A DNA stretch of 64,000 bases, taken from assembly GCF_038446525.1 (NCBI RefSeq), contig NZ_CP151792.1, positions 310,001-374,000 of the forward strand. Reading direction: 5' to 3'. Positions 1 to 64,000 of the stretch are shown piece by piece. Source of the DNA: Methanolobus sp. ZRKC5. Its GTDB lineage: Archaea; Halobacteriota; Methanosarcinia; Methanosarcinales; Methanosarcinaceae. How positions within the stretch are numbered: the first letter of the stretch is position 1; each line of letters begins with the position of its first letter. Both the position numbers and the translations under genes were made by a program. Under the pieces are notes generated by a model. The model did not search any database. It was not told the DNA's origin and worked only from the letters and a program-made list of their open reading frames with translations.

Positions 1-2255
1 ATAAAGTTGTGGCATACTTTGCCAACGATTTCCTCTTTTAAACCACCAATACTTTGAACTGCTGAAGGATTTATGTCAACGATAACATGTGTTTCTGCAT
101 CGATAATAAGAACTCCTGTCTGGATGGATGACAGTATGGTCTTCAATTTTTCCTCGTTTTCCTGTAACGCTTTCTCTGCTTGCTTGCGTTGGATGGCTGC
201 GCCAATTGTATCAGCCGCCGCTTTGAGAGCATCCTTTTCTACGACAAACCATTCTCTTTTATTCTTACAATCATCGAAACCAATGAATCCCCACCAATTT
301 CCTTCCACGTGTATTGGCACTGCTGCGATGGATAATGCTTTATAGGACTTAAGGAAAGCGTGTTCAACTTCGGGTAACTCCTGAACAGATCCGGAAATCA
401 CATCTCCAGCCCTCAAAGCTTTTACCCAGCGTTCACAACCATCATCTATGTATGATAATTTATGGGGTTCAGGGTACTCGATCTGAGAATTGATTCCAAG
501 GCTCTCCCATTTATTGGTCTTGTATGCCCGAAGTATGCCATCTTCATCGATCATGTTTTTAAAAATGTATGCGTGATCAACATCTGTTGCCTTTCCCAAT
601 CTCTCAAGAACTACTTGTATGGTATCATCTAAAGGGCATGGGCCCAGTAACTTTTCAGCTGCGAAACTAATTCCTTCGAGTATCGCATCGCGACTTTTAA
701 GAGACAGTTCTGTCTTTTTTTGTTTGGTAACATCTTCCACAACACAGATGCCTCCCACCACAGCTCTGTCATTCGAAAAAACAGGGTTAGCTTCAGCTTT
801 AATAACTGTAGTTCTATCGCTGAGGACAGATTTATACTCACCTTCAAAATATCCTGTTTCTCCTGAAAGTGTTTTTTTTACAAGCTCTATCATTTGAGGA
901 TTTTCAGGGGACATCAGCATATTAAAACCGATTATTTTTTCTACAGCTGGTCCAATGATATTTGCAAAGCTATTATTGCAATGGGTGACAATTCCATTCA
1001 GATCATAATGGAAAATTCCTACTGGAGAATGTTCAAAGATCATACGGTGCTTGTTCTCAGAGTCCAGCAATGCCTCTTGAACCCACTTACGTTTTTCCTC
1101 TACAGCTATTGCCGTAGCAATGACCCCTATAATCTATCTGTCTTCTTTAGAGGGTATAAAATCGTGTTGAAAAACACAGCACAGGGATCCAACGCAATTT
1201 TTCTCAAGCTTAACTCCTATTCCCATATAGGTCTTTAACGCATATAGGACCACATTTTGGTCTGTGTGTGCATATGCTGTTTCGGAAAGGTCCCTGACCA
1301 CCATCAAACGATCATTTGCACACCGTATCACGTCATAGCAAAGATGTCCTTCTGGTTCATCCAAGGGATTATAGTCAGTAGGTGTGTTCCACTGTCCCCA
1401 TGAATGAAGCAAACCCTCATCTAATCGATTGTAGAGTGCAAAGGTAGCTCCCATCAGTTCTCCGAAAAGAGCAGTAAGGTGATTGATGTTCTTCAATGGA
1501 TCAGTCCCAAAGCTTAAGAAACAGTCGTTCATCTTTCTTATGCGTTCTTCTGCCAGCTCACGTTGTTTAATCTCTTTTTTCAGAGATTTGTTGATACTTG
1601 TCACTTCTGATACATGCTGTTGAATAATTCTCTGTGACTCAAGATTGTGCATTAATGCACTCACCTGTTGGACAAATACCATGAAAGATATTCTGATCTC
1701 TTCACTTATTTCGTCATAATAATCCTTCTTTTCTGCAGATCGTCCTCCTAGAACAAATCCATGCAGATCTCCATCCTTGTAATAAGGAGCGTAAATTACC
1801 TGACACAATCCCAGCGATCCCCAGGGATTTGATGGGGCGGAAAATTCGATAAAAACACTGTCTTTTGAGTTCACAATTTCATCAGAAACTATCCATTCCA
1901 TGACCAATGGGTGTTTCTCCTCAAAACCGTAATTCTCCACGAGAGTTAAGCGATTATTAGTCGTATCATAAGTGAAGAGCGCACCGCATTCAACCTCAAA
2001 AACTTCAACTATGGACTCTACTGTTATCGAGGAAAGCTCGTGCATATCTTTAGTCCTAATGGCTTTCTCGTTGTAGCCCTGGATCGACTTAAAGCGACTA
2101 AGCTCGCGATCAAGGAGATCTCCTGTATTGACAAGCTGCTGCTCAATCGCGGAAAAACGGGTTACTTTTTTCTGTAACTCGCCATACTTAGCTTCAAGTT
2201 TATCGTAGTGCAAACTATCTTCATTCATGTTATGAGGTACCTGGTGCGAATACAC
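1..2255 (-). CDS. multi-domain GAF/PAS sensor protein with in-frame UAG (partial)
   Basis: Cytoplasmic-looking sensor protein, cut by the left edge so any kinase domain is outside the window. In order from the N-terminus: a short coiled coil, a GAF domain (about residues 70-210, with MHELSSITVESIV), a second coiled coil, and a second GAF (about 250-375). A TAG codon follows at 1134-1136, and the same frame stays open to base 1, encoding PAS (FEHSPVGIFHYD), GAF (LDDTIQVVLERL) and PAS (IQTGVLIIDAETHVIVDINP). The amber codon lies just after the PSKEDR segment of GAF2 and before IIGVIATAIAVEEKRK, where relatives have an ordinary residue. Either UAG is read as pyrrolysine or this is a point nonsense mutation. 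The first start is GTG at 2255; ATG at 2228 is an alternative. It follows the FIST gene by 11 bases and probably shares its transcript. Confidence 0.8.
1134..1136 (-). other. in-frame amber codon (candidate pyrrolysine or nonsense)
   Basis: On the minus strand bases 1136-1134 read TAG, codon 374 counted from GTG 2255. Coding sense continues in the same frame on both sides, with PAS and GAF motifs downstream and no other stop to the window edge. AAG (Lys), CAG (Gln) and GAG (Glu) each differ from TAG by one base, so a nonsense mutation is equally simple. Confidence 0.8.
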
Positions 2256-2266
2256 TGAAGATCACA

Positions 2267-3469
2267 TTAGTCGTTGCGCTTGACAATGACATACAGGGCT
2301 GTTGTGTAATTATGGAATTGGGATCGTCCTCCTAATCTTGCAAATTCCCCCAGTCCGTACATTCCCAGCCATGGTATATCTTCATCGTTACACAGGGGGT
2401 GCTGCATCCTGAATACAATTTCATCCTTAAGGATACGGTTTAACATACCCCTTCCTCTTGCGACACAGTCTGCGTGGAAAACTGCGACAGGTCTACGGCC
2501 GTTGCATCTTTCAACGATCTGCCCGACCATCTGATCCAGGCCATCAAATATTAGATCCTCATCCCGCTTGGTGAGGTAGAGTTTGGTGCCCTCGGGGCAC
2601 TCAACAGGCATATAGATACTACCATCCGTTCCTTTCTTTGCAATCACTCGAAGAATGTGTGTATTGCCATATTCTTCCTGTAAACTTTCTGGCAGTTCCT
2701 CTGCAAGTGCTCCAATTGGAATCGTATCCGCAAGTTGTGCTGTTTCTGGTAGTCCGAGATTGTCTGTCAGACATTTCCAGGCCGGTTGTCCATCCAGCTC
2801 GAACACACGATTCGACTCAGAACGTGTTACTTCAAAAGGCATTTCTACGATTGCAAAACCGTGGGAGGCCTGTGTGATCACTTCAAGTGTAGGGTCTGCA
2901 AAGCCAATTGCTAATGCACCTTTTTCAAATATCTGGTCGCCAACGAATTGGAAGTTGTTTATGGCTTTCATATTATCTGAAGAGGTAGCTCCAAATATCG
3001 GAACATCTGTGCCAAAAACGGATTCGATGCCTTCCAACGCTTTGTCGGCAGCAATATCGATACCTGTTGCCAGGAAATGGATCATGTTAACGTTTGGATT
3101 TTTATTCTTCAGGTCTTGAGCCAATTGGGCACCGACTTCATAAGAATTGGGACCTGCTATATTATCTTTAATGACCACGGAAAATTCATCATTTCCGCCT
3201 TTTATTGTCATGATAGCCAGACACCTCATTGCTTCATTTGGTCCCTCTTTGCCAATAATTCCAGAGCAGGTACAACCAACAACCTGTGCACTTGGAGCGA
3301 GCTTATGCGCCTCACTTATAATATCATTCAGATTATGACCGATGGTGGTATAGATTACCACAAGATCACAATCAATGCTCTCTTCATCAACGAGCGCACT
3401 TTCAAGGCATTCAGCTATGGCTTTCTTTGAGTTCACAATTCTGTTACTACTTGACGAAAATTTTAACAT
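2267..3469 (-). CDS. FIST domain sensor protein
   Basis: 400-residue protein with the FIST_N plus FIST_C layout, a sensory family proposed to bind small ligands such as amino acids and usually linked to signal transduction. Visible traits are the N-terminal CDLVVIYTTIGHNLNDII and VVGCTCSGIIGKEG segments, the central GATSSDN, and the C-terminal CNGRRPVAVFHADCVARGR and GLGEFARLGG. There is no signal peptide or membrane segment. The frame is open 29 codons further upstream, but ATG 3469 has a strong GGAGGG at 3474-3479, so I choose it. The sensor protein gene starts 11 bases after the stop, which suggests the FIST protein feeds it. Family assignment is firm, ligand unknown. Confidence 0.9.
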   Translation of the reverse strand: MLKFSSSSNRIVNSKKAIAECLESALVDEESIDCDLVVIYTTIGHNLNDIISEAHKLAPSAQVVGCTCSGIIGKEGPNEAMRCLAIMTIKGGNDEFSVVIKDNIAGPNSYEVGAQLAQDLKNKNPNVNMIHFLATGIDIAADKALEGIESVFGTDVPIFGATSSDNMKAINNFQFVGDQIFEKGALAIGFADPTLEVITQASHGFAIVEMPFEVTRSESNRVFELDGQPAWKCLTDNLGLPETAQLADTIPIGALAEELPESLQEEYGNTHILRVIAKKGTDGSIYMPVECPEGTKLYLTKRDEDLIFDGLDQMVGQIVERCNGRRPVAVFHADCVARGRGMLNRILKDEIVFRMQHPLCNDEDIPWLGMYGLGEFARLGGRSQFHNYTTALYVIVKRND

Positions 3470-3799
3470 ACTGCCCTCCGCTTTATTTAGATGTTTTAAA
3501 TTTTGACAATCCAAATGAATTAATGCCAATGTTCTACAATCATAGACATATTTCAATTATTTGTATATATAAAACACATAAATAAATATATATATATTTA
3601 TCTGTTGCCATTCTGAAAAAATATTACACAATAACAAAAACAAATCAGTAGCCATTGATGAGGATATATTTAGATTTGATAGATTTGTTCTGTCTGTTGG
3701 AAAATAGCTTAGAAGAAAGTTAAGGATTCAGTTGATGATCGGGTATTTAAGGTAGATTAGTAGCAATAAGAACAAAATGAGGAAATTCGAGAAGTACTG

Positions 3800-3910
3800 A
3801 ATTTGCATTACATGGAGTGGAAGGAGGAGGAAACATCCATTATAGAGCCTCATGTTAAAAAAAGGGGTGAGGGGGTATGGGGGGAGAGGAGATGGAGTCG
3901 TCTGCTATAG
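3800..3910. repeat. dispersed G-tract intergenic repeat, copy A
   Basis: About 110 bp of purine-rich, non-coding sequence related to 40384-40500. Shared parts are a TTGNATTACATGRAGTGGAAG stretch, an A-run, and a block of four G-runs (3864-3889: runs of 4, 5, 6 and 2 G). It lies between the FIST promoter region and an IS630-type element. Single-strand G-quadruplex formation is plausible on the plus strand. Confidence 0.6.
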
Positions 3911-3972
3911 ACGATTCGATGGAAAATAATACTGAAATCAAGCAAAAAAATAAATAAATAAATTCAAGCTAT

Positions 3973-5176
3973 TAGTTCACAACTTTGACATGTATATCAA
4001 GGTTATATTTATTGTTCAAATAAGGATTTTTACAAATCCAAAAAATAATCAAATACTAGTTTAGAAAACTCTTTCAACCAATAATAGCACGAAATCATTT
4101 ATAGTTATTAACTAAACATTTATTACTTAAGAGATACAACTATTTTTCATGGCTAAACCAGAACAAATTCTGATAGAGCATCATCTTTCATTAGAGGAAT
4201 TGCTTAAACATATTAAGTCGTTAGAGAAAGATACAAGAGTTCTACAACGTTTGTATTTTGTTAAACACCGTTATGAAGGTGCTTCAGTTAATGAAGCGGC
4301 TAAACTTGTAGGGATATCAAAACCCGTTGCATATCAATGGCAAGAACGGTGGAATCAAGACGGATATAAAGGTTTGAAACCCAGGTTTTCAGGAGGTTGC
4401 CCTTCAAAACTCACTAATGACCAAAAAGAAAAACTAAAGACCATGTTACATGAGCGTGATGACTGGTCAACAAAAGCAGTTCAGGAACTCATATATAATG
4501 AGTTTAAAGTTCAATACACCATTAAGCAAATATTAGTCATCTTGAAAAAGTTTGGCATGCATCATGGCAAACCCTATACACATGATCATCGAAGACCAGA
4601 AGACGCAGAAGACCGTTTAAAAAAAACTTACCATTAATCGATGATGGTTGCGTTATCGGCTTTCTTGATGAATCATCTCCACAAACAACATCAAATACAG
4701 TTCGTTTATGGTCTTTCAATAAACCTGTTATCTTCAAAAACACAACCAGGCTAAAAGCAAACTCCTTCGGGTTTTATGCATTGAATGGTAATTCAGTTAT
4801 AAATTTTAAGGAACATTCAACCAAAGAAGATGTATGTTCATTTCTGTCAACTGTAAAAAACAGTAACATAGGAAAAAGAATTGTAATCATTCTCGACAAT
4901 TTTAGATCACATCGAGCAAAAGATACATTGGATTTTGCACAGGCAAATGACATCGAATTGGTCTATTTACCTCCATATTCGCCAGACTTGAATCCAATAG
5001 AATTCATCTGGAAGAGCGTCAAAAGAATAATTTCTTGTAATTTTGTGAAAGATCTTGACCATATGAAAAATCTGATTGCTGAGACGTTTATTAGTTGTTC
5101 ATCAAAGATTAGTTTCGCAAGAAAATGGATTGATAAGTTTCTGAAAAATAAGTTATGAATATTAAGTGAACAACTA
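3973..5176 (+). mobile_element. IS630-type insertion sequence
   Basis: About 1.2 kb element carrying a transposase in two frames. The ends are imperfect inverted repeats starting TAGTTCACAACTT on the left and, read inward from the right, TAGTTGTTCACTT. IS630 elements duplicate a TA dinucleotide, and both ends here carry TA, so the exact borders are uncertain by a few bases. Only one copy is present in this window. Confidence 0.65.
4149..5158 (+). CDS. IS630 family transposase, two frames joined by -1 shift
   Basis: Frame 1 (4149-4637) encodes the helix-turn-helix half (VNEAAKLVGISKPVAYQWQ), and the second frame (to 5158) the DDE catalytic half with FLDES, ILDNFRSHRAK and LPPYSPDLNPIEFIWK. 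The frames meet at a run of eight A followed by C at 4619-4627; sliding back one base there joins RLKK to NLPLIDDG without gap. This fits programmed -1 frameshifting, known in IS630 members, but a disabling indel cannot be excluded from one copy. Confidence 0.85.
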
Positions 5177-5339
5177 TAATTAAACCAAACAAAAACCTTT
5201 TTAAATGTTATTGTACATCAACGGACATTATAGTATAAATACATCCTTTTTTGGAGGAGTCACAATTGGTATTGATCTGTAGCAGCTTAAAAACAATAAT
5301 TGACAAAAACAAAATCATGGAAAGGAGGAGATGAACCTA

Positions 5340-5429
5340 ATGCCCTTACCTTACATTTATCTTATAATCTCGATCGTGATCATGCTGGCCACCACATTCT
5401 ATTTCATATTGAGGCGCGAACATGCTTAA
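5340..5429 (+). CDS. symporter small accessory protein (divergent form)
   Basis: 29-residue single-span membrane peptide: PYIYLIISIVIMLATTFYF followed by a basic tail RREHA. ATG 5340 is preferred because GGAG (5327-5330) sits nine bases ahead; ATG 5331 lies too close to it. Its stop overlaps the start of the following symporter by eight bases (ATGCTTAA), so translation is coupled. It matches, in size and position, the MLGIDDPQIW-type peptides before the other three symporters here, though the sequence differs. Confidence 0.75.
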   Translation: MPLPYIYLIISIVIMLATTFYFILRREHA

Positions 5430-6834
5430 TCATATTCTTTTGGTGTTATACGTAATTGGGATACTTTTGCTTTCCCTGAAACTAAAGCAGGGAACCTTTT
5501 CAGGATTTGCTGTATCAGACCGCAATGTGATGCATCCTGCGGTGATAGGAATTGCATATATGGCTGCGTATTTCAGCGCTGCATCTTTCCTCGGTGGTGG
5601 AGGCTATGGACTTATTGCTGGCCTCCCATGGGTCATCTGGGGAGTTTTCTTCCATGTAGCATTTGCCTGTCTGGCATTCATCATTGCACCCAAAATATGG
5701 GTGTTCTCCCAAAAGTACGATGCCAAGACCATTCCACAGCTGCTGGAGCGCAGATACGATTCCCAAAAAGGTAAGGTCCTGCTTGCAGCTATCATGCTTT
5801 TAATGTACACCGTATATCTGGTTGCCATCTTCAAGGGCTGTGCCAATCTTTTCCAGGGCCTGCTGGGAGTGACATATGTCCAGGGTCTTTTCATAGCTGT
5901 TGTCATCGTGGCTCTTTACTATGTGATTGGAGGGCTGCCTGCGATCATATGGATCAGTTTCCTGCAGGGGCTTATCATGCTTGTAGGTGCAGTGCTGCTA
6001 TACACAGGACTTATTTCAAGTGGTGGCGGAATGGCAATATGGGATATGGTTCCAGCTGACATATTGAGTATGAGTGGAGCAGCAGTCCCATGGCAAAAGA
6101 CCTTTGGAATGGCATTTTCCATCAGTCTTGGGCTTTTGGCATTACCCGATCTGCTGATAATGTTGTTCTCTGCCAAAGACAAAAGAGTAGTGCGCTTTGC
6201 AGGCATCTATGGACCAATATCCATCACCATTTACGCTTTATGTATATTCTCCCTGGGAGTTTTGGCTCATGGAGTCTTCAGCTCAGAACAGCTGGCTCCA
6301 TTCATGGCAAACCCTGATGGACTTATACCATTTTTAGCAACATCACTACTCCCCCGTGGATTTGATAGCATCGTACTGCTGGCTGCTATCTCTGCTGCCA
6401 TGTCAACTATGAGTGCTATTGTGCTGGTCACAACAACCGCTCTGACTTCAGATATCTTGAAGTATCTACGTCCGGCAACTCCTGATAATGTGGTGCTCCG
6501 TATGACAAGGATAGTAGGAGTTATCATCATTATAGTCTCGGCATTCTTCGCAATGGATGTTCCACAGATGATTGTACCCCTGGTGTCCGCAAGTATGGGC
6601 GTTATCGCATGCTGCGTTTTCATACCGCTTATTTTCGGACTTTACTGGGAACGTGGCACAGCAACAGGATTTGTTGCCAGCCTGGTGGCAAGTTTCGGCT
6701 CAGTGGTGCTCTGGCAACTCTTTGGCAATCCACTCATCCACCCGGTATTCATCGGTTTGATCTTTGGTACCATTGCATATTTGGGAGGAAGCCTGGCAAG
6801 TCCCCGTCCATCTCCTATGACGGAAATTGAATAA
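5422..6834 (+). CDS. sodium:solute symporter family transporter
   Basis: 470-residue polytopic membrane protein of the SSS family (LeuT fold, Na+-driven uptake), with about 12-13 hydrophobic spans. Recognisable parts are the N-terminal GFAVSDRNV loop, AYFSAASFLGGGGYG in TM2, IPQLLERRYDS before TM3, and the central LAAISAAMSTMSAIVLVTTT helix. Substrate cannot be told from sequence. It is about 60 residues shorter than, and clearly divergent from, the three other symporters in this window. A hairpin with a T-run follows at 6861. Confidence 0.88.
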   Translation: MLNHILLVLYVIGILLLSLKLKQGTFSGFAVSDRNVMHPAVIGIAYMAAYFSAASFLGGGGYGLIAGLPWVIWGVFFHVAFACLAFIIAPKIWVFSQKYDAKTIPQLLERRYDSQKGKVLLAAIMLLMYTVYLVAIFKGCANLFQGLLGVTYVQGLFIAVVIVALYYVIGGLPAIIWISFLQGLIMLVGAVLLYTGLISSGGGMAIWDMVPADILSMSGAAVPWQKTFGMAFSISLGLLALPDLLIMLFSAKDKRVVRFAGIYGPISITIYALCIFSLGVLAHGVFSSEQLAPFMANPDGLIPFLATSLLPRGFDSIVLLAAISAAMSTMSAIVLVTTTALTSDILKYLRPATPDNVVLRMTRIVGVIIIIVSAFFAMDVPQMIVPLVSASMGVIACCVFIPLIFGLYWERGTATGFVASLVASFGSVVLWQLFGNPLIHPVFIGLIFGTIAYLGGSLASPRPSPMTEIE

Positions 6835-6860
6835 GAAGTAAAATACTCGGCTTTTGACCA

Positions 6861-6898
6861 GGTGCTGAAAATAACCTTCAGCACCATTTCTTTTTTTA
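6861..6898 (+). terminator. hairpin terminator after symporter
   Basis: Nine-base stem GGTGCTGAA / TTCAGCACC with a seven-base loop, followed by ATTTCTTTTTTT, immediately downstream of the symporter stop. Confidence 0.75.
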
Positions 6899-7004
6899 TC
6901 CAGGCATATTCTCCAGGTTTGTAAGCTTGTTACTTTGGTTCGAAACCAATTCATGAAAACAAATTTAACTTATCAATATAAATGAAAGCAAAAGGTGTTC
7001 CAAA

Positions 7005-7367
7005 TTGAAGAATGTGATAAGCAAGAGTTTCGAGATCAAGGATTACATGATTGATGGTGCACATGTCAACGGTTTCTGGATGAATTTGGAAGGAAGGGAA
7101 AAATTGACAACAGAAATTGTCTACGCACCAGTAAATGAAAATATCTTTGAGCCAATTGAAACAGAAAAAATGCTGCATGGAATTATAGCAAAATGTGACA
7201 GCTTCAAATCGCAACTCCCTGAGAACATAAACTGCGAGGTCGTCTTCAAAGATCTCAATGAGCTGACATATGATGCAAATGAAAATAAAAGCAATTTTCA
7301 AGTGGAAGCTAAAGAATTAGACGAAATAAGAGTTGTTTACAGATTCTACGTTAAATACTATCTTTGA
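7005..7367 (+). CDS. hypothetical protein
   Basis: 120-residue soluble acidic protein that I do not recognise. It begins LKNVISKSFEIKDYMIDG and ends RVVYRFYVKYYL; aromatic residues alternate with charge as in a small alpha/beta fold. No Cys cluster, signal peptide or membrane segment. The start is TTG 7005 with AGGTG nine bases ahead; GTG 7014 is an alternative. It stands alone between two symporter modules. Confidence 0.6.
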   Translation: MKNVISKSFEIKDYMIDGAHVNGFWMNLEGREKLTTEIVYAPVNENIFEPIETEKMLHGIIAKCDSFKSQLPENINCEVVFKDLNELTYDANENKSNFQVEAKELDEIRVVYRFYVKYYL

Positions 7368-7434
7368 AGATGATTTTGTCTAATTTGGTCTTATTCTGAC
7401 CTCCTGAAATATAAGATAAAGACATCCCTGCGTA

Positions 7435-7615
7435 TCATTCCCAATCACCAAGCACAGTTCCACCGGCAGAATCGATACATCCTTCATATTCAACATATTC
7501 AACTGGCTGTGTGATACCCAACACATTCCACATTAACACTAAATTCTTTAGAACCATAGAAGGCTTCGTCCATTTGCTCTCTGGTTTTTTCCTGTTTTCG
7601 AATCTCTACCATCAT
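7435..7615 (-). pseudogene. possible frameshifted small gene
   Basis: On the minus strand ATG 7615 (or 7612) opens MVEIRKQEKTREQMDEAF and stops early; a one-base shift near a GTGTTGGG stretch (about 7515) continues as LGITQPVEYVEYEGCIDSAGG and ends at TGA 7435. The two halves join smoothly in codon use and composition, suggesting a decayed gene of about 60 residues. No family recognised; it could be chance. Confidence 0.35.
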
Positions 7616-7655
7616 ATAAGCTAAAGTGGCATATACATAAATTCAACTAAACAGA

Positions 7656-7664
7656 TTTAAATAG
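7656..7664 (+). promoter_or_regulatory. candidate TATA box for symporter module 2
   Basis: TTTAAATAG about 72 bases ahead of the accessory protein start. The same TTTAAATAG is found before the module at 50920, which supports it. CTAAAC and GTTTAG flank it as a loose inverted repeat. Confidence 0.45.
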
Positions 7665-7735
7665 TAGTTTAGAATAGCAATTGCCACGATTTATAGTTAT
7701 ATTACTTACCACAAATAATGAGGAGATTTAGAAAA

Positions 7736-7861
7736 ATGCTTGGTATAGATGATCCCCAGATATGGATAGCATACATTCTTTGCTTTATCAGTGCCATCGG
7801 TTGCATAATCTATGGTACCCTTAAGTGGAACGAAGAAGATGATCAGGATGAGGTGTGTTAA
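7736..7861 (+). CDS. symporter small accessory protein
   Basis: 41-residue peptide beginning MLGIDDPQIWIAYILCF, one membrane span, then LKWNEEDDQDEVC, a short acidic tail. It was found by reading the DNA between the promoter and the symporter. Near-identical peptides occur at 32486 and 50920, each directly ahead of a symporter of the same subfamily. Methanogens carry a named family of such symporter small accessory proteins. The stop overlaps the next start (TAATG), so the pair is translationally coupled. GAGGAG lies at 7721-7726. Confidence 0.88.
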   Translation: MLGIDDPQIWIAYILCFISAIGCIIYGTLKWNEEDDQDEVC

Positions 7862-9447
7862 TGGCTGTAAGTACACCGGTGCTTGGAGTAATTGTATTGA
7901 TCTATATGATGATCATCTTCTATCTTGGATGGATAGGGTATAAGAAAACGAAAGAAACCGAAGATTATATGGTTGCAGGGAGACAGATCCATCCGTACAT
8001 CCTTGCATTGTCCTATGGTGCAACATTCATAAGTACCTCAGCCATTGTCGGATTTGGAGGAGCCGCCGGTGCTCTTGGAATGGGACTACTCTGGCTGGCT
8101 GTCATGACCATAGTTGTAGGTATCTTCATTGCCTTTGTGGTTTTTGGCTCAAGGACAAGGCGCATGGGTGCAAAACTCGAAGCAGTAACATTTCCCGAAC
8201 TTCTGGGAAGAAGATTCAACTCCAGATTCATACAGGGATTTTCAGGTGCTTTAATTGGTACTTTCATGCCGCTTTACGCAGGTATCGTACTTATCGGAGG
8301 AGCAAGATTTGTTGAAACTACCCTCAATATAGATTATGACGTGGCAGTCTTCATTCTTACTATTATAGTTGCAGCTTACGTTATTACTGGTGGACTTATT
8401 GCAGTCATGTACACCGATGCCCTCCAGGGTGCACTGATGTTTTTCGGAATGGCAGCATTACTTTTCCTGACATACGACAAACTCGGAGGAATCACTGCAG
8501 CCCACTCAGCACTTACTGCTATGAATGACCTGGTACCTGTAAGTCTTGCAGCAGGAGGGCATCTGGGCTGGACTTCAATGCCAGCATTCGGCTCACCTAT
8601 CTGGTGGACACTTGTTTCAACACTGACACTTGGAGTCGGAATTGGTGTGCTTGCACAGCCCCAGCTTGCAGTGAGATTCATGACCGTAAAAGATAACCGG
8701 GCACTTAACAGGGCAGTTCTTGTTGGCGGACCTTTCATTCTCATGATGACAGGAGTTGCATTCACCGTAGGTGCATTGTCAAACGTCTATTTCATGAAGA
8801 CAAAAGGCGTGATCGCTGTTGTAGCTGCAAAAGGAAACATGGATCTGATCATACCTGAGTATATTAACAGTGCCATGCCTGATGTTTTTGTCATACTCTT
8901 TATGCTTGCATTGCTCGCTGCAGCCATGTCAACCTTAAGTTCCCAGTTCCATACCATGGGAACAGCTATAGGGCATGACTTTTATCGCCAGTATCTAAAG
9001 AAAGGAGAACTCGGACAGAGCATTAACATTACCCGTGCGGGTATTGCAATTACCATTATTGCAAGCGTAATACTGGCATATGTACTTCCAATAAGCATCA
9101 TTGCAAGGGCCACAGCAATCTTCTTTGGGCTTTGTGCAGCAGCATTTTTGCCAATGTATGCGGGTGCACTTTTCTGGAAGCGTATGAACAGACAGGGAGC
9201 AACTGCCAGTATGCTTGTGGGAACTTTTGCAAGTCTGTTCTGGCTCACATTCGTTCACAAATCAGAAGCAGTACCACTTGGAATAAGCAAGGCTATTTTT
9301 GGTGTTGATACCATCCTTACAGGAACCTGGACCGTTATTGATCCAATACTTATCGCAACTCCCGTGGCGATAATCGTTGCTGTGGTAGTGAGCCTGCTAA
9401 CAAAACCGGATGCACAGGAACACATTGATGCATGCTTTGAGAAATAA
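7861..9447 (+). CDS. sodium:solute symporter family transporter
   Basis: 528-residue SSS-family transporter starting MAVSTPVLGVIVL at ATG 7861, which overlaps the accessory stop; the frame opens two codons earlier but this start is shared by all three paralogues. Features are GYKKTKETEDYMVAGR in loop 1, ISTSAIVGFGGAAGALG in TM2, AMSTLSSQFHTMGTAIGHD in the central Na+-site helix, and a FEK-type charged C-terminus. It is very similar to the product of 51045-52631 and somewhat less to 32602-34191. Substrate unknown. A hairpin terminator follows. Confidence 0.9.
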   Translation: MAVSTPVLGVIVLIYMMIIFYLGWIGYKKTKETEDYMVAGRQIHPYILALSYGATFISTSAIVGFGGAAGALGMGLLWLAVMTIVVGIFIAFVVFGSRTRRMGAKLEAVTFPELLGRRFNSRFIQGFSGALIGTFMPLYAGIVLIGGARFVETTLNIDYDVAVFILTIIVAAYVITGGLIAVMYTDALQGALMFFGMAALLFLTYDKLGGITAAHSALTAMNDLVPVSLAAGGHLGWTSMPAFGSPIWWTLVSTLTLGVGIGVLAQPQLAVRFMTVKDNRALNRAVLVGGPFILMMTGVAFTVGALSNVYFMKTKGVIAVVAAKGNMDLIIPEYINSAMPDVFVILFMLALLAAAMSTLSSQFHTMGTAIGHDFYRQYLKKGELGQSINITRAGIAITIIASVILAYVLPISIIARATAIFFGLCAAAFLPMYAGALFWKRMNRQGATASMLVGTFASLFWLTFVHKSEAVPLGISKAIFGVDTILTGTWTVIDPILIATPVAIIVAVVVSLLTKPDAQEHIDACFEK

Positions 9448-9453
9448 TATCTA

Positions 9454-9482
9454 ATGGGGTCAATATGCCCCATACTTTTTTA
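9454..9482 (+). terminator. hairpin terminator
   Basis: ATGGGG / CCCCAT stem with an eight-base loop followed by ACTTTTTT, just after the symporter stop at 9447. Confidence 0.65.
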
Positions 9483-9570
9483 CATATAAATTTGGATTTG
9501 GATAAAACTGATCTTGAGACTTGCTGTTCATTTATTTTGATTTTGTTCTGTTGTTTCCGAGAACATCATC

Positions 9571-10671
9571 TCATTCCCAGTCATCAAGTACGCTTTCTGC
9601 CAGCAGCACAGAAACATCCTTCATCTTCAGCTCCTCATCCTGAGACCTGCATACGCCTCCCATATGATGCATGCAGAATGGGCAGTATGAGACAAGTGTT
9701 TCGACCTTATCCTTGTAATCATTCACCGACAGCATGGCAATATCAGCTGCAATTTCCGGGAAATTCGGTTTAAGTCCTGCCGGTCCTCCACAACACACCT
9801 GTTTGCCGTCAAAGAGTTCCTGAACCTCCACACCCATGCTTGAAAGAATACTGCGTGGCACATCTTTTGACTCCTGAAGTGGACAAGCATCACGAACAGA
9901 AACGCTCATGTCAAGCTTTTTGGGTTTTAGAGTGCCATCTGCGATCATGTCCTTAAAGATATTAAGGGAATGCTCGACCTCGAAATTCAGTTCACGATAG
10001 AGTTCCGGATAATCATGGCTTAGAACAAGATAACAACCGGGACATGAAGCAATGACCTTCTTTACTCCCAGTGACTCGATATAATCAACGAATTTCTTTG
10101 CATGCTCAGCCGCTTGCTCCAGATGACCGTTATCGATTAAGAAAAGTCCGCAGCATTTCTCTTCCTTCAGTATCATTGGCCTGATTCCCACATGGTTGAG
10201 AAGACGGATAGTGGCTCTTGCAATATCCGGCTGACTGTGAGCTACCCAGCAACCTGCCATGTAAGCTATTTCTGAGCTTTCAGCAAGATCAAGGTCATCT
10301 GTTATCCAGTCAAACCTTGTTGCCGGATCCATACTTCCAGGGCTGTTGTTTTCGATTATGTTCCGTGAGATAGCTGTGGTCTTTGCAGGTTCCCTGCCCT
10401 GCTGTGCCAGCAACTCCCTCTCATATTGTATGATATCTGTGATAGGAATGTTCACAGGACATACATCATCACAAGCCCCGCATCGTGTGGAAAGATAGAC
10501 GTTGTCCATTTCATCCTTTGTAAGCTCCTCACCTGCAACGATCTTTGCAAGGCTCTCTATTTTTCCCTGTGGAGTGAAGCGATTACCTTCAGTAACCATG
10601 TTCACCGGGCAGACATCCCAGCATTTCTTACAATCTATACAATAACTAATCTCTGCCTCAAACTTATGCAT
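9571..10671 (-). CDS. (Fe-S)-binding protein, HdrD/GlcF/LutA-like
   Basis: 366-residue soluble redox protein. The N-terminus has two [4Fe-4S] ferredoxin motifs (CIDCKKCWDVCP and CGACDDVCP). Two CCG domains follow, each with a CCG cluster and a downstream CxxC: EEKCCGLF with SCPGCY, and KQVCCGGP with SYCPFC. The CCG fold binds a non-cubane cluster in heterodisulfide reductase HdrB/HdrD and is shared with glycolate and lactate oxidase subunits. No cytochrome or flavin partner is adjacent, so its electron donor and acceptor are unknown. ATG 10671 is chosen; ATG 10674 is equally near GGTGAT. Confidence 0.85.
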   Translation of the reverse strand: MHKFEAEISYCIDCKKCWDVCPVNMVTEGNRFTPQGKIESLAKIVAGEELTKDEMDNVYLSTRCGACDDVCPVNIPITDIIQYERELLAQQGREPAKTTAISRNIIENNSPGSMDPATRFDWITDDLDLAESSEIAYMAGCWVAHSQPDIARATIRLLNHVGIRPMILKEEKCCGLFLIDNGHLEQAAEHAKKFVDYIESLGVKKVIASCPGCYLVLSHDYPELYRELNFEVEHSLNIFKDMIADGTLKPKKLDMSVSVRDACPLQESKDVPRSILSSMGVEVQELFDGKQVCCGGPAGLKPNFPEIAADIAMLSVNDYKDKVETLVSYCPFCMHHMGGVCRSQDEELKMKDVSVLLAESVLDDWE

Positions 10672-10717
10672 CATATCACCATAAAAATAAATGTAACAAA
10701 ACAAACGCTAACTTAAA

Positions 10718-11686
10718 TCACTTATCCCAATAATCTTTTTCTCTTTTCTCATCGACCAGGGCTTTTAGCTCTTCAGGATACGGATACAGGAATGCATCCT
10801 CATAAGCATCTTCGCCCTGAGAACGAGATGCGAACATTCTCAATAATTCCATAACAGAATCGTCACTTATACTATTATTGCTATAACGCCCAAGCATGTT
10901 TTCAAAAAAAGATTTCTCCGCAGGGATTGTATCTGCAAACATGGAAAACATATTCCTTGCAGTATCCATTTTCAAATCCAATGAGCCGGGCTTTCTCATT
11001 AACTGTTTTAATAAAGATTCATATTCATTGAACAACTGTCTGACTTCTTTCCCTGAACCCAGTAATTCTGACATTTCTTCTAAAATTTCAGTATTGTAGC
11101 TCATGAAAAGAAAACGGTTGTTTTTGTGAAACTTAAGCAAATCTTCAAGATAGGACTCTTTTTTCACCTGTCTGAAAGTCGCAAAAGTGTATAAATAAGT
11201 TAGAAAATGATGACGTATGCGGCTATTACGCAATCTCTCATTCTCTTCGATAGGATAACCAGGGTATCTGGCAATAACCTCTCCGGCAAACAGTCCTGCA
11301 CTTTTTTCAACAACCGGAGACATACTTATCCCAGAGTATACCTTGACGTTTTCGATTCCCATACTTGGAGAAAGACCTTTGAATATGAAACCGTCCATAC
11401 CTCCAAGCTCATTAAGGAAATTGTCAGTAAAAGTATTCATCTTCTCAGTGAGGTCTTCACCTGTTTTTGGCTGGACGAGCCGATACTCACCATCTTGCTT
11501 AATTATCCTCAAAGTATCCCTCGGAACCCCCAGTCCAATCTCAACTTCCGGGCATACTTTGATGAAATCTACAAAAGGTATCATATCACGCACTATCTGA
11601 GAAGGAATAACCTGACCGTTATATCGCACGTTATCAAACTCAAGACATCTACTTACAAGAACAATGGGCTTTGGAAATTTTCTCAT
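10718..11686 (-). CDS. DUF523 and DUF1722 domain protein
   Basis: 322 residues. The N-terminal half is DUF523, with SRCLEFDNVRYNG and KVCPEVEIGLGVPRD; the Cys residues are those used to hold an Fe-S cluster in related 2-thiouracil desulfurases (TudS). The C-terminal half is DUF1722 (FHKNNRFLFMSYN). The fused form, YbgA-like, is widespread but of unproven function; desulfuration of a thiolated compound is a reasonable guess. It lies 46 bases upstream of the Fe-S protein gene on the same strand. Confidence 0.87.
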   Translation of the reverse strand: MRKFPKPIVLVSRCLEFDNVRYNGQVIPSQIVRDMIPFVDFIKVCPEVEIGLGVPRDTLRIIKQDGEYRLVQPKTGEDLTEKMNTFTDNFLNELGGMDGFIFKGLSPSMGIENVKVYSGISMSPVVEKSAGLFAGEVIARYPGYPIEENERLRNSRIRHHFLTYLYTFATFRQVKKESYLEDLLKFHKNNRFLFMSYNTEILEEMSELLGSGKEVRQLFNEYESLLKQLMRKPGSLDLKMDTARNMFSMFADTIPAEKSFFENMLGRYSNNSISDDSVMELLRMFASRSQGEDAYEDAFLYPYPEELKALVDEKREKDYWDK

Positions 11687-11746
11687 GTAAATAATATTGT
11701 ACCTGATTGATTATAATGATGACCTCTTTTCTGTAGATGAATTTTC

Positions 11747-13198
11747 TTATGAAGTTTTAAATGAAGCAAGTAATGCCACCATGAAATCCCAGACCTTTCG
11801 AACTGACGGGATATAAAGTCGCTCATCGGGAGAATGTGGGTTCTTTATGGTAGGACCGAAGGATATCATATCCATGTCTTTGTATTTGGAACCGATAACA
11901 GCGCATTCCAGACCTGCATGTATAACCTCGATACGCGCGTATTCACCAAACACTGAGAAATATACTTCTTTGCATCGCTGGAGAAGCTGTGAAGACATAT
12001 CAGGTTGCCACGCCGGATAACCAGAACCATGTGACCATTTGGCCCCGTATTCAACGGCAACTGAGGTAACCTTTTCAGTGATCACGGCAAGTCCCGAGTC
12101 AACTGAACTGCGCTGGCTTGATATTACTACCAGCTCACCATCTTCTATATTCACAGTCGCCAGGTTATTTGAAGTTTCAACGAGACCGGGTATTGCGGGA
12201 GATATGGAAGCAACCCCATGTGGCAAAGACAGCAGAAGAGCCAGAGCCTTATGAGCAAAAGTATCATTTATTGCCCTCATATCCATTTCTACCGCATACT
12301 CTTCAAGAATCACTGAAAGAGAATGCTCAAGATCCACATATTCAGCTTTCATCCTTTTTTCAAATGCAGATATTGTAGAAAGAGCAGTCTCCATGGAATT
12401 AGGTGTAAGAGCAATGATCGCTTCCGCATGTCGTGGAATTGCATTGTGTGCAGAGCCGCCTTTAATATCCATGATCATGATATCCACATCGCCGGTAAGT
12501 TCCTTCAAGACTTCTGCAATCAATTTGTTGGCATTTGCTCTCTTTTCATGGATATCAACGCCGGAATGTCCTCCTGCAAGTCCATCTACCACCAGCCTGA
12601 AAAGCGATCTATCTTCCGGCACTGGTGAATATCCCAGTGACATCCTGATAGTTGAGTTCAAGCCACCTGCGCAGCCAACGGTAAAAACACCCTCATCTTC
12701 CGAATCCACATTCAGCAATATTTTTCCGGAGATGAAATCGGGCATCAGGGCATTAGCTCCGGTAAGACCAGTCTCTTCATCAACAGTGAAAAGCAACTCA
12801 AGCGGTGGATGGCTTACGCCAGTATCCTCTGCAAGAGCCAGAGCGATGGCAAGTGCTATTCCATTATCTGCTCCAAGAGTAGTCCCCTGTGCTTTTAACC
12901 AGTCACCTTCGATAACGGGTACAATTGGGTCTTTTGTAAAGTCGTGGTTGCACCCACATGCTTTTTCGCATACCATGTCCATATGTCCCTGAATAACTAT
13001 CGCAGGCAAATTTTCATATCCTTTTGAAGCCGGAACCCCGATAACTACATTATTGACGCTATCGAACTTTACTCTAAAACCCTTTGCTAATGCCCATTCT
13101 TTCAACCATGTGGCTATTTTCTCTTCATTTCCTGAAGGCCTTGGAATGCTGCTTACTTCCCTGAAAAGGGCAAGGATCTTTTCTGTGATTTCATCCAT
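11747..13198 (-). CDS. pepD: aminoacyl-histidine dipeptidase (M20C, PepD-like)
   Basis: 483-residue cytosolic metallopeptidase of the M20 family that cleaves Xaa-His and other dipeptides. Metal-site motifs visible are GHMDMVCEK (His72, Asp74), LGADNGIALA (Asp111), and TVDEETGLTGA (catalytic and metal Glu near 141-142); a GGHSGVDIHEKRANANK segment marks the lid/dimer domain. Length fits PepD. It is separated from the DUF523 gene by 60 bases on the same strand. Product assignment is firm at family level. Confidence 0.92.
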   Translation of the reverse strand: MDEITEKILALFREVSSIPRPSGNEEKIATWLKEWALAKGFRVKFDSVNNVVIGVPASKGYENLPAIVIQGHMDMVCEKACGCNHDFTKDPIVPVIEGDWLKAQGTTLGADNGIALAIALALAEDTGVSHPPLELLFTVDEETGLTGANALMPDFISGKILLNVDSEDEGVFTVGCAGGLNSTIRMSLGYSPVPEDRSLFRLVVDGLAGGHSGVDIHEKRANANKLIAEVLKELTGDVDIMIMDIKGGSAHNAIPRHAEAIIALTPNSMETALSTISAFEKRMKAEYVDLEHSLSVILEEYAVEMDMRAINDTFAHKALALLLSLPHGVASISPAIPGLVETSNNLATVNIEDGELVVISSQRSSVDSGLAVITEKVTSVAVEYGAKWSHGSGYPAWQPDMSSQLLQRCKEVYFSVFGEYARIEVIHAGLECAVIGSKYKDMDMISFGPTIKNPHSPDERLYIPSVRKVWDFMVALLASFKTS

Positions 13199-13372
13199 GA
13201 ATTAACCTGCCATAATCTTGAATCTAAAATACTGAACCTTGAATTACAAATATAAGGTACAGTTATTGTGATATATTGCCTGTTCTGTATAAATTATATC
13301 ATACAACAAAGATAAGAGTAATCTTAACAATTCTTCCTTTAAGGACAAAATGTGGATAATTGAGGTTACAAT

Positions 13373-13972
13373 GTGGATATTTCTGAAACTATTAGTGTAA
13401 TTATGGGTGATATCGTTGAACAAAAAGTCGATGCCATAGTGAATGCAGCCAACAATTCACTTCTGGGTGGTGGAGGAGTGGACGGAGCCATCCATTATGC
13501 TGCAGGTCCGCAACTTCTGGAGGAATGTCGCACCCTTGGAGGATGTCCAACAGGAGAAGCCAGGATCACAAAAGGTTACAAGCTTCCTGCAAAGTGGATT
13601 ATACACACTGTTGGTCCTGTATGGAAAGGAGGACATTACAGGGAGGAACAACTCCTTACCGACGCATACAGGAATTCACTTATCCTGGCTGAGGAACATG
13701 ATGTTAAAAGCATTGCTTTTCCTGGAATCAGCATTGGAGCCTATGGTTTTCCGGTAAATAAGGCGTCAGGACTTGCTGTGAGCACTATACTTGAATATCT
13801 CAATGCAGAGAGCTCACTGGAAGATGTCAGGCTCATCTGCTTCAATGAGAATGCATACCATTTTTATTCAAGTATGCTGGAAGAACAGGTTTCTCAGTTC
13901 GTAACTATTCAGCCTGATAAAAACACTATCAATAGCAATCTTGACAAAAAGTTGAGACCTACATTTTATTAG
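13373..13972 (+). CDS. macro domain ADP-ribose hydrolase with MITE-derived tail
   Basis: Macro domain protein of the O-acetyl-ADP-ribose deacetylase (YmdB) type. Key motifs are [22 protein letters not shown] (ADP-ribose loop), [20 protein letters not shown] and [12 protein letters not shown]. The first 176 residues are the native protein; the last 23 codons, from VTIQPDKN on, are encoded by a MITE inserted at 13901. The TSD shows that the uninterrupted gene ended VSQF-TAA, so the insertion only lengthened the C-terminus. Bases 13363-13372 carry GAGGTTACA ahead of the start. Activity probably retained. Confidence 0.9.
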
Positions 13973-14094
13973 GATCATTAATTTTGATTGTTGCCATTGA
14001 TTGCTTTTTTGATTCTTAGGTTGTTAGTGAGCAGACATCTCTATTTCGATGAAATCAGTACCAATAGGCAAATCGTGCCAGGCTGAATAGTTAC
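13901..14094. mobile_element. IS66-related MITE, copy 1
   Basis: 194 bp with termini GTAACTATTCAGCCTG and CAGGCTGAATAGTTAC, bounded by the 8-bp duplication CTCAGTTC (13893-13900, 14095-14102). It carries no transposase. It is inserted in the last codons of the macro domain gene. Confidence 0.92.
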
Positions 14095-14262
14095 CTCAGT
14101 TCTAAATTTAATGAAGCGTGAAAGTAGAACACATATTATAATGATGATGATTACCATATACTCCATAGTAGAAATATATAAGTAATATGAATTGCTGATG
14201 AACTCTTGTTAAGTTTAGCCATACAGAAAAAAGTTACGGATAAACTATTATCAGTATGGTAA

Positions 14263-14432
14263 GGTTGGTTGGTTGGTGGTGTGGTAAATAATGGTTCATG
14301 GTGGTACCATAATTTACCCAAAAACGAAACCCGGCAAGTCAGGATTCCCGTAATCATCAAAAACGGAAAAACGAAAGTTACCCTTTCAAAAACGTATTCG
14401 GGAATCCTGTCTGTTGGATCCTTTTTTTCTTT
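14263..14432 (+). ncRNA. candidate structured RNA element
   Basis: A G-rich run of GGTT units (14263-14284) is followed by two hairpins: 14283-14295 pairs with 14306-14318 (13 bp, one mismatch), and CAGGATTCCCG (14340-14350) pairs with CGGGAATCCTG (14399-14409) around a 48-base loop. A T-run (14421-14429) follows. An open frame of 71 codons also crosses it but lacks a family match or clear start. It may be a small RNA, an RNA leader or a transposon relic. Confidence 0.35.
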
Positions 14433-14513
14433 GCCTATTTTATACGACATAGCATTATTGTCGGTGATTTTTACGCATAAATAATTTATTTTACAAACCA
14501 GATATAGGAAGCC

Positions 14514-15221
14514 ATGAACCTGCTGATCGTAAAGAACATTTCAAGAGAAGGACCCGGAATACTTGAAGATATTTTAATTGAAAGCAGGATTTCGTATGAT
14601 ATTACCGACCTTGAAGCCGGGGACAAAATCCCATCTCCTGAAAATTATTCTGCCATCATAATCTTTGGTGGACCGGACAGTGCCAACGATGCAAGCAAAA
14701 AGATGATTCTGGAACTGAAGATGATAAAACAGGCAATTGATTCAGGCATACCCTATCTAGGCATCTGTCTTGGCATGCAGGCACTTGTTAAGGCATGTGG
14801 AGGTTCTATACATGTTAACAATGTCAAAGAGATAGGTTTCACAGGAGAGGATGGTGACTATTATTCAGTTAATATTGCAAAAGAGAATTTAAACGACCCT
14901 CTGTTCAATGGTCTTAAAAATCCCTTAAAAATATTCCATTTGCATGGTGAAACAGTAAAAATGACTGAAAAAATGCAATTACTAGCTACCGGGAAGTACT
15001 GCAGGCATCAGATAGTAAAAGTAAGTAAAAATGCCTATGGAATACAGGGACACTTTGAACTGACACCAGAAATGTTCACAACATGGCTTGATAACGATTC
15101 TGAACTAAGGAAGATGGACAGAGACACACTGGAAAAGGACTTTAAATTGTTTGCGGATGAGTACAGTAACAATGGAAAGAAACTATTCAACAATTTCCTG
15201 CAAATTTCCGGCTTGATCTAA
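14514..15221 (+). CDS. class I glutamine amidotransferase-like protein
   Basis: 235 residues, GATase1 fold as in GMP synthase glutaminase subunits. The nucleophile elbow GICLGMQAL (Cys near 84) and IIFGGPDSAND are clear. The expected His appears in QGHFELTPEMF (the usual form is QFHPE), where Glu sits two residues after His, so the triad is probably intact though atypical. This type occurs as stand-alone proteins of unknown acceptor. AGGAAG precedes ATG 14514. Confidence 0.83.
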   Translation: MNLLIVKNISREGPGILEDILIESRISYDITDLEAGDKIPSPENYSAIIIFGGPDSANDASKKMILELKMIKQAIDSGIPYLGICLGMQALVKACGGSIHVNNVKEIGFTGEDGDYYSVNIAKENLNDPLFNGLKNPLKIFHLHGETVKMTEKMQLLATGKYCRHQIVKVSKNAYGIQGHFELTPEMFTTWLDNDSELRKMDRDTLEKDFKLFADEYSNNGKKLFNNFLQISGLI

Positions 15222-15700
15222 GTTTAGTTCATAATTTATTGAAGAATAAACTCATAGTTGATTCAAAACTTTTTTGTACCAGTTGGAGAAATAACAATCA
15301 ATGAAAATTCCACAAACACTGGATACAAAAAGATTGATAATCAGAAGGTATGTGGAAGAAGATCTTAAAGGGTTACATCTTTTTTTCAACAACGAGGAAA
15401 TAACCAGTTCCACTGACATGCCCCTCCACCGGAGCCTTGAAGAAACTAAAGCATTTCTTGACATGATTATACAATCATACAGCACTGATGAGCCATTCTT
15501 TGCAATGGCAATCTGCAAGAAGGACGAAGAGAAAGTAATTGGCTCATGTGGTTTTGCAAAAATGGATTTCGCTGCTGATGCACAGATATATTATGCCCTT
15601 GAACCTGAGTTTCGAGGCAATGGATACGCCACTGAAGCAGTAGAGAAAATGATTGAATATATGATACTGGTTCATGATATCAAAAGAATATCCGGCATTG

Positions 15701-16383
15701 TTAATTAAACATAGCTAGTTCTTTATTCCTATATTTCATCAAGAGCAAAACGGAGATTTTTAGCATTTCAAGACTTTTAGTATAACACTTTGACTTTCTC
15801 CTTAGTCTTGCCAGGAAATGCCTAAATATGCTGTTGTATCCTTCAACAGTATATGTTTCTGCTTTTGATCGAGTATGGATGTTTCTGGGGACTAACTTGG
15901 CATATGCCCTCCAATAATCCGTCATTACTTCCCCAACCTCTTTTGTCTTTAACTTTTTCCAGAGTTTTTGTCCTGTTTTTGTTCCTCTGCTGCCAAAAGA
16001 GCAATCGATGAATTTCTTCCCATATCTATCAACAGCAATCCATATCCAGCAGTAGTTTTTTTATTCCCAATATAAGTATGCATCTCGTCCAATTCCACAA
16101 CAGAAATCTCATTTTCACTTTTTAGATCCTCTAATTCACTACCAAATTTTCGAATCCATTTTTGAACAGAAACATGACTAACGCCCAAAAAACGTCCAAT
16201 TGAACGAAATCCCAACCCCTCCAGATAGAGTTGTAAAGCCTGTCGCTTAACAGATACGGGGCTAGCGGTGGATTTTATATCTACTGAATAGTTGTATCCA
16301 CAATCATGGCATTTGTAGCGTTGTCGACCATCAATCCTACCGTTCTTCTTATGACTGGAACTCTTACACTTTGGACAATTCAT
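15701..16383 (-). CDS. IS1 transposase, two frames joined by -1 frameshift
   Basis: The first frame holds the zinc-ribbon (CPKCKSSSHKKNGR, YKCHDCGYN) and helix-turn-helix, and ends in ELDEMHTYIGNKK. At a run of seven A followed by C a -1 shift continues as NYCWIWIAVDRYGKKF and joins the second frame (MTDYWRAYAKLVP, TYTVEGYNSIFRHFLARLRR). The residues restored (DEMH, DRYG, E in TVEGYN) make the IS1 DDE domain. The same heptamer class controls InsAB' in IS1, so programmed shifting is likely. All three copies here share it. ATG 16383 is about 25 bases after TTATATAA, pointing to a leaderless transcript. Confidence 0.9.
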
Positions 16384-16417
16384 ATATAAAAAGAGGCCAT
16401 CATATTATATAACGATG
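16383..16417 (+). promoter_or_regulatory. outward TATA box and ATG in IS1 end
   Basis: Reading outward (plus strand) the IS1 end has TATATAAA at 16383-16390 and an ATG at 16415, about 27 bases apart, the spacing of an archaeal leaderless start. The ATG (MFNYQS) is in frame with the GNAT C-terminal fragment. Function is inferred. Confidence 0.4.
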
Positions 16418-16641
16418 TTTAATTACCAAAGCCGAATATCCATTTACTGTGCTCCTGAGAATCTTGCCTCAATGAATCTGGCAAAGAGAGTAGGAATGGA
16501 ATATCAGGGCATTATCAGAAAAGATGACAAAGATGCTAAGTATTTTCTGTTGACACGGGAAAAATATCTTCGTGGAAACTAAAGCGTAAATAAAATACTT
16601 AATCAAAACACTACCTTGTTAATGGATTTTTTAGTTACTTT

Positions 16642-18849
16642 TTAACAAGTTAATTTTGGTTCTCTTTGTAGCGGAATGGAGAAAATGAATGTACTCCCTT
16701 CCCCCGGTTTACTTGTTACCCACACATTGCCCCCATGAAGTTCAACGAACTTCTTGACAAGGGAAAGACCAAGACCAGTACCTTGATATACTTTTGAAGT
16801 GGACGAATCCAATTGTGTGAAAGGCTTGAACAGTTTTTTCAGGTTATCTTCTGAGATTCCAATGCCGGTATCTACGACCTCAACATGTAGCATATCATGC
16901 TTGGTGCTTGCACTAAAGCTTACGTTGCCTTGTAAATCTGTGAACTTTATTGCGTTGTTCACAAGATTGTAGAGTGTCTGCTTGAGCTTAATTTTATCCG
17001 CATAAATAATTGAAAGTTGATTATTAACAGTATATTCCAGTGTGATGTTCTTTTTAGCGGCCATTGGATCAAGTATATCTTTCACTTCTTTAAATATCGA
17101 AAATATATCAACTTCCTCGCAATGAAGCTCCATTTTTCCAGCCTCTACCTTGGAAAGATCGAGTATGTCGTTGATAAGCTCAAGCAAGTGTTTTCCACTG
17201 TTTGAAATGTTACCAACAAATTTGGATTGTTTTTCGTTGAGACTGCCAAAGTTTTTAATTCGAAGCATATCAGAAAAACCTATAATAGAGTTAAGTGGAG
17301 TCCTTAGTTCATGGCTCATGTTTGCAAGGAATTCACCCTTAACACGATTTGATTCCTCTGCTGCAAGTTTAGCAAGCTTGATAGCTCGCATTTCATCATC
17401 GATTTTTTTAAGAGCGGTGACATCTGTGTAAAATCCCACTGTACATGTTTTTCCATCTACCTGAGCATGAAAAACACTTATATCAACGTAAATTGTTGTT
17501 CCATCCTTACGCAGACATGAAATATTTGTTAATGAGGTTTTTTCACCTGTTTCCGGGACTTTTAATTCAGACAGGACTTGTTCTAAATCATTCTGTGGAT
17601 GAATGTTAATTGTTTTTTGTTGCATTAATTCTTCTTCAGTATATCCCAGCATACTGCATAGCGCCGGATTAACATATCTGAATTTTCCGGTGGAAACATC
17701 TGATACATTTATACCTTCAACGGCACCTTCAAAAATATTCCTGAATTTTTCCTCACTGTCCATGAGTTCTTTTTTATTTGCTAGTATGCCCTTATCAGTT
17801 TTATCTAATATAATAAAGTAGAATATGAACAATATTCCAAAGATTACAAGGGATCCGATAACAATAACTTTCAAGTTGCTAGCAAATACCTTTTTATCTT
17901 CAGTGACATCCTTCATTATGATCATATAGCCCACTTCATCATCTGATGCATCCATCAACGGAACTAGTGCAAAGTGCCATGTTTTCCCATTACTCTTGAA
18001 TTCCGGAGCTGCTTCTGGTGAAATCTGACCATGGCCTAATTTTTCATTTTTAATGATATTATCTAATTCTTCAGGAAGCGCCATAGTGCTGTAAATTAAA
18101 GCTTGCGTGGGATAAAAACTCCAATTCCCATCTCTACCAAGCATTTGCATGCCATTTTCCCACTTCGCACAATCAAGTTTATCCTTGTAGATAAAAACAG
18201 CTATTTCTGAGTCGGATTTGTAAGCAACTGAGTTCAGAATGTCTTCAATTTCTTTACCTAGCTCAAAGTATCCAATCAGTGTCTCGTTTATGTATATTGG
18301 TTTCACTACACGCAGCGTGAAAGTACCCAGCGACCCCAATTCAATACCACTAACGACATCTCCTGTTCTTTCGGCTTCACGAATAGTAAAGCGATCGACA
18401 AAGCCACCCTTTTTATCAGGATTATGAACACGCACAAGATTCACACGATCAGGTCCCTGGAAGTAAATATGTGTTACATTGTGTACTGAGGAAAGCCTTC
18501 TGTACATATTCTGGGAAGTAGCCATTAGTTGTTCAACATCGCGTTTCTCTAATGCTGTTTCAATTTTTTCGTTCTCGAGAATCCAATTCATTTCCTCGGC
18601 TAATATGATTGACTGCTCTTGCAGCGAATGATTGTATTCTTCAGAAACAAAAATTGTCGTAAGCTGGATATGCTCATCCATCTTCTGGTTCTGCTGCCAC
18701 CAAAAAATACCCGAGAAAGCAGCAATTAGAATAATGGCTGCAAGCACCAAAGGCACTAATAATTTCCAGAGAATTAAATTTGAAGATGTACTACTATTGG
18801 AACGTGCAAATCTATTTTTTATCTTTTTGGATGCAGTTTCTTTATCCAT
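16642..18849 (-). CDS. membrane-bound sensor histidine kinase
   Basis: 735 residues. TM1 about 28-50 and TM2 about 333-353 bracket an extracytoplasmic Cache/CHASE-like sensor domain (HIYFQGPDRVNLVRVHNP). A PAS domain follows (FEGAVEGINVSDVSTG), then HisKA with FLANMSHELRTPLNSIIGF (phospho-His in SHELR) and HATPase_c with the N box LVNNAIKFT, VDTGIGI and GTGLGLSLV. No receiver domain and no adjacent response regulator, so the partner is elsewhere. AAGGTAAC lies upstream of ATG 18849. A complete, probably functional kinase. Confidence 0.92.
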   Translation of the reverse strand: MDKETASKKIKNRFARSNSSTSSNLILWKLLVPLVLAAIILIAAFSGIFWWQQNQKMDEHIQLTTIFVSEEYNHSLQEQSIILAEEMNWILENEKIETALEKRDVEQLMATSQNMYRRLSSVHNVTHIYFQGPDRVNLVRVHNPDKKGGFVDRFTIREAERTGDVVSGIELGSLGTFTLRVVKPIYINETLIGYFELGKEIEDILNSVAYKSDSEIAVFIYKDKLDCAKWENGMQMLGRDGNWSFYPTQALIYSTMALPEELDNIIKNEKLGHGQISPEAAPEFKSNGKTWHFALVPLMDASDDEVGYMIIMKDVTEDKKVFASNLKVIVIGSLVIFGILFIFYFIILDKTDKGILANKKELMDSEEKFRNIFEGAVEGINVSDVSTGKFRYVNPALCSMLGYTEEELMQQKTINIHPQNDLEQVLSELKVPETGEKTSLTNISCLRKDGTTIYVDISVFHAQVDGKTCTVGFYTDVTALKKIDDEMRAIKLAKLAAEESNRVKGEFLANMSHELRTPLNSIIGFSDMLRIKNFGSLNEKQSKFVGNISNSGKHLLELINDILDLSKVEAGKMELHCEEVDIFSIFKEVKDILDPMAAKKNITLEYTVNNQLSIIYADKIKLKQTLYNLVNNAIKFTDLQGNVSFSASTKHDMLHVEVVDTGIGISEDNLKKLFKPFTQLDSSTSKVYQGTGLGLSLVKKFVELHGGNVWVTSKPGEGSTFIFSIPLQREPKLTC

Positions 18850-19261
18850 AATAAGTTACCTTCATCAACTCAAATTCTTTGATTTGCTTTTCATTCCTTT
18901 TCCCTGATCACGACTGCAGAAACAGTCGCAAATTCCTATTTTAGTGCACATCCTTGAGAAACGCATTTCATAAAATCATATATACTTATATAGTGAACCT
19001 TAAATCAGGAGTATATTATATTAATACCTCCATAATACTAATTATATATAACCATATTTATCTTCACTGCTGATGGTAGGGCTTTTTAGGCAATATTAGG
19101 TATAACTAAATTAAGCCCAACTAAATCACAAAATGGTGAAGATTACTTTAAAACTTATTTTCTTGGTCCCTATTTTATTCTTAACTCCTTAATGCAAAGT
19201 TCACTCAATTAAAATAACAAAGTATAAATATATATTATAATATACTGTTTTTAAATAGTTT
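18850..19261. other. intergenic region between divergent genes
   Basis: 410 bases, AT-rich, without a convincing gene. Several TATA-like stretches (for example TATATATTATAATATA near 19229-19245) probably serve the cohesin-like gene. Nothing else is supported. Confidence 0.5.
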
Positions 19262-20551
19262 TTGGGTGTGAGGATGAACATAATAATATTTTCCCTGAAT
19301 ATTTACAGGAAAATGATGCTATTTTTCCTGATATTAACACTTGTATACTCATGTATTCTGATTACATCGGCAAATTCCGTTGTTAGCATATCACCATCTA
19401 CACAGGAAGTATATGCAAAACAGAATTTCGATGTCTACATCAATATAGAACCAGATATACCAATAGCCGGTGCACAACTGGACATTTTATTTAACAATAA
19501 CATGTTTTCTGCAAATGATGTGGATGATGAGGGATTCTTTGAACAGGGAGATTCCATGTCAATTTTTATTGGAGGAACAGTTGATAATCCGCAAGGAAAA
19601 ATCAACGGTTTGTTTGCCGTAACACTTGGACAGGATGAGATAAGTACCTCTGGAAACTTTGCGCACATCACATTCACTGCAAGCAATAACACAGGAAATT
19701 ACATTATCAGTCTTTCCAATGTGATATTAAGTGATTCTGAAGGAAAGGCTGTTCCAGTGACTATTCAGAACTCACAGGTTAAGATTCTGGGAGCTTCATC
19801 CACTTTAGTACAGGAAACCATTACCACCTCAGGTTGCGGAGCCGGTGGTGGTGGAGGCAATCCCGGCGAGAATATTGAGAATATTGACATTAAGGAAGTA
19901 GAGAAACTATATATTACCGGAGACTCAGAAGTCATTTATCTCTTTGATGAGAACGCAAATCCCATTAAATTTATCCGTTATAGATCATTGAAGAATGCAG
20001 GGTTCATAACAAGCACAATTGAAGTGCTTAAAGATGTATCATCAACTATTTCCGAAAAACCAGAGGGTACAATTTACAGAAATATCAATATATGGCTTGG
20101 AAAAGCAGGCTATGCAACAGAAACTAACATGAAAGACATGAGAATCTCTTTTGCAGTCCTTAAAAAATGGATTCTGGTAAATGATGTTGAAACAACTGAT
20201 ATACATTTGAAAAGGTACCATGAACATAAATGGGAAACACTCGAAACTAAAATGACTGGAGAGAATGAAGATTTTGTGATCTTTGAAGCGATAACCCCTG
20301 GATTTTCACCATTTGCCATAACTGCAGATGTACAATTTGAAAAAACGATGGATGAAACTCTTTCAAATAAGAAAAATGACAACGATATGATTACGCAGGA
20401 GGAAGATGAAAAAGAAGACAGCCTGTTTCCAAAGAACTCCATTTCAGCCTCAACAGATGAAGATTCAGCAAAACTTGCGCAGAACAGCTCACTAATTCTT
20501 TGTATGTCAATGTTCATCCTTTTACTTTGCAGACGTGGCAACGTTGTTTAA
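19262..20551 (+). CDS. secreted cohesin-like and PGF-pre-PGF-like surface protein
   Basis: 429 residues with an N-terminal signal peptide (MLFFLILTLVYSCILITSAN). Residues about 40-180 form a cohesin-type beta-sandwich (VSISPSTQEVYAKQNFDVY, PIAGAQLDILFNNN). A Gly-rich linker (GCGAGGGGGNPG) leads to a domain resembling the archaeal PGF-pre-PGF module (about 220-360; TPGFSPFAITA). The C-terminus has a hydrophobic span and ends CRRGNVV, suggesting membrane anchoring without a classical PGF-CTERM. The start is probably ATG 19274 rather than TTG 19262. No dockerin partner was noticed here. Confidence 0.8.
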   Translation: MGVRMNIIIFSLNIYRKMMLFFLILTLVYSCILITSANSVVSISPSTQEVYAKQNFDVYINIEPDIPIAGAQLDILFNNNMFSANDVDDEGFFEQGDSMSIFIGGTVDNPQGKINGLFAVTLGQDEISTSGNFAHITFTASNNTGNYIISLSNVILSDSEGKAVPVTIQNSQVKILGASSTLVQETITTSGCGAGGGGGNPGENIENIDIKEVEKLYITGDSEVIYLFDENANPIKFIRYRSLKNAGFITSTIEVLKDVSSTISEKPEGTIYRNINIWLGKAGYATETNMKDMRISFAVLKKWILVNDVETTDIHLKRYHEHKWETLETKMTGENEDFVIFEAITPGFSPFAITADVQFEKTMDETLSNKKNDNDMITQEEDEKEDSLFPKNSISASTDEDSAKLAQNSSLILCMSMFILLLCRRGNVV

Positions 20552-20622
20552 GTTTATTGACCAGGTTTTCTGAAAAAGCATAAATCCTGTCCACACCTTC
20601 TTTAAAGAGGAGAAGTAGAAAA

Positions 20623-21111
20623 ATGATAGGAATAATGTCTGATTCACACGATAACATGGATGCCATCAAGGCTGCTGTGGAACTGTTCAATAAGAAGAAG
20701 GTCAAGACTGTCCTGCATGCAGGTGACATCATTTCCCCTTTCACTGCAACAGCTTTTAGCAAACTGGATGCAGATATGTATTTTGTTTTTGGGAATAATG
20801 ACGGTGACAGATTGTTACTAAAAGAAAAATTTGAAGAATTGAATGCGCAATGTTGTGGCGACTTCGGTGATCTGGAGATTGATGGAAAAAGAATTGCGCT
20901 TCTTCATGGAATATATGAGCCTCCAGTAACTGCTCTGGCAGAATCAGGAGACTTTGATATAGTAGTCAGGGGACACACACACCATGCCGGTGTCACAAAA
21001 ATAAACGAGACGTTATTGATAAATCCGGGTGAGACCGCAGGAGTGCTCACCGGAAAACGTACGGTGGCACTTCTTGATCCCGAACTTGGTGTTGAGATTG
21101 TAGAAATCTAA
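20623..21111 (+). CDS. YfcE/MJ0936-type metallophosphoesterase
   Basis: 162-residue phosphodiesterase of the calcineurin-like superfamily. Metal-site motifs are SDSHDN, AGDII, GNNDGD, LLHG and RGHTHHAG, all intact. The length and order match the archaeal MJ0936 group, which hydrolyses phosphodiesters with Mn or Ni. GAGGAG lies shortly upstream of ATG 20623. It converges on the redox operon from the other strand and is separate from the second phosphoesterase at 21981. Confidence 0.93.
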   Translation: MIGIMSDSHDNMDAIKAAVELFNKKKVKTVLHAGDIISPFTATAFSKLDADMYFVFGNNDGDRLLLKEKFEELNAQCCGDFGDLEIDGKRIALLHGIYEPPVTALAESGDFDIVVRGHTHHAGVTKINETLLINPGETAGVLTGKRTVALLDPELGVEIVEI

Positions 21112-21134
21112 GAAAATATTTAGTGGAAGCTGCT

Positions 21135-21530
21135 TTAGAGCAGCTCCGATACCTTAGACAAAAATTCCTTAACCTGTGCAGGGTCAAGGTCAAGATCCTT
21201 GTTCTTTTTGATATCCAGATCAGTTAGAAGTATGTGTTTTCCAATTGGAATACCTGCTTCTTCCATTGTTGCTTGTGCACAGTTAAGAGGGCAACCATCG
21301 ATGACAATGATGGACTCGCAGCCTTCTGCAGACTTAACAAGACCGTTTACTTTGCCACCGACCCCTACAGTACACATCATATTACCAACGCCCTGCTTGT
21401 GTAATTCAACTGCAACGGCATTGCTTAACTGACCAACATTAGATGCACCGGCACATGGGAATATTCCTACAATGGAAGCGCCACATGAACACTTTGCATT
21501 CTCAGACATAGGTATTACTGTGTTATCCAT
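21135..21530 (-). CDS. DGC domain putative zinc-binding protein
   Basis: 131 residues with the family's DGC motif in VIDGCPLNCAQATME and other conserved Cys (KCSCGASIVGIFPCAGASNVG, MMCTVGVGG). The DGC family is predicted to bind metal through these Cys. It is the last gene of a five-gene minus-strand operon and overlaps the thioredoxin-like gene by 16 bases. The alternative start MSENAKCS lies seven codons in. Confidence 0.88.
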   Translation of the reverse strand: MDNTVIPMSENAKCSCGASIVGIFPCAGASNVGQLSNAVAVELHKQGVGNMMCTVGVGGKVNGLVKSAEGCESIIVIDGCPLNCAQATMEEAGIPIGKHILLTDLDIKKNKDLDLDPAQVKEFLSKVSELL

Positions 21531-21748
21531 TCAATAACCTCATTCACCTTTGGTACCCTGCCAACGATCTTTACATCGCCGTCTACAACGACAGCAGGAG
21601 TAATTAGCACACCATATGCAAGTATACCATCCATATCCTCAACCTTCACTATCTCAGCATCAACACCTGCTTGCTCAACAGCCTGTTCAACGAACTTCTT
21701 TGTCTTGTTGCATTTAGGACAACCAGTACCTAATATCTCTATTTTCAT
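21515..21748 (-). CDS. small thioredoxin-like protein
   Basis: 77 residues with a GTGCPKCNK redox site (CPKC) and cis-Pro in LITPAVVVDG. The compact form matches archaeal MTH895-like thioredoxins (redox_disulf_2), often linked to metal or arsenic permeases. Here too it is in one operon with a permease. Confidence 0.92.
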   Translation of the reverse strand: MKIEILGTGCPKCNKTKKFVEQAVEQAGVDAEIVKVEDMDGILAYGVLITPAVVVDGDVKIVGRVPKVNEVIEWITQ

Positions 21749-21765
21749 ATTTTCATCTCTTTAAT

Positions 21766-21948
21766 TTAAATAATCACGTTTATAGCGTGAAAGTCGCAGG
21801 ATCTCACACAATCAATACAATACTTGCACAGACTCGGCCTTGCCGGAAAACATATCCCATCCTTTAGTTCAAGGACATCATTCTGACACGCATCCACACA
21901 TGAACCACAGCCAGTACATTTGTCACCTTTAACAGTAATGAGCACCAT
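21766..21948 (-). CDS. 4Fe-4S ferredoxin
   Basis: 60 residues with two cluster motifs: CTGCGSCVDACQ (standard CxxCxxCxxxC) and CKYCIDCVRSC with a terminal CDFH-type ligand set. It lacks the common CP, so cluster II may be unusual. Lies 17 bases upstream of the thioredoxin gene; likely electron carrier for it. Confidence 0.9.
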   Translation of the reverse strand: MVLITVKGDKCTGCGSCVDACQNDVLELKDGICFPARPSLCKYCIDCVRSCDFHAINVII

Positions 21949-21980
21949 TTTGTGAACACTTCCTTTTTTTAAGGATAATA

Positions 21981-22670
21981 TCAGTACCCTCTCTTTAATA
22001 TTGTTATCAGTTCGTCAGGATTGGGCATGTTCTCCTGTATTTTATTACAGGTAGTCTCTACGTCATAATCACAACGTATGATCTCAGCTTTTGAACTGGT
22101 AGTATCGAACACCGCACAACTTGCCCGCCAGTCACCATCTCTGGGCTGACCTGTAGAACCTGGGTTTATTATTAGCATATCTTTGAATTTTTTGATAAAG
22201 GGAATATGTGAATGACCTATACATAGAACATCTGCGTCAATCTCAGATACCATTTCTTCCAGATCTGACTCTGATGTCTCCGGCTTCATGTATTCATAAT
22301 TGGATCTTGGACTTCCATGTGTGAAGTACAGCCTCATTCCATCTATCATTTTCTCAATACTGAAAGGAAGCTGGCGAAGGAACGCCATTTGTACTTCTGT
22401 TGTCATATTCCAGGTGTAGTCCCTGGTAGCAACTGAAAGGTGTTTATACTTATAGCCGCATCCACACTCCATTTTGGAACCTACGGCAGCATCGTGATTA
22501 CCAAGAACTGTTTCGATTTCCTGCTGCATGATAAGATCGATGCACTCAGATGGAGAGGGACCATAGTCCGCAAGGTCACCAAGGCAAATGACCATGTCAT
22601 GGGGAATTTTCAACACTGCATCCAAAGCTTCTTTATTGCCATGGATATCTGATATCAGCAGTATTCTCAT
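21981..22670 (-). CDS. calcineurin-like metallophosphoesterase
   Basis: 229 residues. Metal motifs are ISDIHGN, CLGDLADYGP, LGNHDAA, FTHGSP and IGHSHIPF, all intact. A Cys trio in MECGCGYKYKH is extra. It shares a transcript with the permease (42 bases downstream of its stop) and the ferredoxin. Substrate unknown. Confidence 0.9.
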   Translation of the reverse strand: MRILLISDIHGNKEALDAVLKIPHDMVICLGDLADYGPSPSECIDLIMQQEIETVLGNHDAAVGSKMECGCGYKYKHLSVATRDYTWNMTTEVQMAFLRQLPFSIEKMIDGMRLYFTHGSPRSNYEYMKPETSESDLEEMVSEIDADVLCIGHSHIPFIKKFKDMLIINPGSTGQPRDGDWRASCAVFDTTSSKAEIIRCDYDVETTCNKIQENMPNPDELITILKRGY

Positions 22671-22712
22671 ATTTTCACCAAAACTTTCACCGAAGCTTTC
22701 CTTTTATGTTTA

Positions 22713-23753
22713 TCATATAAAGTACGTTCCAAACACATATCCTGATATCGTGGCAATTACAACAACAAGCGAAATGTATGTCATACCCTTCTGAAGACCC
22801 ATGATCCTGCTTATCACGATCATATTAGGCAAACTCAAAGCCGGGCCTGCCAGCAGCATGGATAATGCAGGACCTTTTCCCATACCCAGAAGTGTGAGTG
22901 CACTTATTATAGGCACCTCTGTCAATGTTGAGAAATACATCAGGGCTGCAGCAACAGATGCAATTATATACGAAGTGAAAGTGCTTCCTCCCACATATTT
23001 AACGACATATGCTGCAGGAAGGAGTTCAACCATGATACCTGCAAAGAATACACCGATCAGCAGAAGTGGAGTTATCTGCTTCACAAGGAACCAGGTTTCA
23101 CTCATCCAGCTTTCAAGTTCATCCTTACTGAACCACTTGAGAGATACATATACAGTAACAAGTATCAATGGAATTTCCACAAAAAGCATGGGATTCCATG
23201 TAGGTAGTATCTCCGGCGTTACAAGTATTGCCAGAAGCAAAAGGAAAAGCCAGACTGTGTGAGCATGTTTTTCATCACCGAAAGTCTGAATGCTCTTTCT
23301 TTCAATGTTCTTTTTCTCGTATATGAACGCCATCATAATTCCGATAAACACTGAAAGAAGGATTGCTATGATTGCCCTTGCAACTCCAAGATCATAACCC
23401 AATATCTTAGCTGTGTAAACAATAGCAAGAATATTGATAGCAGGAGCTGAGAACAGGAACGTGGTGGCCGGACCAATTCCTGCACCTCTTTTATAGATAC
23501 CTGCAAAAAGAGGCAGGACAGTACAGCTGCATACTGCAAGAAGACAGCCGGAAACAGCTGCAACGGTATAGGAAACATATTTTGGTGCATCGGCCCCGAA
23601 GAATTTCAGGACTGACTCTTTGGAAAAGAGCGATGCTATAGCTCCTGCCAGGAAAAAGGCAGGTATCAGGCACATGAGCACATGCAATGCAAGATACTCC
23701 TGAAGTGACGCAATGCCAACGTAAGCCAGATCAATGAGATTAGAAGTCATCAT
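22713..23753 (-). CDS. SO_0444/DUF318-type metal permease
   Basis: 346-residue membrane protein with about 8-10 spans in two homologous halves. It has the DUF318 permease signature SGCLLAVCSCTVLPLFAGIY and, in the second half, TEVPIISALTLLGMGKGPAL. Relatives (SO_0444 group, ArsP) are linked to Cu/Zn or arsenical efflux. An ORF extends 14 codons further upstream, but ATG 23753 lies about 25 bases after TATAAATA, the position of a leaderless start. First gene of the redox operon. Confidence 0.87.
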   Translation of the reverse strand: MMTSNLIDLAYVGIASLQEYLALHVLMCLIPAFFLAGAIASLFSKESVLKFFGADAPKYVSYTVAAVSGCLLAVCSCTVLPLFAGIYKRGAGIGPATTFLFSAPAINILAIVYTAKILGYDLGVARAIIAILLSVFIGIMMAFIYEKKNIERKSIQTFGDEKHAHTVWLFLLLLAILVTPEILPTWNPMLFVEIPLILVTVYVSLKWFSKDELESWMSETWFLVKQITPLLLIGVFFAGIMVELLPAAYVVKYVGGSTFTSYIIASVAAALMYFSTLTEVPIISALTLLGMGKGPALSMLLAGPALSLPNMIVISRIMGLQKGMTYISLVVVIATISGYVFGTYFI

Positions 23754-23808
23754 TTCAAATAATGTTGAAATACTATTTATAGCTAGTGGTTTCAAATATT
23801 TTTGAAAT
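23752..23808 (-). promoter_or_regulatory. leaderless promoter bracketed by two palindromic operators
   Basis: Two near-identical dyads, ATTTCAAATAATGTTGAAAT (23752-23771) and GTTTCAAATATTTTTGAAAT (23789-23808), are 37 bases apart. Between them, on the minus strand, is TATAAATA (23774-23781), about 25 bases before ATG 23753. The first dyad covers the expected transcription start and the second the BRE side. TTCAA-n-TTGAA dyads are typical of ArsR/SmtB-type repressors. The regulator is not encoded next to the operon. Confidence 0.7.
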
Positions 23809-24061
23809 ACTATGTTCCAGCATTCTATAATTATAGAAGTATAACCTCTGTAAAAATAGATATTGTCGTGCGGATTTTTATAGAAACTTGTTGTGTATGG
23901 ATAAAATATAAAATTAATTTTCTACCGAGCAAAAGGTCATTCTATTGGAAATATATATATGCGGTTATGAACAATTAGAACTTTTTCGGAAGGTTAATAT
24001 ACATTGATACTTAAATGATTAAGTAATTGACAAAGTTTTAACGGGGGTTAAACTAAACGCT

Positions 24062-27000
24062 ATGGCTACTAAAATAGCCAGAATGTGTTGTGTTTATCAC
24101 AAAAAAGCTCTTCAGCTATTTGTACTATGCACAATTATGCTACTGATAGGATCAAGCACTTATCCAGCGTTAGCTGCATCTAGCAATGATGACTTTTTTA
24201 ATTCAACTATTGAATCAAAAACTATAACGCCCTCTGATATCTCTGCTTTAAAAACCGTGGCTCAATCTATTGCCTTTGCCAACCAGCATGATCCCGGAAT
24301 AGATATCGATAATTTAATGGCTGCGATACCAAACAATTCAAGTGACGCACAAAATAATGAAAGCTTTTCAGGACCTAAACCGCTCACAACTGATTTTTCA
24401 GATATTGACCCAAACCAGGCAAAATATGGTCCAGACAACGATGGTGACGGTATCCCTGACTCTGTAGAACTGGTTCTGGGAACTGATATTAATAATACTG
24501 ATTCCGATTTTGACCAATTGGACGACCTTTTTGAGGTAAACAACGACCTTGATCCCTTGAAAGCAGATTCTAACGATGATGGACTTGCTGATTATTTTGA
24601 GGTTCATAATGTTTCTTCCTTAGACATAGATGGCGACGGTTTTGCAAACGCATGGGACCTTGATAATGACAATGATGGAGTAATTGATGCTCTGGACATC
24701 TCGCCTTTTTCAAAATCCATGTCAAATGAGAGCTTTGATTTCAATATTAAATCAAGTGGAAATCCCACCTATCTGAATTTTCAGATAAGACCTGATAATC
24801 CGGAGCATCTTAACCTGATTGCACAAAGCTGGGATTGGCCCGATGACTATCGGTCAACGATGAAAGACCTCAACAGTTCGGAAAATGATGTTACTGTCAC
24901 ACCAATGCTCGAACTCACCGTACCTGTCGACTGTAAAATTGTTTCTCGTGATAGTGGGGATTGCATAGAAATCCACAATGCCAGTCAAGATAATACGGTA
25001 AATGTCACTACGGGAAATTATAGTGGTGAAGACTACCAGTTGTGGAGACTGGAATCTACAGATGATAATTACTACAAAATAATTTCCATGAACAATAGCA
25101 AATGCCTTGAAGTTTCCAATGCCAGCCAGGATGAGATGGCAAATGTTACTGTAGGCAATTACACCGGTGAGGAACACCAGCTCTGGGAACTGGAACTGGA
25201 TAACGATGGGCTCTACAAACTTATAGCCAAACACAGTGGAAAATGCCTTGAAGTAAATCCCACAATTAATGGTAGTATATTCCAGAACTCATGTCAGGAA
25301 ACTGACCAACAACTCTGGGAAATCGAACTTGTAGGCGGAATTGCATCTGATCGTGACGCACTTGAAGATTACGGAATCGTCACAACATTGGGCAAGGCCT
25401 ATGTCCCTCTCTCTCCTGTGAAAGACTTTGGAAATATCGTTGCTCTGAACGGTCGTATGTTCTATCCGCAGGATTTGGCAATGGACACTTTCACCCAGTC
25501 ACAACTTGTGTGGATGGTCAGAGGACTGACGGACAGACCAAAGAAAATGTCATTACAAGCCTATAAAGGTCAATATGTGTCAGTGGATAACGCAACATCA
25601 AAACTTGTTGCCAGAAGCACCGCTGTCACAAGTGATGAGATGTTTGAAATTGTTTATCTCACCAACACTAAAGTTGCGTTGAAAGCACCTAATGGTAAAT
25701 ACGTATACGCAGCAGAAGGCGGTGGGAAAGGACTGATAGCAGACAGCACTGAGATTGGTGAATGGGAGATATTTAATCTTTTAGACCTTGAAAATGAAAA
25801 TAGTATGATAGCTTTGAAAGCTAATAATGATCAGTATGTCTCTTCAGAAGGTGGGGGAGGAGCTGAACTTGTTTCCAACAGAGATGAAAGGAAAGAATGG
25901 GAATCATTTACCCTGATTACCACTGAATATGAATCTGTGCCAACCACATTGGCAAAATATAATGAAAATTTCATGCTCACCGGTTTTAGTGTTGAAGAAA
26001 ACCATGGTTCAGATTTCGGGGTATTCTTCAGTGAAGATAAGAACCGCACATTTGAAGCAGGCTTTGTCCTTTCGTATGCGTATTTACGAGAACAGACCGC
26101 TCTTGACCAGATGCCTCAGAAATTGCAGAACGATTATAATGTGACAATTAGTTCGGACATAGGTTTTGCCAGTCATCAGGACGAGGCCCTGGCAAGCATA
26201 ACAACTGAAATGACGCCTGATGCATTGTCTTCCTTACCAGTCGATATGATCCTTCCTATAATTGGTGTGTTTGAAGATGATTTCCGATACAGGGCAATGG
26301 ATGACCTGGCTTTCAGTTCATATGTTACAGGAACGAGTTTTGATATCGACCTGAATGACCAGCCTTTGATAACTACAAAAAGCATGAAGATGAGCTGGTA
26401 CAATACCAGTACGAATACAACTATCGGAACAGAAGACATGCTGAATGAGGTTCAGCAATGGGGACTGTCCAGAGGTCTTGACAGTGAAACACTTGCAACA
26501 ATGATGAATTTGATGATCGCCTGGGAGACTGGAGAATCAACTGTTACTAAATCAGGTGACGTTGAAACAAAGTTCAATTTCCCTGAAGGAAATCAGGTCC
26601 TTGATACTATCGACAGTTATGGAATATCGGCAGTTAGCTTCATTTGTAATCTCATTATAGGGGGAGCCGCAGTCTACTCTTTCATCACTTTTACCAAACT
26701 TGAACCACTCGCAAAGATAGCTGGTCAGACAAACTGGAAACTTATGAAGGCAATGACCGAATCGGTCTCAAAAATACGCACTGGTGTCGTGGGGTTGGCT
26801 AACAGGCTCACCAGCATCCTTTCAACTATTGGATGGATTGTTGTAGGTGTGCTCGCCTTCTATGCATTCTGGTCAATAGCCGCTAGCGAAGGTTGGTCTG
26901 GATACGGTATATTCGTAGGAACTTTGTATGCCACATTGATGATAGCATACGCAGTTGCCCTTTGGGCTATAGCCTTGATACCTGTGGTTGGGTGGGCTAT

Positions 27001-30000
27001 TGCATTGCTTATTGTTCTTTCAGACCTTATTGTAGGCTGGATATTTGGCAAAGGCTGGTCTCAGATGTTCTTTGAGTGGCTTATAGGACTTTTCACAGAT
27101 GTAAGGGTTAAAACAGAAGCGGACCTGAAAATGCTAGATACCTCCATAAGCGTGAATGATCAGACCTACAATGGACTAACTGAAGGTGACCGTATAGAAC
27201 TGGAGAGTAACTTTAAAGGCATCATTACAAGAACTTCTCGCGGTTCATTTACAAATCTCCAGAATAGCTATATTAGCCCTCAATACAAGTACATTTCATC
27301 GAACACACTTGCAAGTGATAGTTCCACTACCAAAGGCACAACTGCTTATTCTGGCAATTCACGGAAGGAAACTGAATATAAGGCAAATCTGTGGGTTCAG
27401 CCTGAAGCTGCCATTAACTTCCCATTCGAATTCTGGCTTAGTACTAACTATAGAGTTTACTACGATAAATGCTGGTGGCTCTTTGGATGGCATTGCAGTC
27501 AGAAGAGCAACACAGGCACTGCGGATGCAGACCCATCTACACTCTACTTTGATGTGATGCCAAATGATATCGAAAATTTTTCCCTCTGGACTGCTATTAA
27601 CTCTAATGACATTGACGGGGATGACATCCTTAATCCTGACGAACTGCTCAATGGTACCAGTCAATTGAGATGGGATACTGACAACGATGGTCTTTCCGAT
27701 GGGTATGAAATAGAATATGGAACCATACCTGTTAACAAAGATACCGATGGAGACGGACTTGAAGACGGACTTGAACTACGCTACGGTTATGATCCCCTTA
27801 AATGGGATACTGATGGTGACAAACTCAATGACTTTGAAGAACATCGTGGCTGGGATATCGAATTTGAGTTCTACGATGAGACATTTGAGCAGCATGTCTG
27901 GGCAAGCCCTCTAAATAATGATTCTGACGATGACGGTTTGAATGATCTTAATGAATTCCTCAAAGGATTAAACCCTCGCTCTAAGGATACGAACGGCAAC
28001 GGTATTGAGGATGCCTACGACCTCAATTTCACATCAAAAGCATACGTAAGCAACGTTGACCTGAATGGTATGGGCAGTAGCATTATAACCGATCCTGGAA
28101 CAAATATCACAGCAGTTATCGATTACAGCATAATTGGAAAGGAAAACTCTACTGGTGAACCCTCAAGATGCTGGTTGTTCGCAAGTATGGACAATTCTAC
28201 ATTAAATGAAGAAATATACAATGGTACACCTGAAATAGGCAATGAAACTTTGGGGTCTGCAAGTTTGCAGTTCAATGCTTCAAACAACACTGACATCTTT
28301 GAATTGCGCTTTTACCAGACATGGAACGCATCCATGCCAGCACCCGCTGAAGAGGATAGGGATATCATCGGAATCATTGATACCACCTATTACCCTGTCA
28401 GGGATAATGGCTGGGTAAGTTCTGGAGCGGATGAAGACAAGGATGGCCTTATAGATATAAATGAACAGATAGGCTGGCCTATAACCATTACCAATCTTTC
28501 AGGTACACACACTGTCCACGTAAGCAGCGATCCGCGATTCAAGGATAGTGATTTTGACGGACTGGATGACCATACCGAGTGCTATCTTACGACAAGCAGC
28601 AGTTCAGATCCCGAAAACTCAGACACCGACAACGATAATCTAAATGATTTTACGGAATATTATCTTGGCACCAACCTGACAAATTATGATACCGATGGAG
28701 ACCTGCTGGATGATAGTACAGAAATATTCTTTGGAAGCAGTCCATTAATGCCGGACACAGATGGCGATGGCCTGTATGATTCAATCGAGTTTAATCTTTC
28801 ATCAAACCCGTTGAAGATAGATACAGACGACGATGACCTGACAGATTTTGAGGAAACTATATTTGGTTCAAACCTGCTTAAACCGGATTCTGATGATGAT
28901 GGTCTGTTTGACTATCTCGAAATGATCTACGGCTCAAAGCCACTTGTACCGGATACTGACGAAGATGGCCTGCTTGATGGTGATGAGGTACATGGTACAG
29001 GAACCAGTCCTTTGTTAAATGATACAGACTTTGATGGTTTGAAGGATCCTGAAGAATTGGAAATGAATACAAATCCACTTTCTCCAGATACTGATAATGA
29101 CGGATACACAGATTCACAGGAAATAAGTTTTGCTACAAATCCACTGCTGGAAGATACCGACAGCGATAATCTTAATGATTCACTTGATATGGATTCTGTT
29201 ATATCAAATGTCAGGAATATTGCAGTTGCATATGATATGAGCGAGGATAATGAAGAACTGCTGGATACTTTGAGCAAGTATACCAATATAACTGTTTATT
29301 CTGCAGATGACCTTTTAATGAACCATTCAGATGAACCATATATTCTGCTCCTTGGCAGACCTGAGAAAATGAATGGGACAGCCGGCAATATTACATACGA
29401 TGTGCTCAGGAACGATGGTGATGTACTTCCAAAAATGATCGATTCTGTTTATGAGAGGATAGCTGTCAGATATGGTGTGTGGAATACAACACAAACTGTT
29501 GTCATGCTTTCTGAACCATACATGTATGATCATTGCAGGATACTGGATGCTTTCAGGACTAAGCAGGTCACTGCTTCCAGCAATTCGATTCTGGTAGAAT
29601 ACAAGGCAGAAAAGGATCTTTTTGTTGTTGAGTCCATTGATTCTGTAAAAAGGACAGGTTCAAAGATTGGTGTGGTTCTTGATGCCAATGTCACCCCATG
29701 GATTGAGCTAAAACGATCCGGTTCTTCAGAAAAACCATTGTCCTCTGGCTCAGGACTTCCTTCCGGAGAATATGTTATTGGAAAGTATCTTGACATAACA
29801 GTGAGTGAAAATGTAGAAAACGCAACCACCGATATCATTAACGGTACTTTGTTGACAATCTATTATCGCTTCAGCGACCTAGACCGCAACGGTGACGGTG
29901 ACATCGTTGACAGAAATGACATTGATGAGGATACCCTGTGCATCTATTACCTGAATGAAGTAAATGGCAGGTGGACTAAACTCTCAGATTCAGGAGTAAA

Positions 30001-30430
30001 CACCGGCAATGTTGGACTCTATGGTGAGAATTTTGAAGGCTATGTATGGACAAGAGTTTCACATCTCTCCAGTTTTGCCCTCGCGGGAAGGTCTGTCACA
30101 ATAGAAGATGACGGTCCCCTTGACTCTGATCTGGATGGGTTGTCTAATGCGGTAGAGTACAGAATCGGAACTGACCCATTTAACCCTGATACCGATGGTG
30201 ATGGTATCATCGATTCAGAAGATGCCGAGCCACTGACAAAGTTCAGAACAGTCCAGGAGGATGCTGATACCAATATTGAGACTCCGCCTAAAGAAACTAA
30301 AATATACCCTGTTCCACATGAAACTCCTTTGACTAAAAACAAAACTATACCGGGATATTTGATGTGGCTGGCATTTGTGGGTATTATAGCCTTATTGTCA
30401 TATCTGATCGTTTTAAAAAGAAAAGAATGA
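24062..30430 (+). CDS. giant surface protein with TSP3 repeats, ricin-type and fascin-like domains
   Basis: 2122 residues. Signal peptide about 18-40. Order by rough residue: TSP3 Ca-binding repeats (DNDGDGIPD) 120-220; ricin B-type beta-trefoil with repeated QLW motifs 285-425; fascin-like repeats (LKANNDQYVSSEGGGG) 490-620; unknown 620-850; several hydrophobic segments 855-1000; TSP3 1180-1320; a long TSP3 ladder 1455-1710; a unique domain 1717-2010; a last TSP3 repeat 2020-2055; a C-terminal TM 2098-2118 with KRKE. Probably Ca-stabilised and cell-surface; the hydrophobic middle suggests membrane insertion or pore formation, which is inference. GGGGGTT lies upstream of ATG 24062. Confidence 0.87.
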   Translation: MATKIARMCCVYHKKALQLFVLCTIMLLIGSSTYPALAASSNDDFFNSTIESKTITPSDISALKTVAQSIAFANQHDPGIDIDNLMAAIPNNSSDAQNNESFSGPKPLTTDFSDIDPNQAKYGPDNDGDGIPDSVELVLGTDINNTDSDFDQLDDLFEVNNDLDPLKADSNDDGLADYFEVHNVSSLDIDGDGFANAWDLDNDNDGVIDALDISPFSKSMSNESFDFNIKSSGNPTYLNFQIRPDNPEHLNLIAQSWDWPDDYRSTMKDLNSSENDVTVTPMLELTVPVDCKIVSRDSGDCIEIHNASQDNTVNVTTGNYSGEDYQLWRLESTDDNYYKIISMNNSKCLEVSNASQDEMANVTVGNYTGEEHQLWELELDNDGLYKLIAKHSGKCLEVNPTINGSIFQNSCQETDQQLWEIELVGGIASDRDALEDYGIVTTLGKAYVPLSPVKDFGNIVALNGRMFYPQDLAMDTFTQSQLVWMVRGLTDRPKKMSLQAYKGQYVSVDNATSKLVARSTAVTSDEMFEIVYLTNTKVALKAPNGKYVYAAEGGGKGLIADSTEIGEWEIFNLLDLENENSMIALKANNDQYVSSEGGGGAELVSNRDERKEWESFTLITTEYESVPTTLAKYNENFMLTGFSVEENHGSDFGVFFSEDKNRTFEAGFVLSYAYLREQTALDQMPQKLQNDYNVTISSDIGFASHQDEALASITTEMTPDALSSLPVDMILPIIGVFEDDFRYRAMDDLAFSSYVTGTSFDIDLNDQPLITTKSMKMSWYNTSTNTTIGTEDMLNEVQQWGLSRGLDSETLATMMNLMIAWETGESTVTKSGDVETKFNFPEGNQVLDTIDSYGISAVSFICNLIIGGAAVYSFITFTKLEPLAKIAGQTNWKLMKAMTESVSKIRTGVVGLANRLTSILSTIGWIVVGVLAFYAFWSIAASEGWSGYGIFVGTLYATLMIAYAVALWAIALIPVVGWAIALLIVLSDLIVGWIFGKGWSQMFFEWLIGLFTDVRVKTEADLKMLDTSISVNDQTYNGLTEGDRIELESNFKGIITRTSRGSFTNLQNSYISPQYKYISSNTLASDSSTTKGTTAYSGNSRKETEYKANLWVQPEAAINFPFEFWLSTNYRVYYDKCWWLFGWHCSQKSNTGTADADPSTLYFDVMPNDIENFSLWTAINSNDIDGDDILNPDELLNGTSQLRWDTDNDGLSDGYEIEYGTIPVNKDTDGDGLEDGLELRYGYDPLKWDTDGDKLNDFEEHRGWDIEFEFYDETFEQHVWASPLNNDSDDDGLNDLNEFLKGLNPRSKDTNGNGIEDAYDLNFTSKAYVSNVDLNGMGSSIITDPGTNITAVIDYSIIGKENSTGEPSRCWLFASMDNSTLNEEIYNGTPEIGNETLGSASLQFNASNNTDIFELRFYQTWNASMPAPAEEDRDIIGIIDTTYYPVRDNGWVSSGADEDKDGLIDINEQIGWPITITNLSGTHTVHVSSDPRFKDSDFDGLDDHTECYLTTSSSSDPENSDTDNDNLNDFTEYYLGTNLTNYDTDGDLLDDSTEIFFGSSPLMPDTDGDGLYDSIEFNLSSNPLKIDTDDDDLTDFEETIFGSNLLKPDSDDDGLFDYLEMIYGSKPLVPDTDEDGLLDGDEVHGTGTSPLLNDTDFDGLKDPEELEMNTNPLSPDTDNDGYTDSQEISFATNPLLEDTDSDNLNDSLDMDSVISNVRNIAVAYDMSEDNEELLDTLSKYTNITVYSADDLLMNHSDEPYILLLGRPEKMNGTAGNITYDVLRNDGDVLPKMIDSVYERIAVRYGVWNTTQTVVMLSEPYMYDHCRILDAFRTKQVTASSNSILVEYKAEKDLFVVESIDSVKRTGSKIGVVLDANVTPWIELKRSGSSEKPLSSGSGLPSGEYVIGKYLDITVSENVENATTDIINGTLLTIYYRFSDLDRNGDGDIVDRNDIDEDTLCIYYLNEVNGRWTKLSDSGVNTGNVGLYGENFEGYVWTRVSHLSSFALAGRSVTIEDDGPLDSDLDGLSNAVEYRIGTDPFNPDTDGDGIIDSEDAEPLTKFRTVQEDADTNIETPPKETKIYPVPHETPLTKNKTIPGYLMWLAFVGIIALLSYLIVLKRKE

Positions 30431-30482
30431 GTGCTTAGTGGTCAATATCACATAAGTAGAGCATATATTCACATAAAATACG

Positions 30483-31214
30483 GTGATTCAATTGTCATTA
30501 TCAGATAAAAAACGAATAGACAAACAATTACTTATTTTTCTAGCCATAATGTGCATTTTGATCATTTTTACAGTTTATTATATTGAACATAGGGAAATAA
30601 ACGATGCTTATGCACTTGCAGGCAGGGTTATTGATAATTCAAAGAATGCTGACTCTTATCACTTCGATATCCACAGTAACATTTCAATGCTTGGTGAATC
30701 TTTCACTCTAATAAAAGGAAATGGCTCAGTGGATTATAAAAATGGAAAGATGGCTGTGAAATTGAGATCCATGAAAGAGTCAATGGATATTATCATTATT
30801 GACGAAAATGCTTATTTTAGGAACAGTGATGCTTCCTGGGAAACAAGGAAACTGGGTCAGCAAACATGGGACAGCTATGACCAGTTAACCCAAACTAGCC
30901 TGCTTTTAGCAAATTCCACTGATCTGAGTATGGAAAGAGGAGATGCATATTTAATCCTCACTGCCTTGCCAGACAATAGTACATTGCTTCAGGAGGCAGA
31001 AAAAGCTGGTCTGCAACTTAAAGGAGACGAACGTCTGAATGAATATAGCATAAGGTACCTTATTGATAGAGACAGTTACCGTATTATGTCCATCGAAAGC
31101 CGTACTGAATTCATGATGAATGTACAGGGCCTGATGTCTCCTGTAACAATAAACAATCAGGTTGATGTATATAATTACAACGAGAAGATGGACATTGAAG
31201 CGCCAATCATTTGA
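30483..31214 (+). CDS. membrane-anchored LppX/LolA-like surface protein
   Basis: 243 residues with one N-terminal TM (about 17-35, LLIFLAIMCILIIFTVYYI) and an extracellular domain. The pattern NADSYHFDIHSNISM, GSVDYKNGKMAVKLRSMKE and YRIMSIESRTEF resembles the beta-sheet half-barrel of LppX/LolA-type lipoproteins; homology is tentative. Start GTG 30483 or TTG 30492, the latter nearer to GGTGA. It follows the giant protein by 52 bases, so they may be co-transcribed. Confidence 0.65.
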   Translation: MIQLSLSDKKRIDKQLLIFLAIMCILIIFTVYYIEHREINDAYALAGRVIDNSKNADSYHFDIHSNISMLGESFTLIKGNGSVDYKNGKMAVKLRSMKESMDIIIIDENAYFRNSDASWETRKLGQQTWDSYDQLTQTSLLLANSTDLSMERGDAYLILTALPDNSTLLQEAEKAGLQLKGDERLNEYSIRYLIDRDSYRIMSIESRTEFMMNVQGLMSPVTINNQVDVYNYNEKMDIEAPII

Positions 31215-31337
31215 TCATGTAAACTTCATTTGAAATATTGTTTATGATCTGAACTACATTATGATAGGATGAGCCTAAACATATTTTGGGATATAGAACA
31301 CCCAACAAACCACTAAAAGTATATCTGAAAAGTACAA

Positions 31338-32210
31338 TTGAAGCATATGTCACTCAAACCTATAGGAAAGGTATCTAATTTTGCAGATGAGAAGACAATG
31401 CAGCTTCTTGCACTCTGGAAAGAAAGCGTGAGTATTGTTGAATTGGACAAAACAGATGCACAAGAACTTCTCTATGAAGAATATTCACATTACATTGTAG
31501 TCCATGATTCTCTTAAAATGGAATTCCCTGAAAAAAGGAAAGAGTGGAACAGAAGATTCTGCAGGGATGCGGGAGTTTCAGTTGTTGAGCTTATAAAAGT
31601 ACATGAAAATAAGATATACTTCAAAGGTCTTTTTGCTGCAAACAACTCTTCTGTATATGGAATCTTACCGTACACTACTTTTGACAGTCAGGAAGCAGAT
31701 TTTCCCTCTGCTGAGATGGAAATACTTAAGAAGCAGACAATGGAAGTAGCACTTCCGCAAGCAAAGGGGAAGACAATACTTGATGTAGGATGTGGGATTG
31801 GCAGTGTTACACTGCAAATGGCAAGGATGAATCCTGAATCAAAGGTCACAGGAATCGACCTTCTGGAAAAAACTATGGAACAGTGCCGTTTGAGTGCTAT
31901 TGGATATGATATTAAAAATACATTCTTCAAATCAGCCAGTGCCTATGAACTCCCATTTGCTAATGGAGAATTTGAGATTGTAACCTGTTTCTTCATGCTT
32001 CACCATCTTGACGATATACCAAAAGCCCTTTCCGAAGTAAAAAGAGTGATTGCCAGAGAAGGAAAGGTCCTTGCTGTTGAACCTCTGGATCATCATCATG
32101 GGATTGAAAGAGGCATACAGGATTGGGTAGACCATTTTGAAAATGCTGGTTTTGCTGTTGAGACAGAACAGATAAACAGGGCTATTTTTGTAAGTGCCAG
32201 ATTGAAGTAA
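31338..32210 (+). CDS. class I SAM-dependent methyltransferase
   Basis: 290 residues. The N-terminal 135 residues are a separate domain I do not recognise. The C-terminal methyltransferase fold has motif I ILDVGCGIGSVTLQMA, acidic motif II VTGIDLLEKTM, and motif IV CFFMLHHLDDIPKAL. Substrate unknown. Start is TTG 31338 or ATG 31347 (MSLKPIGK); the latter seems natural. Promoter and terminator: a CGGGTGT/ACACCCG hairpin follows at 32228. Confidence 0.85.
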   Translation: MKHMSLKPIGKVSNFADEKTMQLLALWKESVSIVELDKTDAQELLYEEYSHYIVVHDSLKMEFPEKRKEWNRRFCRDAGVSVVELIKVHENKIYFKGLFAANNSSVYGILPYTTFDSQEADFPSAEMEILKKQTMEVALPQAKGKTILDVGCGIGSVTLQMARMNPESKVTGIDLLEKTMEQCRLSAIGYDIKNTFFKSASAYELPFANGEFEIVTCFFMLHHLDDIPKALSEVKRVIAREGKVLAVEPLDHHHGIERGIQDWVDHFENAGFAVETEQINRAIFVSARLK

Positions 32211-32227
32211 AAAAACAAGGGAGGAAC

Positions 32228-32252
32228 GGGTGTCTCACACCCGCAATAAAAA
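32228..32252 (+). terminator. candidate hairpin terminator
   Basis: CGGGTGT CTC ACACCCG stem-loop 18 bases after the methyltransferase stop; the following sequence is A-rich rather than a clean T-run. Confidence 0.4.
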
Positions 32253-32485
32253 CAGATGTGCAATTCTTTTTCCATGAAGAGGTAAACCATCTGGAACTTT
32301 TGTTTTTTCCTGATTGCACAATAGTGTTACAAATGCATAGTGTTTTTAACACTAAATTTAGTATGAATCATTTTTATTTATAGCTTGTGCCATTAAAAAA
32401 AGGCATCGTATTCCTGAATAATATCGAAAAGTTAAAGTATGTGTCATGCTAACGAGTAGCATTACAATTTATTGGAGATGTAGAA

Positions 32486-32602
32486 ATGTTAGGAATAAAC
32501 GATCCGCAAATATGGATTGCTTACATATTGTGTTTTGTAAGTGCCATTGGATGTATAATATACGGCCTGATACACTGGAACGATGAAGAGGAGGGTAACT
32601 GA
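32486..32602 (+). CDS. symporter small accessory protein
   Basis: 38-residue peptide, MLGINDPQIWIAYILCF, then a span and the acidic tail HWNDEEEGN. It overlaps the following start in TGATG. A 12-bp perfect palindrome ACTAAATTTAGT lies upstream at 32349-32360 and GGAG at 32474-32477 serves as the ribosome site. Same family as at 7736 and 50920. Confidence 0.88.
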   Translation: MLGINDPQIWIAYILCFVSAIGCIIYGLIHWNDEEEGN

Positions 32603-34191
32603 TGGTTGTCAGTACACCTATTCTTGGAATAGCCGTGCTTGCCTATTTGATGGTGGTTTTCTACTTCGGCTGGCTTGGATATAAAAAGACAAAAAATACT
32701 GACGATTACATGCTTGCCGGAAGGAAGGTCAATCCTTTCGTACTTGCATTCTCTTATGGAGCCGCATTTATCAGTACATCTGCGATTATAGGATTCGGAG
32801 GATATGCCGCTGCATTTGGAATGGGTATCCTATGGCTTGTTGCCATGAACATAGTTGTTGGTATCTTTATCGCTTTTGTCATCTTCGGTTCCAGAACCAG
32901 ACGTATGGGATTCAACCTGAAAGCTGTTACATTCCCTGAGCTTATAGGAAAAAGATTCCAGTCAAGATTTATACAGGGATTTTCAGGCGCTCTTATTACA
33001 ATATTCATGCCACTCTATGCAGGCAGTGTCCTGATAGGTGGAGCTCGTTTCATGGAAACTGTCCTTGGTCTTGAGTACAATACCGCTGTCTTGATGCTTG
33101 CCATTATCGTTGCAGCATATGTAATTACAGGCGGACTTATTGCAGTTATGTATACAGATGCCCTTCAGGGAGTATTGATGTTCATTGGAATGGGAATCCT
33201 GCTTGTGCTAACATATTCAAAACTTGGCGGCGTTACTGAAGCACACCAGGCACTCACAAATATGGCACCTCTTGTTCCTGCTAATTTTGCAGCCATCGGA
33301 CATACAGGATGGACATCCATGCCGGCCTTTGGCTCACCCGTATGGTGGACACTTGTATCTACAATCATTCTCGGAGTAGGCATAGGAGTACTTGCACAAC
33401 CACAACTTGCAGTACGTTTCATGACCGTGGAAAGCACCAAATCACTTAAAAGAGCCGTTCTCTCAGGTGGTCCTTTCATCTTTATGATGGCAGGAGTTGC
33501 CTATATCGTGGGTGCATTGTCAAATGTATACTTCTTTGACACACAAGGAATGATAGCACTTGATGTTGCAGGCGGTAACATCGACAAGATAATGCCTGAA
33601 TACATCAACAGCGCAATGCCTGATTATTTTGTAGTATTCTTCCTGCTTACCCTTCTGGCAGCAGCAATGTCAACACTAAGTTCCCAGTTCCATGCCATGG
33701 GTACAGCATTTGGACATGACTTCTACCGTGTGGGCATCATGAAAGGAAAGATAGCAAACACGATAAATATCACAAGAGCAGGCATTGCAGCGACCATCAT
33801 AATCAGCGTAGTACTTGCATACATTCTCCCTCCAGGAATAATCGCAAGAGCAACAGCGATCTTCTTCGGACTCTGTGCAGCAGCCTTCCTTCCAATGTAC
33901 TCAGGAGCTATCTTCTGGAAACGCATGACCAAAGAAGGAGCCATAGCAAGCCTGCTTGTGGGCACTTTCAGCAGTCTTTTCTGGCTCACATTCGTTCACG
34001 CAAAGGAAGCAAGTGCACTTGGCATAAGCCAAGCGCTGTTTGGCAAGGTCACCTTGCTTACAGGTACATGGACAGTCATAGACCCGATCCTTATAGCTAC
34101 ACCACTAGCCATTATTGTTGCCATAGCAGTGAGCCTCATGACAGAACCTGAACCGAAAGAACATATTGAACTGTGCTTTAAGAGAGAATAA
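32602..34191 (+). CDS. sodium:solute symporter family transporter
   Basis: 529-residue SSS transporter, full length, starting MVVSTPILGIAVL at ATG 32602 overlapping the accessory stop. Motifs parallel those of the paralogues: GYKKTKNTDDYMLAGR, ISTSAIIGFGGYAAAFGMG, AMSTLSSQFHAMGTAFGHD and RATAIFFGLCAAAFLPMYSG. It is the most divergent of the three long symporters, with a ProProGly (LPPGIIARA) where the others have LPISIIARA. Substrate unknown. Confidence 0.9.
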   Translation: MVVSTPILGIAVLAYLMVVFYFGWLGYKKTKNTDDYMLAGRKVNPFVLAFSYGAAFISTSAIIGFGGYAAAFGMGILWLVAMNIVVGIFIAFVIFGSRTRRMGFNLKAVTFPELIGKRFQSRFIQGFSGALITIFMPLYAGSVLIGGARFMETVLGLEYNTAVLMLAIIVAAYVITGGLIAVMYTDALQGVLMFIGMGILLVLTYSKLGGVTEAHQALTNMAPLVPANFAAIGHTGWTSMPAFGSPVWWTLVSTIILGVGIGVLAQPQLAVRFMTVESTKSLKRAVLSGGPFIFMMAGVAYIVGALSNVYFFDTQGMIALDVAGGNIDKIMPEYINSAMPDYFVVFFLLTLLAAAMSTLSSQFHAMGTAFGHDFYRVGIMKGKIANTINITRAGIAATIIISVVLAYILPPGIIARATAIFFGLCAAAFLPMYSGAIFWKRMTKEGAIASLLVGTFSSLFWLTFVHAKEASALGISQALFGKVTLLTGTWTVIDPILIATPLAIIVAIAVSLMTEPEPKEHIELCFKRE

Positions 34192-34217
34192 TACTACCTG
34201 TCTTTTTTGGAGAGGTG

Positions 34218-34262
34218 GTCAATCAACGAGTTTAGTTGATTGACATGTCTTTTTTTATTTTT
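34218..34262 (+). terminator. hairpin terminator
   Basis: Ten-base perfect stem GTCAATCAAC / GTTGATTGAC with a seven-base loop, followed by ATGTCTTTTTTTATTTTTT. Strong terminator after symporter 3. Confidence 0.78.
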
Positions 34263-34482
34263 TGGATTGGAAATGAGAATTTCGTTTTTGAGATAATGTG
34301 AATCACTATTCTGGTTAATGCGCATCGTAAGATGTATCTTGGTGTGTTTCTTTGATTTGATTTTTGATTGCCGCATATTGAGAAGGAGATATAAATTGTG
34401 CTCAAAAAAAGCACAATTGTAAAATAACAATCTATTTATATGAATATCTAAATATACTTAGTAATGATTTTAAGGTGGCCAC

Positions 34483-35007
34483 ATGAATAATCCATTTAGT
34501 AACAATGAAACTGTGTTATATTCTTTTGTGTTCCGAATTAATATTTTTCTGTTTTGGATTAAAGCAAATTATTGGTTAACAAATAGTAGTTTGGTTGTAA
34601 AAAAGCCTACTACAATTGCATTTAATAGTATACCAATGGGAACAACAAAAATCACTCAGCCTTTAAAAACAATAGCATCTGTGACTACTTCCAACAAATT
34701 TCATCTTGATAGACTGCTTGTGGGTTTTCTTTGCATTTCATTAATATTAATTGTAGTTACATCTTTAAATTCACTTGGAATAAAGTTAACTTTTAATTCT
34801 TCAATAGAGGGTATGTTTTTTATATCTGCACTTATTGCAGGACTTTTGGGTATTCTTTCACTTTTAAGTTTATTTGCTATCCTTAATAGTTATACTACAG
34901 GTTTTACAATATACAATACCGGTGGTCAGTCTATAGAACATGAGTTTTCAATTTTAGACAAATATGGTGTAGAAAGTTTTGCAAGTTCTCTTAATTTTTT
35001 GATTTAG
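34483..35007 (+). CDS. membrane protein with PH-like N-terminus, possibly frameshifted
   Basis: 174 residues. The first 80 residues (FWIKANYWLTNSSLVVKKPT, MGTTKITQPLKTIASVTTS) resemble a bacterial-PH-type domain; two TMs follow (about 84-104, 114-140). The frame stops at TAG 35005, but one T added in the run at 34994-34999 would continue as FFDLEYFNKIEKQAPEKKRH up to the IS1 element at 35086. So the gene may be truncated by a one-base loss, by IS1, or both. AAGGTGG precedes ATG 34483. Confidence 0.55.
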   Translation: MNNPFSNNETVLYSFVFRINIFLFWIKANYWLTNSSLVVKKPTTIAFNSIPMGTTKITQPLKTIASVTTSNKFHLDRLLVGFLCISLILIVVTSLNSLGIKLTFNSSIEGMFFISALIAGLLGILSLLSLFAILNSYTTGFTIYNTGGQSIEHEFSILDKYGVESFASSLNFLI

Positions 35008-35085
35008 AATATTTTAATAAAATTGAAAAACAAGCTCCAGAAAAGAAAAGGCATTTTGTAGAGAAAATATTTCTTTTAAAAATTT

Positions 35086-35825
35086 GGCATTGTTAATTAA
35101 ACATAGCTAGTTCTTTATTCCTATATTTCATCAAGAGCAAAACGGAGATTTTTAGCATTTCAAGACTTTTAGTATAACACTTTGACTTTCTCCTTAGTCT
35201 TGCCAGGAAATGCCTAAATATGCTGTTGTATCCTTCAACAGTATATGTTTCTGCTTTTGATCGAGTATGGATGTTTCTGGGGACTAACTTGGCATATGCC
35301 CTCCAATAATCCGTCATTACTTCCCCAACCTCTTTTGTCTTTAACTTTTTCCAGAGTTTTTGTCCTGTTTTTGTTCCTCTGCTGCCAAAAGAGCAATCGA
35401 TGAATTTCTTCCCATATCTATCAACAGCAATCCATATCCAGCAGTAGTTTTTTTATTCCCAATATAAGTATGCATCTCGTCCAATTCCACAACAGAAATC
35501 TCATTTTCACTTTTTAGATCCTCTAATTCACTACCAAATTTTCGAATCCATTTTTGAACAGAAACATGACTAACGCCCAAAAAACGTCCAATTGAACGAA
35601 ATCCCAACCCCTCCAGATAGAGTTGTAAAGCCTGTCGCTTAACAGATACGGGGCTAGCGGTGGATTTTATATCTACTGAATAGTTGTATCCACAATCATG
35701 GCATTTGTAGCGTTGTCGACCATCAATCCTACCGTTCTTCTTATGACTGGAACTCTTACACTTTGGACAATTCATATATAAAAAGAGGCCATCATATTAT
35801 ATAACGATGTTTAATTACCAAAGCC
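35086..35825 (-). mobile_element. IS1-family insertion sequence, copy 2
   Basis: 740 bp, same orientation and apparently the same sequence as copy 1. No exact 8-bp duplication: left flank ends AAAAATTT, right flank begins AAAAAAGG. The flanks may have been rearranged after insertion. Confidence 0.92.
35093..35775 (-). CDS. IS1 transposase, two frames joined by -1 frameshift
   Basis: Same two-frame transposase as in copy 1, with zinc ribbon and HTH in the first frame (35341-35775) and the DDE C-terminal part in the second (to 35093), joined at the A7C run. Protein sequences are identical to the other two copies as read. Confidence 0.9.
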
Positions 35826-35979
35826 AAAAAAGGAACTTGCCTATTTTTTGTCCAATATTTTTATCAAAGACCTTCCCACATCCCCAACCTCTCCCTAACA
35901 TGAGAATTCAGGCTAAATGACTTATCACCTTCAGCACACTTCTTCATACAATGCAATGTGCCCTTTACACATATTCTCC

Positions 35980-37425
35980 TCAGTGTTTCCAAAAAGTCGG
36001 TGTCAGCAGTACTATGACTGTAAACACCTCAAGCCTTCCGATCCACATGTTGGCGATGAGGATCAACTTACCCGGGTCCGGTATATTATCAAAACTTGCC
36101 ATTGGGCCTACAAGACCAAGACCTGGTCCTACATTACCAAGGGTTGCAATGGAGGCGCTCAGGGTAGTTATGAAATCCATACCCATCATGGAAAGCAGGG
36201 TTGAGCTGGCAGCGAAGATTAGGACATATATTACCAAAAAGGACACTATAGAATGGATAATCTCTTCTGGCACTGTTTTATTGTTAAAGCGGATAGGTAT
36301 GACAGCTTTTGGATGAATAGTCTTGTAAAGAACATTCTGGGTATATTTTAGCAGAAGAAGCAAGCGCACTACTTTCACACCGCCTGAAGTAGAACCTGCA
36401 CAACCCCCTATGAACATTAGCAAAAAGAGTATGAATCTTGGAGAATCCGGCCAGAGATTAAAATCCACAGTAGCATAGCCTGTAGTTGTCAGAATAGAAA
36501 TGACCTGAAAAATACTGTATCTGAAAGCATCAGTAATAGAATAAACTTCGTTTCTGAAGAGCTCATAAACAAGAACAAGGGTCGCAGACACAATTATAAA
36601 AAGGTAGAACTTGAATTCCTGATCTCTTATCAGGCTTTTTCTATCAGTAAATATCGTTTTATAATGAAGGGCAAAGTTTGCTCCCCCAAGGAACATAAAT
36701 ACAACAAGAATACCCTCTACCAGAGGATTACCAAAAGCTGCTATACTGTTTGCATAAGGAGAAAAACCAGAGCATGAGATAGATGTAAATGTATGGGTGA
36801 TAGAATCATACGGAGACAATCCTGCGATCATCAGGATAATAAATTCCACAATGGACAACACGATATAAACGAGCCACAGGATCTTTGCAGTTTCCCTTAT
36901 CCTCGGGCGCAGTCTTTCTTCCTGAAGCCCCGGAACCTCCGCACGGAACATTTGCCTCCCTCCAACTCCAAGTTTTGGGAGAATAGCAACGAACAACATA
37001 ATGATTCCCATGCCTCCAAGCCATTGGGTCAGACTTCTCCAGAACAGCAGGCTTTTGGTATGGCTCTCAATATCGGGAAGTGCAGTAGCTCCTGTAGCTG
37101 TAACCCCGGACATGGATTCAAATAAAGCATTTATCGGAGGTACGCCTTCCAGGATATAGGGAAACGAATAAAGCAGTGCTGCAATAAGCCAGGTTGCTGC
37201 CACAATAAAAAATCCTTCCTTTAGATTCCATTCTTCATCCTGTCTTTTGAAAAACAATGTCAAAATATAAGCAATAACTACTGCGCAAATGAAAGGAATA
37301 ATGAAAATGTGCAGGGGTTCCCCATAATACAAAGCAACGATCAGCGGTATGATCATAAATCCGGCAAGCAACCAGATAATTGGACCCAATACTCCCAGAA
37401 CCACGCGAGATCTCAAACCAATCAC
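35980..37425 (-). CDS. trkH: TrkH/KtrB-family potassium transporter
   Basis: 481-residue membrane subunit of a K+ uptake system with 10 or more spans and four pore-loop repeats, for example ESMSGVTATGAT, TFTSISCSGFSPY, ISILTTTGYATVD and ATLGNVGPGLG, each with the selectivity Gly. Relatives need a cytosolic NAD-binding TrkA; none is in this window. Start is GTG 37425. It follows a 35-residue membrane peptide on the same strand by 34 bases. Confidence 0.92.
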   Translation of the reverse strand: MIGLRSRVVLGVLGPIIWLLAGFMIIPLIVALYYGEPLHIFIIPFICAVVIAYILTLFFKRQDEEWNLKEGFFIVAATWLIAALLYSFPYILEGVPPINALFESMSGVTATGATALPDIESHTKSLLFWRSLTQWLGGMGIIMLFVAILPKLGVGGRQMFRAEVPGLQEERLRPRIRETAKILWLVYIVLSIVEFIILMIAGLSPYDSITHTFTSISCSGFSPYANSIAAFGNPLVEGILVVFMFLGGANFALHYKTIFTDRKSLIRDQEFKFYLFIIVSATLVLVYELFRNEVYSITDAFRYSIFQVISILTTTGYATVDFNLWPDSPRFILFLLMFIGGCAGSTSGGVKVVRLLLLLKYTQNVLYKTIHPKAVIPIRFNNKTVPEEIIHSIVSFLVIYVLIFAASSTLLSMMGMDFITTLSASIATLGNVGPGLGLVGPMASFDNIPDPGKLILIANMWIGRLEVFTVIVLLTPTFWKH

Positions 37426-37459
37426 ACAACCTTATTAGCGTCCCATTTTAAGCTCATTT

Positions 37460-37567
37460 TTACATAGATTCCAGGATTATTGCAATAAAGAACATAGCAA
37501 TCATTAATATTACAATAACCATGACGTCCCTGAACATTACCTTCTGAGTTGCACGTTTGCCTGTCAT
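37460..37567 (-). CDS. small single-span membrane protein upstream of trkH
   Basis: 35 residues: a basic head MTGKRATQKVMFRD and one span VMVIVILMIAMFFIAIILE. ATG 37567 is preferred because GGGGT lies about seven bases before it; the longer frame back to 37651 has no site. Its place directly before trkH suggests an accessory or assembly role, by analogy with the symporter accessory peptides. No known family recognised. Confidence 0.6.
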   Translation of the reverse strand: MTGKRATQKVMFRDVMVIVILMIAMFFIAIILESM

Positions 37568-37680
37568 TCTTTTACCCCATTTGATTATTGATTTATAGCT
37601 ATATTTAACATATACTTCAATTCGGGAAGGACTGCTATATTCAAGCCTCAATAATTATTTCAATTTTACAATCAATATTC

Positions 37681-39302
37681 GTAACTATTCAGCCTGACTG
37701 TTTTAATGATGCAAAAAACAATATACTATGGCTTCATTCTATGTGTTAAAAAATATTCAGTAAAATATCATAAAAAACGTCTATCAATCTGAGGGGATTT
37801 GTATAGACCGCGAAGAAATACTTGCAGTTTATGAAGCTGGTCCAGAAGCAGTAGTAGAACTTGTAACTCGATTACTTGGGATAATTGAACATCAATCTCT
37901 CCAAATTGCACAACTTGAAGAGCGTGTCAGGCATTTGGAAGAAATGCTTGAAAAGAATAGTCGCAACAGTAGCAAACCACCTTCTACTGATTCTTATGCA
38001 CGGAATAAACCAACCCTTAAAAGTCAAAGAAAAAAGACCAATAAGCATGTAGGTGGTCAAAACGGTCATCCTGGTACTACATTAAGAATAAATGATGATC
38101 CGGATGAAGTTATTGTTCATCCTGTTAATCAATGCGTCAATTGTGGGAGATCGTTAGCTTCTGTTCCCTCTGACTATGAAAGAAGACAGGTCTTTGACAT
38201 TCCTCCTATAACTATCAATTGCATTGAACATCGTTGCGAGATTAAAACATGTCCCAAATGTTCTCATGTAAACAAAGCTCTTTTTCCAGATGGTGTAACT
38301 CAGCCGACTCAATACGGTCATCGAGTTAAGTCATTTGCAGTTTATTTGCACACTTACCAATTACTTCCTTATCAGCGTGTTACCAAGTTGTTCTCTGATA
38401 TTTTGGGATGCAAGATAAGTCCTGCTACTTTGGTGAACACGGAACGTAGTTGTTTTGAGAAGCTTGGAGCTTTTGAAAATACAGTGAAACATCTCCTGAA
38501 AGAATCTCCTGTCATCAATCTGGATGAAACAGGAATGAGAATAAATGCAGTTCGTAATTGGCTTCATGTGGCAGGTACAGACAAACTGACCTATTATTTT
38601 GCACATCGTAAAAGGGGCTCAGAAGCAATGGATGCTATGGGCATATTACCAGGTTACACTGGTGTTGCAACACATGATTTTTGGAAACCGTACAACAAAT
38701 ATGAATGTCAACATTCATTATGTAATGCACATTTATTACGAGAGTTAACTGGAGCTTCCGAAAACAGTGATCAACAGTGGACAAAGATAATGAGTGATCT
38801 CTTGATATGCATTAAACATCATGTTGATAATGATCTTTTAGATACTGAGCTAATTCAAAGGTTCAGTGAGGATTATGATCACATAACTTGTTTAGGAGTG
38901 AATGAAAATCCTCCTGATCCGGAATCAAATGTGCGGTCTAAAAAACGAGGACGTAAGAAGCAGACCACGGTAAAGAATTTGCTGGATAGGTTTATTGGCC
39001 ATAAAGAGGATATCTTGCGATTTATGTACGACCAAAACGTTCCGTTTGATAACAATCAGGCTGAAAGAGAGATCAGAATGACGAAAGTACAGCAGAAGAT
39101 ATCAGGTACTTTCCGCAGTGAACAGGGTGCAAAAAATTTCTGCCGTATAAGAGGATACGTGTCTACTGTTAATAAGAATTCTGAATCTGTTATCGATGCA
39201 ATTAGTGCAATATTTTATGGCAATTCATTTGTTTCAAAGTTGCAGAATTGATCGTGGATGAAGAAATCAGCTTGGTGGAAGTGAGCTAGGCTGAATAGTT
39301 AC
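37681..39302 (+). mobile_element. IS66-family insertion sequence
   Basis: 1622 bp. Termini GTAACTATTCAGCCTG (left) and AGGCTGAATAGTTAC (right) match those of the five MITEs. Perfect 8-bp duplication CAATATTC at 37673-37680 and 39303-39310, the IS66 length. It carries one transposase gene and no tnpA/tnpB helpers, as in the ISBst12-like group. It is inserted in the end of a GNAT gene. Confidence 0.95.
37803..39251 (+). CDS. IS66 transposase, start codon apparently ATA
   Basis: About 482 residues with IS66 TnpC features: leucine-zipper-like start (IAQLEERVRHLEEMLEKN), NSRNSSKPPSTD, zinc motif CVNCGRS...CPKCSH, catalytic INLDETGM, THDFWKPY, and the C-terminal NNQAEREIRM. The family-typical N-terminus DREEILAVYEAGPEAV starts with ATA at 37803, preceded by GAGGGG; there is no ATG, GTG or TTG until TTG 37935, which would lose 44 residues. 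Thus either a rare start codon is used or an ATG has mutated. Confidence 0.88.
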   Translation: MDREEILAVYEAGPEAVVELVTRLLGIIEHQSLQIAQLEERVRHLEEMLEKNSRNSSKPPSTDSYARNKPTLKSQRKKTNKHVGGQNGHPGTTLRINDDPDEVIVHPVNQCVNCGRSLASVPSDYERRQVFDIPPITINCIEHRCEIKTCPKCSHVNKALFPDGVTQPTQYGHRVKSFAVYLHTYQLLPYQRVTKLFSDILGCKISPATLVNTERSCFEKLGAFENTVKHLLKESPVINLDETGMRINAVRNWLHVAGTDKLTYYFAHRKRGSEAMDAMGILPGYTGVATHDFWKPYNKYECQHSLCNAHLLRELTGASENSDQQWTKIMSDLLICIKHHVDNDLLDTELIQRFSEDYDHITCLGVNENPPDPESNVRSKKRGRKKQTTVKNLLDRFIGHKEDILRFMYDQNVPFDNNQAEREIRMTKVQQKISGTFRSEQGAKNFCRIRGYVSTVNKNSESVIDAISAIFYGNSFVSKLQN

Positions 39303-40085
39303 CAATATTCTATGGTAAGAACCGAAACCACTTTTCTCAATTGTACGCTGAGAAGCGATATTGTCTATAGTTGTAGAGCAGATTGCTTTTAATCCTTTTT
39401 CATTGGCTAAGATTCTCATATGTGACAATATATATGTTCCAATGTTCTTCTTCCTATAATCCTTTGATACAGTCACTCCAATATTTGCATAGGATTCACT
39501 ACTATGGCTGGGTCTCATTTCACCAGTCCCAATGATCTCGTTTCCAACCTTAAAGAGAACTATTCTCTGATCAGATATTACATATTTAAGATATGCAACG
39601 AGCCAATCTCCCTCAATGCCTACTTTATCTTTAAAATATGCTAATGTTTCATCTAGCTCTTCCATCTTCGCAAATTCAGAGCTAATTGACTCCAGAGGCT
39701 TCTTGAATTCAACAGCTTTCATTTCAGTGTACAGAATAGAATTAATTTCAACACCATAATTCTTATCTAAGCACAATGACAGGTATCTTGGTTCATAAGT
39801 ACTTACAAAAGCTTTATTGATCTTTTTTTGATCCTTTATGAATTCAAATATATTCGGAGCTTCGTTCTCATACTCTCCTTTTATAAAGAACTGCATTAGA
39901 GTATTGTCAGCATCTACTACAAAATAACCAAGTACATCTTCTCTTTCTATTGTATAAAAATCGCCATCTGGAATAATACCAGATTCCCACATATCATCCA
40001 TTGGAGCAGTAATATTTGTGTAATAAGCATCTGTCAATTCTTTGATAGATTCTTTATCTATTTTATTAATTTGAAACATGAGCAT
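39267..40085 (-). CDS. GNAT acetyltransferase, tail replaced by IS66
   Basis: 272 residues as read. The C-terminal half is a GNAT domain (VSKDYRKKNIGTYILSHM as acetyl-CoA loop, ASQRTIEKSGF). The native protein ended HRILIVKLK-TAA, as seen by joining the TSD copies; the IS66 insertion now gives HRIL followed by VTIQPSSLPPS from the element. Only the last few residues change, so function may survive. The N-terminal half resembles another, degenerate GNAT repeat. Substrate unknown. Start ATG 40085 or 40079. Confidence 0.82.
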   Translation of the reverse strand: MLMFQINKIDKESIKELTDAYYTNITAPMDDMWESGIIPDGDFYTIEREDVLGYFVVDADNTLMQFFIKGEYENEAPNIFEFIKDQKKINKAFVSTYEPRYLSLCLDKNYGVEINSILYTEMKAVEFKKPLESISSEFAKMEELDETLAYFKDKVGIEGDWLVAYLKYVISDQRIVLFKVGNEIIGTGEMRPSHSSESYANIGVTVSKDYRKKNIGTYILSHMRILANEKGLKAICSTTIDNIASQRTIEKSGFGSYHRILVTIQPSSLPPS

Positions 40086-40383
40086 GTGGCTTGTGCTTAA
40101 TGACAGATATATTTTCCTGCTTATCTTTGTTCAACTTTGAGAAACTTCAACCCCCCATGCCCTCAACCTATACTTGAAATGGGCACTGAAACTAAATTGC
40201 TTTTCATCTTATTTTTTCTTCAAAGTTTCTAGTGGGCATTAGCTTCAGAATCATTTTAAAAAATCAATCATTTTGAGTTATATTTCTACTGAAAGCTAAG
40301 AAATTGGTCCAGTATCTTGTTGGTAAGAAAAGAGTATTGATTTTAGTAACTATGTTTATGGAAGATAATGGATTCTCTAAATG

Positions 40384-40500
40384 AAATTTGTATTACATGA
40401 AGTGGAAGAAGGGAAGAGAAGTCGTCTACTACAGGGACTCATGTAAAAAAAAGGGGTGAGGGGGGTGTGGGGGGAGAGGGGATGAAGCCGTTTGCTATGA
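40384..40500. repeat. dispersed G-tract intergenic repeat, copy B
   Basis: Related to 3800-3910. The G-block at 40453-40481 has four runs of 4, 6, 6 and 4 G with three-base loops (TGA, TGT, AGA), a textbook G-quadruplex pattern on the plus strand. It lies in about 440 bases without a gene between the GNAT gene and a MITE. Confidence 0.65.
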
Positions 40501-40529
40501 AAGTTCATTTTAAATTGCATTGCTTAGGG

Positions 40530-40722
40530 TAACTATTCAGCCTGGCACGATTTGCCTATTGGTACTGATTTCATCGAAATAGAGATGTCTGCTCACTAAC
40601 AATCTAACAATCAAAAAAGCAATCAATAGCAACAATCAAAATAAATGATCCTAATGAAATTTACGTTTCAACTTTTTGTCAAGATTGTTATTGATAGCGT
40701 TTTTATCAGGCTGAATAGTTAC
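40530..40722. mobile_element. IS66-related MITE, copy 2
   Basis: 193 bp, opposite in orientation to copy 1, with 8-bp duplication TGCTTAGG (40522-40529, 40723-40730). Intergenic, 144 bases downstream of the MTH865-like stop. Confidence 0.92.
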
Positions 40723-40866
40723 TGCTTAGGAAGCAAAACTAGTAAAAACAGCAAATCTAAGAATTATAAATAATTAATCTGGAATCCAGAAACCCTGGAT
40801 TTGCTTGAGATCAAAAAGGATATTTAACAATTGATTTTTAGAACTGGAGAAGAAAAGAAAGGGAAC

Positions 40867-41106
40867 TTATAGCCCTGCCCTTCCAACGAGAATGTCTGCT
40901 ACCTGCTTAGCACTTTCGAATGGGGAGTCCTCTGCTGTAAGAAGTGTACCTGCCTCACGTGCAGTTATTTCGACATCTCCTGATTTACATTTTGTGTCTG
41001 CACCTGCAGGGAACGCTGCAAGTAAATCTTCAGGTGTGTTTATAGGGAATGTTGCATTTGCAAGTCCGCCAACGATCTGTGAATGAATATCTTCCTTTAC
41101 GCTCAT
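40867..41106 (-). CDS. MTH865-like family protein
   Basis: 79 residues, soluble, helical, matching the MTH865-like family of methanogens: MSVKEDIHSQIVGGLANA, TFPINTPEDLLAAFP, and CKSGDVEITAREAG. The structure of a homologue has an EF-hand-like shape without a known function. GGAGT lies nine bases before ATG 41106. Single gene with transposon relics on both sides. Confidence 0.88.
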   Translation of the reverse strand: MSVKEDIHSQIVGGLANATFPINTPEDLLAAFPAGADTKCKSGDVEITAREAGTLLTAEDSPFESAKQVADILVGRAGL

Positions 41107-41291
41107 TTTTTTAACTCCTTTATGTCGTTTTTATGGTTGAATGTCCTTTGAAGACATTGAACCACAATGATAAATGGATGGTTATTCATATATACTTAAT
41201 CGGCACTGCACTATACCAAGTACAGCCGGGTAACCCTTGTGACTCTTAAAGTCTTATAACATACCTTCATAAAGCATGCGTATAAATTTAG
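41107..41291. other. intergenic region upstream of MTH865-like gene
   Basis: Promoter side of the MTH865-like gene (minus strand). No gene seen. Confidence 0.4.
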
Positions 41292-41445
41292 CTGTGTAGA
41301 AAAACTATCTCATATTTTATTTCAGCATAATAATTTAAAAGGATAAATCTCCTGAGTATTACTTGCTAACGAAAACACAAAGAGGATGATTGTGTTTGTT
41401 CCAGATTAAAAATCAGGAACTCCCATTAAATATTTGATTTAATGG
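41292..41445. repeat. direct repeat, unit 1 (IS-end relic)
   Basis: About 154 bp, beginning CTGTGTAGAAAAACTATCTC and ending CCCATTAAATATTTGATTTA; repeated with about 85-90% identity at 41542-41694. Non-coding. The CTGTGTAGAAAA start resembles archaeal IS termini, and the repeat leads into a transposase fragment, so two copies of an IS left end are likely. Confidence 0.65.
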
Positions 41446-41541
41446 CTTGTCTAATAAGTACTTAAACACACAATTAAATATCTTCCGTAGTATAATTTGC
41501 ACTGGAAATAAAGGGGTATTTAAATACCCATAATAAGTAGA

Positions 41542-41694
41542 CTGTGTAAAAAACCCACCTCATGTTTTATTTCAGCATAATAATTTAAAAAGATAAAGCC
41601 CCTAAGTATTACTTGCTAAAGAAAACACAAAGGGATAATTGTATTTGTCCCAGATTAGAAATATGGAACTCCCATTAAATCTTTGATTTAATGA
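41542..41694. repeat. direct repeat, unit 2 (IS-end relic)
   Basis: Second copy of the 41292-41445 repeat, starting CTGTGTAAAAAACCCACCTC. It abuts the transposase fragment at 41715. Confidence 0.65.
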
Positions 41695-41714
41695 TATACC
41701 GTAGAAAATGCTAT

Positions 41715-41815
41715 GTGAATTTGATGAGGAATTATATCATAACAGAAATCTGGTAGAAACGATGTTTTCTGTTCTGAAAAGAAAATATGGGGAAGAAATC
41801 AGAGCAAAAGTGTGA
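41715..41815 (+). pseudogene. transposase C-terminal fragment
   Basis: 33 codons reading ELYHNRNLVETMFSVLKRKY, then GEEIRAKV and a stop. This is the Tyr-x8-Glu end of IS4/IS5-superfamily DDE transposases (pattern YHxRxxVETxFSxxKRKxG). The rest of the gene is absent. Confidence 0.65.
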
Positions 41816-42172
41816 CAAGAAGTTACAATATGAATTGCTTAACAGCTATTCCTTCCATTCGGGATAATCCTACTGTGGGATGCATAGAATGGTAACATCA
41901 TTGTGTTAAGCTCACAGGACAATGTGGAAAGCAAGGAATTCCAATCCTTGACTATCTGCTAGGATAAGGAAACTATGAAGAGTATAATGCAAATCATCGT
42001 AAGGGTCGTTATGATTGATAAGCGAAATGGAATGATACGCTTAGACCAAAAGGTATGGAATCAGGCCATAATGGTTTTTTGCACATTATGGAGAATGGAC
42101 ACAGATTCCCGGCCTATAGATGGCTTCTAAGGTTTCCGTGATTATTCATATTATAGAACTTGGTAAGTCCCA
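41816..42172. other. relic region before the group II intron
   Basis: About 350 bases without an intact gene. A plus-strand frame with in-frame stops (NYEEYNANHRKGRYD, then AKWNDTLRPKGMESGHNGF) looks like decayed coding sequence, family not recognised. Confidence 0.35.
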
Positions 42173-42359
42173 TGTGCTCCTGTAAAAAAAAAAAAAAGGT
42201 AGTTAATTCGTGAGAATGAACAATAGCACAGGGGATAAAGGAAACGGTAGAAAGCAAATGGCAGTCTGTAATGGAGTGCATAGAGGTTCAAAATTTGCCT
42301 TGTCCCGAAAGGGAGCAGACTTACCGTAGGTGTTCTATTACATGAAAGGAGGCAAACTT

Positions 42360-43874
42360 ATGAATGCAAGATACTCGACTACACCATCAGGTGAGAGGCT
42401 TGCAGACAATTCAATCCCATTCAAGTGGGAGGACATCGACTGGAAAACAGTCGAAGGGAACGTTAATGAGCTGCAAGCCCGAATTGTAAAAGCGGTTAGA
42501 CAAAAGAAGTGGCATTTAGTTAAACGACTACAATACCTGCTTACCAATTCTTTTCATGCCAAATTATTGGCAGTAAAGAAAGTAACACAGAACAAAGGTA
42601 AAAGAACAGCTGGAATCGATGGAGAAAAATGGACAACATCCAAATCTAAGATGAAAGCCGTTCTAGAACTGTCTGGTAAGAGCTACAAAGCTAAACCATT
42701 GAGAAGAATCTATATTGAGAAACAAGGAAAGAAGAAAAAACGACCATTAAGCATTCCTACAATGTACGATAGAGCAATGCAGGCATTATATGCTTTTGCT
42801 TTAAGCCCAATAGCAGAAACCACAGCAGACAGAACATCATTTGGATTCCGTAAATATCGAAGTTCAAAAGATGCAGAAGCTCAATTGTTCGCATGTCTGA
42901 GTAAAAGAAACTCTGCTCAATGGATTTTGGAAGGCGACATAAAAGGATGCTTTGATCATATAAATCACGAATGGCTCTTGAACAATATTCCTATGGACCG
43001 GTCAATACTAAAGCAATTCCTTAAAGCTGGTTTTGTGTATAATAGACATCTGAATCCCACCAAAGCAGGTACTGCTCAAGGTGGAATAATATCTCCAGTA
43101 CTGGCAAACATCACATTGGACGGTATGAAAAATGCAATAGCATGCAAATATCATACAAACAGGAAGGGAACTATTAACAAAAAAAGTTATAATTCCCATA
43201 AAGTCAATTTTGTGAGATACGCAGATGACTTTATCGTCACTGCTGATTCAGAGGAAGTGGCTAAAGATATTGCTGAGGTTATCAGACTATTCTTGAAAGA
43301 TAGGGGTTTAGAACTATCTCGTGAGAAAACTCTTGTTTCACACATAGACGATGGATTTGACTTCTTGGGATGGAATTTCCGGAAATATAATGGTAAACTT
43401 CTAACCAAGCCCTCGAACAAATCTATTGAGAATATCACAAAAAGCATTAGCAACGTGATTAAGAAAGGTAAAGCTCGGTCTCAGAGTTCTCTCATTAAGG
43501 AACTCAACCCTATTATCACTGGATGGAGCGAATATCACCGTTCAGTTGTCTCTAAAAATACGTTCAGTAAGCTTGATTCCAGATTATGGGATATGCTATG
43601 GACGTGGGCTAAAAGGCGGCATCCAGATAAATCACACCACTGGATAGTAGATAGATATTGGCATAGGGTAGGGTCAAGGAAATGGGTATTCTCCACAGAA
43701 GGGCTTAAACTCAAATCTTTTGCACATACAAAGATTGTAAGACATCCACGCATAAAAATGGATAAGAACCCATATGTAGACAAAGAATACTTTAAATGGA
43801 GAATAAGCTATCTGAGAAAACAGAAACTAGTGGCGTCGAAGCAAAATATCATGGAAAGTCTAACAACTGCCTGA
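42360..43874 (+). CDS. ltrA: group II intron reverse transcriptase/maturase
   Basis: 504 residues. N-terminal RT0 region (IPFKWEDIDWKTVEGNVNEL), fingers-palm with RT motifs (RPLSIPTMYDRAMQAL, EGDIKGCFDHINHEWL, GTAQGGIISPVLANI), the catalytic FVRYADDFIV, and a maturase (X) domain (ELNPIITGWSEYHRSVVS, LWDMLWTWAKRRHP). It ends soon after KRR-HP region without an HNH endonuclease, so retrohoming would rely on single-stranded targets. ATG 42360 is chosen, preceded by GGAGG (42347-42351); an ORF opens ten codons earlier. Confidence 0.93.
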   Translation: MNARYSTTPSGERLADNSIPFKWEDIDWKTVEGNVNELQARIVKAVRQKKWHLVKRLQYLLTNSFHAKLLAVKKVTQNKGKRTAGIDGEKWTTSKSKMKAVLELSGKSYKAKPLRRIYIEKQGKKKKRPLSIPTMYDRAMQALYAFALSPIAETTADRTSFGFRKYRSSKDAEAQLFACLSKRNSAQWILEGDIKGCFDHINHEWLLNNIPMDRSILKQFLKAGFVYNRHLNPTKAGTAQGGIISPVLANITLDGMKNAIACKYHTNRKGTINKKSYNSHKVNFVRYADDFIVTADSEEVAKDIAEVIRLFLKDRGLELSREKTLVSHIDDGFDFLGWNFRKYNGKLLTKPSNKSIENITKSISNVIKKGKARSQSSLIKELNPIITGWSEYHRSVVSKNTFSKLDSRLWDMLWTWAKRRHPDKSHHWIVDRYWHRVGSRKWVFSTEGLKLKSFAHTKIVRHPRIKMDKNPYVDKEYFKWRISYLRKQKLVASKQNIMESLTTA

Positions 43875-43898
43875 TACTTAAAGGGTTATAGAATGCTT

Positions 43899-43932
43899 GA
43901 GCCGTATGAAGAGAAATTTTCACGTACGGTTC
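43899..43932 (+). ncRNA. group II intron domain V
   Basis: 34-nt hairpin, the catalytic core of the ribozyme: GAGCCGTATG pairs with CACGTACGGTTC around a GAAA-containing tip. Confidence 0.85.
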
Positions 43933-44041
43933 TTAGAAGAGGGAGGGCGAGTAATCGCTCTTTCTTATTCGACAAGTATTGGAATCAAACAATGCAGGCT
44001 TGTCAAACTCAAATGATTTCCTTTGCCTGCACTCAACCTTC

Positions 44042-45151
44042 CTACCACTCCTTCTTAGCTTCCAGATACTTCTTTGCTCCCTTTGCTATTCCTTTACATT
44101 TCTTCTTTTCTACCCCTCTCAACCCTATCTCAGCCTTAGTTGCCTGAAAAGCCAGTTCATTGCTCAGCTTATGGTAGCTATCAAATCGTTCTTGCGTGAT
44201 AATTCCCTCATCCACTGCATTCCTAACGGCACAATGTGGCTCATTCCGATGTGTGCAATCCTTGAAACGGCAGTTTTGAGCAAGTTCAGTAATATCGGAG
44301 AATGTCCTGTCGAGACCATCAGATGAATCGCCAAGCTGTATCTCACGGATACCGGGGTTGTCAATGAAAATTGTGCCGTTTTGGAGGATGAAAAGCTGTC
44401 TGACAGTAGTTGTGTGTTTCCCTTTATCGTCATCCTCACGGACATCTAATGTCTTCTGGACATCGTGATCGAAAAACGCATTGGTAAGTGTGGATTTACC
44501 AACTCCTGAGGAACCGATGAGTGCTATTGTTTCACCGGTGTTCATAAAAGGTTCAAGTTTTTCCAGATTTGTCTTTGAGAGGGCGCTGAGAGTGATTACC
44601 GGAACATCATCAGCCATATCCTTTATTTCCTGTATTGTTTGTGAGGGATCATCCGGCAGGTTCTCAGCAAGGTCAATCTTGTTAATGAGAATAACAGGTC
44701 TTGCACCGGAAGAATAAACGATGGTGAGATATCTTTCAAGTCTTCGCACGTTAAGATCATGTCCAACAGCAGTAACGATGAAAATAGTATCAATGTTTGC
44801 AGCTATCAACTGCTCTTCACCGGACTCGCCTGCAGAGCCTCTGGATAGACAGGAAGTTCGTGGAAGGATGTCCACGATGGTGTATGAATTAATGTCACTT
44901 TGATCAAGCAGTACAACAAAGTCCCCGACAACCGGCTGCTTGCCGACCTTACGCATAGCCCCTGATATTGCTGCCTGTACCTCACCATTTTCAGTAAGGA
45001 TATTGCAAACTGTCTTATGTTGGGCTGCAATCCTGCCGGGAATATATGGTCCTTTATAGGCTGAAAATGCAGATGCAAGTGAAGTGTTCCAGCCGGGAAT
45101 AAGGGTGATATCTGAAATATCACTCATTTTGTTGCTGTATTCATCATTCAT
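44042..45151 (-). CDS. rsgA: ribosome small-subunit GTPase RsgA
   Basis: 369 residues, circularly permuted GTPase that assists late 30S assembly. An N-terminal OB fold ([20 protein letters not shown]) precedes G4 ([12 protein letters not shown]), G5 (TLSALSKTN), G1 ([10 protein letters not shown]) and G3 (IDNPGIRE). The C-terminal zinc domain is [19 protein letters not shown] 45151 gives the usual length; the frame opens 52 codons upstream in unlikely sequence. The stop is TAG, with TGA two codons on. RsgA is mainly bacterial, so its presence suggests old transfer, though several Methanosarcinaceae have it. Confidence 0.93.
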
Positions 45152-45431
45152 ACCATTAATCCAGAATGTTATTACGGATAAACATTTTGACATAAATGAT
45201 AGGGTTATCGAAGCAAAATATGCGAGAAATATTAAAATGAATTTGATAGACAGGTTTCTTTTGAGTTTTCCGATTATGCAAATTAATAGGAAATTTTCTT
45301 CTTTCACCCTTGCAGTAAAACCAAGTAGTATATAAGTAAAATTATGTTTTTTGAAATGCTGTTGGAAGCATTTCCTTTACTTGGCAAATTAGGATATCCT
45401 TTCAAAATATGTTTCTTACTGGAATGAGAAA

Positions 45432-45824
45432 TCAGAAATAAATATCCTTTATTACCGCCCATTTGGGATTCTCTGGATCAATCTGGAGAACTACTTCGTC
45501 ACCGTCATGAAAATTACAATTGAAAAATACTGAATGTGTTAACGCATTTCCTCTCCAGTACTTTTCACCTTTATACTCATATTTGTATTCAACTCTTGAA
45601 CCACCAGTTCTGAATGCATCTGCTGAATGAATATATCCGGTGACATTCACACTCCGCATGTATAGAACATGAAAGAAATGCCACCTCCAAATCAAAAAGA
45701 TTATCGAGAGAACAATTATGGATGTTGAGATGATTTTCAATCTCCACAAAACCTCCTGTGGTGCAACTTTCAAATAATTAAAAATAGCATATAATGTCAA
45801 AAAAAGGCTTTGGTAATTAAACAT
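45432..45824 (-). CDS. DUF3592-like membrane protein, 5' end supplied by IS1
   Basis: 130 residues as read, with one TM (about 28-48) and an extracytoplasmic beta domain (TGYIHSADAFRTGGSRVEYK, YEYKGEKYW, DEVVLQIDPENPKWAV) resembling DUF3592. The first six codons (MFNYQS) lie inside IS1 copy 3, whose end provides the ATG; the native start and promoter are lost or upstream of the element. It may be expressed from the outward IS1 TATA box. Confidence 0.65.
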   Translation of the reverse strand: MFNYQSLFLTLYAIFNYLKVAPQEVLWRLKIISTSIIVLSIIFLIWRWHFFHVLYMRSVNVTGYIHSADAFRTGGSRVEYKYEYKGEKYWRGNALTHSVFFNCNFHDGDEVVLQIDPENPKWAVIKDIYF

Positions 45825-46545
45825 CGTTATATAATATGATGGCCTCTTTTTATATATGAATTGTCCAAAGTGTAAGAGTTCCAGTCATAAGAAGAACGGT
45901 AGGATTGATGGTCGACAACGCTACAAATGCCATGATTGTGGATACAACTATTCAGTAGATATAAAATCCACCGCTAGCCCCGTATCTGTTAAGCGACAGG
46001 CTTTACAACTCTATCTGGAGGGGTTGGGATTTCGTTCAATTGGACGTTTTTTGGGCGTTAGTCATGTTTCTGTTCAAAAATGGATTCGAAAATTTGGTAG
46101 TGAATTAGAGGATCTAAAAAGTGAAAATGAGATTTCTGTTGTGGAATTGGACGAGATGCATACTTATATTGGGAATAAAAAAACTACTGCTGGATATGGA
46201 TTGCTGTTGATAGATATGGGAAGAAATTCATCGATTGCTCTTTTGGCAGCAGAGGAACAAAAACAGGACAAAAACTCTGGAAAAAGTTAAAGACAAAAGA
46301 GGTTGGGGAAGTAATGACGGATTATTGGAGGGCATATGCCAAGTTAGTCCCCAGAAACATCCATACTCGATCAAAAGCAGAAACATATACTGTTGAAGGA
46401 TACAACAGCATATTTAGGCATTTCCTGGCAAGACTAAGGAGAAAGTCAAAGTGTTATACTAAAAGTCTTGAAATGCTAAAAATCTCCGTTTTGCTCTTGA
46501 TGAAATATAGGAATAAAGAACTAGCTATGTTTAATTAACAATGCC
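45806..46545 (+). mobile_element. IS1-family insertion sequence, copy 3
   Basis: 740 bp in the opposite orientation to copies 1 and 2. Flanks are A-rich (GTCAAAAAAA left, GAAAAATAAT right), with no exact 8-bp duplication. Confidence 0.92.
45856..46538 (+). CDS. IS1 transposase, two frames joined by -1 frameshift
   Basis: Same as in the other copies: first frame 45856-46290 (zinc ribbon, HTH), shift at AATAAAAAAAC (about 46164-46174), second frame to 46538. A leaderless TTATATAA promoter precedes ATG 45856. Confidence 0.9.
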
Positions 46546-46706
46546 GAAAAATAATCTATTGAAATGATTTGATAGTAATTGAATTTTGTTTTATCTTTTT
46601 CCATGCTAGTAATTTATTACATTCATTCACATTTAAATCTTTTTTTATACACATCAATTTCCAATTTTTCCTTTATTATGGGAAGTAGGTTGACATAGAG
46701 AATAAA

Positions 46707-46840
46707 TGGCTCTGTAGGAAACCTATTAAAATCAGTATTTGTGGACTTAATTTAACAAATTATATCAATGTCATCGAGTACATTTTGAATAATTACATAC
46801 AGTTATTTGTCCCATAATTTAGAGGATTTCTACAGAGCCA
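46707..46840. mobile_element. second MITE family (about 134 bp)
   Basis: Terminal inverted repeats TGGCTCTGTAGGAAACCT and AGGATTTCTACAGAGCCA match in 16 of 18 bases, bounded by a direct repeat AATAAA (46701-46706, 46841-46846). No coding capacity. Single copy here, downstream of the beta-helix gene. Confidence 0.65.
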
Positions 46841-46870
46841 AATAAATGATATACTAAAAAAAGAAAGGGC

Positions 46871-49800
46871 TTAAAGTCCTTCTTCGCCTTTCTGCTTCTT
46901 TACAACCATGATTCCCAGAGCCACGATAATCCCTATAACTGCTATCCAGTATATGTAGCCTGAACTACCATCTTCTTCAACAGGTATCCCTTCACCTGAA
47001 ACATCCGTGGGGTCAGCGAATACATCTGTTGATTCTGCAACAAGAACATCTTGTTCTTCCTCATCGGTTCCAAACAGTGCATACATTGAGAAATGGCTGA
47101 TGTAAGCCATTGCTTTTCCATTTTCCCAATCCAAGTTTGTTTCCAGAGCAATCCATCCGTCTTCGGATGTGTAGGTGTAGATCACCGGAGTTCTGCCCTC
47201 GAAATCTTCAGAATCGAAATCGATGGTAATAGGTACATCCTGGCTGAATGTGGTGCCTGAAGGTCCGAAATCATAATAAAGACCAGATTCAAGAACTTCT
47301 CTTGGAGTGTCTGATGGCAGGGATGCAGGAGTGGTTATAATTATCTTGCTAACAGGATTTCCACTGGAATCAAGAGCTTTTGTTCCTTTACTAAACTCCA
47401 ATGTAGCCTTTCCATTTGAAGAAATTGCAGTATTATCTTTTGTTATCTCTCCACCATCATCCAGTGTCATATCAGTAATAGTTCCCTGTGCTATTGTTCT
47501 TGCATATGCGGAACTTCCACCGGACCTTGAATCAGAGAGAGGTTCAGAATCCCTGAATAGTCCAAATATACCGAATTTAGAGAGTGAAGCAGACAAATAG
47601 TTTCCACTTGTGTTGAGTGAAGCATTTGGAACTCCAAGCCACGTAGAACCATCCAACCTGTACAAAGCCACAGAAGATTCATCAGAACTGCTCATTCCTG
47701 AATCATCATAGAAGAAGGTAACATTCAGATCACCGGACCTAGCAATGCTTGCATATCCATTTACATTTGTTTTTCCAGAAAGGACATTTGGATTCGTTTC
47801 AGATCCAATTATACTGATTGATGATGAATCTGTGACAAAAGAGAGTTGTGTCGAATTATCAGTCAATGCAAATTGGTCTACTGAACAACTAGCAGAAGAG
47901 TAGGCATAAAAATCTTTTTCATTGTTATCGTTTACATTATTACTTGTCAGATTATCATAGTCTGAACTCCTAAGGTAAATACCGTCACCATTGTTATTAT
48001 TGGCATTATTACTTGTCAGATCATTATAGTCTGAATACCTAAAGTAAATACCGTCATCATCATTATAACTGGCATTATTGTTTGTCAGATTATTATAGTT
48101 TGAGTAATAAAAGTAAATACCGTCACCATTGTTATTATTGGCATTATTACTTGTCAGATCATTATAGTCTGAATGTTCAAGATAAATACCGTAATTATTG
48201 TCACTGGCATTGTTGTTTGTCAGATTACTATAGTCTAAATACTTAAGGTAAATACCATAATTACATTCTGAAGTTGTGACATTTTCTATTGTTGAATTAA
48301 TGGTGTATACAAACACAATTCCATTGTATTCATTTGTCACTTCAATATCTTTTACAGTAATATTGGTAGAGTTGATAACATATACGACTCCTGCTGACGA
48401 AGGTACTTCTTCATCTGCACGGTTTGTCCAGTAGTAAACAGGTTTACCATCAACCTGATTGCTATCATCAATATCATGAAGGTAATCATCCAGATTTGAA
48501 CTTGATACATAGATATTATAGACATTTGATGACATTGTATTACTTGTCAGATCGTTGCTACTTGAGGAATAAAAGGAAATACCGTAATTATTATCACTGG
48601 CATTATTGCTTGTCAGATGATTATAATCTGAATACCTAACGTAAATACCGCAATCATCGTTACTGTTTGCATTATTGTTTGTTAGATTATTGCTACTTGA
48701 AGAAGAAGAGAGGTAAATGCCGTGGGCATTGTCAGTGGCATTATTACTTGTTAAATTATTGTTTCTTGAAGAAGAAAGGTAAATACCAGAGTCTTCATTA
48801 TAACTGGCATTATTGCTTGTTAGACTATTATAGTCTGAGGAAGAAAAGTAAATGCCGTAACCATCGTTATTATTAATATTATTGCTTGTCAACTCATTGC
48901 CACTTGACGAATCAAGGAAGATACCGTAATTATTGTCACTGGCATTATTACTTGTTAGATTATTGCTGCTTGACAAAGAAACAAGAATGCCGCGGTTATT
49001 GTCGCTGACATTATTGCTTGTCAGTTCGTTGTTACATGAAGACCAAAGGTAAATACCGTAACTACATTCTGATGTTGTGACGTTTTCTATTGTTGAATTA
49101 GTTGTATATGCAAAATTAATCCCACTGTATTCATTTGTCACTTCAATTTTTTTTACGGTAATATTACTAGAGTTGACCACATACACAATCCCTGCATCAG
49201 AAGGTACTTCTTCATCTGTACGGTTTGTCCAGTAGTAAATAGGCTTACCATCAACCTTGTTGCTATCATCAATGTCATGAAGAAGATCATCCAGATTTGA
49301 ATTAAATACATTAACATTAAAATTATAGGTATTTGAGGACATCATATTTCCGGTCATATTATTGCTGCTTGAGGAAAAGAAGCGAATACCAAAATAATTA
49401 TCACTAGCATTATTGTTTGCCAGATTGTTGTTGTCTGATGAAGAAAAGCGAATACCACAATTATTGTCACTTGCATTATTGCCTGTCAGGTTACTGTTGC
49501 TTGAAGAAGTAAGGTAAATGCCATAAGAAGGGTTACCCATTATAGTATTGCCTGTCAGTTCGTTGTTGTTTGAGCTAGAAAGAGCAATACCGTGAACATC
49601 ATTATAACTGGCATTGTTACCTATCAGTTCATTGCTATCTGAGTAATAAAATTGAATGCCATAATAATCACCACTGGCATTATTAACTGTCAGTTTGTTG
49701 CCACTTGAATGTGAAACAGAGATGCCATAATTGTCGTTGTTGATTGCATTGTTGCTTGTCAGGTTGTTGCCACTTGACGAATCAAGGTCAATACCATCAC

Positions 49801-50287
49801 CATCGTTACTGTTGACATTATTGCTTGTTAGACTATTGTTACTTGATGAATCAAGGCAAATACCAGCATAATTTCCAGTCACTACATTATTTGAAATATT
49901 GCAATTCGAAACCGAGGAAAGGTAAATACCAGCTTTGATACCATCGGATGCATTTGTAACATTGAATCCGTTAATTGAAACATTGTCGGCAGTTATCATG
50001 AACGTATGGTTACCTGACAACGAATTTACAATAGTGCTTGCTGCACCGTTCTGGGAGCGGATAGCGACGCTTTTGTTAACGACTATGTTCTCATTGTAAG
50101 TACCGTCACTTACAATAATTATATCACTATCATTTGCAGCCGCTATCGCAGAGGTTATGTTCGTATATGCCTCATCAGGTCCAACGGCGATATATGTTGC
50201 TGAAACTGTTCCAGTACACAAAAATGATATTAGTAATATCATTGTTATAACCTGGTAATTTAAAGTGGGTAGTTTTCTTTGTTTCAT
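46871..50287 (-). CDS. right-handed beta-helix surface protein (NosD/CASH repeats)
   Basis: 1138 residues. Signal peptide about 13-31, then a pectin-lyase-like domain of about 23-residue coils (YGIYLSSSSNSNLTGNN) to about 820, very Asn/Ser rich with many N-glycosylation sequons. It contains two near-identical inserts (DDLLHDIDDSNKVDGKPIYY and DDYLHDIDDSNQVDGKPVYY, each followed by about 80 shared residues). A C-terminal beta domain (HFSMYALFG), linker, and a TM (YIYWIAVIGIIVALGIMV) with KKQKGEEGL anchor it outside the cell. A MITE lies one base ahead of the start codon, so expression may be lost. Confidence 0.85.
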   Translation of the reverse strand: MKQRKLPTLNYQVITMILLISFLCTGTVSATYIAVGPDEAYTNITSAIAAANDSDIIIVSDGTYNENIVVNKSVAIRSQNGAASTIVNSLSGNHTFMITADNVSINGFNVTNASDGIKAGIYLSSVSNCNISNNVVTGNYAGICLDSSSNNSLTSNNVNSNDGDGIDLDSSSGNNLTSNNAINNDNYGISVSHSSGNKLTVNNASGDYYGIQFYYSDSNELIGNNASYNDVHGIALSSSNNNELTGNTIMGNPSYGIYLTSSSNSNLTGNNASDNNCGIRFSSSDNNNLANNNASDNYFGIRFFSSSSNNMTGNMMSSNTYNFNVNVFNSNLDDLLHDIDDSNKVDGKPIYYWTNRTDEEVPSDAGIVYVVNSSNITVKKIEVTNEYSGINFAYTTNSTIENVTTSECSYGIYLWSSCNNELTSNNVSDNNRGILVSLSSSNNLTSNNASDNNYGIFLDSSSGNELTSNNINNNDGYGIYFSSSDYNSLTSNNASYNEDSGIYLSSSRNNNLTSNNATDNAHGIYLSSSSSSNNLTNNNANSNDDCGIYVRYSDYNHLTSNNASDNNYGISFYSSSSNDLTSNTMSSNVYNIYVSSSNLDDYLHDIDDSNQVDGKPVYYWTNRADEEVPSSAGVVYVINSTNITVKDIEVTNEYNGIVFVYTINSTIENVTTSECNYGIYLKYLDYSNLTNNNASDNNYGIYLEHSDYNDLTSNNANNNNGDGIYFYYSNYNNLTNNNASYNDDDGIYFRYSDYNDLTSNNANNNNGDGIYLRSSDYDNLTSNNVNDNNEKDFYAYSSASCSVDQFALTDNSTQLSFVTDSSSISIIGSETNPNVLSGKTNVNGYASIARSGDLNVTFFYDDSGMSSSDESSVALYRLDGSTWLGVPNASLNTSGNYLSASLSKFGIFGLFRDSEPLSDSRSGGSSAYARTIAQGTITDMTLDDGGEITKDNTAISSNGKATLEFSKGTKALDSSGNPVSKIIITTPASLPSDTPREVLESGLYYDFGPSGTTFSQDVPITIDFDSEDFEGRTPVIYTYTSEDGWIALETNLDWENGKAMAYISHFSMYALFGTDEEEQDVLVAESTDVFADPTDVSGEGIPVEEDGSSGYIYWIAVIGIIVALGIMVVKKQKGEEGL

Positions 50288-50288
50288 T

Positions 50289-50482
50289 GTAACTATTCAG
50301 CCTGGCACGATTTGCCTATTGGTACTGATTTCATCGAAATAGAGATGTCTGCTCACTAACAATCTAACAATCAAAAAAGCAATCAATAGCAACAATCAAA
50401 ATAAATGATCCTAATGAAATTTACGTTTCAACTTTTTGTCAAGATTGTTATTGATAGCGTTTTTATCAGGCTGAATAGTTAC
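50289..50482. mobile_element. IS66-related MITE, copy 3
   Basis: 194 bp with 8-bp duplication GTTTCATT (50281-50288, 50483-50490). The duplication contains the ATG of the beta-helix gene (minus strand). Same orientation as copy 2. Confidence 0.92.
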
Positions 50483-50515
50483 GTTTCATTAAGCAAAACC
50501 TACAATGATCAATCA

Positions 50516-50522
50516 TTATATA
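50516..50522 (-). promoter_or_regulatory. displaced TATA box of the beta-helix gene
   Basis: TATATAA on the minus strand, about 30 bases before the duplicated ATG (50489). The MITE now separates it by a further 202 bases from the real coding start. Confidence 0.5.
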
Positions 50523-50839
50523 TTGAGAATAATATACTGTAGTATGGATATTATATAGGTATTATCCTATTTATGATGAGAGTTTTAACTATGGCAACCT
50601 ATGACGAAATACCCTTAATGGATATTATATCCACTAGTAGTGATGATTTCCTTTATTAGGGAAATCAGGAACGTCAAGAAATCCCTTTTTATCCTTTCAT
50701 ATTACTCCATAAAAATATGCTTTTGCTACAATTTCTATAAAAATTAGATACACAGTTGAAACTGCTGGAATAATCCCTAAATATTCTTATCCAGATTAAT
50801 TTTTATCAGCCACGGTATGTACAATTTCTTTTACTAAAG
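50523..50839. other. intergenic region
   Basis: About 320 bases between divergent genes. A hairpin GATTTCC/GGGAAATC lies at 50646-50668. No gene seen. Confidence 0.4.
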
Positions 50840-50848
50840 TTTAAATAG
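50840..50848 (+). promoter_or_regulatory. candidate TATA box for symporter module 4
   Basis: TTTAAATAG 72 bases before ATG 50920, as in the module at 7736. A CTAACAAATGACATGTTAAC inverted repeat (about 50859-50878) lies between it and the start. Confidence 0.5.
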
Positions 50849-50919
50849 AGTGTTATGCTAACAAATGACATGTTAACAATTATCATGATTTATTATAAAC
50901 ATTGAAAGGAAGGAGAAAC

Positions 50920-51045
50920 ATGCTTGGAATAGATGACCCACAAATATGGATTGCTTATATACTTTGTTTTGTAAGTGCCATAGGCTGCATAATCTATGGA
51001 GCCCTCAAATGGAACGATGACTCTGACGATGGAGAGGTGGCATAA
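50920..51045 (+). CDS. symporter small accessory protein
   Basis: 41 residues, MLGIDDPQIWIAYILCF with tail WNDDSDDGEVA. AAGGAGG is 6-12 bases upstream. TAATG overlap with the symporter start. Nearly the same as the 7736 peptide. Confidence 0.88.
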   Translation: MLGIDDPQIWIAYILCFVSAIGCIIYGALKWNDDSDDGEVA

Positions 51046-52631
51046 TGGTACTTAGCACACCTGTACTTGGAGTAATCATACTGGTCTATCTGATGATTAT
51101 TTTTTATCTTGGATGGCTTGGATATTCGAAAACAAAAGAAACCGAAGATTATATGGTAGCAGGAAGGAAAATACACCCATACATTCTTGCACTGTCCTAT
51201 GGTGCAACTTTCATCAGTACATCTGCCATAATTGGTTTTGGCGGAGCTGCCGGTGCTCTTGGTATGGGACTGTTATGGCTTGCTTTTATGAACATCTTTG
51301 TTGGGATATTCATAGCATTCGTAGTATTCGGTTCTAAAACCCGCCGTATGGGTCTGAATCTCAATGCAGTTACATTTCCTGAGCTAATTGGAAGACGTTT
51401 CCAGTCAAGGTTTATCCAGGGCTTCTCAGGAGCACTTATAGGCGTATTCATGCCACTGTACGCAGGAATTGTACTTATTGGAGGAGCAAGGTTCCTGGAA
51501 TCAACCCTCAATATAAATTATGATGTTGCCGTTCTTATCCTCACTGTTATCGTTGCCGCTTATGTCATCACAGGCGGAATTATTGCTGTTATGTATACTG
51601 ATGCCTTACAAGGCACACTCATGTTTATTGGAATGATCTTCCTGTTGGTGTTCACTTATATCAAACTGGGAGGAGTTACTGCAGCTCATTCTGCACTTAC
51701 TGCCATGAATGACCTGGTGCCTGCAAGTCTTGCAGGAGGTGGACACCTTGGGTGGACATCAATGCCTGCATTCGGGTCCCCAATCTGGTGGACACTTGTA
51801 TCAACACTGGTACTAGGAGTAGGAATTGGAGTGATTGCACAGCCACAACTTGCAGTTAGGTTCATGACAGTAAAGAATGATAAGGCACTCAACAGGGCAG
51901 TACTTGTTGGCGGACCATTCATCCTCATGATGACAGGAGTTGCTTTTACCGTTGGTGCATTATCAAATGCATATTTCTTCAAGACAAAAGGAATGATTTC
52001 AGTTGCCGTTGCCGGGGGAAACACTGACCTTATTATGCCTGAGTTCATAAACAGTGCCATGCCGGATACCTTCGTCGTCCTGTTCATGCTGACCTTGCTT
52101 GCAGCAGCCATGTCCACGCTGAGTTCCCAGTTCCATACAATGGGAACAGCCATTGGTCATGACTTCTACCGTGAATACATCAAGAAAGGAGAACTCGGCC
52201 AGACGATTAACATAACAAAATTTGCAATTGCAATTACCATCCTTGCAAGTGTAATACTGGCATACATACTTCCGATCAGTATCATTGCAAGGGCAACAGC
52301 AATTTTCTTCGGGCTTTGTGCAGCAGCATTCCTGCCAATGTATTCAGGTGCCCTTTTCTGGAAGCGTATGACAAAAGAAGGTGCTATTGCAAGTTTGCTT
52401 GTGGGAACTTTCTCAAGCCTGTTCTGGCTTGCATTCGTCCACAAATCAGAAGCTGTGCCACTTGGAATAAGCAAGGCCCTCTTTGGTGTTGACACTATCC
52501 TGACAGGTACCTGGACAGTTGTGGATCCAATACTTGTAGCTACACCATTGGCATTTGTTGTTGCAATTGTCGTAAGCCTTATGACAAAACCAACGCCAAA
52601 AGAACATCTGGATGAATGTTTTAAAAAATAA
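51045..52631 (+). CDS. sodium:solute symporter family transporter
   Basis: 528-residue SSS transporter, start MVLSTPVLGVIIL at ATG 51045 overlapping the accessory stop. It is the closest paralogue of 7861-9447; both share LPISIIARATAIFFGLCAA and the FKK/FEK end. Na+-binding helix AMSTLSSQFHTMGTAIGHD is intact. Near-duplicates suggest expansion for different substrates or conditions. Confidence 0.9.
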   Translation: MVLSTPVLGVIILVYLMIIFYLGWLGYSKTKETEDYMVAGRKIHPYILALSYGATFISTSAIIGFGGAAGALGMGLLWLAFMNIFVGIFIAFVVFGSKTRRMGLNLNAVTFPELIGRRFQSRFIQGFSGALIGVFMPLYAGIVLIGGARFLESTLNINYDVAVLILTVIVAAYVITGGIIAVMYTDALQGTLMFIGMIFLLVFTYIKLGGVTAAHSALTAMNDLVPASLAGGGHLGWTSMPAFGSPIWWTLVSTLVLGVGIGVIAQPQLAVRFMTVKNDKALNRAVLVGGPFILMMTGVAFTVGALSNAYFFKTKGMISVAVAGGNTDLIMPEFINSAMPDTFVVLFMLTLLAAAMSTLSSQFHTMGTAIGHDFYREYIKKGELGQTINITKFAIAITILASVILAYILPISIIARATAIFFGLCAAAFLPMYSGALFWKRMTKEGAIASLLVGTFSSLFWLAFVHKSEAVPLGISKALFGVDTILTGTWTVVDPILVATPLAFVVAIVVSLMTKPTPKEHLDECFKK

Positions 52632-52641
52632 GGCCATTTTA

Positions 52642-52678
52642 ATTGGGCACTGAATGCCCAATAATTCTATTTTATATC
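52642..52678 (+). terminator. hairpin terminator
   Basis: Eight-base perfect stem ATTGGGCA / TGCCCAAT with five-base loop, then AATTCTATTTTATAT. Follows symporter 4. Confidence 0.6.
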
Positions 52679-52994
52679 GATGACATTTTCCAATTTAAAA
52701 TAAGCATGCTGTTTCCAAAAACTCCAGCCATTTATCAGTATAAAATATAACACAATAAAGATACTTTCTATTTTGTAGTATTGAATAAAATAAAAAAACA
52801 AATAGATTCAAGATTAAAAGATATAAAATTAATATTATTAATATAAAGGCAAAAGCCGTATGACGAGAACTGAGGGGATGTATATTATATTATAAATGTA
52901 ACTCGACTTTTGCCTACTGATAGTTCGACATAATGAAATATAAACCTATCCGTAGGTATATAGTAAAAGACTAAAATATTTTATACACATAGCC
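52679..52994. other. intergenic region
   Basis: About 315 AT-rich bases between convergent genes. No gene, repeat or clear signal seen. Confidence 0.4.
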
Positions 52995-53892
52995 TTATAA
53001 AATAATGGAGCTGCCAATTTCCATGATTTCAACATCTGTATCAGACAATCTATTTACATAATTCTTAAAAATATTAGGATCCTGAGATATAATATCGAAT
53101 GTATTGTAATGCATAGGAATTGCAATTCGAGGACCTATCATCTCAACTGCAAGTGCGGCATCCCTTGAATCCATAGTAAACCTACCCCCTATCGGAAGAA
53201 TGGCAACATCCGGATGGTAAAGTTTTGCTATAAGCTCCATATCCCCGAAAAGACCCGTATCCCCTGCATGATAAATAGAAGTCTTCCCATGATTGATCAC
53301 GAAACCTGCTGCTCTTCCACCATCAAAGCTCCAGCCAGATTCATCAATAGATGAAGAATGACGTGCATCTGTCATCGTAAAAAGGATACCTTCAAGGTAA
53401 CTATTCAGCCTGATAAAAACACTATCAATAGCAATCTTGACAAAAAGTTGAGACCTACATTTTATTAGGATCATTAATTTTGATTGTTGCCATTGATTGC
53501 TTTTTTGATTCTTAGGTTGTTAGTGAGCAAACATCTCCGTTTTGATTAAATCAGTATCAATAGGCTAATTGTGGTAGGCTGAATAGTTACCCTTCAAGCT
53601 CAATAGTTCCTCCAATATTCATTCCTGCAGTCTTTATTCCTTTTTGTTTCAGGTATTGGGATATCTCATGGATACAGACAACAGTACAGTCTGTCCTCTT
53701 TGCTATGCTAACAGTATCTCCGAGATGATCACCATGGCCATGTGTAACTGCAATGATATCAGGTTCAAGGTCTTCAGGTTGGACCGTAGCTGCCGAATTA
53801 CCTGTTATGAAAGGATCTATAAGAACAGTGATCCCTGCAGCATCTATCTGGAAACATGAATGCCCAAGCCAAGTTAATCGGATATCATTCAT
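52995..53892 (-). pseudogene. UPF0173-type metallo-beta-lactamase hydrolase split by MITE
   Basis: The gene starts at ATG 53892 (MNDIRLTWLGHSCFQIDAAG) with the metal motif THGHGDHLGD, and is broken after the ELEG codons at 53598. After the MITE the frame resumes as [18 protein letters not shown], with [13 protein letters not shown] and PMHYNTF, to TAA 52995. Without the MITE and one TSD copy it is a complete metal-dependent hydrolase of about 230 residues (UPF0173 group). The two halves lack joint catalytic residues, so it is probably inactive. Confidence 0.92.
53397..53590. mobile_element. IS66-related MITE, copy 4 (diverged)
   Basis: 194 bp with 8-bp duplication CCTTCAAG (53389-53396, 53591-53598). 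Same orientation as copy 1; several substitutions near the right half (for example TAGGCTAATTGTGG) show that it is older or of another subline. Confidence 0.92.
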
Positions 53893-53971
53893 ATATCCCA
53901 GAATATGTCTGTCAGGATAATAGATTATCGGCAGGAAACTATAATTGTAAAAAAACCTAAAATAGAAATAT

Positions 53972-55126
53972 ATGGAAATAGGCGTAGTTATTCATGGACC
54001 GGATGTTGTCGATTCAGGCATGGCAAAAATAATACTCGATAAACTGAATGATTACGGGAATATATCTGCCATAATGGCTGGAACTATTGGTAAAACAGCA
54101 GTTCTTGATGCACATCTTGAAGATATCATTGATATCCGAAAAAGCCTGAAGCCAAGCCGTTGTATAGAAGAGTTTTTCAAAACAAAGGATATCGTTATTC
54201 TGCTGAACCATGGAAAAACAACAAATAATGGGATTATTTTTGCAAATATAGTAGTTTCAAAACTAATTGACCGCAACATAAAACCATTTATCCACATTGA
54301 AAGACCCGGTTCTCCCGATGGAAAGATCGTACCGTGGAATTCAAGATCTATTGACTTTGCATTGGAAATGGCCAAAGTCACAGAACTTAAAATTACCGAT
54401 GTACCTGACCTTATTATACCAATAAGCGTTGAAGACCATAATCATCGCATTATAAGGAACGTCTATGGTGTGCATATTGGAGAGAAAATAATGGTCAATG
54501 GAATAATTGTGGGTTTTGCACAAAGCGAAGATATACAGATAGTAACTGAAAATGGCTTTATTAAGAATATCAAGGGTGCAAAGGTCAAAGAACACGGACT
54601 CGAAAAGCTTCACAGATACGAACAGAAAATTCCCATTGACCTTAATGCATGCTGGGTGAAAAGCGGATCTTTGCGGGGCAATAACTTTTCTGTTCGCAAA
54701 AACATGACAGAGTTAAAATACATATTAAATGAAGAAAAAAATTCTCTGGATTCAGGAGATAAAATAAAAGCAGTCATAATTGACCATGAAGCTGAGAGGT
54801 CTTTTGAATTAGTTAAATGTGCTCAGGTTGCTGTAACAATCGGGGATGATACAACTGATCTTGCAGGGGATATACTTTACAGGCTTAAAATTCCCATAAT
54901 AGGAATTACAGATGGGGATATAGACGGTTTTTCACATAACAAACACATATACCCAGGTTCTACTGTACTAAGATTGAAACCTGGTTACGATGATATTATT
55001 GGGAAAGAAATAAAAAATCAGGTTTTTAATGGAAAAGAGTCTGCTTATTTCAATTCCATAAACATCCTCAAGAATAAAATATTCGCAGTATCGAAAGAAT
55101 GTTCCATTTTTAGAACAGATTATTAA
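53972..55126 (+). CDS. DUF2117 family protein
   Basis: 384 residues, cytosolic, matching a methanogen family of unknown function (DUF2117): start EIGVVIHGPDVVDSGMAKII, ERPGSPDGKIVPWNSRSID, NVYGVHIGEKIMVNG and a C-terminal TIGDDTTDLAGDILYRLKIP, IIGITDGDIDGF. The segments suggest two Rossmann-like domains. Start ATG 53972 follows an A-rich leader without a ribosome site, possibly leaderless. Confidence 0.83.
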   Translation: MEIGVVIHGPDVVDSGMAKIILDKLNDYGNISAIMAGTIGKTAVLDAHLEDIIDIRKSLKPSRCIEEFFKTKDIVILLNHGKTTNNGIIFANIVVSKLIDRNIKPFIHIERPGSPDGKIVPWNSRSIDFALEMAKVTELKITDVPDLIIPISVEDHNHRIIRNVYGVHIGEKIMVNGIIVGFAQSEDIQIVTENGFIKNIKGAKVKEHGLEKLHRYEQKIPIDLNACWVKSGSLRGNNFSVRKNMTELKYILNEEKNSLDSGDKIKAVIIDHEAERSFELVKCAQVAVTIGDDTTDLAGDILYRLKIPIIGITDGDIDGFSHNKHIYPGSTVLRLKPGYDDIIGKEIKNQVFNGKESAYFNSINILKNKIFAVSKECSIFRTDY

Positions 55127-55233
55127 TTATTAAGTGTTTTAATTTTGCGCATATATAACTTTAAATATAATAATGTCATAGTATGAATTGTAGCTCGTAA
55201 GAGCGACTGTCAAAATCAAGGGGTTATTTGATT

Positions 55234-55614
55234 ATGAAAGACTTTGAAGTAAAAATACTAGACGATACGGACTATAAGTTCATCGAAGCATTGAAAAGCC
55301 TGGGAATGTCAAGAAATGTGGCAACCACACTCACATACCTTTCAAATGTCGAGGAAGCCTCATCTCAGGAAATAGAAATGAGCACTGGTTTGAGACAGCC
55401 GGAAGTCAGCGTTGCCATGAGGCACATGCGTGAAAGAAGCTGGATCGATATCCACAACAAAAAAGCAGTTGGAAAGGGTAGACCTACAAAGATCTACAGA
55501 CTATCTGCACCTGTTGAAGACATCATCAAGCACTATGAACAGAAAATCATAGAGGACACAAAAACAACAATGGATGCCATCACTAAACTTAAAGACATTA
55601 CAAAAAGGATGTAA
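55234..55614 (+). CDS. winged-helix transcriptional regulator (TrmB/MarR-like)
   Basis: 126 residues. A winged helix with ALKSLGMSRNVATTLTYLSN, the recognition helix LRQPEVSVAMRHMRERSW, and wing KGRPTKIYRL; a C-terminal helix (IIKHYEQKIIEDTKTTMDAI) probably dimerises. The TrmB-like SRNVATTL start matches archaeal regulators. ATG 55234 is chosen (AGGGG upstream at 55218-55222). Confidence 0.87.
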   Translation: MKDFEVKILDDTDYKFIEALKSLGMSRNVATTLTYLSNVEEASSQEIEMSTGLRQPEVSVAMRHMRERSWIDIHNKKAVGKGRPTKIYRLSAPVEDIIKHYEQKIIEDTKTTMDAITKLKDITKRM

Positions 55615-55640
55615 AGTTTGTGAGTGTGTCCGGTTGGAGT

Positions 55641-55853
55641 CTATCCTTGTGATGCAACACACATGATAGTTAATTTACCGGGCACTGCTATTCCATCAAT
55701 AGGAACAGCTTTTTTCTCTTTTAAAATAAGGACAGTTTCCTGGTTTATACCAAGAATGTCCAGTACGTTTTCATAAGTAGTTCCACCCGGAACATTCAAC
55801 TTTTTATTTGAAAGTTCCGAATTGATCAGTTCAATATCGAGGTCTATAGTCAA
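55641..55853 (-). CDS. MoaD/ThiS-like beta-grasp protein
   Basis: 70 residues with the ubiquitin-like fold of sulfur carriers and SAMPs: LDIELINSEL, PGGTTYENVLDILGINQETV, VPIDGIAVPG. The C-terminus is CVASQG with a single Gly instead of GlyGly, followed by TAG. So thiocarboxylation or protein conjugation is uncertain. TTG 55853 overlaps the stop of a 41-codon gene. Confidence 0.75.
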   Translation of the reverse strand: MTIDLDIELINSELSNKKLNVPGGTTYENVLDILGINQETVLILKEKKAVPIDGIAVPGKLTIMCVASQG

Positions 55854-55975
55854 TCTGTGGCCTCACCATCCGTGGACCTTAGATCATTGAGGTTGTCCTG
55901 CAACAGTTTTGCATCGAGTTCTTCGTTTTTCTTATCACCTTTACGTTCATAATCTCTTTTATGGAACTTTGACAT
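55850..55975 (-). CDS. small charged protein
   Basis: 41 residues, MSKFHKRDYERKGDKKNEEL then DAKLLQDNLNDLRSTDGEAT-D; highly charged and helical, no family recognised. It starts at ATG 55975 and its stop TGA overlaps the TTG of the ThiS-like gene, so the pair forms a coupled two-gene operon. Missed by simple length cut-offs. Confidence 0.65.
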   Translation of the reverse strand: MSKFHKRDYERKGDKKNEELDAKLLQDNLNDLRSTDGEATD

Positions 55976-56172
55976 ACGAAACACCTCAAAATTAATCTGC
56001 TGCAATATGTATTAACCTTTTCGGGAATAAAGTCTTGAAATCCCGTTTAAATTAGAATAACAAAATATTGAAACTATTAATATTTACAGGATTATTTAGA
56101 AAGCTATAAATCCTACCCATGACAGTAATATTATACATAGCGATTAATAAAATGACTGCGACAAAGATTTAA

Positions 56173-56847
56173 ATGGACACTAATAATCAAAATCAAACAT
56201 TGGTAAATTTTCTCACCCTGATTGAGGAAACAAACTCTGTTTTTTGTTACGACACTGATTCAAAAGTATCAGAACTTACAGAGAAGACCATACAAGAGAT
56301 GAAAAAGAAGGAACCTCTGCCAGTTATCAGAATCTATTGGAATGAAAACGAAAAAGAGAACTATGCAGATTTAGATAGCGTTGCTTCTATCCATGTATTC
56401 AGAAATTTTACCAGTGTCCTGATTAAAATTGAAAAATTAATTTCAAAGAGCAGACATCTGATATTTATTGAAGACCTGACTAACTTAAAGCATGAACAAA
56501 ACAAACCATATATTAATTTTCTTTCAGTACTGCTTCGCAAAAGTAGAGAAAGCAAGAGTCCGGCAATAAGTATGATCAGCGCAGATGAAACAAATTCTCT
56601 AATAAGAAATGAGATCATGCAATTCTTTGAAAACACATTTGTACTGAAGAACAAAAGAATTAAAAAAATGAGTGATGATCTCATTGACATAAAGTATTAT
56701 CTAAATGAAGATGGATTACATCTTGAACCTTACATGCAAAATGACATAAATAAAATAAAAGAGATATTCAGCCTGACCCAAGAAGAAAAAAAAGAACTTG
56801 ACAAAATTGTAGGTCAGAGTATTGAAGAATACAGAACCTCTATGTAA
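56173..56847 (+). CDS. KaiC/RAD55-like protein without Walker A
   Basis: 224 residues. The pattern LVNFLTLIEETNSVFCYDTD, HLIFIEDLTNLKHEQNK (Walker B-like strand), ISMISADETNSLIRNE and FENTFVLKN follows a RecA-fold ATPase of the KaiC/RAD55 class, but no GxxGxGKT is present, so it likely does not hydrolyse ATP. Fold assignment is tentative. It may be a structural partner of the nearby KaiC-like proteins. Confidence 0.5.
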   Translation: MDTNNQNQTLVNFLTLIEETNSVFCYDTDSKVSELTEKTIQEMKKKEPLPVIRIYWNENEKENYADLDSVASIHVFRNFTSVLIKIEKLISKSRHLIFIEDLTNLKHEQNKPYINFLSVLLRKSRESKSPAISMISADETNSLIRNEIMQFFENTFVLKNKRIKKMSDDLIDIKYYLNEDGLHLEPYMQNDINKIKEIFSLTQEEKKELDKIVGQSIEEYRTSM

Positions 56848-56863
56848 TTAGAGGCTTTGTTCT

Positions 56864-57598
56864 CTATTTAATTAATTTTTCTGCCACCATTTTTAATTGG
56901 GTGCAATATTCACAATCCGGATTGTCCTTCATAGGTATTTTTCGTGACCATGTTCTTGCTACGGACTCATCATAGGAGATAATTCCTAAAAGCTCTGTGC
57001 CAAGCTTCTTACTAAAGTCAGTAACTATCTCATTTATATCGTCTCTTTTTTCCAGTGGAATCCTGTTAAAAAGAAGAGAAGCGTGAGTACCCAGTTTAGC
57101 CGACATGCTTGATAACAAATAAGTACCTCTAATATCCTGAATATCAATTGTGGATATAATTGTCGCCTTGTCAACTATATTCATAGTTAGAAGACTGGAC
57201 TTATTGATACCTGGACTGCAGTCGAACAGGAAATGATCGATGTCGAACTTTTTACCTATTTTCTTGACAAGTTCCAGCAATTTTTGCTTGGCTTCACCCG
57301 GAGTGTTGAACATGGCAGAGATATCCTCCTCACATGCTTTGGAAGGAACAATATAAACTTTAGTATCATCATACCTGTAAACGACATCGTCAGCACTGCA
57401 AGCACTCTGAAGAAAATCAATTAGCGTCATATCATACCTGATGTCGAATAACGAATGTATACCCGGTCCGTTTACATCAGTGTCGATGATACACACTTTC
57501 TTACCCTGCTGAGCCAGCATAATCCCAAGGTTCCCAACAAAAGTAGTCTTGCCGGTACCGCCCTTATAAGAATGAAAACTTAATAACATTGAACTCAC
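56864..57598 (-). CDS. ParA/MinD-family ATPase
   Basis: 244 residues. Deviant Walker A in SYKGGTGKTTFVGNLGIMLA, switch DTDVNGPGIHSLF, and Walker B DIDHFLFDCSPGINKSSLL. Such ATPases position DNA, proteins or chemosensory arrays. A CEYCTQLK motif at the end is unusual, perhaps for metal or disulfide. Stop TAG. Its ATG overlaps the stop of the winged-helix gene in ATGA, so they are translationally coupled. Confidence 0.92.
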   Translation of the reverse strand: MSSMLLSFHSYKGGTGKTTFVGNLGIMLAQQGKKVCIIDTDVNGPGIHSLFDIRYDMTLIDFLQSACSADDVVYRYDDTKVYIVPSKACEEDISAMFNTPGEAKQKLLELVKKIGKKFDIDHFLFDCSPGINKSSLLTMNIVDKATIISTIDIQDIRGTYLLSSMSAKLGTHASLLFNRIPLEKRDDINEIVTDFSKKLGTELLGIISYDESVARTWSRKIPMKDNPDCEYCTQLKMVAEKLIK

Positions 57599-58002
57599 CC
57601 AAGTAACCTGTCAAGTTTATTTTCGACTTCTTCTACTGCAGACCAATGTTCATTGTTTGTACTGCCTGTTTTTTCACTTAGTGAATAGTATATTTTTTTA
57701 CCTTTTCGTTCTCTTTCAAGCCATCCAGCTCTATAAAGTTCATTAAGATACTTGTTTTCTATTGAACGGTGCCTTCCTGTTATCGCGCTAACCTCATCCG
57801 CTGTACAAGATTTTAGTTTGGAAACAGCAAATAAAGATTTGCGGATAGAATCAGGAACTGTGAGATAAACAGCCATTTTATCATTTACATGTGGGGAATT
57901 AGAAGATTCAAGCTCAGATATACGCAATTCAAGCGAATTCAAACGCTCGTTCATATCATCAAGATATGTTAAAATTCTATTGTTATTATGCAGCTCAGAC
58001 AT
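57595..58002 (-). CDS. winged-helix protein coupled to ParA
   Basis: 135 residues: an N-terminal coiled coil (YLDDMNERLNSLELRISELE), then a winged helix (KSLFAVSKLKSCTADEVSAI, NKYLNELYRAGWLERERKGK, KIYYSL). ATG 58002 fits better than the ATG four codons upstream. A ParB-like adaptor role for the next gene's ParA is possible, or autoregulation. Confidence 0.78.
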   Translation of the reverse strand: MSELHNNNRILTYLDDMNERLNSLELRISELESSNSPHVNDKMAVYLTVPDSIRKSLFAVSKLKSCTADEVSAITGRHRSIENKYLNELYRAGWLERERKGKKIYYSLSEKTGSTNNEHWSAVEEVENKLDRLLG

Positions 58003-58116
58003 GATTATCAACATAAAGAAAGTGATTTTTATTTATATCCATTTAAATTGAACTGATAATATATAAAGTTGCTCAAATACGTTTGGCAATATCAGCTAAT
58101 AAATATTTAATATTTT

Positions 58117-58310
58117 GTAACTATTCAGCCTGATAAAAACGCTATCAATAACAATCTTGACAAAAAGTTGAAACGTAAATTTCATTAGGATCATTTATTT
58201 TGATTGTTGCTATTGATTGCTTTTTTGATTGTTAGATTGTTAGTGAGCAGACATCTCTATTTCGATGAAATCAGTACCAATAGGCAAATCGTGCCAGGCT
58301 GAATAGTTAC
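58117..58310. mobile_element. IS66-related MITE, copy 5
   Basis: 194 bp with 8-bp duplication AATATTTT (58109-58116, 58311-58318). Same orientation as copy 1. It lies between the divergent ParA-pair and KaiC-like genes, 56 bases before the latter's start. Confidence 0.93.
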
Positions 58311-58334
58311 AATATTTTTTAGATTTACGACAAA

Positions 58335-58343
58335 TTTATAAAA
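58335..58343 (+). promoter_or_regulatory. TATA box, leaderless promoter of KaiC-like gene
   Basis: TTTATAAAA about 27 bases before ATG 58366, with no ribosome site; a leaderless start. Confidence 0.5.
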
Positions 58344-58365
58344 TATCAAAGCGTAAACAAAATCA

Positions 58366-59052
58366 ATGGAAAATAAGAGAACCCCATCATATATCAAAAA
58401 GCTTGATAAGCTTCTCCATGGGGGGTATATAAAGCCATCATCAATCCTCATTGCAGGTTCATGTGGAACAGGCAAGACAAACATGTGTATGCAATCATTG
58501 TTCAATGCAGCAGATCAGGGAGAAAAATGTGCTTATGTATCTTTGCTCTCAGAATCAGAAGATAAAATAATCCGGGCTTTATCCTCTTTTTCATTTTATG
58601 ATGAAGATCTTACGAATGATAAAATAAAGATATGTTCCATTAGTTCAGATGTAGTTGCTAAAGGAGACTTTGCCATATTTGAATATTTAAATGAGAATAT
58701 ACTGAAACATGAAATATCACGAGTCGTCATAGATACTATAAATATTCTGGAAGATATTGAAAGTACATTTGATGAGAGACCATTCCATAAATGTGAATTA
58801 AGGTCCTTTATCCTGAATCTATTTCAGGAGTTCCATGAAGGTAACATGTTACTAATAGCCACCGCCGAGATACCTGCGTTAAGCATAAACTCTAGCGTAT
58901 GGCCATACATGTTTGATACAGTGATTTCGCTTGATACTGAAAGTGAAGAAAAGACCGCACAAAGATATCTTGAGATCATCAAGGAGAGAGGAAGTGATTT
59001 TTCCATGGGAAAGCATAAATTCAGCATCACAGAAAATGGAATTATCCTTTAA
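58366..59052 (+). CDS. KaiC/RAD55-family RecA-like ATPase
   Basis: 228 residues, single ATPase domain: YIKKLDKLLHGGYIKPSSIL, Walker A GSCGTGKTNMCMQ, CAYVSLLSESEDKIIRAL (switch), Walker B VVIDTINILEDIES, LIATAEIPAL and C-terminal KHKFSITENGIIL. It is complete and typical of archaeal KaiC-like proteins that signal with roadblock, receiver or chemotaxis partners. A second KaiC-like gene ends at 63086. Confidence 0.9.
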   Translation: MENKRTPSYIKKLDKLLHGGYIKPSSILIAGSCGTGKTNMCMQSLFNAADQGEKCAYVSLLSESEDKIIRALSSFSFYDEDLTNDKIKICSISSDVVAKGDFAIFEYLNENILKHEISRVVIDTINILEDIESTFDERPFHKCELRSFILNLFQEFHEGNMLLIATAEIPALSINSSVWPYMFDTVISLDTESEEKTAQRYLEIIKERGSDFSMGKHKFSITENGIIL

Positions 59053-59094
59053 ATTCTTAGTATTAACAAATAATTCAAAGCAGTGAGCTTCAAA

Positions 59095-59676
59095 TTAAAG
59101 TTGAAGATCCATGGCATTAAGTTCACGTTGGCTATGATTTTTTATAATATTATTAAGTTTCATCCGTACGTTTTTTATTCCTTCGTTACTCGTAAAGTGA
59201 GAAAGGACCTCTGTAAGTTGGTCAATCATAAACCGATAATCACGTTCAGTTCCTGAATCTCTTAATTTCTGCATTGCTGATTCAGCTGTTTTAGAAGTCC
59301 ACTCATTATTTTTATAGTATAATTTGTCATCGACTTCAAGTTTTTTCCTGGCAACATCATTATTGACCCTAGCAAAGATTAGCTCCACAGTATGAGGATC
59401 TCCAACAAATTCATTCATGAATTGCATGATGTCCATTACAACTTCAAAATAAGGAATTTGAGGGTTCTCACACTCCTTGAACATCTGCGATAATTCCAGA
59501 CGTATATTCCTTTCTGTAGGCTTAAGAATATGCTTTGTAATATTATCTATAGCAGCAACGCAATTTTCAATATTCATGTCATCGGATAGTTCATAAGTAT
59601 TGCCAGGCAATACATTATATCTACCATAATATTTCAATAAATTCTTACGCAAACGCTGAACATCTAAATTTGCCAA
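59095..59676 (-). CDS. hypothetical helical protein in the KaiC cluster
   Basis: 193 residues, all-helical by composition: ENCVAAIDNITKHILKPTER, RLELSQMFKECENPQIP, VRMKLNNIIKNHS. No family recognised, no membrane span. It is last of a minus-strand run from the KaiC-like gene at the right edge and converges with the KaiC gene at 58366. Confidence 0.6.
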   Translation of the reverse strand: MANLDVQRLRKNLLKYYGRYNVLPGNTYELSDDMNIENCVAAIDNITKHILKPTERNIRLELSQMFKECENPQIPYFEVVMDIMQFMNEFVGDPHTVELIFARVNNDVARKKLEVDDKLYYKNNEWTSKTAESAMQKLRDSGTERDYRFMIDQLTEVLSHFTSNEGIKNVRMKLNNIIKNHSQRELNAMDLQL

Positions 59677-59704
59677 AATATCACCTGGATCATAGTACCA
59701 TTAA

Positions 59705-60466
59705 TTAGCTATCAAATACTTTAATAAATAAATCCATTTCATGCATTAGATTATTATCCAGAAGTTCCCTTGAATTTTCAAAAAGAATCTGGAACTCACT
59801 GACATCTTCCTTTGATATAGACTTACCCATATTAGATTTAAACTTCAATGACTCATATTTGCCTATAAGCTCAGGCATAACTACTCGCGGATAATTGACA
59901 GCCATGGTCTTTAACATATTCTTAGCACGCGGATATGGAAGTATCAGATAATCCTTGTATCTGGAAGAAAGACCATTGTTACTTGGATTTAGTAGCTTGA
60001 ATTTGAGTTTTTCTTTAAAGAAATTAGCGGCTCCAGAGTTATCAGGCAACGTTATAACGTTGGTTTTCAAGTGTTTGACAGCGATCGAGAACAACAAACG
60101 TCCTATACCCACATGCCGATGAGCCGGATGGATCTCTATACTCCTGAGCAGATGAACAGAATAGTGAATAATATTAGTTTTACCTCTGTAGGTCTTCTGC
60201 GTTTCGTCTGATATTTTTTCAAATCGTGCAAAACCCAGAAGTTGATCAGAACCCTGAACAGCAACAAAAAGGGAGTGACCAGAGTTTATTGAACTTTTCA
60301 ACAGAAAGTCGTAGGGCATCCCAAACTTATTATGGAAATAATTGAAACCGACATTATTAGATTGTCCAATATCTATATTAAGCTGATCTATCGATGAGCC
60401 ATTTTCCAATATACCATAGCTGACATTTCCAGCCATGTGCAGCATATTCAAACCTTCAACTAACAT
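59705..60466 (-). CDS. GNAT acetyltransferase domain protein in the KaiC cluster
   Basis: 253 residues. A GNAT core (SLFVAVQGSDQLLGFARFEK, SIEIHPAHRHVGIGRLLFSI with the acetyl-CoA loop HRHVGIGR, NSGAANFFKEKLKFK) is followed by a helical tail of about 80 residues. Only 18 bases separate it from the coiled-coil gene. Perhaps it modifies a cluster protein; substrate unknown. Confidence 0.75.
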   Translation of the reverse strand: MLVEGLNMLHMAGNVSYGILENGSSIDQLNIDIGQSNNVGFNYFHNKFGMPYDFLLKSSINSGHSLFVAVQGSDQLLGFARFEKISDETQKTYRGKTNIIHYSVHLLRSIEIHPAHRHVGIGRLLFSIAVKHLKTNVITLPDNSGAANFFKEKLKFKLLNPSNNGLSSRYKDYLILPYPRAKNMLKTMAVNYPRVVMPELIGKYESLKFKSNMGKSISKEDVSEFQILFENSRELLDNNLMHEMDLFIKVFDS

Positions 60467-60484
60467 TTTTTATCATCTGATTTT

Positions 60485-62281
60485 TCAAACATTCATAATT
60501 TCTGTAACAGAGTAAAAAGTGTACCTTCCTTTTTTAGTGGAACTAACAAGTTGTTCCTGTTCCAGATATGCTATTACAAGGGATAACTTTTCAAAATCAA
60601 TCGAAAATCCATTTTCTTGTATCTGTTTTTCAAGTTGCTTGAGGGTTGCAGAACCAAGAATCGATAGTTGACCGGTAATTGCATCCTCTATCGGAATTTC
60701 GGAAAGTTTTACAGGTTTTGGTTCTTCTGCAACACTTATGGGTTTTGGTTCGTCTATAAAATTTATGGATTTTAGCTCTTCTACAACATTTGTAGATTTC
60801 GACTCTTGTAAAACATTAAGAGTATGAAGTCCTTCCTGTACTTCAGATAAATCGACCTCGATTCCACTTAATCTTTGGGAAGTTACCATGCTCTCCTGAA
60901 GTTGTTGCTGTATTGTAGAGAACATATTTTCCACATTGGCTTTGAAAGATTCCATCTCACCAGATATTGTCAGTATTTCATCCCTGCCTGCCTTTGTGAC
61001 CAGCATTTCCTCTATTCTGGATAGATCAGGAAGATCAGTGACTTCCAAAACACGGTTTTCTGCAGTAGGGAAGTCCTGAAATTCAGCAAGAGTTTTACTT
61101 AGCTTCTTTATTGCCTTTGTGTGCAGATTAACAGCCTTTGCTACACTCTTCATCTGTTCCCTGATCTCACCAAGTTCCTGGGAATTAGAAGCTGTTTCTT
61201 CAAGCTGGTTATTTTGCAATTCAGCTATAAAACTGACATTTTCCGTGATATTAGATATTTCATCCCTGAAGGTGTCAATCTCAGAAATAATCTTATCAAT
61301 ACGTCCTTCATGAAATACTACTTTTTTAATTGTGTATTCCCGGCTACCTGTTTCAACAAATGAGCGAAAATCCTGTGAATTATAGTTAGGAACATACTGG
61401 AAAAGTATTTTGAATAGTTCTATATAGGTCCCATGTATTTGTTTTACAGAAACTATTTTGGAAGATATAGCTTCAGAAAGACCTCTTATTACAAAAGAAT
61501 CATCTTCAAACCTGAAAAAATCAATACCCGCACTGAACTGGCGTACACTGTCCCTGGCATCTTCCACCATCTCAGCAGCTTCACTGTCGCCATATATACC
61601 AAGCATGGCAGCATAAACATCATTTAGGGTTTTTGCATAGGTGATTTCGAGAACATCAGGAGGCACTTTTGTTGCATCAAGAGATTCTGCATTTACCGAA
61701 TCCTCTGCTTGAACAACACGTTTCAGCCTTTTGGAAAACTGATTGAAATCATTTTGCAGTCGTTTCAGATCAGCCTCATTGGCTCTTGTTTGAAGATCAT
61801 CCTCTATAGAAGATAGTAAATTTCCATTCGAATTAAGACTTTCATCCATTCTTGTTTGAAGCTCAGTGAACCTGTCCTCGAATGCAAGTAATCTGGATTC
61901 CATTTCAACATTGTGCATTTCAGCTTCTTTTAGCCTGGATAACGTAGCCTTATCTATTTCCTGAAAAGAAGTTTCAGGATTACTCTCTGAAGAACTTTCC
62001 AGGCTAAAATCTTCAGCAGAAACAGAATTATCTGAATTTTCAGTAATGACTATCAAAGAATTGGAATTATCAGACTTCAATTCACTTTCATTGTCAGGAT
62101 TACACGCATTATCCAAATCACCCTTTTTGTCTTCAGTGTCAACTATCAGCTGATCCATATCTGTATCAGGAATGTCTTCTGGAAGTGCAACTGCACAATC
62201 ATCTGTTTCCATTGATTCTTCCTCACCATAAATCGGGCTTTCCGAATTGCAGACTTCAGAGGCATATATTTCATCGTCCAT
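60485..62281 (-). CDS. long acidic coiled-coil protein with winged-helix-like end
   Basis: 598 residues. The first 120 are very acidic and disordered (DDEIYASEVCNSESPIYGEE). Coiled coil about 120-190 (ATLSRLKEAEMHNVEMESRL), a globular helical part about 205-320, further coiled coils 325-480, a repeated VEELKSINFIDEPKPISVAE linker, and a C-terminal winged-helix-like module (TLKQLEKQIQENGFSIDFEK, IAYLEQEQLVSSTKKGRYTF). Scaffold or filament-like role inferred. Spacing to the roadblock-like gene is 14 bases. Confidence 0.78.
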   Translation of the reverse strand: MDDEIYASEVCNSESPIYGEEESMETDDCAVALPEDIPDTDMDQLIVDTEDKKGDLDNACNPDNESELKSDNSNSLIVITENSDNSVSAEDFSLESSSESNPETSFQEIDKATLSRLKEAEMHNVEMESRLLAFEDRFTELQTRMDESLNSNGNLLSSIEDDLQTRANEADLKRLQNDFNQFSKRLKRVVQAEDSVNAESLDATKVPPDVLEITYAKTLNDVYAAMLGIYGDSEAAEMVEDARDSVRQFSAGIDFFRFEDDSFVIRGLSEAISSKIVSVKQIHGTYIELFKILFQYVPNYNSQDFRSFVETGSREYTIKKVVFHEGRIDKIISEIDTFRDEISNITENVSFIAELQNNQLEETASNSQELGEIREQMKSVAKAVNLHTKAIKKLSKTLAEFQDFPTAENRVLEVTDLPDLSRIEEMLVTKAGRDEILTISGEMESFKANVENMFSTIQQQLQESMVTSQRLSGIEVDLSEVQEGLHTLNVLQESKSTNVVEELKSINFIDEPKPISVAEEPKPVKLSEIPIEDAITGQLSILGSATLKQLEKQIQENGFSIDFEKLSLVIAYLEQEQLVSSTKKGRYTFYSVTEIMNV

Positions 62282-62295
62282 AGCAGATCACCATA

Positions 62296-63066
62296 TCATA
62301 CGAAAGACTCAAGTTTGTGATTTATATCCGGTATCCATTCAGCTTCACAGATATCAGCCACATAATCACCATGTAACGGACGTATTTGATCATTGATTAT
62401 CATTTCAACAAGCAAAGGCCACAGATCTTCTGTCATCCATTTGGGAGATGAGGCAATCTCATTGAAAGCCATTGCAAGTACCTGTTCAACTTCTCCCCTA
62501 CCCATTACACCTGTGATCTTTTCTTTAATGTCAGCAAGTATCTGCATATTCTTTTTATATTCAGAAGATTGAGTATACATTTCATTGAACACTATCTTAG
62601 ACAATATACGCAACTCTGCAGCTACTTCTTCAGGATAGGTTGCCAACTGTTCTGCTGTCATAGGACGCTGTTCAAAGATATGCTGCATCACACTTTTAGC
62701 GATATCTATCTTGTCCATGTTCTCTGAGAGATCGACCTTTCCTGTAAACAGGGATATTAAAAGCGCACCTCGGCCAACTGAAGAGAAAATGACAGTACCA
62801 AAGTCATATTCAATGACCGATTGCTTAAGTCCCATTGCAAGCTGCTGGCTCACATGTAGCAGGTTATGGGTGATAAGGTTTGTAAGCTCAAATATTTTCG
62901 GCCCGATACTTTCCGGTATGTAGGATGCATATATCTTTCCGTCTGCACCTGCAAACAAAAGTACATCCACATCACTGGATTGGTGTGTCCTTTTTAGCTG
63001 TGCGACCAGAGCAAACTTCAGAAGGGAAACATCCTCAAGGTCATCTTTTGATTTTTTCACTGCCAC
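62296..63066 (-). CDS. roadblock/LC7-like domain protein
   Basis: 256 residues. The first 125 show the roadblock pattern (VDVLLFAGADGKIYASYIPE, then VIEYDFGTVIFSSVGRGALL, SLFTGKVDLSENM), as in MglB-type regulators of small GTPases. A helical C-terminal half follows (RPMTAEQLATYPEEVAAELR). No Ras-like GTPase is adjacent, so the likely partner is the KaiC-like ATPase just upstream. Match is by eye and moderately firm. Confidence 0.7.
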   Translation of the reverse strand: MAVKKSKDDLEDVSLLKFALVAQLKRTHQSSDVDVLLFAGADGKIYASYIPESIGPKIFELTNLITHNLLHVSQQLAMGLKQSVIEYDFGTVIFSSVGRGALLISLFTGKVDLSENMDKIDIAKSVMQHIFEQRPMTAEQLATYPEEVAAELRILSKIVFNEMYTQSSEYKKNMQILADIKEKITGVMGRGEVEQVLAMAFNEIASSPKWMTEDLWPLLVEMIINDQIRPLHGDYVADICEAEWIPDINHKLESFV

Positions 63067-63085
63067 TTCAACCCACCTCAGGTTA

Positions 63086-64000
63086 TCATTGGATCAATTC
63101 TTCCAGTTCACTAAGACTGTCAATTTCTATAAGTCCTTCATCATCTGAGGGCAGTACATCCTCCGGCATAAGCTCGACATCTTCAACTTGCAGGGTTCCA
63201 CCGGATAGTTCACCGATATCTAATGGGACTTCCGGAGAACTTTCTTCCTCTCCTTTCCTTTTTGCAAGATCCTCTTTGGTTAATGTATCATTCAGACCCT
63301 GGGATTCGAAGAAAATCTGCAGCGTTTCCTTTGGAGAGAACGGATATAACCAGTTTTCCTTAACGTAAACAAGACGTTCAAGTATTTTCTCATTGACTCT
63401 AAGATCTGCAGCAGTTCTTATAGCTTTATCAAAGACATCATCATACTTGCGTACATCTTCCGCAGACATCAGCGGAGTGGTCCTTACAACAACTCCAACA
63501 CCACGAACAAATATGTATGGATAGACCTCTTCACCATGTCTAGTCGCACGCATCTTGATGATTTCAAGAGCCCTGTTAAAAGCACCCCCGATTGGTCTGT
63601 AACTAAGGTGTACAGCACCATCAGACATGTAAATAGGGATCAACACATCCTCACCGACAGTCTCCCCGGGAGAGGCATGCTCTTCAGTTGTGATAAGAAC
63701 AGGACCAAGCTGCTTTAAAGTATAGAACAATTTAGTGATAACCTCACGCTGCTCCTGCTTATCCTGTATGGCCCATGTAAGAGGAGTCAATGGATCAATT
63801 ACAACACGGGTCTTTACTGCATAATTTTGATTGGCAGCTACAAGCGCAGGGAGTTGTTCATCTACAAGCTTTACGAAATCCTTACCTTTTGAGTGGAAAA
63901 AGAAAAGCTCCTTTTCATAATACTCATCAAGATTGAAACCCAGCATCTTTGCTTCACGCATAATCTGCTCAGGAGGTTCTTCCATACTAATATAGAGAGC
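63086..64000 (-). CDS. KaiC/RAD55-like ATPase (partial, N-terminus beyond the right edge)
   Basis: At least 304 codons. The frame is open to the window end, where ALYISMEEPPEQIMREAKML (a KaiC strand following the Walker A, which is outside) is read; the ATG at 63985 is internal. Walker B-like VVIDPLTPLTWAIQD, GPVLITTEEHASPGE and VRGVGVVVRTTPL follow. The C-terminal about 80 residues are acidic and low-complexity. First known gene of a five-gene run (63086, 62296, 60485, 59705, 59095) with short gaps. Confidence 0.88.
   Translation of the reverse strand, partial: ALYISMEEPPEQIMREAKMLGFNLDEYYEKELFFFHSKGKDFVKLVDEQLPALVAANQNYAVKTRVVIDPLTPLTWAIQDKQEQREVITKLFYTLKQLGPVLITTEEHASPGETVGEDVLIPIYMSDGAVHLSYRPIGGAFNRALEIIKMRATRHGEEVYPYIFVRGVGVVVRTTPLMSAEDVRKYDDVFDKAIRTAADLRVNEKILERLVYVKENWLYPFSPKETLQIFFESQGLNDTLTKEDLAKRKGEEESSPEVPLDIGELSGGTLQVEDVELMPEDVLPSDDEGLIEIDSLSELEELIQ

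Follow-up and report, generated by a model that had tools for sequence, protein, structure and literature searches.

Twin dyads around the TATA box of arsP promoters in methanogens and ANME archaea, predicted operators of an ArsR-type repressor

The control of ars genes by ArsR/SmtB proteins, and the control of several arsenic promoters by one repressor, are already known. In Thermus thermophilus, a single ArsR/SmtB repressor, TtSmtB, acts on the promoters of arsenite efflux, arsenate reductase and arsM genes (PMC8649762), and ArsP of Campylobacter is an exporter of trivalent methyl arsenicals (PMC6205960). In methanogens, the boxes of MsvR lie beside the BRE/TATA, exclusion of TBP/TFB has been proposed or shown, and a near-leaderless transcript is described in Methanosarcina (PMC3729527). 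The locus described here resembles the bacterial ars operons of the ArsR/SmtB family (ArsR, SmtB, CzrA) in its candidate regulator, an HTH_5 protein whose sensor helix contains CxC, in an inverted-repeat operator over the core promoter, in its Acr3, ArsP and ArsM targets, and in putative autoregulation in some lineages, but differs from them in having two dyads around an archaeal BRE/TATA and a putative repressor gene that is unlinked in this genome. TtSmtB acts at a bacterial promoter through GAAC(N14)CTTG, an operator of other sequence and geometry (PMC8649762), whereas MsvR is a V4R-domain redox protein that recognizes TTCGN7-9CGAA in a context of oxidative stress (PMC3729527). Boxes of the latter type were not matched, the dyads here being TTTCAA-N6-TTGAAA. 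The TTGAAA motifs of delta-proteobacteria are Fur and sigma-32 sites. In the literature searched, mostly without subscription papers, there was no description of this operator, of a Methanosarcina ArsR operator or, for these archaea, of an arsenic regulon under ArsR, which is weak evidence of the operator's novelty.

The arsP operon and its promoter

The window, which is the whole stretch of 64 kb that was analysed (G000:C1:310001-374000 of a single-contig genome of 3.05 Mb), contains an operon of which all five functions named in the first-pass annotation were confirmed by domain searches. The promoter and operon consist of the following features:

23790..23807, strand not assigned: distal putative operator dyad TTTCAAATATTTTTGAAA (minus strand: TTTCAAAAATATTTGAAA), immediately upstream of the BRE; conserved in orthologues
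23774..23789, minus: BRE region and TATA box TATAAATA (TATA 23781-23774), assigned from sequence and from the TATA-like box between the dyads of orthologues
23753..23770, strand not assigned: proximal putative operator dyad TTTCAAATAATGTTGAAA, predicted to span about -19 to the transcription start; conserved in orthologues
22713..23750, minus: ArsP_1 permease (PF03773, 266.5 bits); start ATG at 23750 from relatives, alternative ATG at 23753
21981..22670, minus: calcineurin-like phosphoesterase (YfcE subfamily; metallophosphoesterase), by domain search
21766..21948, minus: small 4Fe-4S ferredoxin, by domain search
21515..21748, minus: MTH895/ArsE family thioredoxin-like protein (TIGR00412, 105 bits, cut-off 62)
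21135..21530, minus: DGC-domain protein (PF08859), by domain search; 16-base overlap with the thioredoxin gene

The ArsP_1 domain by which ArsP organoarsenical permeases are recognized is present in the permease, whose closest relatives are those of Methanolobus. The CuZnOut_SO0444 and SaoE models of NCBIfam score below cut-off and the protein fits no equivalog, so an arsenical is only a putative substrate. Divergent from the operon is a gene (24062-30430) whose 2122-aa product contains ricin-type lectin, fascin-like and TSP3 repeats, and a gene resembling it also flanks arsP at loci L053 and L054.

The two dyads, which are exact and start 37 bp apart, the distance given in the first-pass annotation, occur nowhere else in the window by pattern search, and exact dyads number only 7 in the whole 3.05-Mb genome. 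Dinucleotide shuffles of the window contained a mean of 0.02 dyads, and none of 100 shuffles contained two. The dyad core is 18 bp, and the length of 20 bp given earlier is reached when the first dyad's outer A/T is counted. A pattern with an 8-base spacer misses both dyads, the true spacer being 6 bases. On the minus strand, the distal dyad (23807-23790) is followed after 8 bp by TATAAATA (23781-23774) and after 3 bp more by the proximal dyad (23770-23753) and the ATG, reading TTTCAAAAATATTTGAAA - ccactagc - TATAAATA - gta - TTTCAACATTATTTGAAA - tgATGACT. The first ATG (23753) is 20 nt downstream of the TATA box and the second (23750), the one aligning with relatives, 23 nt downstream. With the ATG at 23750 this close to the TATA box, a leaderless or near-leaderless start of arsP is plausible in this genome.

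Conservation of the dyads and the genes downstream of them

Relatives of the permease (80) were collected by protein similarity alone, and 37 archaeal arsP promoters, this one included, were compared with up to two mismatches allowed in the dyad pair. Twin dyads are present in 34 of the 37, from Methanosarcinaceae, ANME groups and one Methanocellales metagenome-assembled genome. The distal dyad is 8 bp from the TATA-like box in 31 of these 34, the gap between TATA and proximal dyad is 3-6 bp in 32 or more of them, and the dyads are spaced 36-37 or 39-40 bp from start to start. The start codon lies at a variable distance, 17 to 82 nt, from where the proximal dyad starts, and the leaderless design proposed in the first-pass annotation is thus not conserved. 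Since the register of dyads and TATA is fixed and the distance to the start codon is variable, the dyads are, as judged from sequence, DNA operators tied to the core promoter and not message elements. If the TATA is centred at about -27, a scale taken from the mapped Ma msvR promoter (PMC3729527), the distal dyad would cover about -56 to -39, with the proximal one at about -19 to the start.

Within the order, exact twin dyads with a gap of 15-30 bp were found in 48 of 150 genomes, representing 13 of 24 genera, and across the phylum, with a gap of 15-24 bp, in 38 of 393 genomes, of which 3 (G166, G175 and G196) are outside the order; the reversed control gave no match in either case. The recurrence of the dyad pair in related genomes exceeds chance by far.

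A 34-base pattern of the distal dyad plus TATA, with at most one mismatch, has four sites in this genome, where about 0.02 would be expected by a simple combinatorial calculation based on the control. Besides the arsP operon, these are:

2590956: FmdE and TauE/SafE genes
3001912: hydantoinase-like gene divergent from the gene of a 98-aa protein
3050278: TauE/SafE gene, with a second dyad (one mismatch) 45 bp off

Some targets in this genome have the distal dyad only. At three mismatches the pattern has 11 matches against 7 in reversed controls, which limits trust to near-exact sites; a loose genome scan for the dyad at two mismatches gave hundreds of matches and was uninformative. No clear dyad was found at this genome's acr3 (2258328), which has a degenerate one at best, or at its ArsR-ArsM fusion gene (1356076). 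The 98-aa protein has dyads in its promoter (L143:5584-5880, near 3001912 here, and L161:1608-1904) and no Pfam match; it aligns to the middle of a Methanosarcina HTH_5 plus Fe-S (PF04060) protein encoded near arsP (L080:2314-3117).

Elsewhere, twin dyads are found upstream of acr3 in L180 (TIGR00832, 380 bits), of a phosphoesterase gene accompanied by an ACR3-type SBF gene in L248, of TauE/SafE in Methanosarcina (L184, L192), of FmdE with a TauE-like gene in G140 (L186), of FmdE in ANME-2c (L083, L152), and of an MFS gene and DUF6951-arsR operons (L169, L173, L176). The TauE proteins of L184, L186 and L192 and the FmdE of L186 were named by eye, from likeness to profile-tested proteins. In L087 and L091, arsM follows arsP and the thioredoxin gene within the operon. 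Among genes for the efflux or conversion of arsenic, the operator precedes ArsP_1 here, and acr3 and arsM-containing operons in relatives.

Several further genes were noted around such sites. In several Methanolobus genomes arsP shares its twin dyads with a divergently oriented gene for a 287-aa SAM methyltransferase (L181:2734-3597, L172:564-1427), ArsM-like with a score below cut-off; this gene is absent at that place in the window. Several DUF6951-like genes are clustered near the two contig-end dyad sites (L145:2135-2515, confirmed by Pfam as DUF6951, and L144:8004-10551; the rest were assigned by eye). An MtrA-family (PF04208) protein (L247:3949-4524) is divergent from arsP across twin dyads, and in L056 and L059 the last gene of the arsP cluster encodes an N-terminus that appears MtrA-like. 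A corrinoid methyl-transfer connection to arsenic is conceivable.

A candidate ArsR repressor

HTH_5 domains were found at 17 places in this genome, and a search for dyads within 1.5 kb of these matches found no autoregulatory site. The first-pass annotation had proposed looking in the genome for further dyads and an ArsR-like gene; beside the seven exact dyads, this genome has the following member of the ArsR clade that is linked to the operator elsewhere:

G000:C1:1376964-1377344 (L188:2965-3348), outside the window, 1 Mb from the operon: candidate class-C ArsR

It is a winged-helix HTH_5 protein (PF01022, 50.2 bits; NF033788, 74.4 bits, cut-off 55) with a Cys pair, ELCVC, in the sensor helix. 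In a tree of 31 sequences it joins the proteins of L092 and G196 (84/87), within a clade of 22 members (support 93/91, the fork being drawn open) that is apart from both the class B proteins of Methanosarcina and the ArsR-ArsM fusion. The clade has LCxC or MCxC throughout, LCxC in nearly all members, and the recognition helix SYHL. Members of the clade are present in 46 of the 48 twin-dyad genomes (Fisher p=1.4e-7, kinship ignored), the exceptions being G010 and G143, and certain genera carry one ArsR sub-class without the other.

Clade genes also adjoin the dyads. ANME-2 arsR genes have their own twin-dyad promoter (L083, L087, L091, L150, L152, L153, L229, L230): in L152, L153, L229 and L230 arsR starts right at a twin-dyad promoter of arsP-like design, and in L087 and L091 the twin dyads lie between arsR and the divergent arsP. 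In Methanolobus relatives a clade ArsR gene lies behind DUF6951 in an operon that diverges from arsP or the MFS gene (L056, L068, L169), and in L092, G166, G175 and G196 a class-C gene is downstream of twin-dyad arsP on the same strand. The regulator gene is thus linked to the operator or putatively autoregulated in ANME-2, G166, G175, G196 and L092 but not, for class C, in this genus: in 21 class-C arsR promoters (this genome and 20 orthologues) the TATA is conserved and no dyad was found, so that in this genus ArsR would be made without this control and would act in trans. The class-A arsR genes of two genera are likewise unlinked and without a dyad. A second permease (L189:2934-4417), of the ArsP_1 superfamily by eye, is encoded directly behind its own ArsR, without a dyad.

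Proposed mechanism and alternatives

The twin dyads are probably operators of a single repressor of this archaeal ArsR clade, derepressed by As(III) or methyl-As(III) and controlling a small regulon of exporters. The comparison shows the sites, their fixed register with the TATA, their recurrence at arsenic genes, and their co-distribution and adjacency with this ArsR clade; that ArsR binds to the dyads and represses, and that its ligand is an arsenical, we infer. When arsenic is absent, the product of G000:C1:1376964-1377344 would act in trans on both dyads, one dimer per dyad, one abutting the BRE and the other over the start site, so that TBP/TFB and RNA polymerase could not assemble. Binding of As(III) or methyl-As(III) at the LCxC cysteines would release the repressor, and ArsP_1, the phosphoesterase, ferredoxin, thioredoxin and DGC protein would be made and would export the arsenical or otherwise deal with it. 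TauE/SafE and FmdE-TauE here, and acr3 and arsR in relatives, would be under the same repressor.

Points against the clade model are that the candidate gene of this genome is unlinked and has no dyad in its promoter, as is also true of the class-A genes of two genera, that G010 and G143 have twin dyads but no clade member, that acr3 of this genome has a degenerate dyad at best, and that another ArsR class (class B) adjoins arsP in Methanosarcina, within the operon in L058, L060, L080, L184 and L185. The same operators might have a different HTH reader, either class B, the HTH plus Fe-S protein, whose L080 gene is preceded by an exact dyad, or the ArsR-ArsM fusion (G000:C1:1356076; L187:3077-4153), a 358-aa protein with HTH_5 and arsenite methyltransferase (NF008823, 311.8 bits) domains; this is considered unlikely. 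The recognition helix of class B is SMHL against SYHL in the candidate clade, and in L072 class B is beside arsP yet no dyad is present. No HTH plus Fe-S protein was recognized by eye among the 17 HTH_5 matches of this genome. The fusion is set aside as the reader because of its distribution, the fusion domain being present in 25 of the 48 twin-dyad genomes (p=0.22, kinship ignored) and its relatives absent from the other 23.

Equally improbable is a switch responding not to arsenic but to sulfur compounds or the redox state (persulfide, sulfite, disulfide stress), with the permease, TauE/SafE and thioredoxin handling sulfur compounds. TauE/SafE and FmdE are not obviously arsenic genes, a point against the ArsR model; TauE/SafE is at dyads both here and in Methanosarcina, the candidate ArsR weakly matches the BigR, TsoR and MsvR models below cut-off, and the lack of an NCBIfam equivalog for the permease would fit as well. 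Against this stand acr3 under or beside dyads, arsM in the operon, LCxC in the clade, and the ArsE-type thioredoxin. Of the stress module and repressor first proposed, the metalloid role is upheld by acr3, ArsM and arsR at or beside twin dyads elsewhere, and the ArsR-type reader with operators bracketing BRE/TATA and start is upheld by comparison, whereas for thiol or H2O2 stress and a thiol-sensitive repressor the positive evidence consists only of the TauE/SafE and thioredoxin genes.

Still less probable is that the dyads are activator sites, at which a factor bound ahead of the BRE would bring in TBP/TFB. The distal dyad directly adjoins the BRE, in a known position of archaeal activators, and the targets with the distal dyad alone would suit such a factor; a protein on the proximal dyad, which spans the start site, would however block polymerase, the TATA boxes are good by themselves, and ArsR proteins are mostly repressors. 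That these AT-rich palindromes adjoining the start codon are leader RNA hairpins or chance repeats can be dismissed, given their fixed distance to the TATA and variable distance to the ATG, their location mostly upstream of the expected start and hence outside the transcript, and the empty reversed controls.

Under the clade ArsR model, the arsenic response of methanogens and ANME archaea, in which few metalloid regulators have been characterized, would have an operator defined by its sequence and a candidate regulator that can be named, and these promoters would be a clean natural case of repression through bracketing of BRE/TATA and start. The motif alone predicts arsenic-response roles for TauE/SafE, FmdE-like, DUF6951 and DGC genes of unknown function, and predicted regulon members are testable in genetically tractable Methanosarcina. 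More tentatively, these TATA-bracketing twin operators, conserved from Methanosarcinaceae to ANME, may belong to an archaeal regulon for arsenic that had gone undescribed, and its TauE/SafE, FmdE-like, DUF6951, DGC and MtrA-like corrinoid proteins might represent new steps by which methanogens and methane oxidisers handle thio- or methyl-arsenic.
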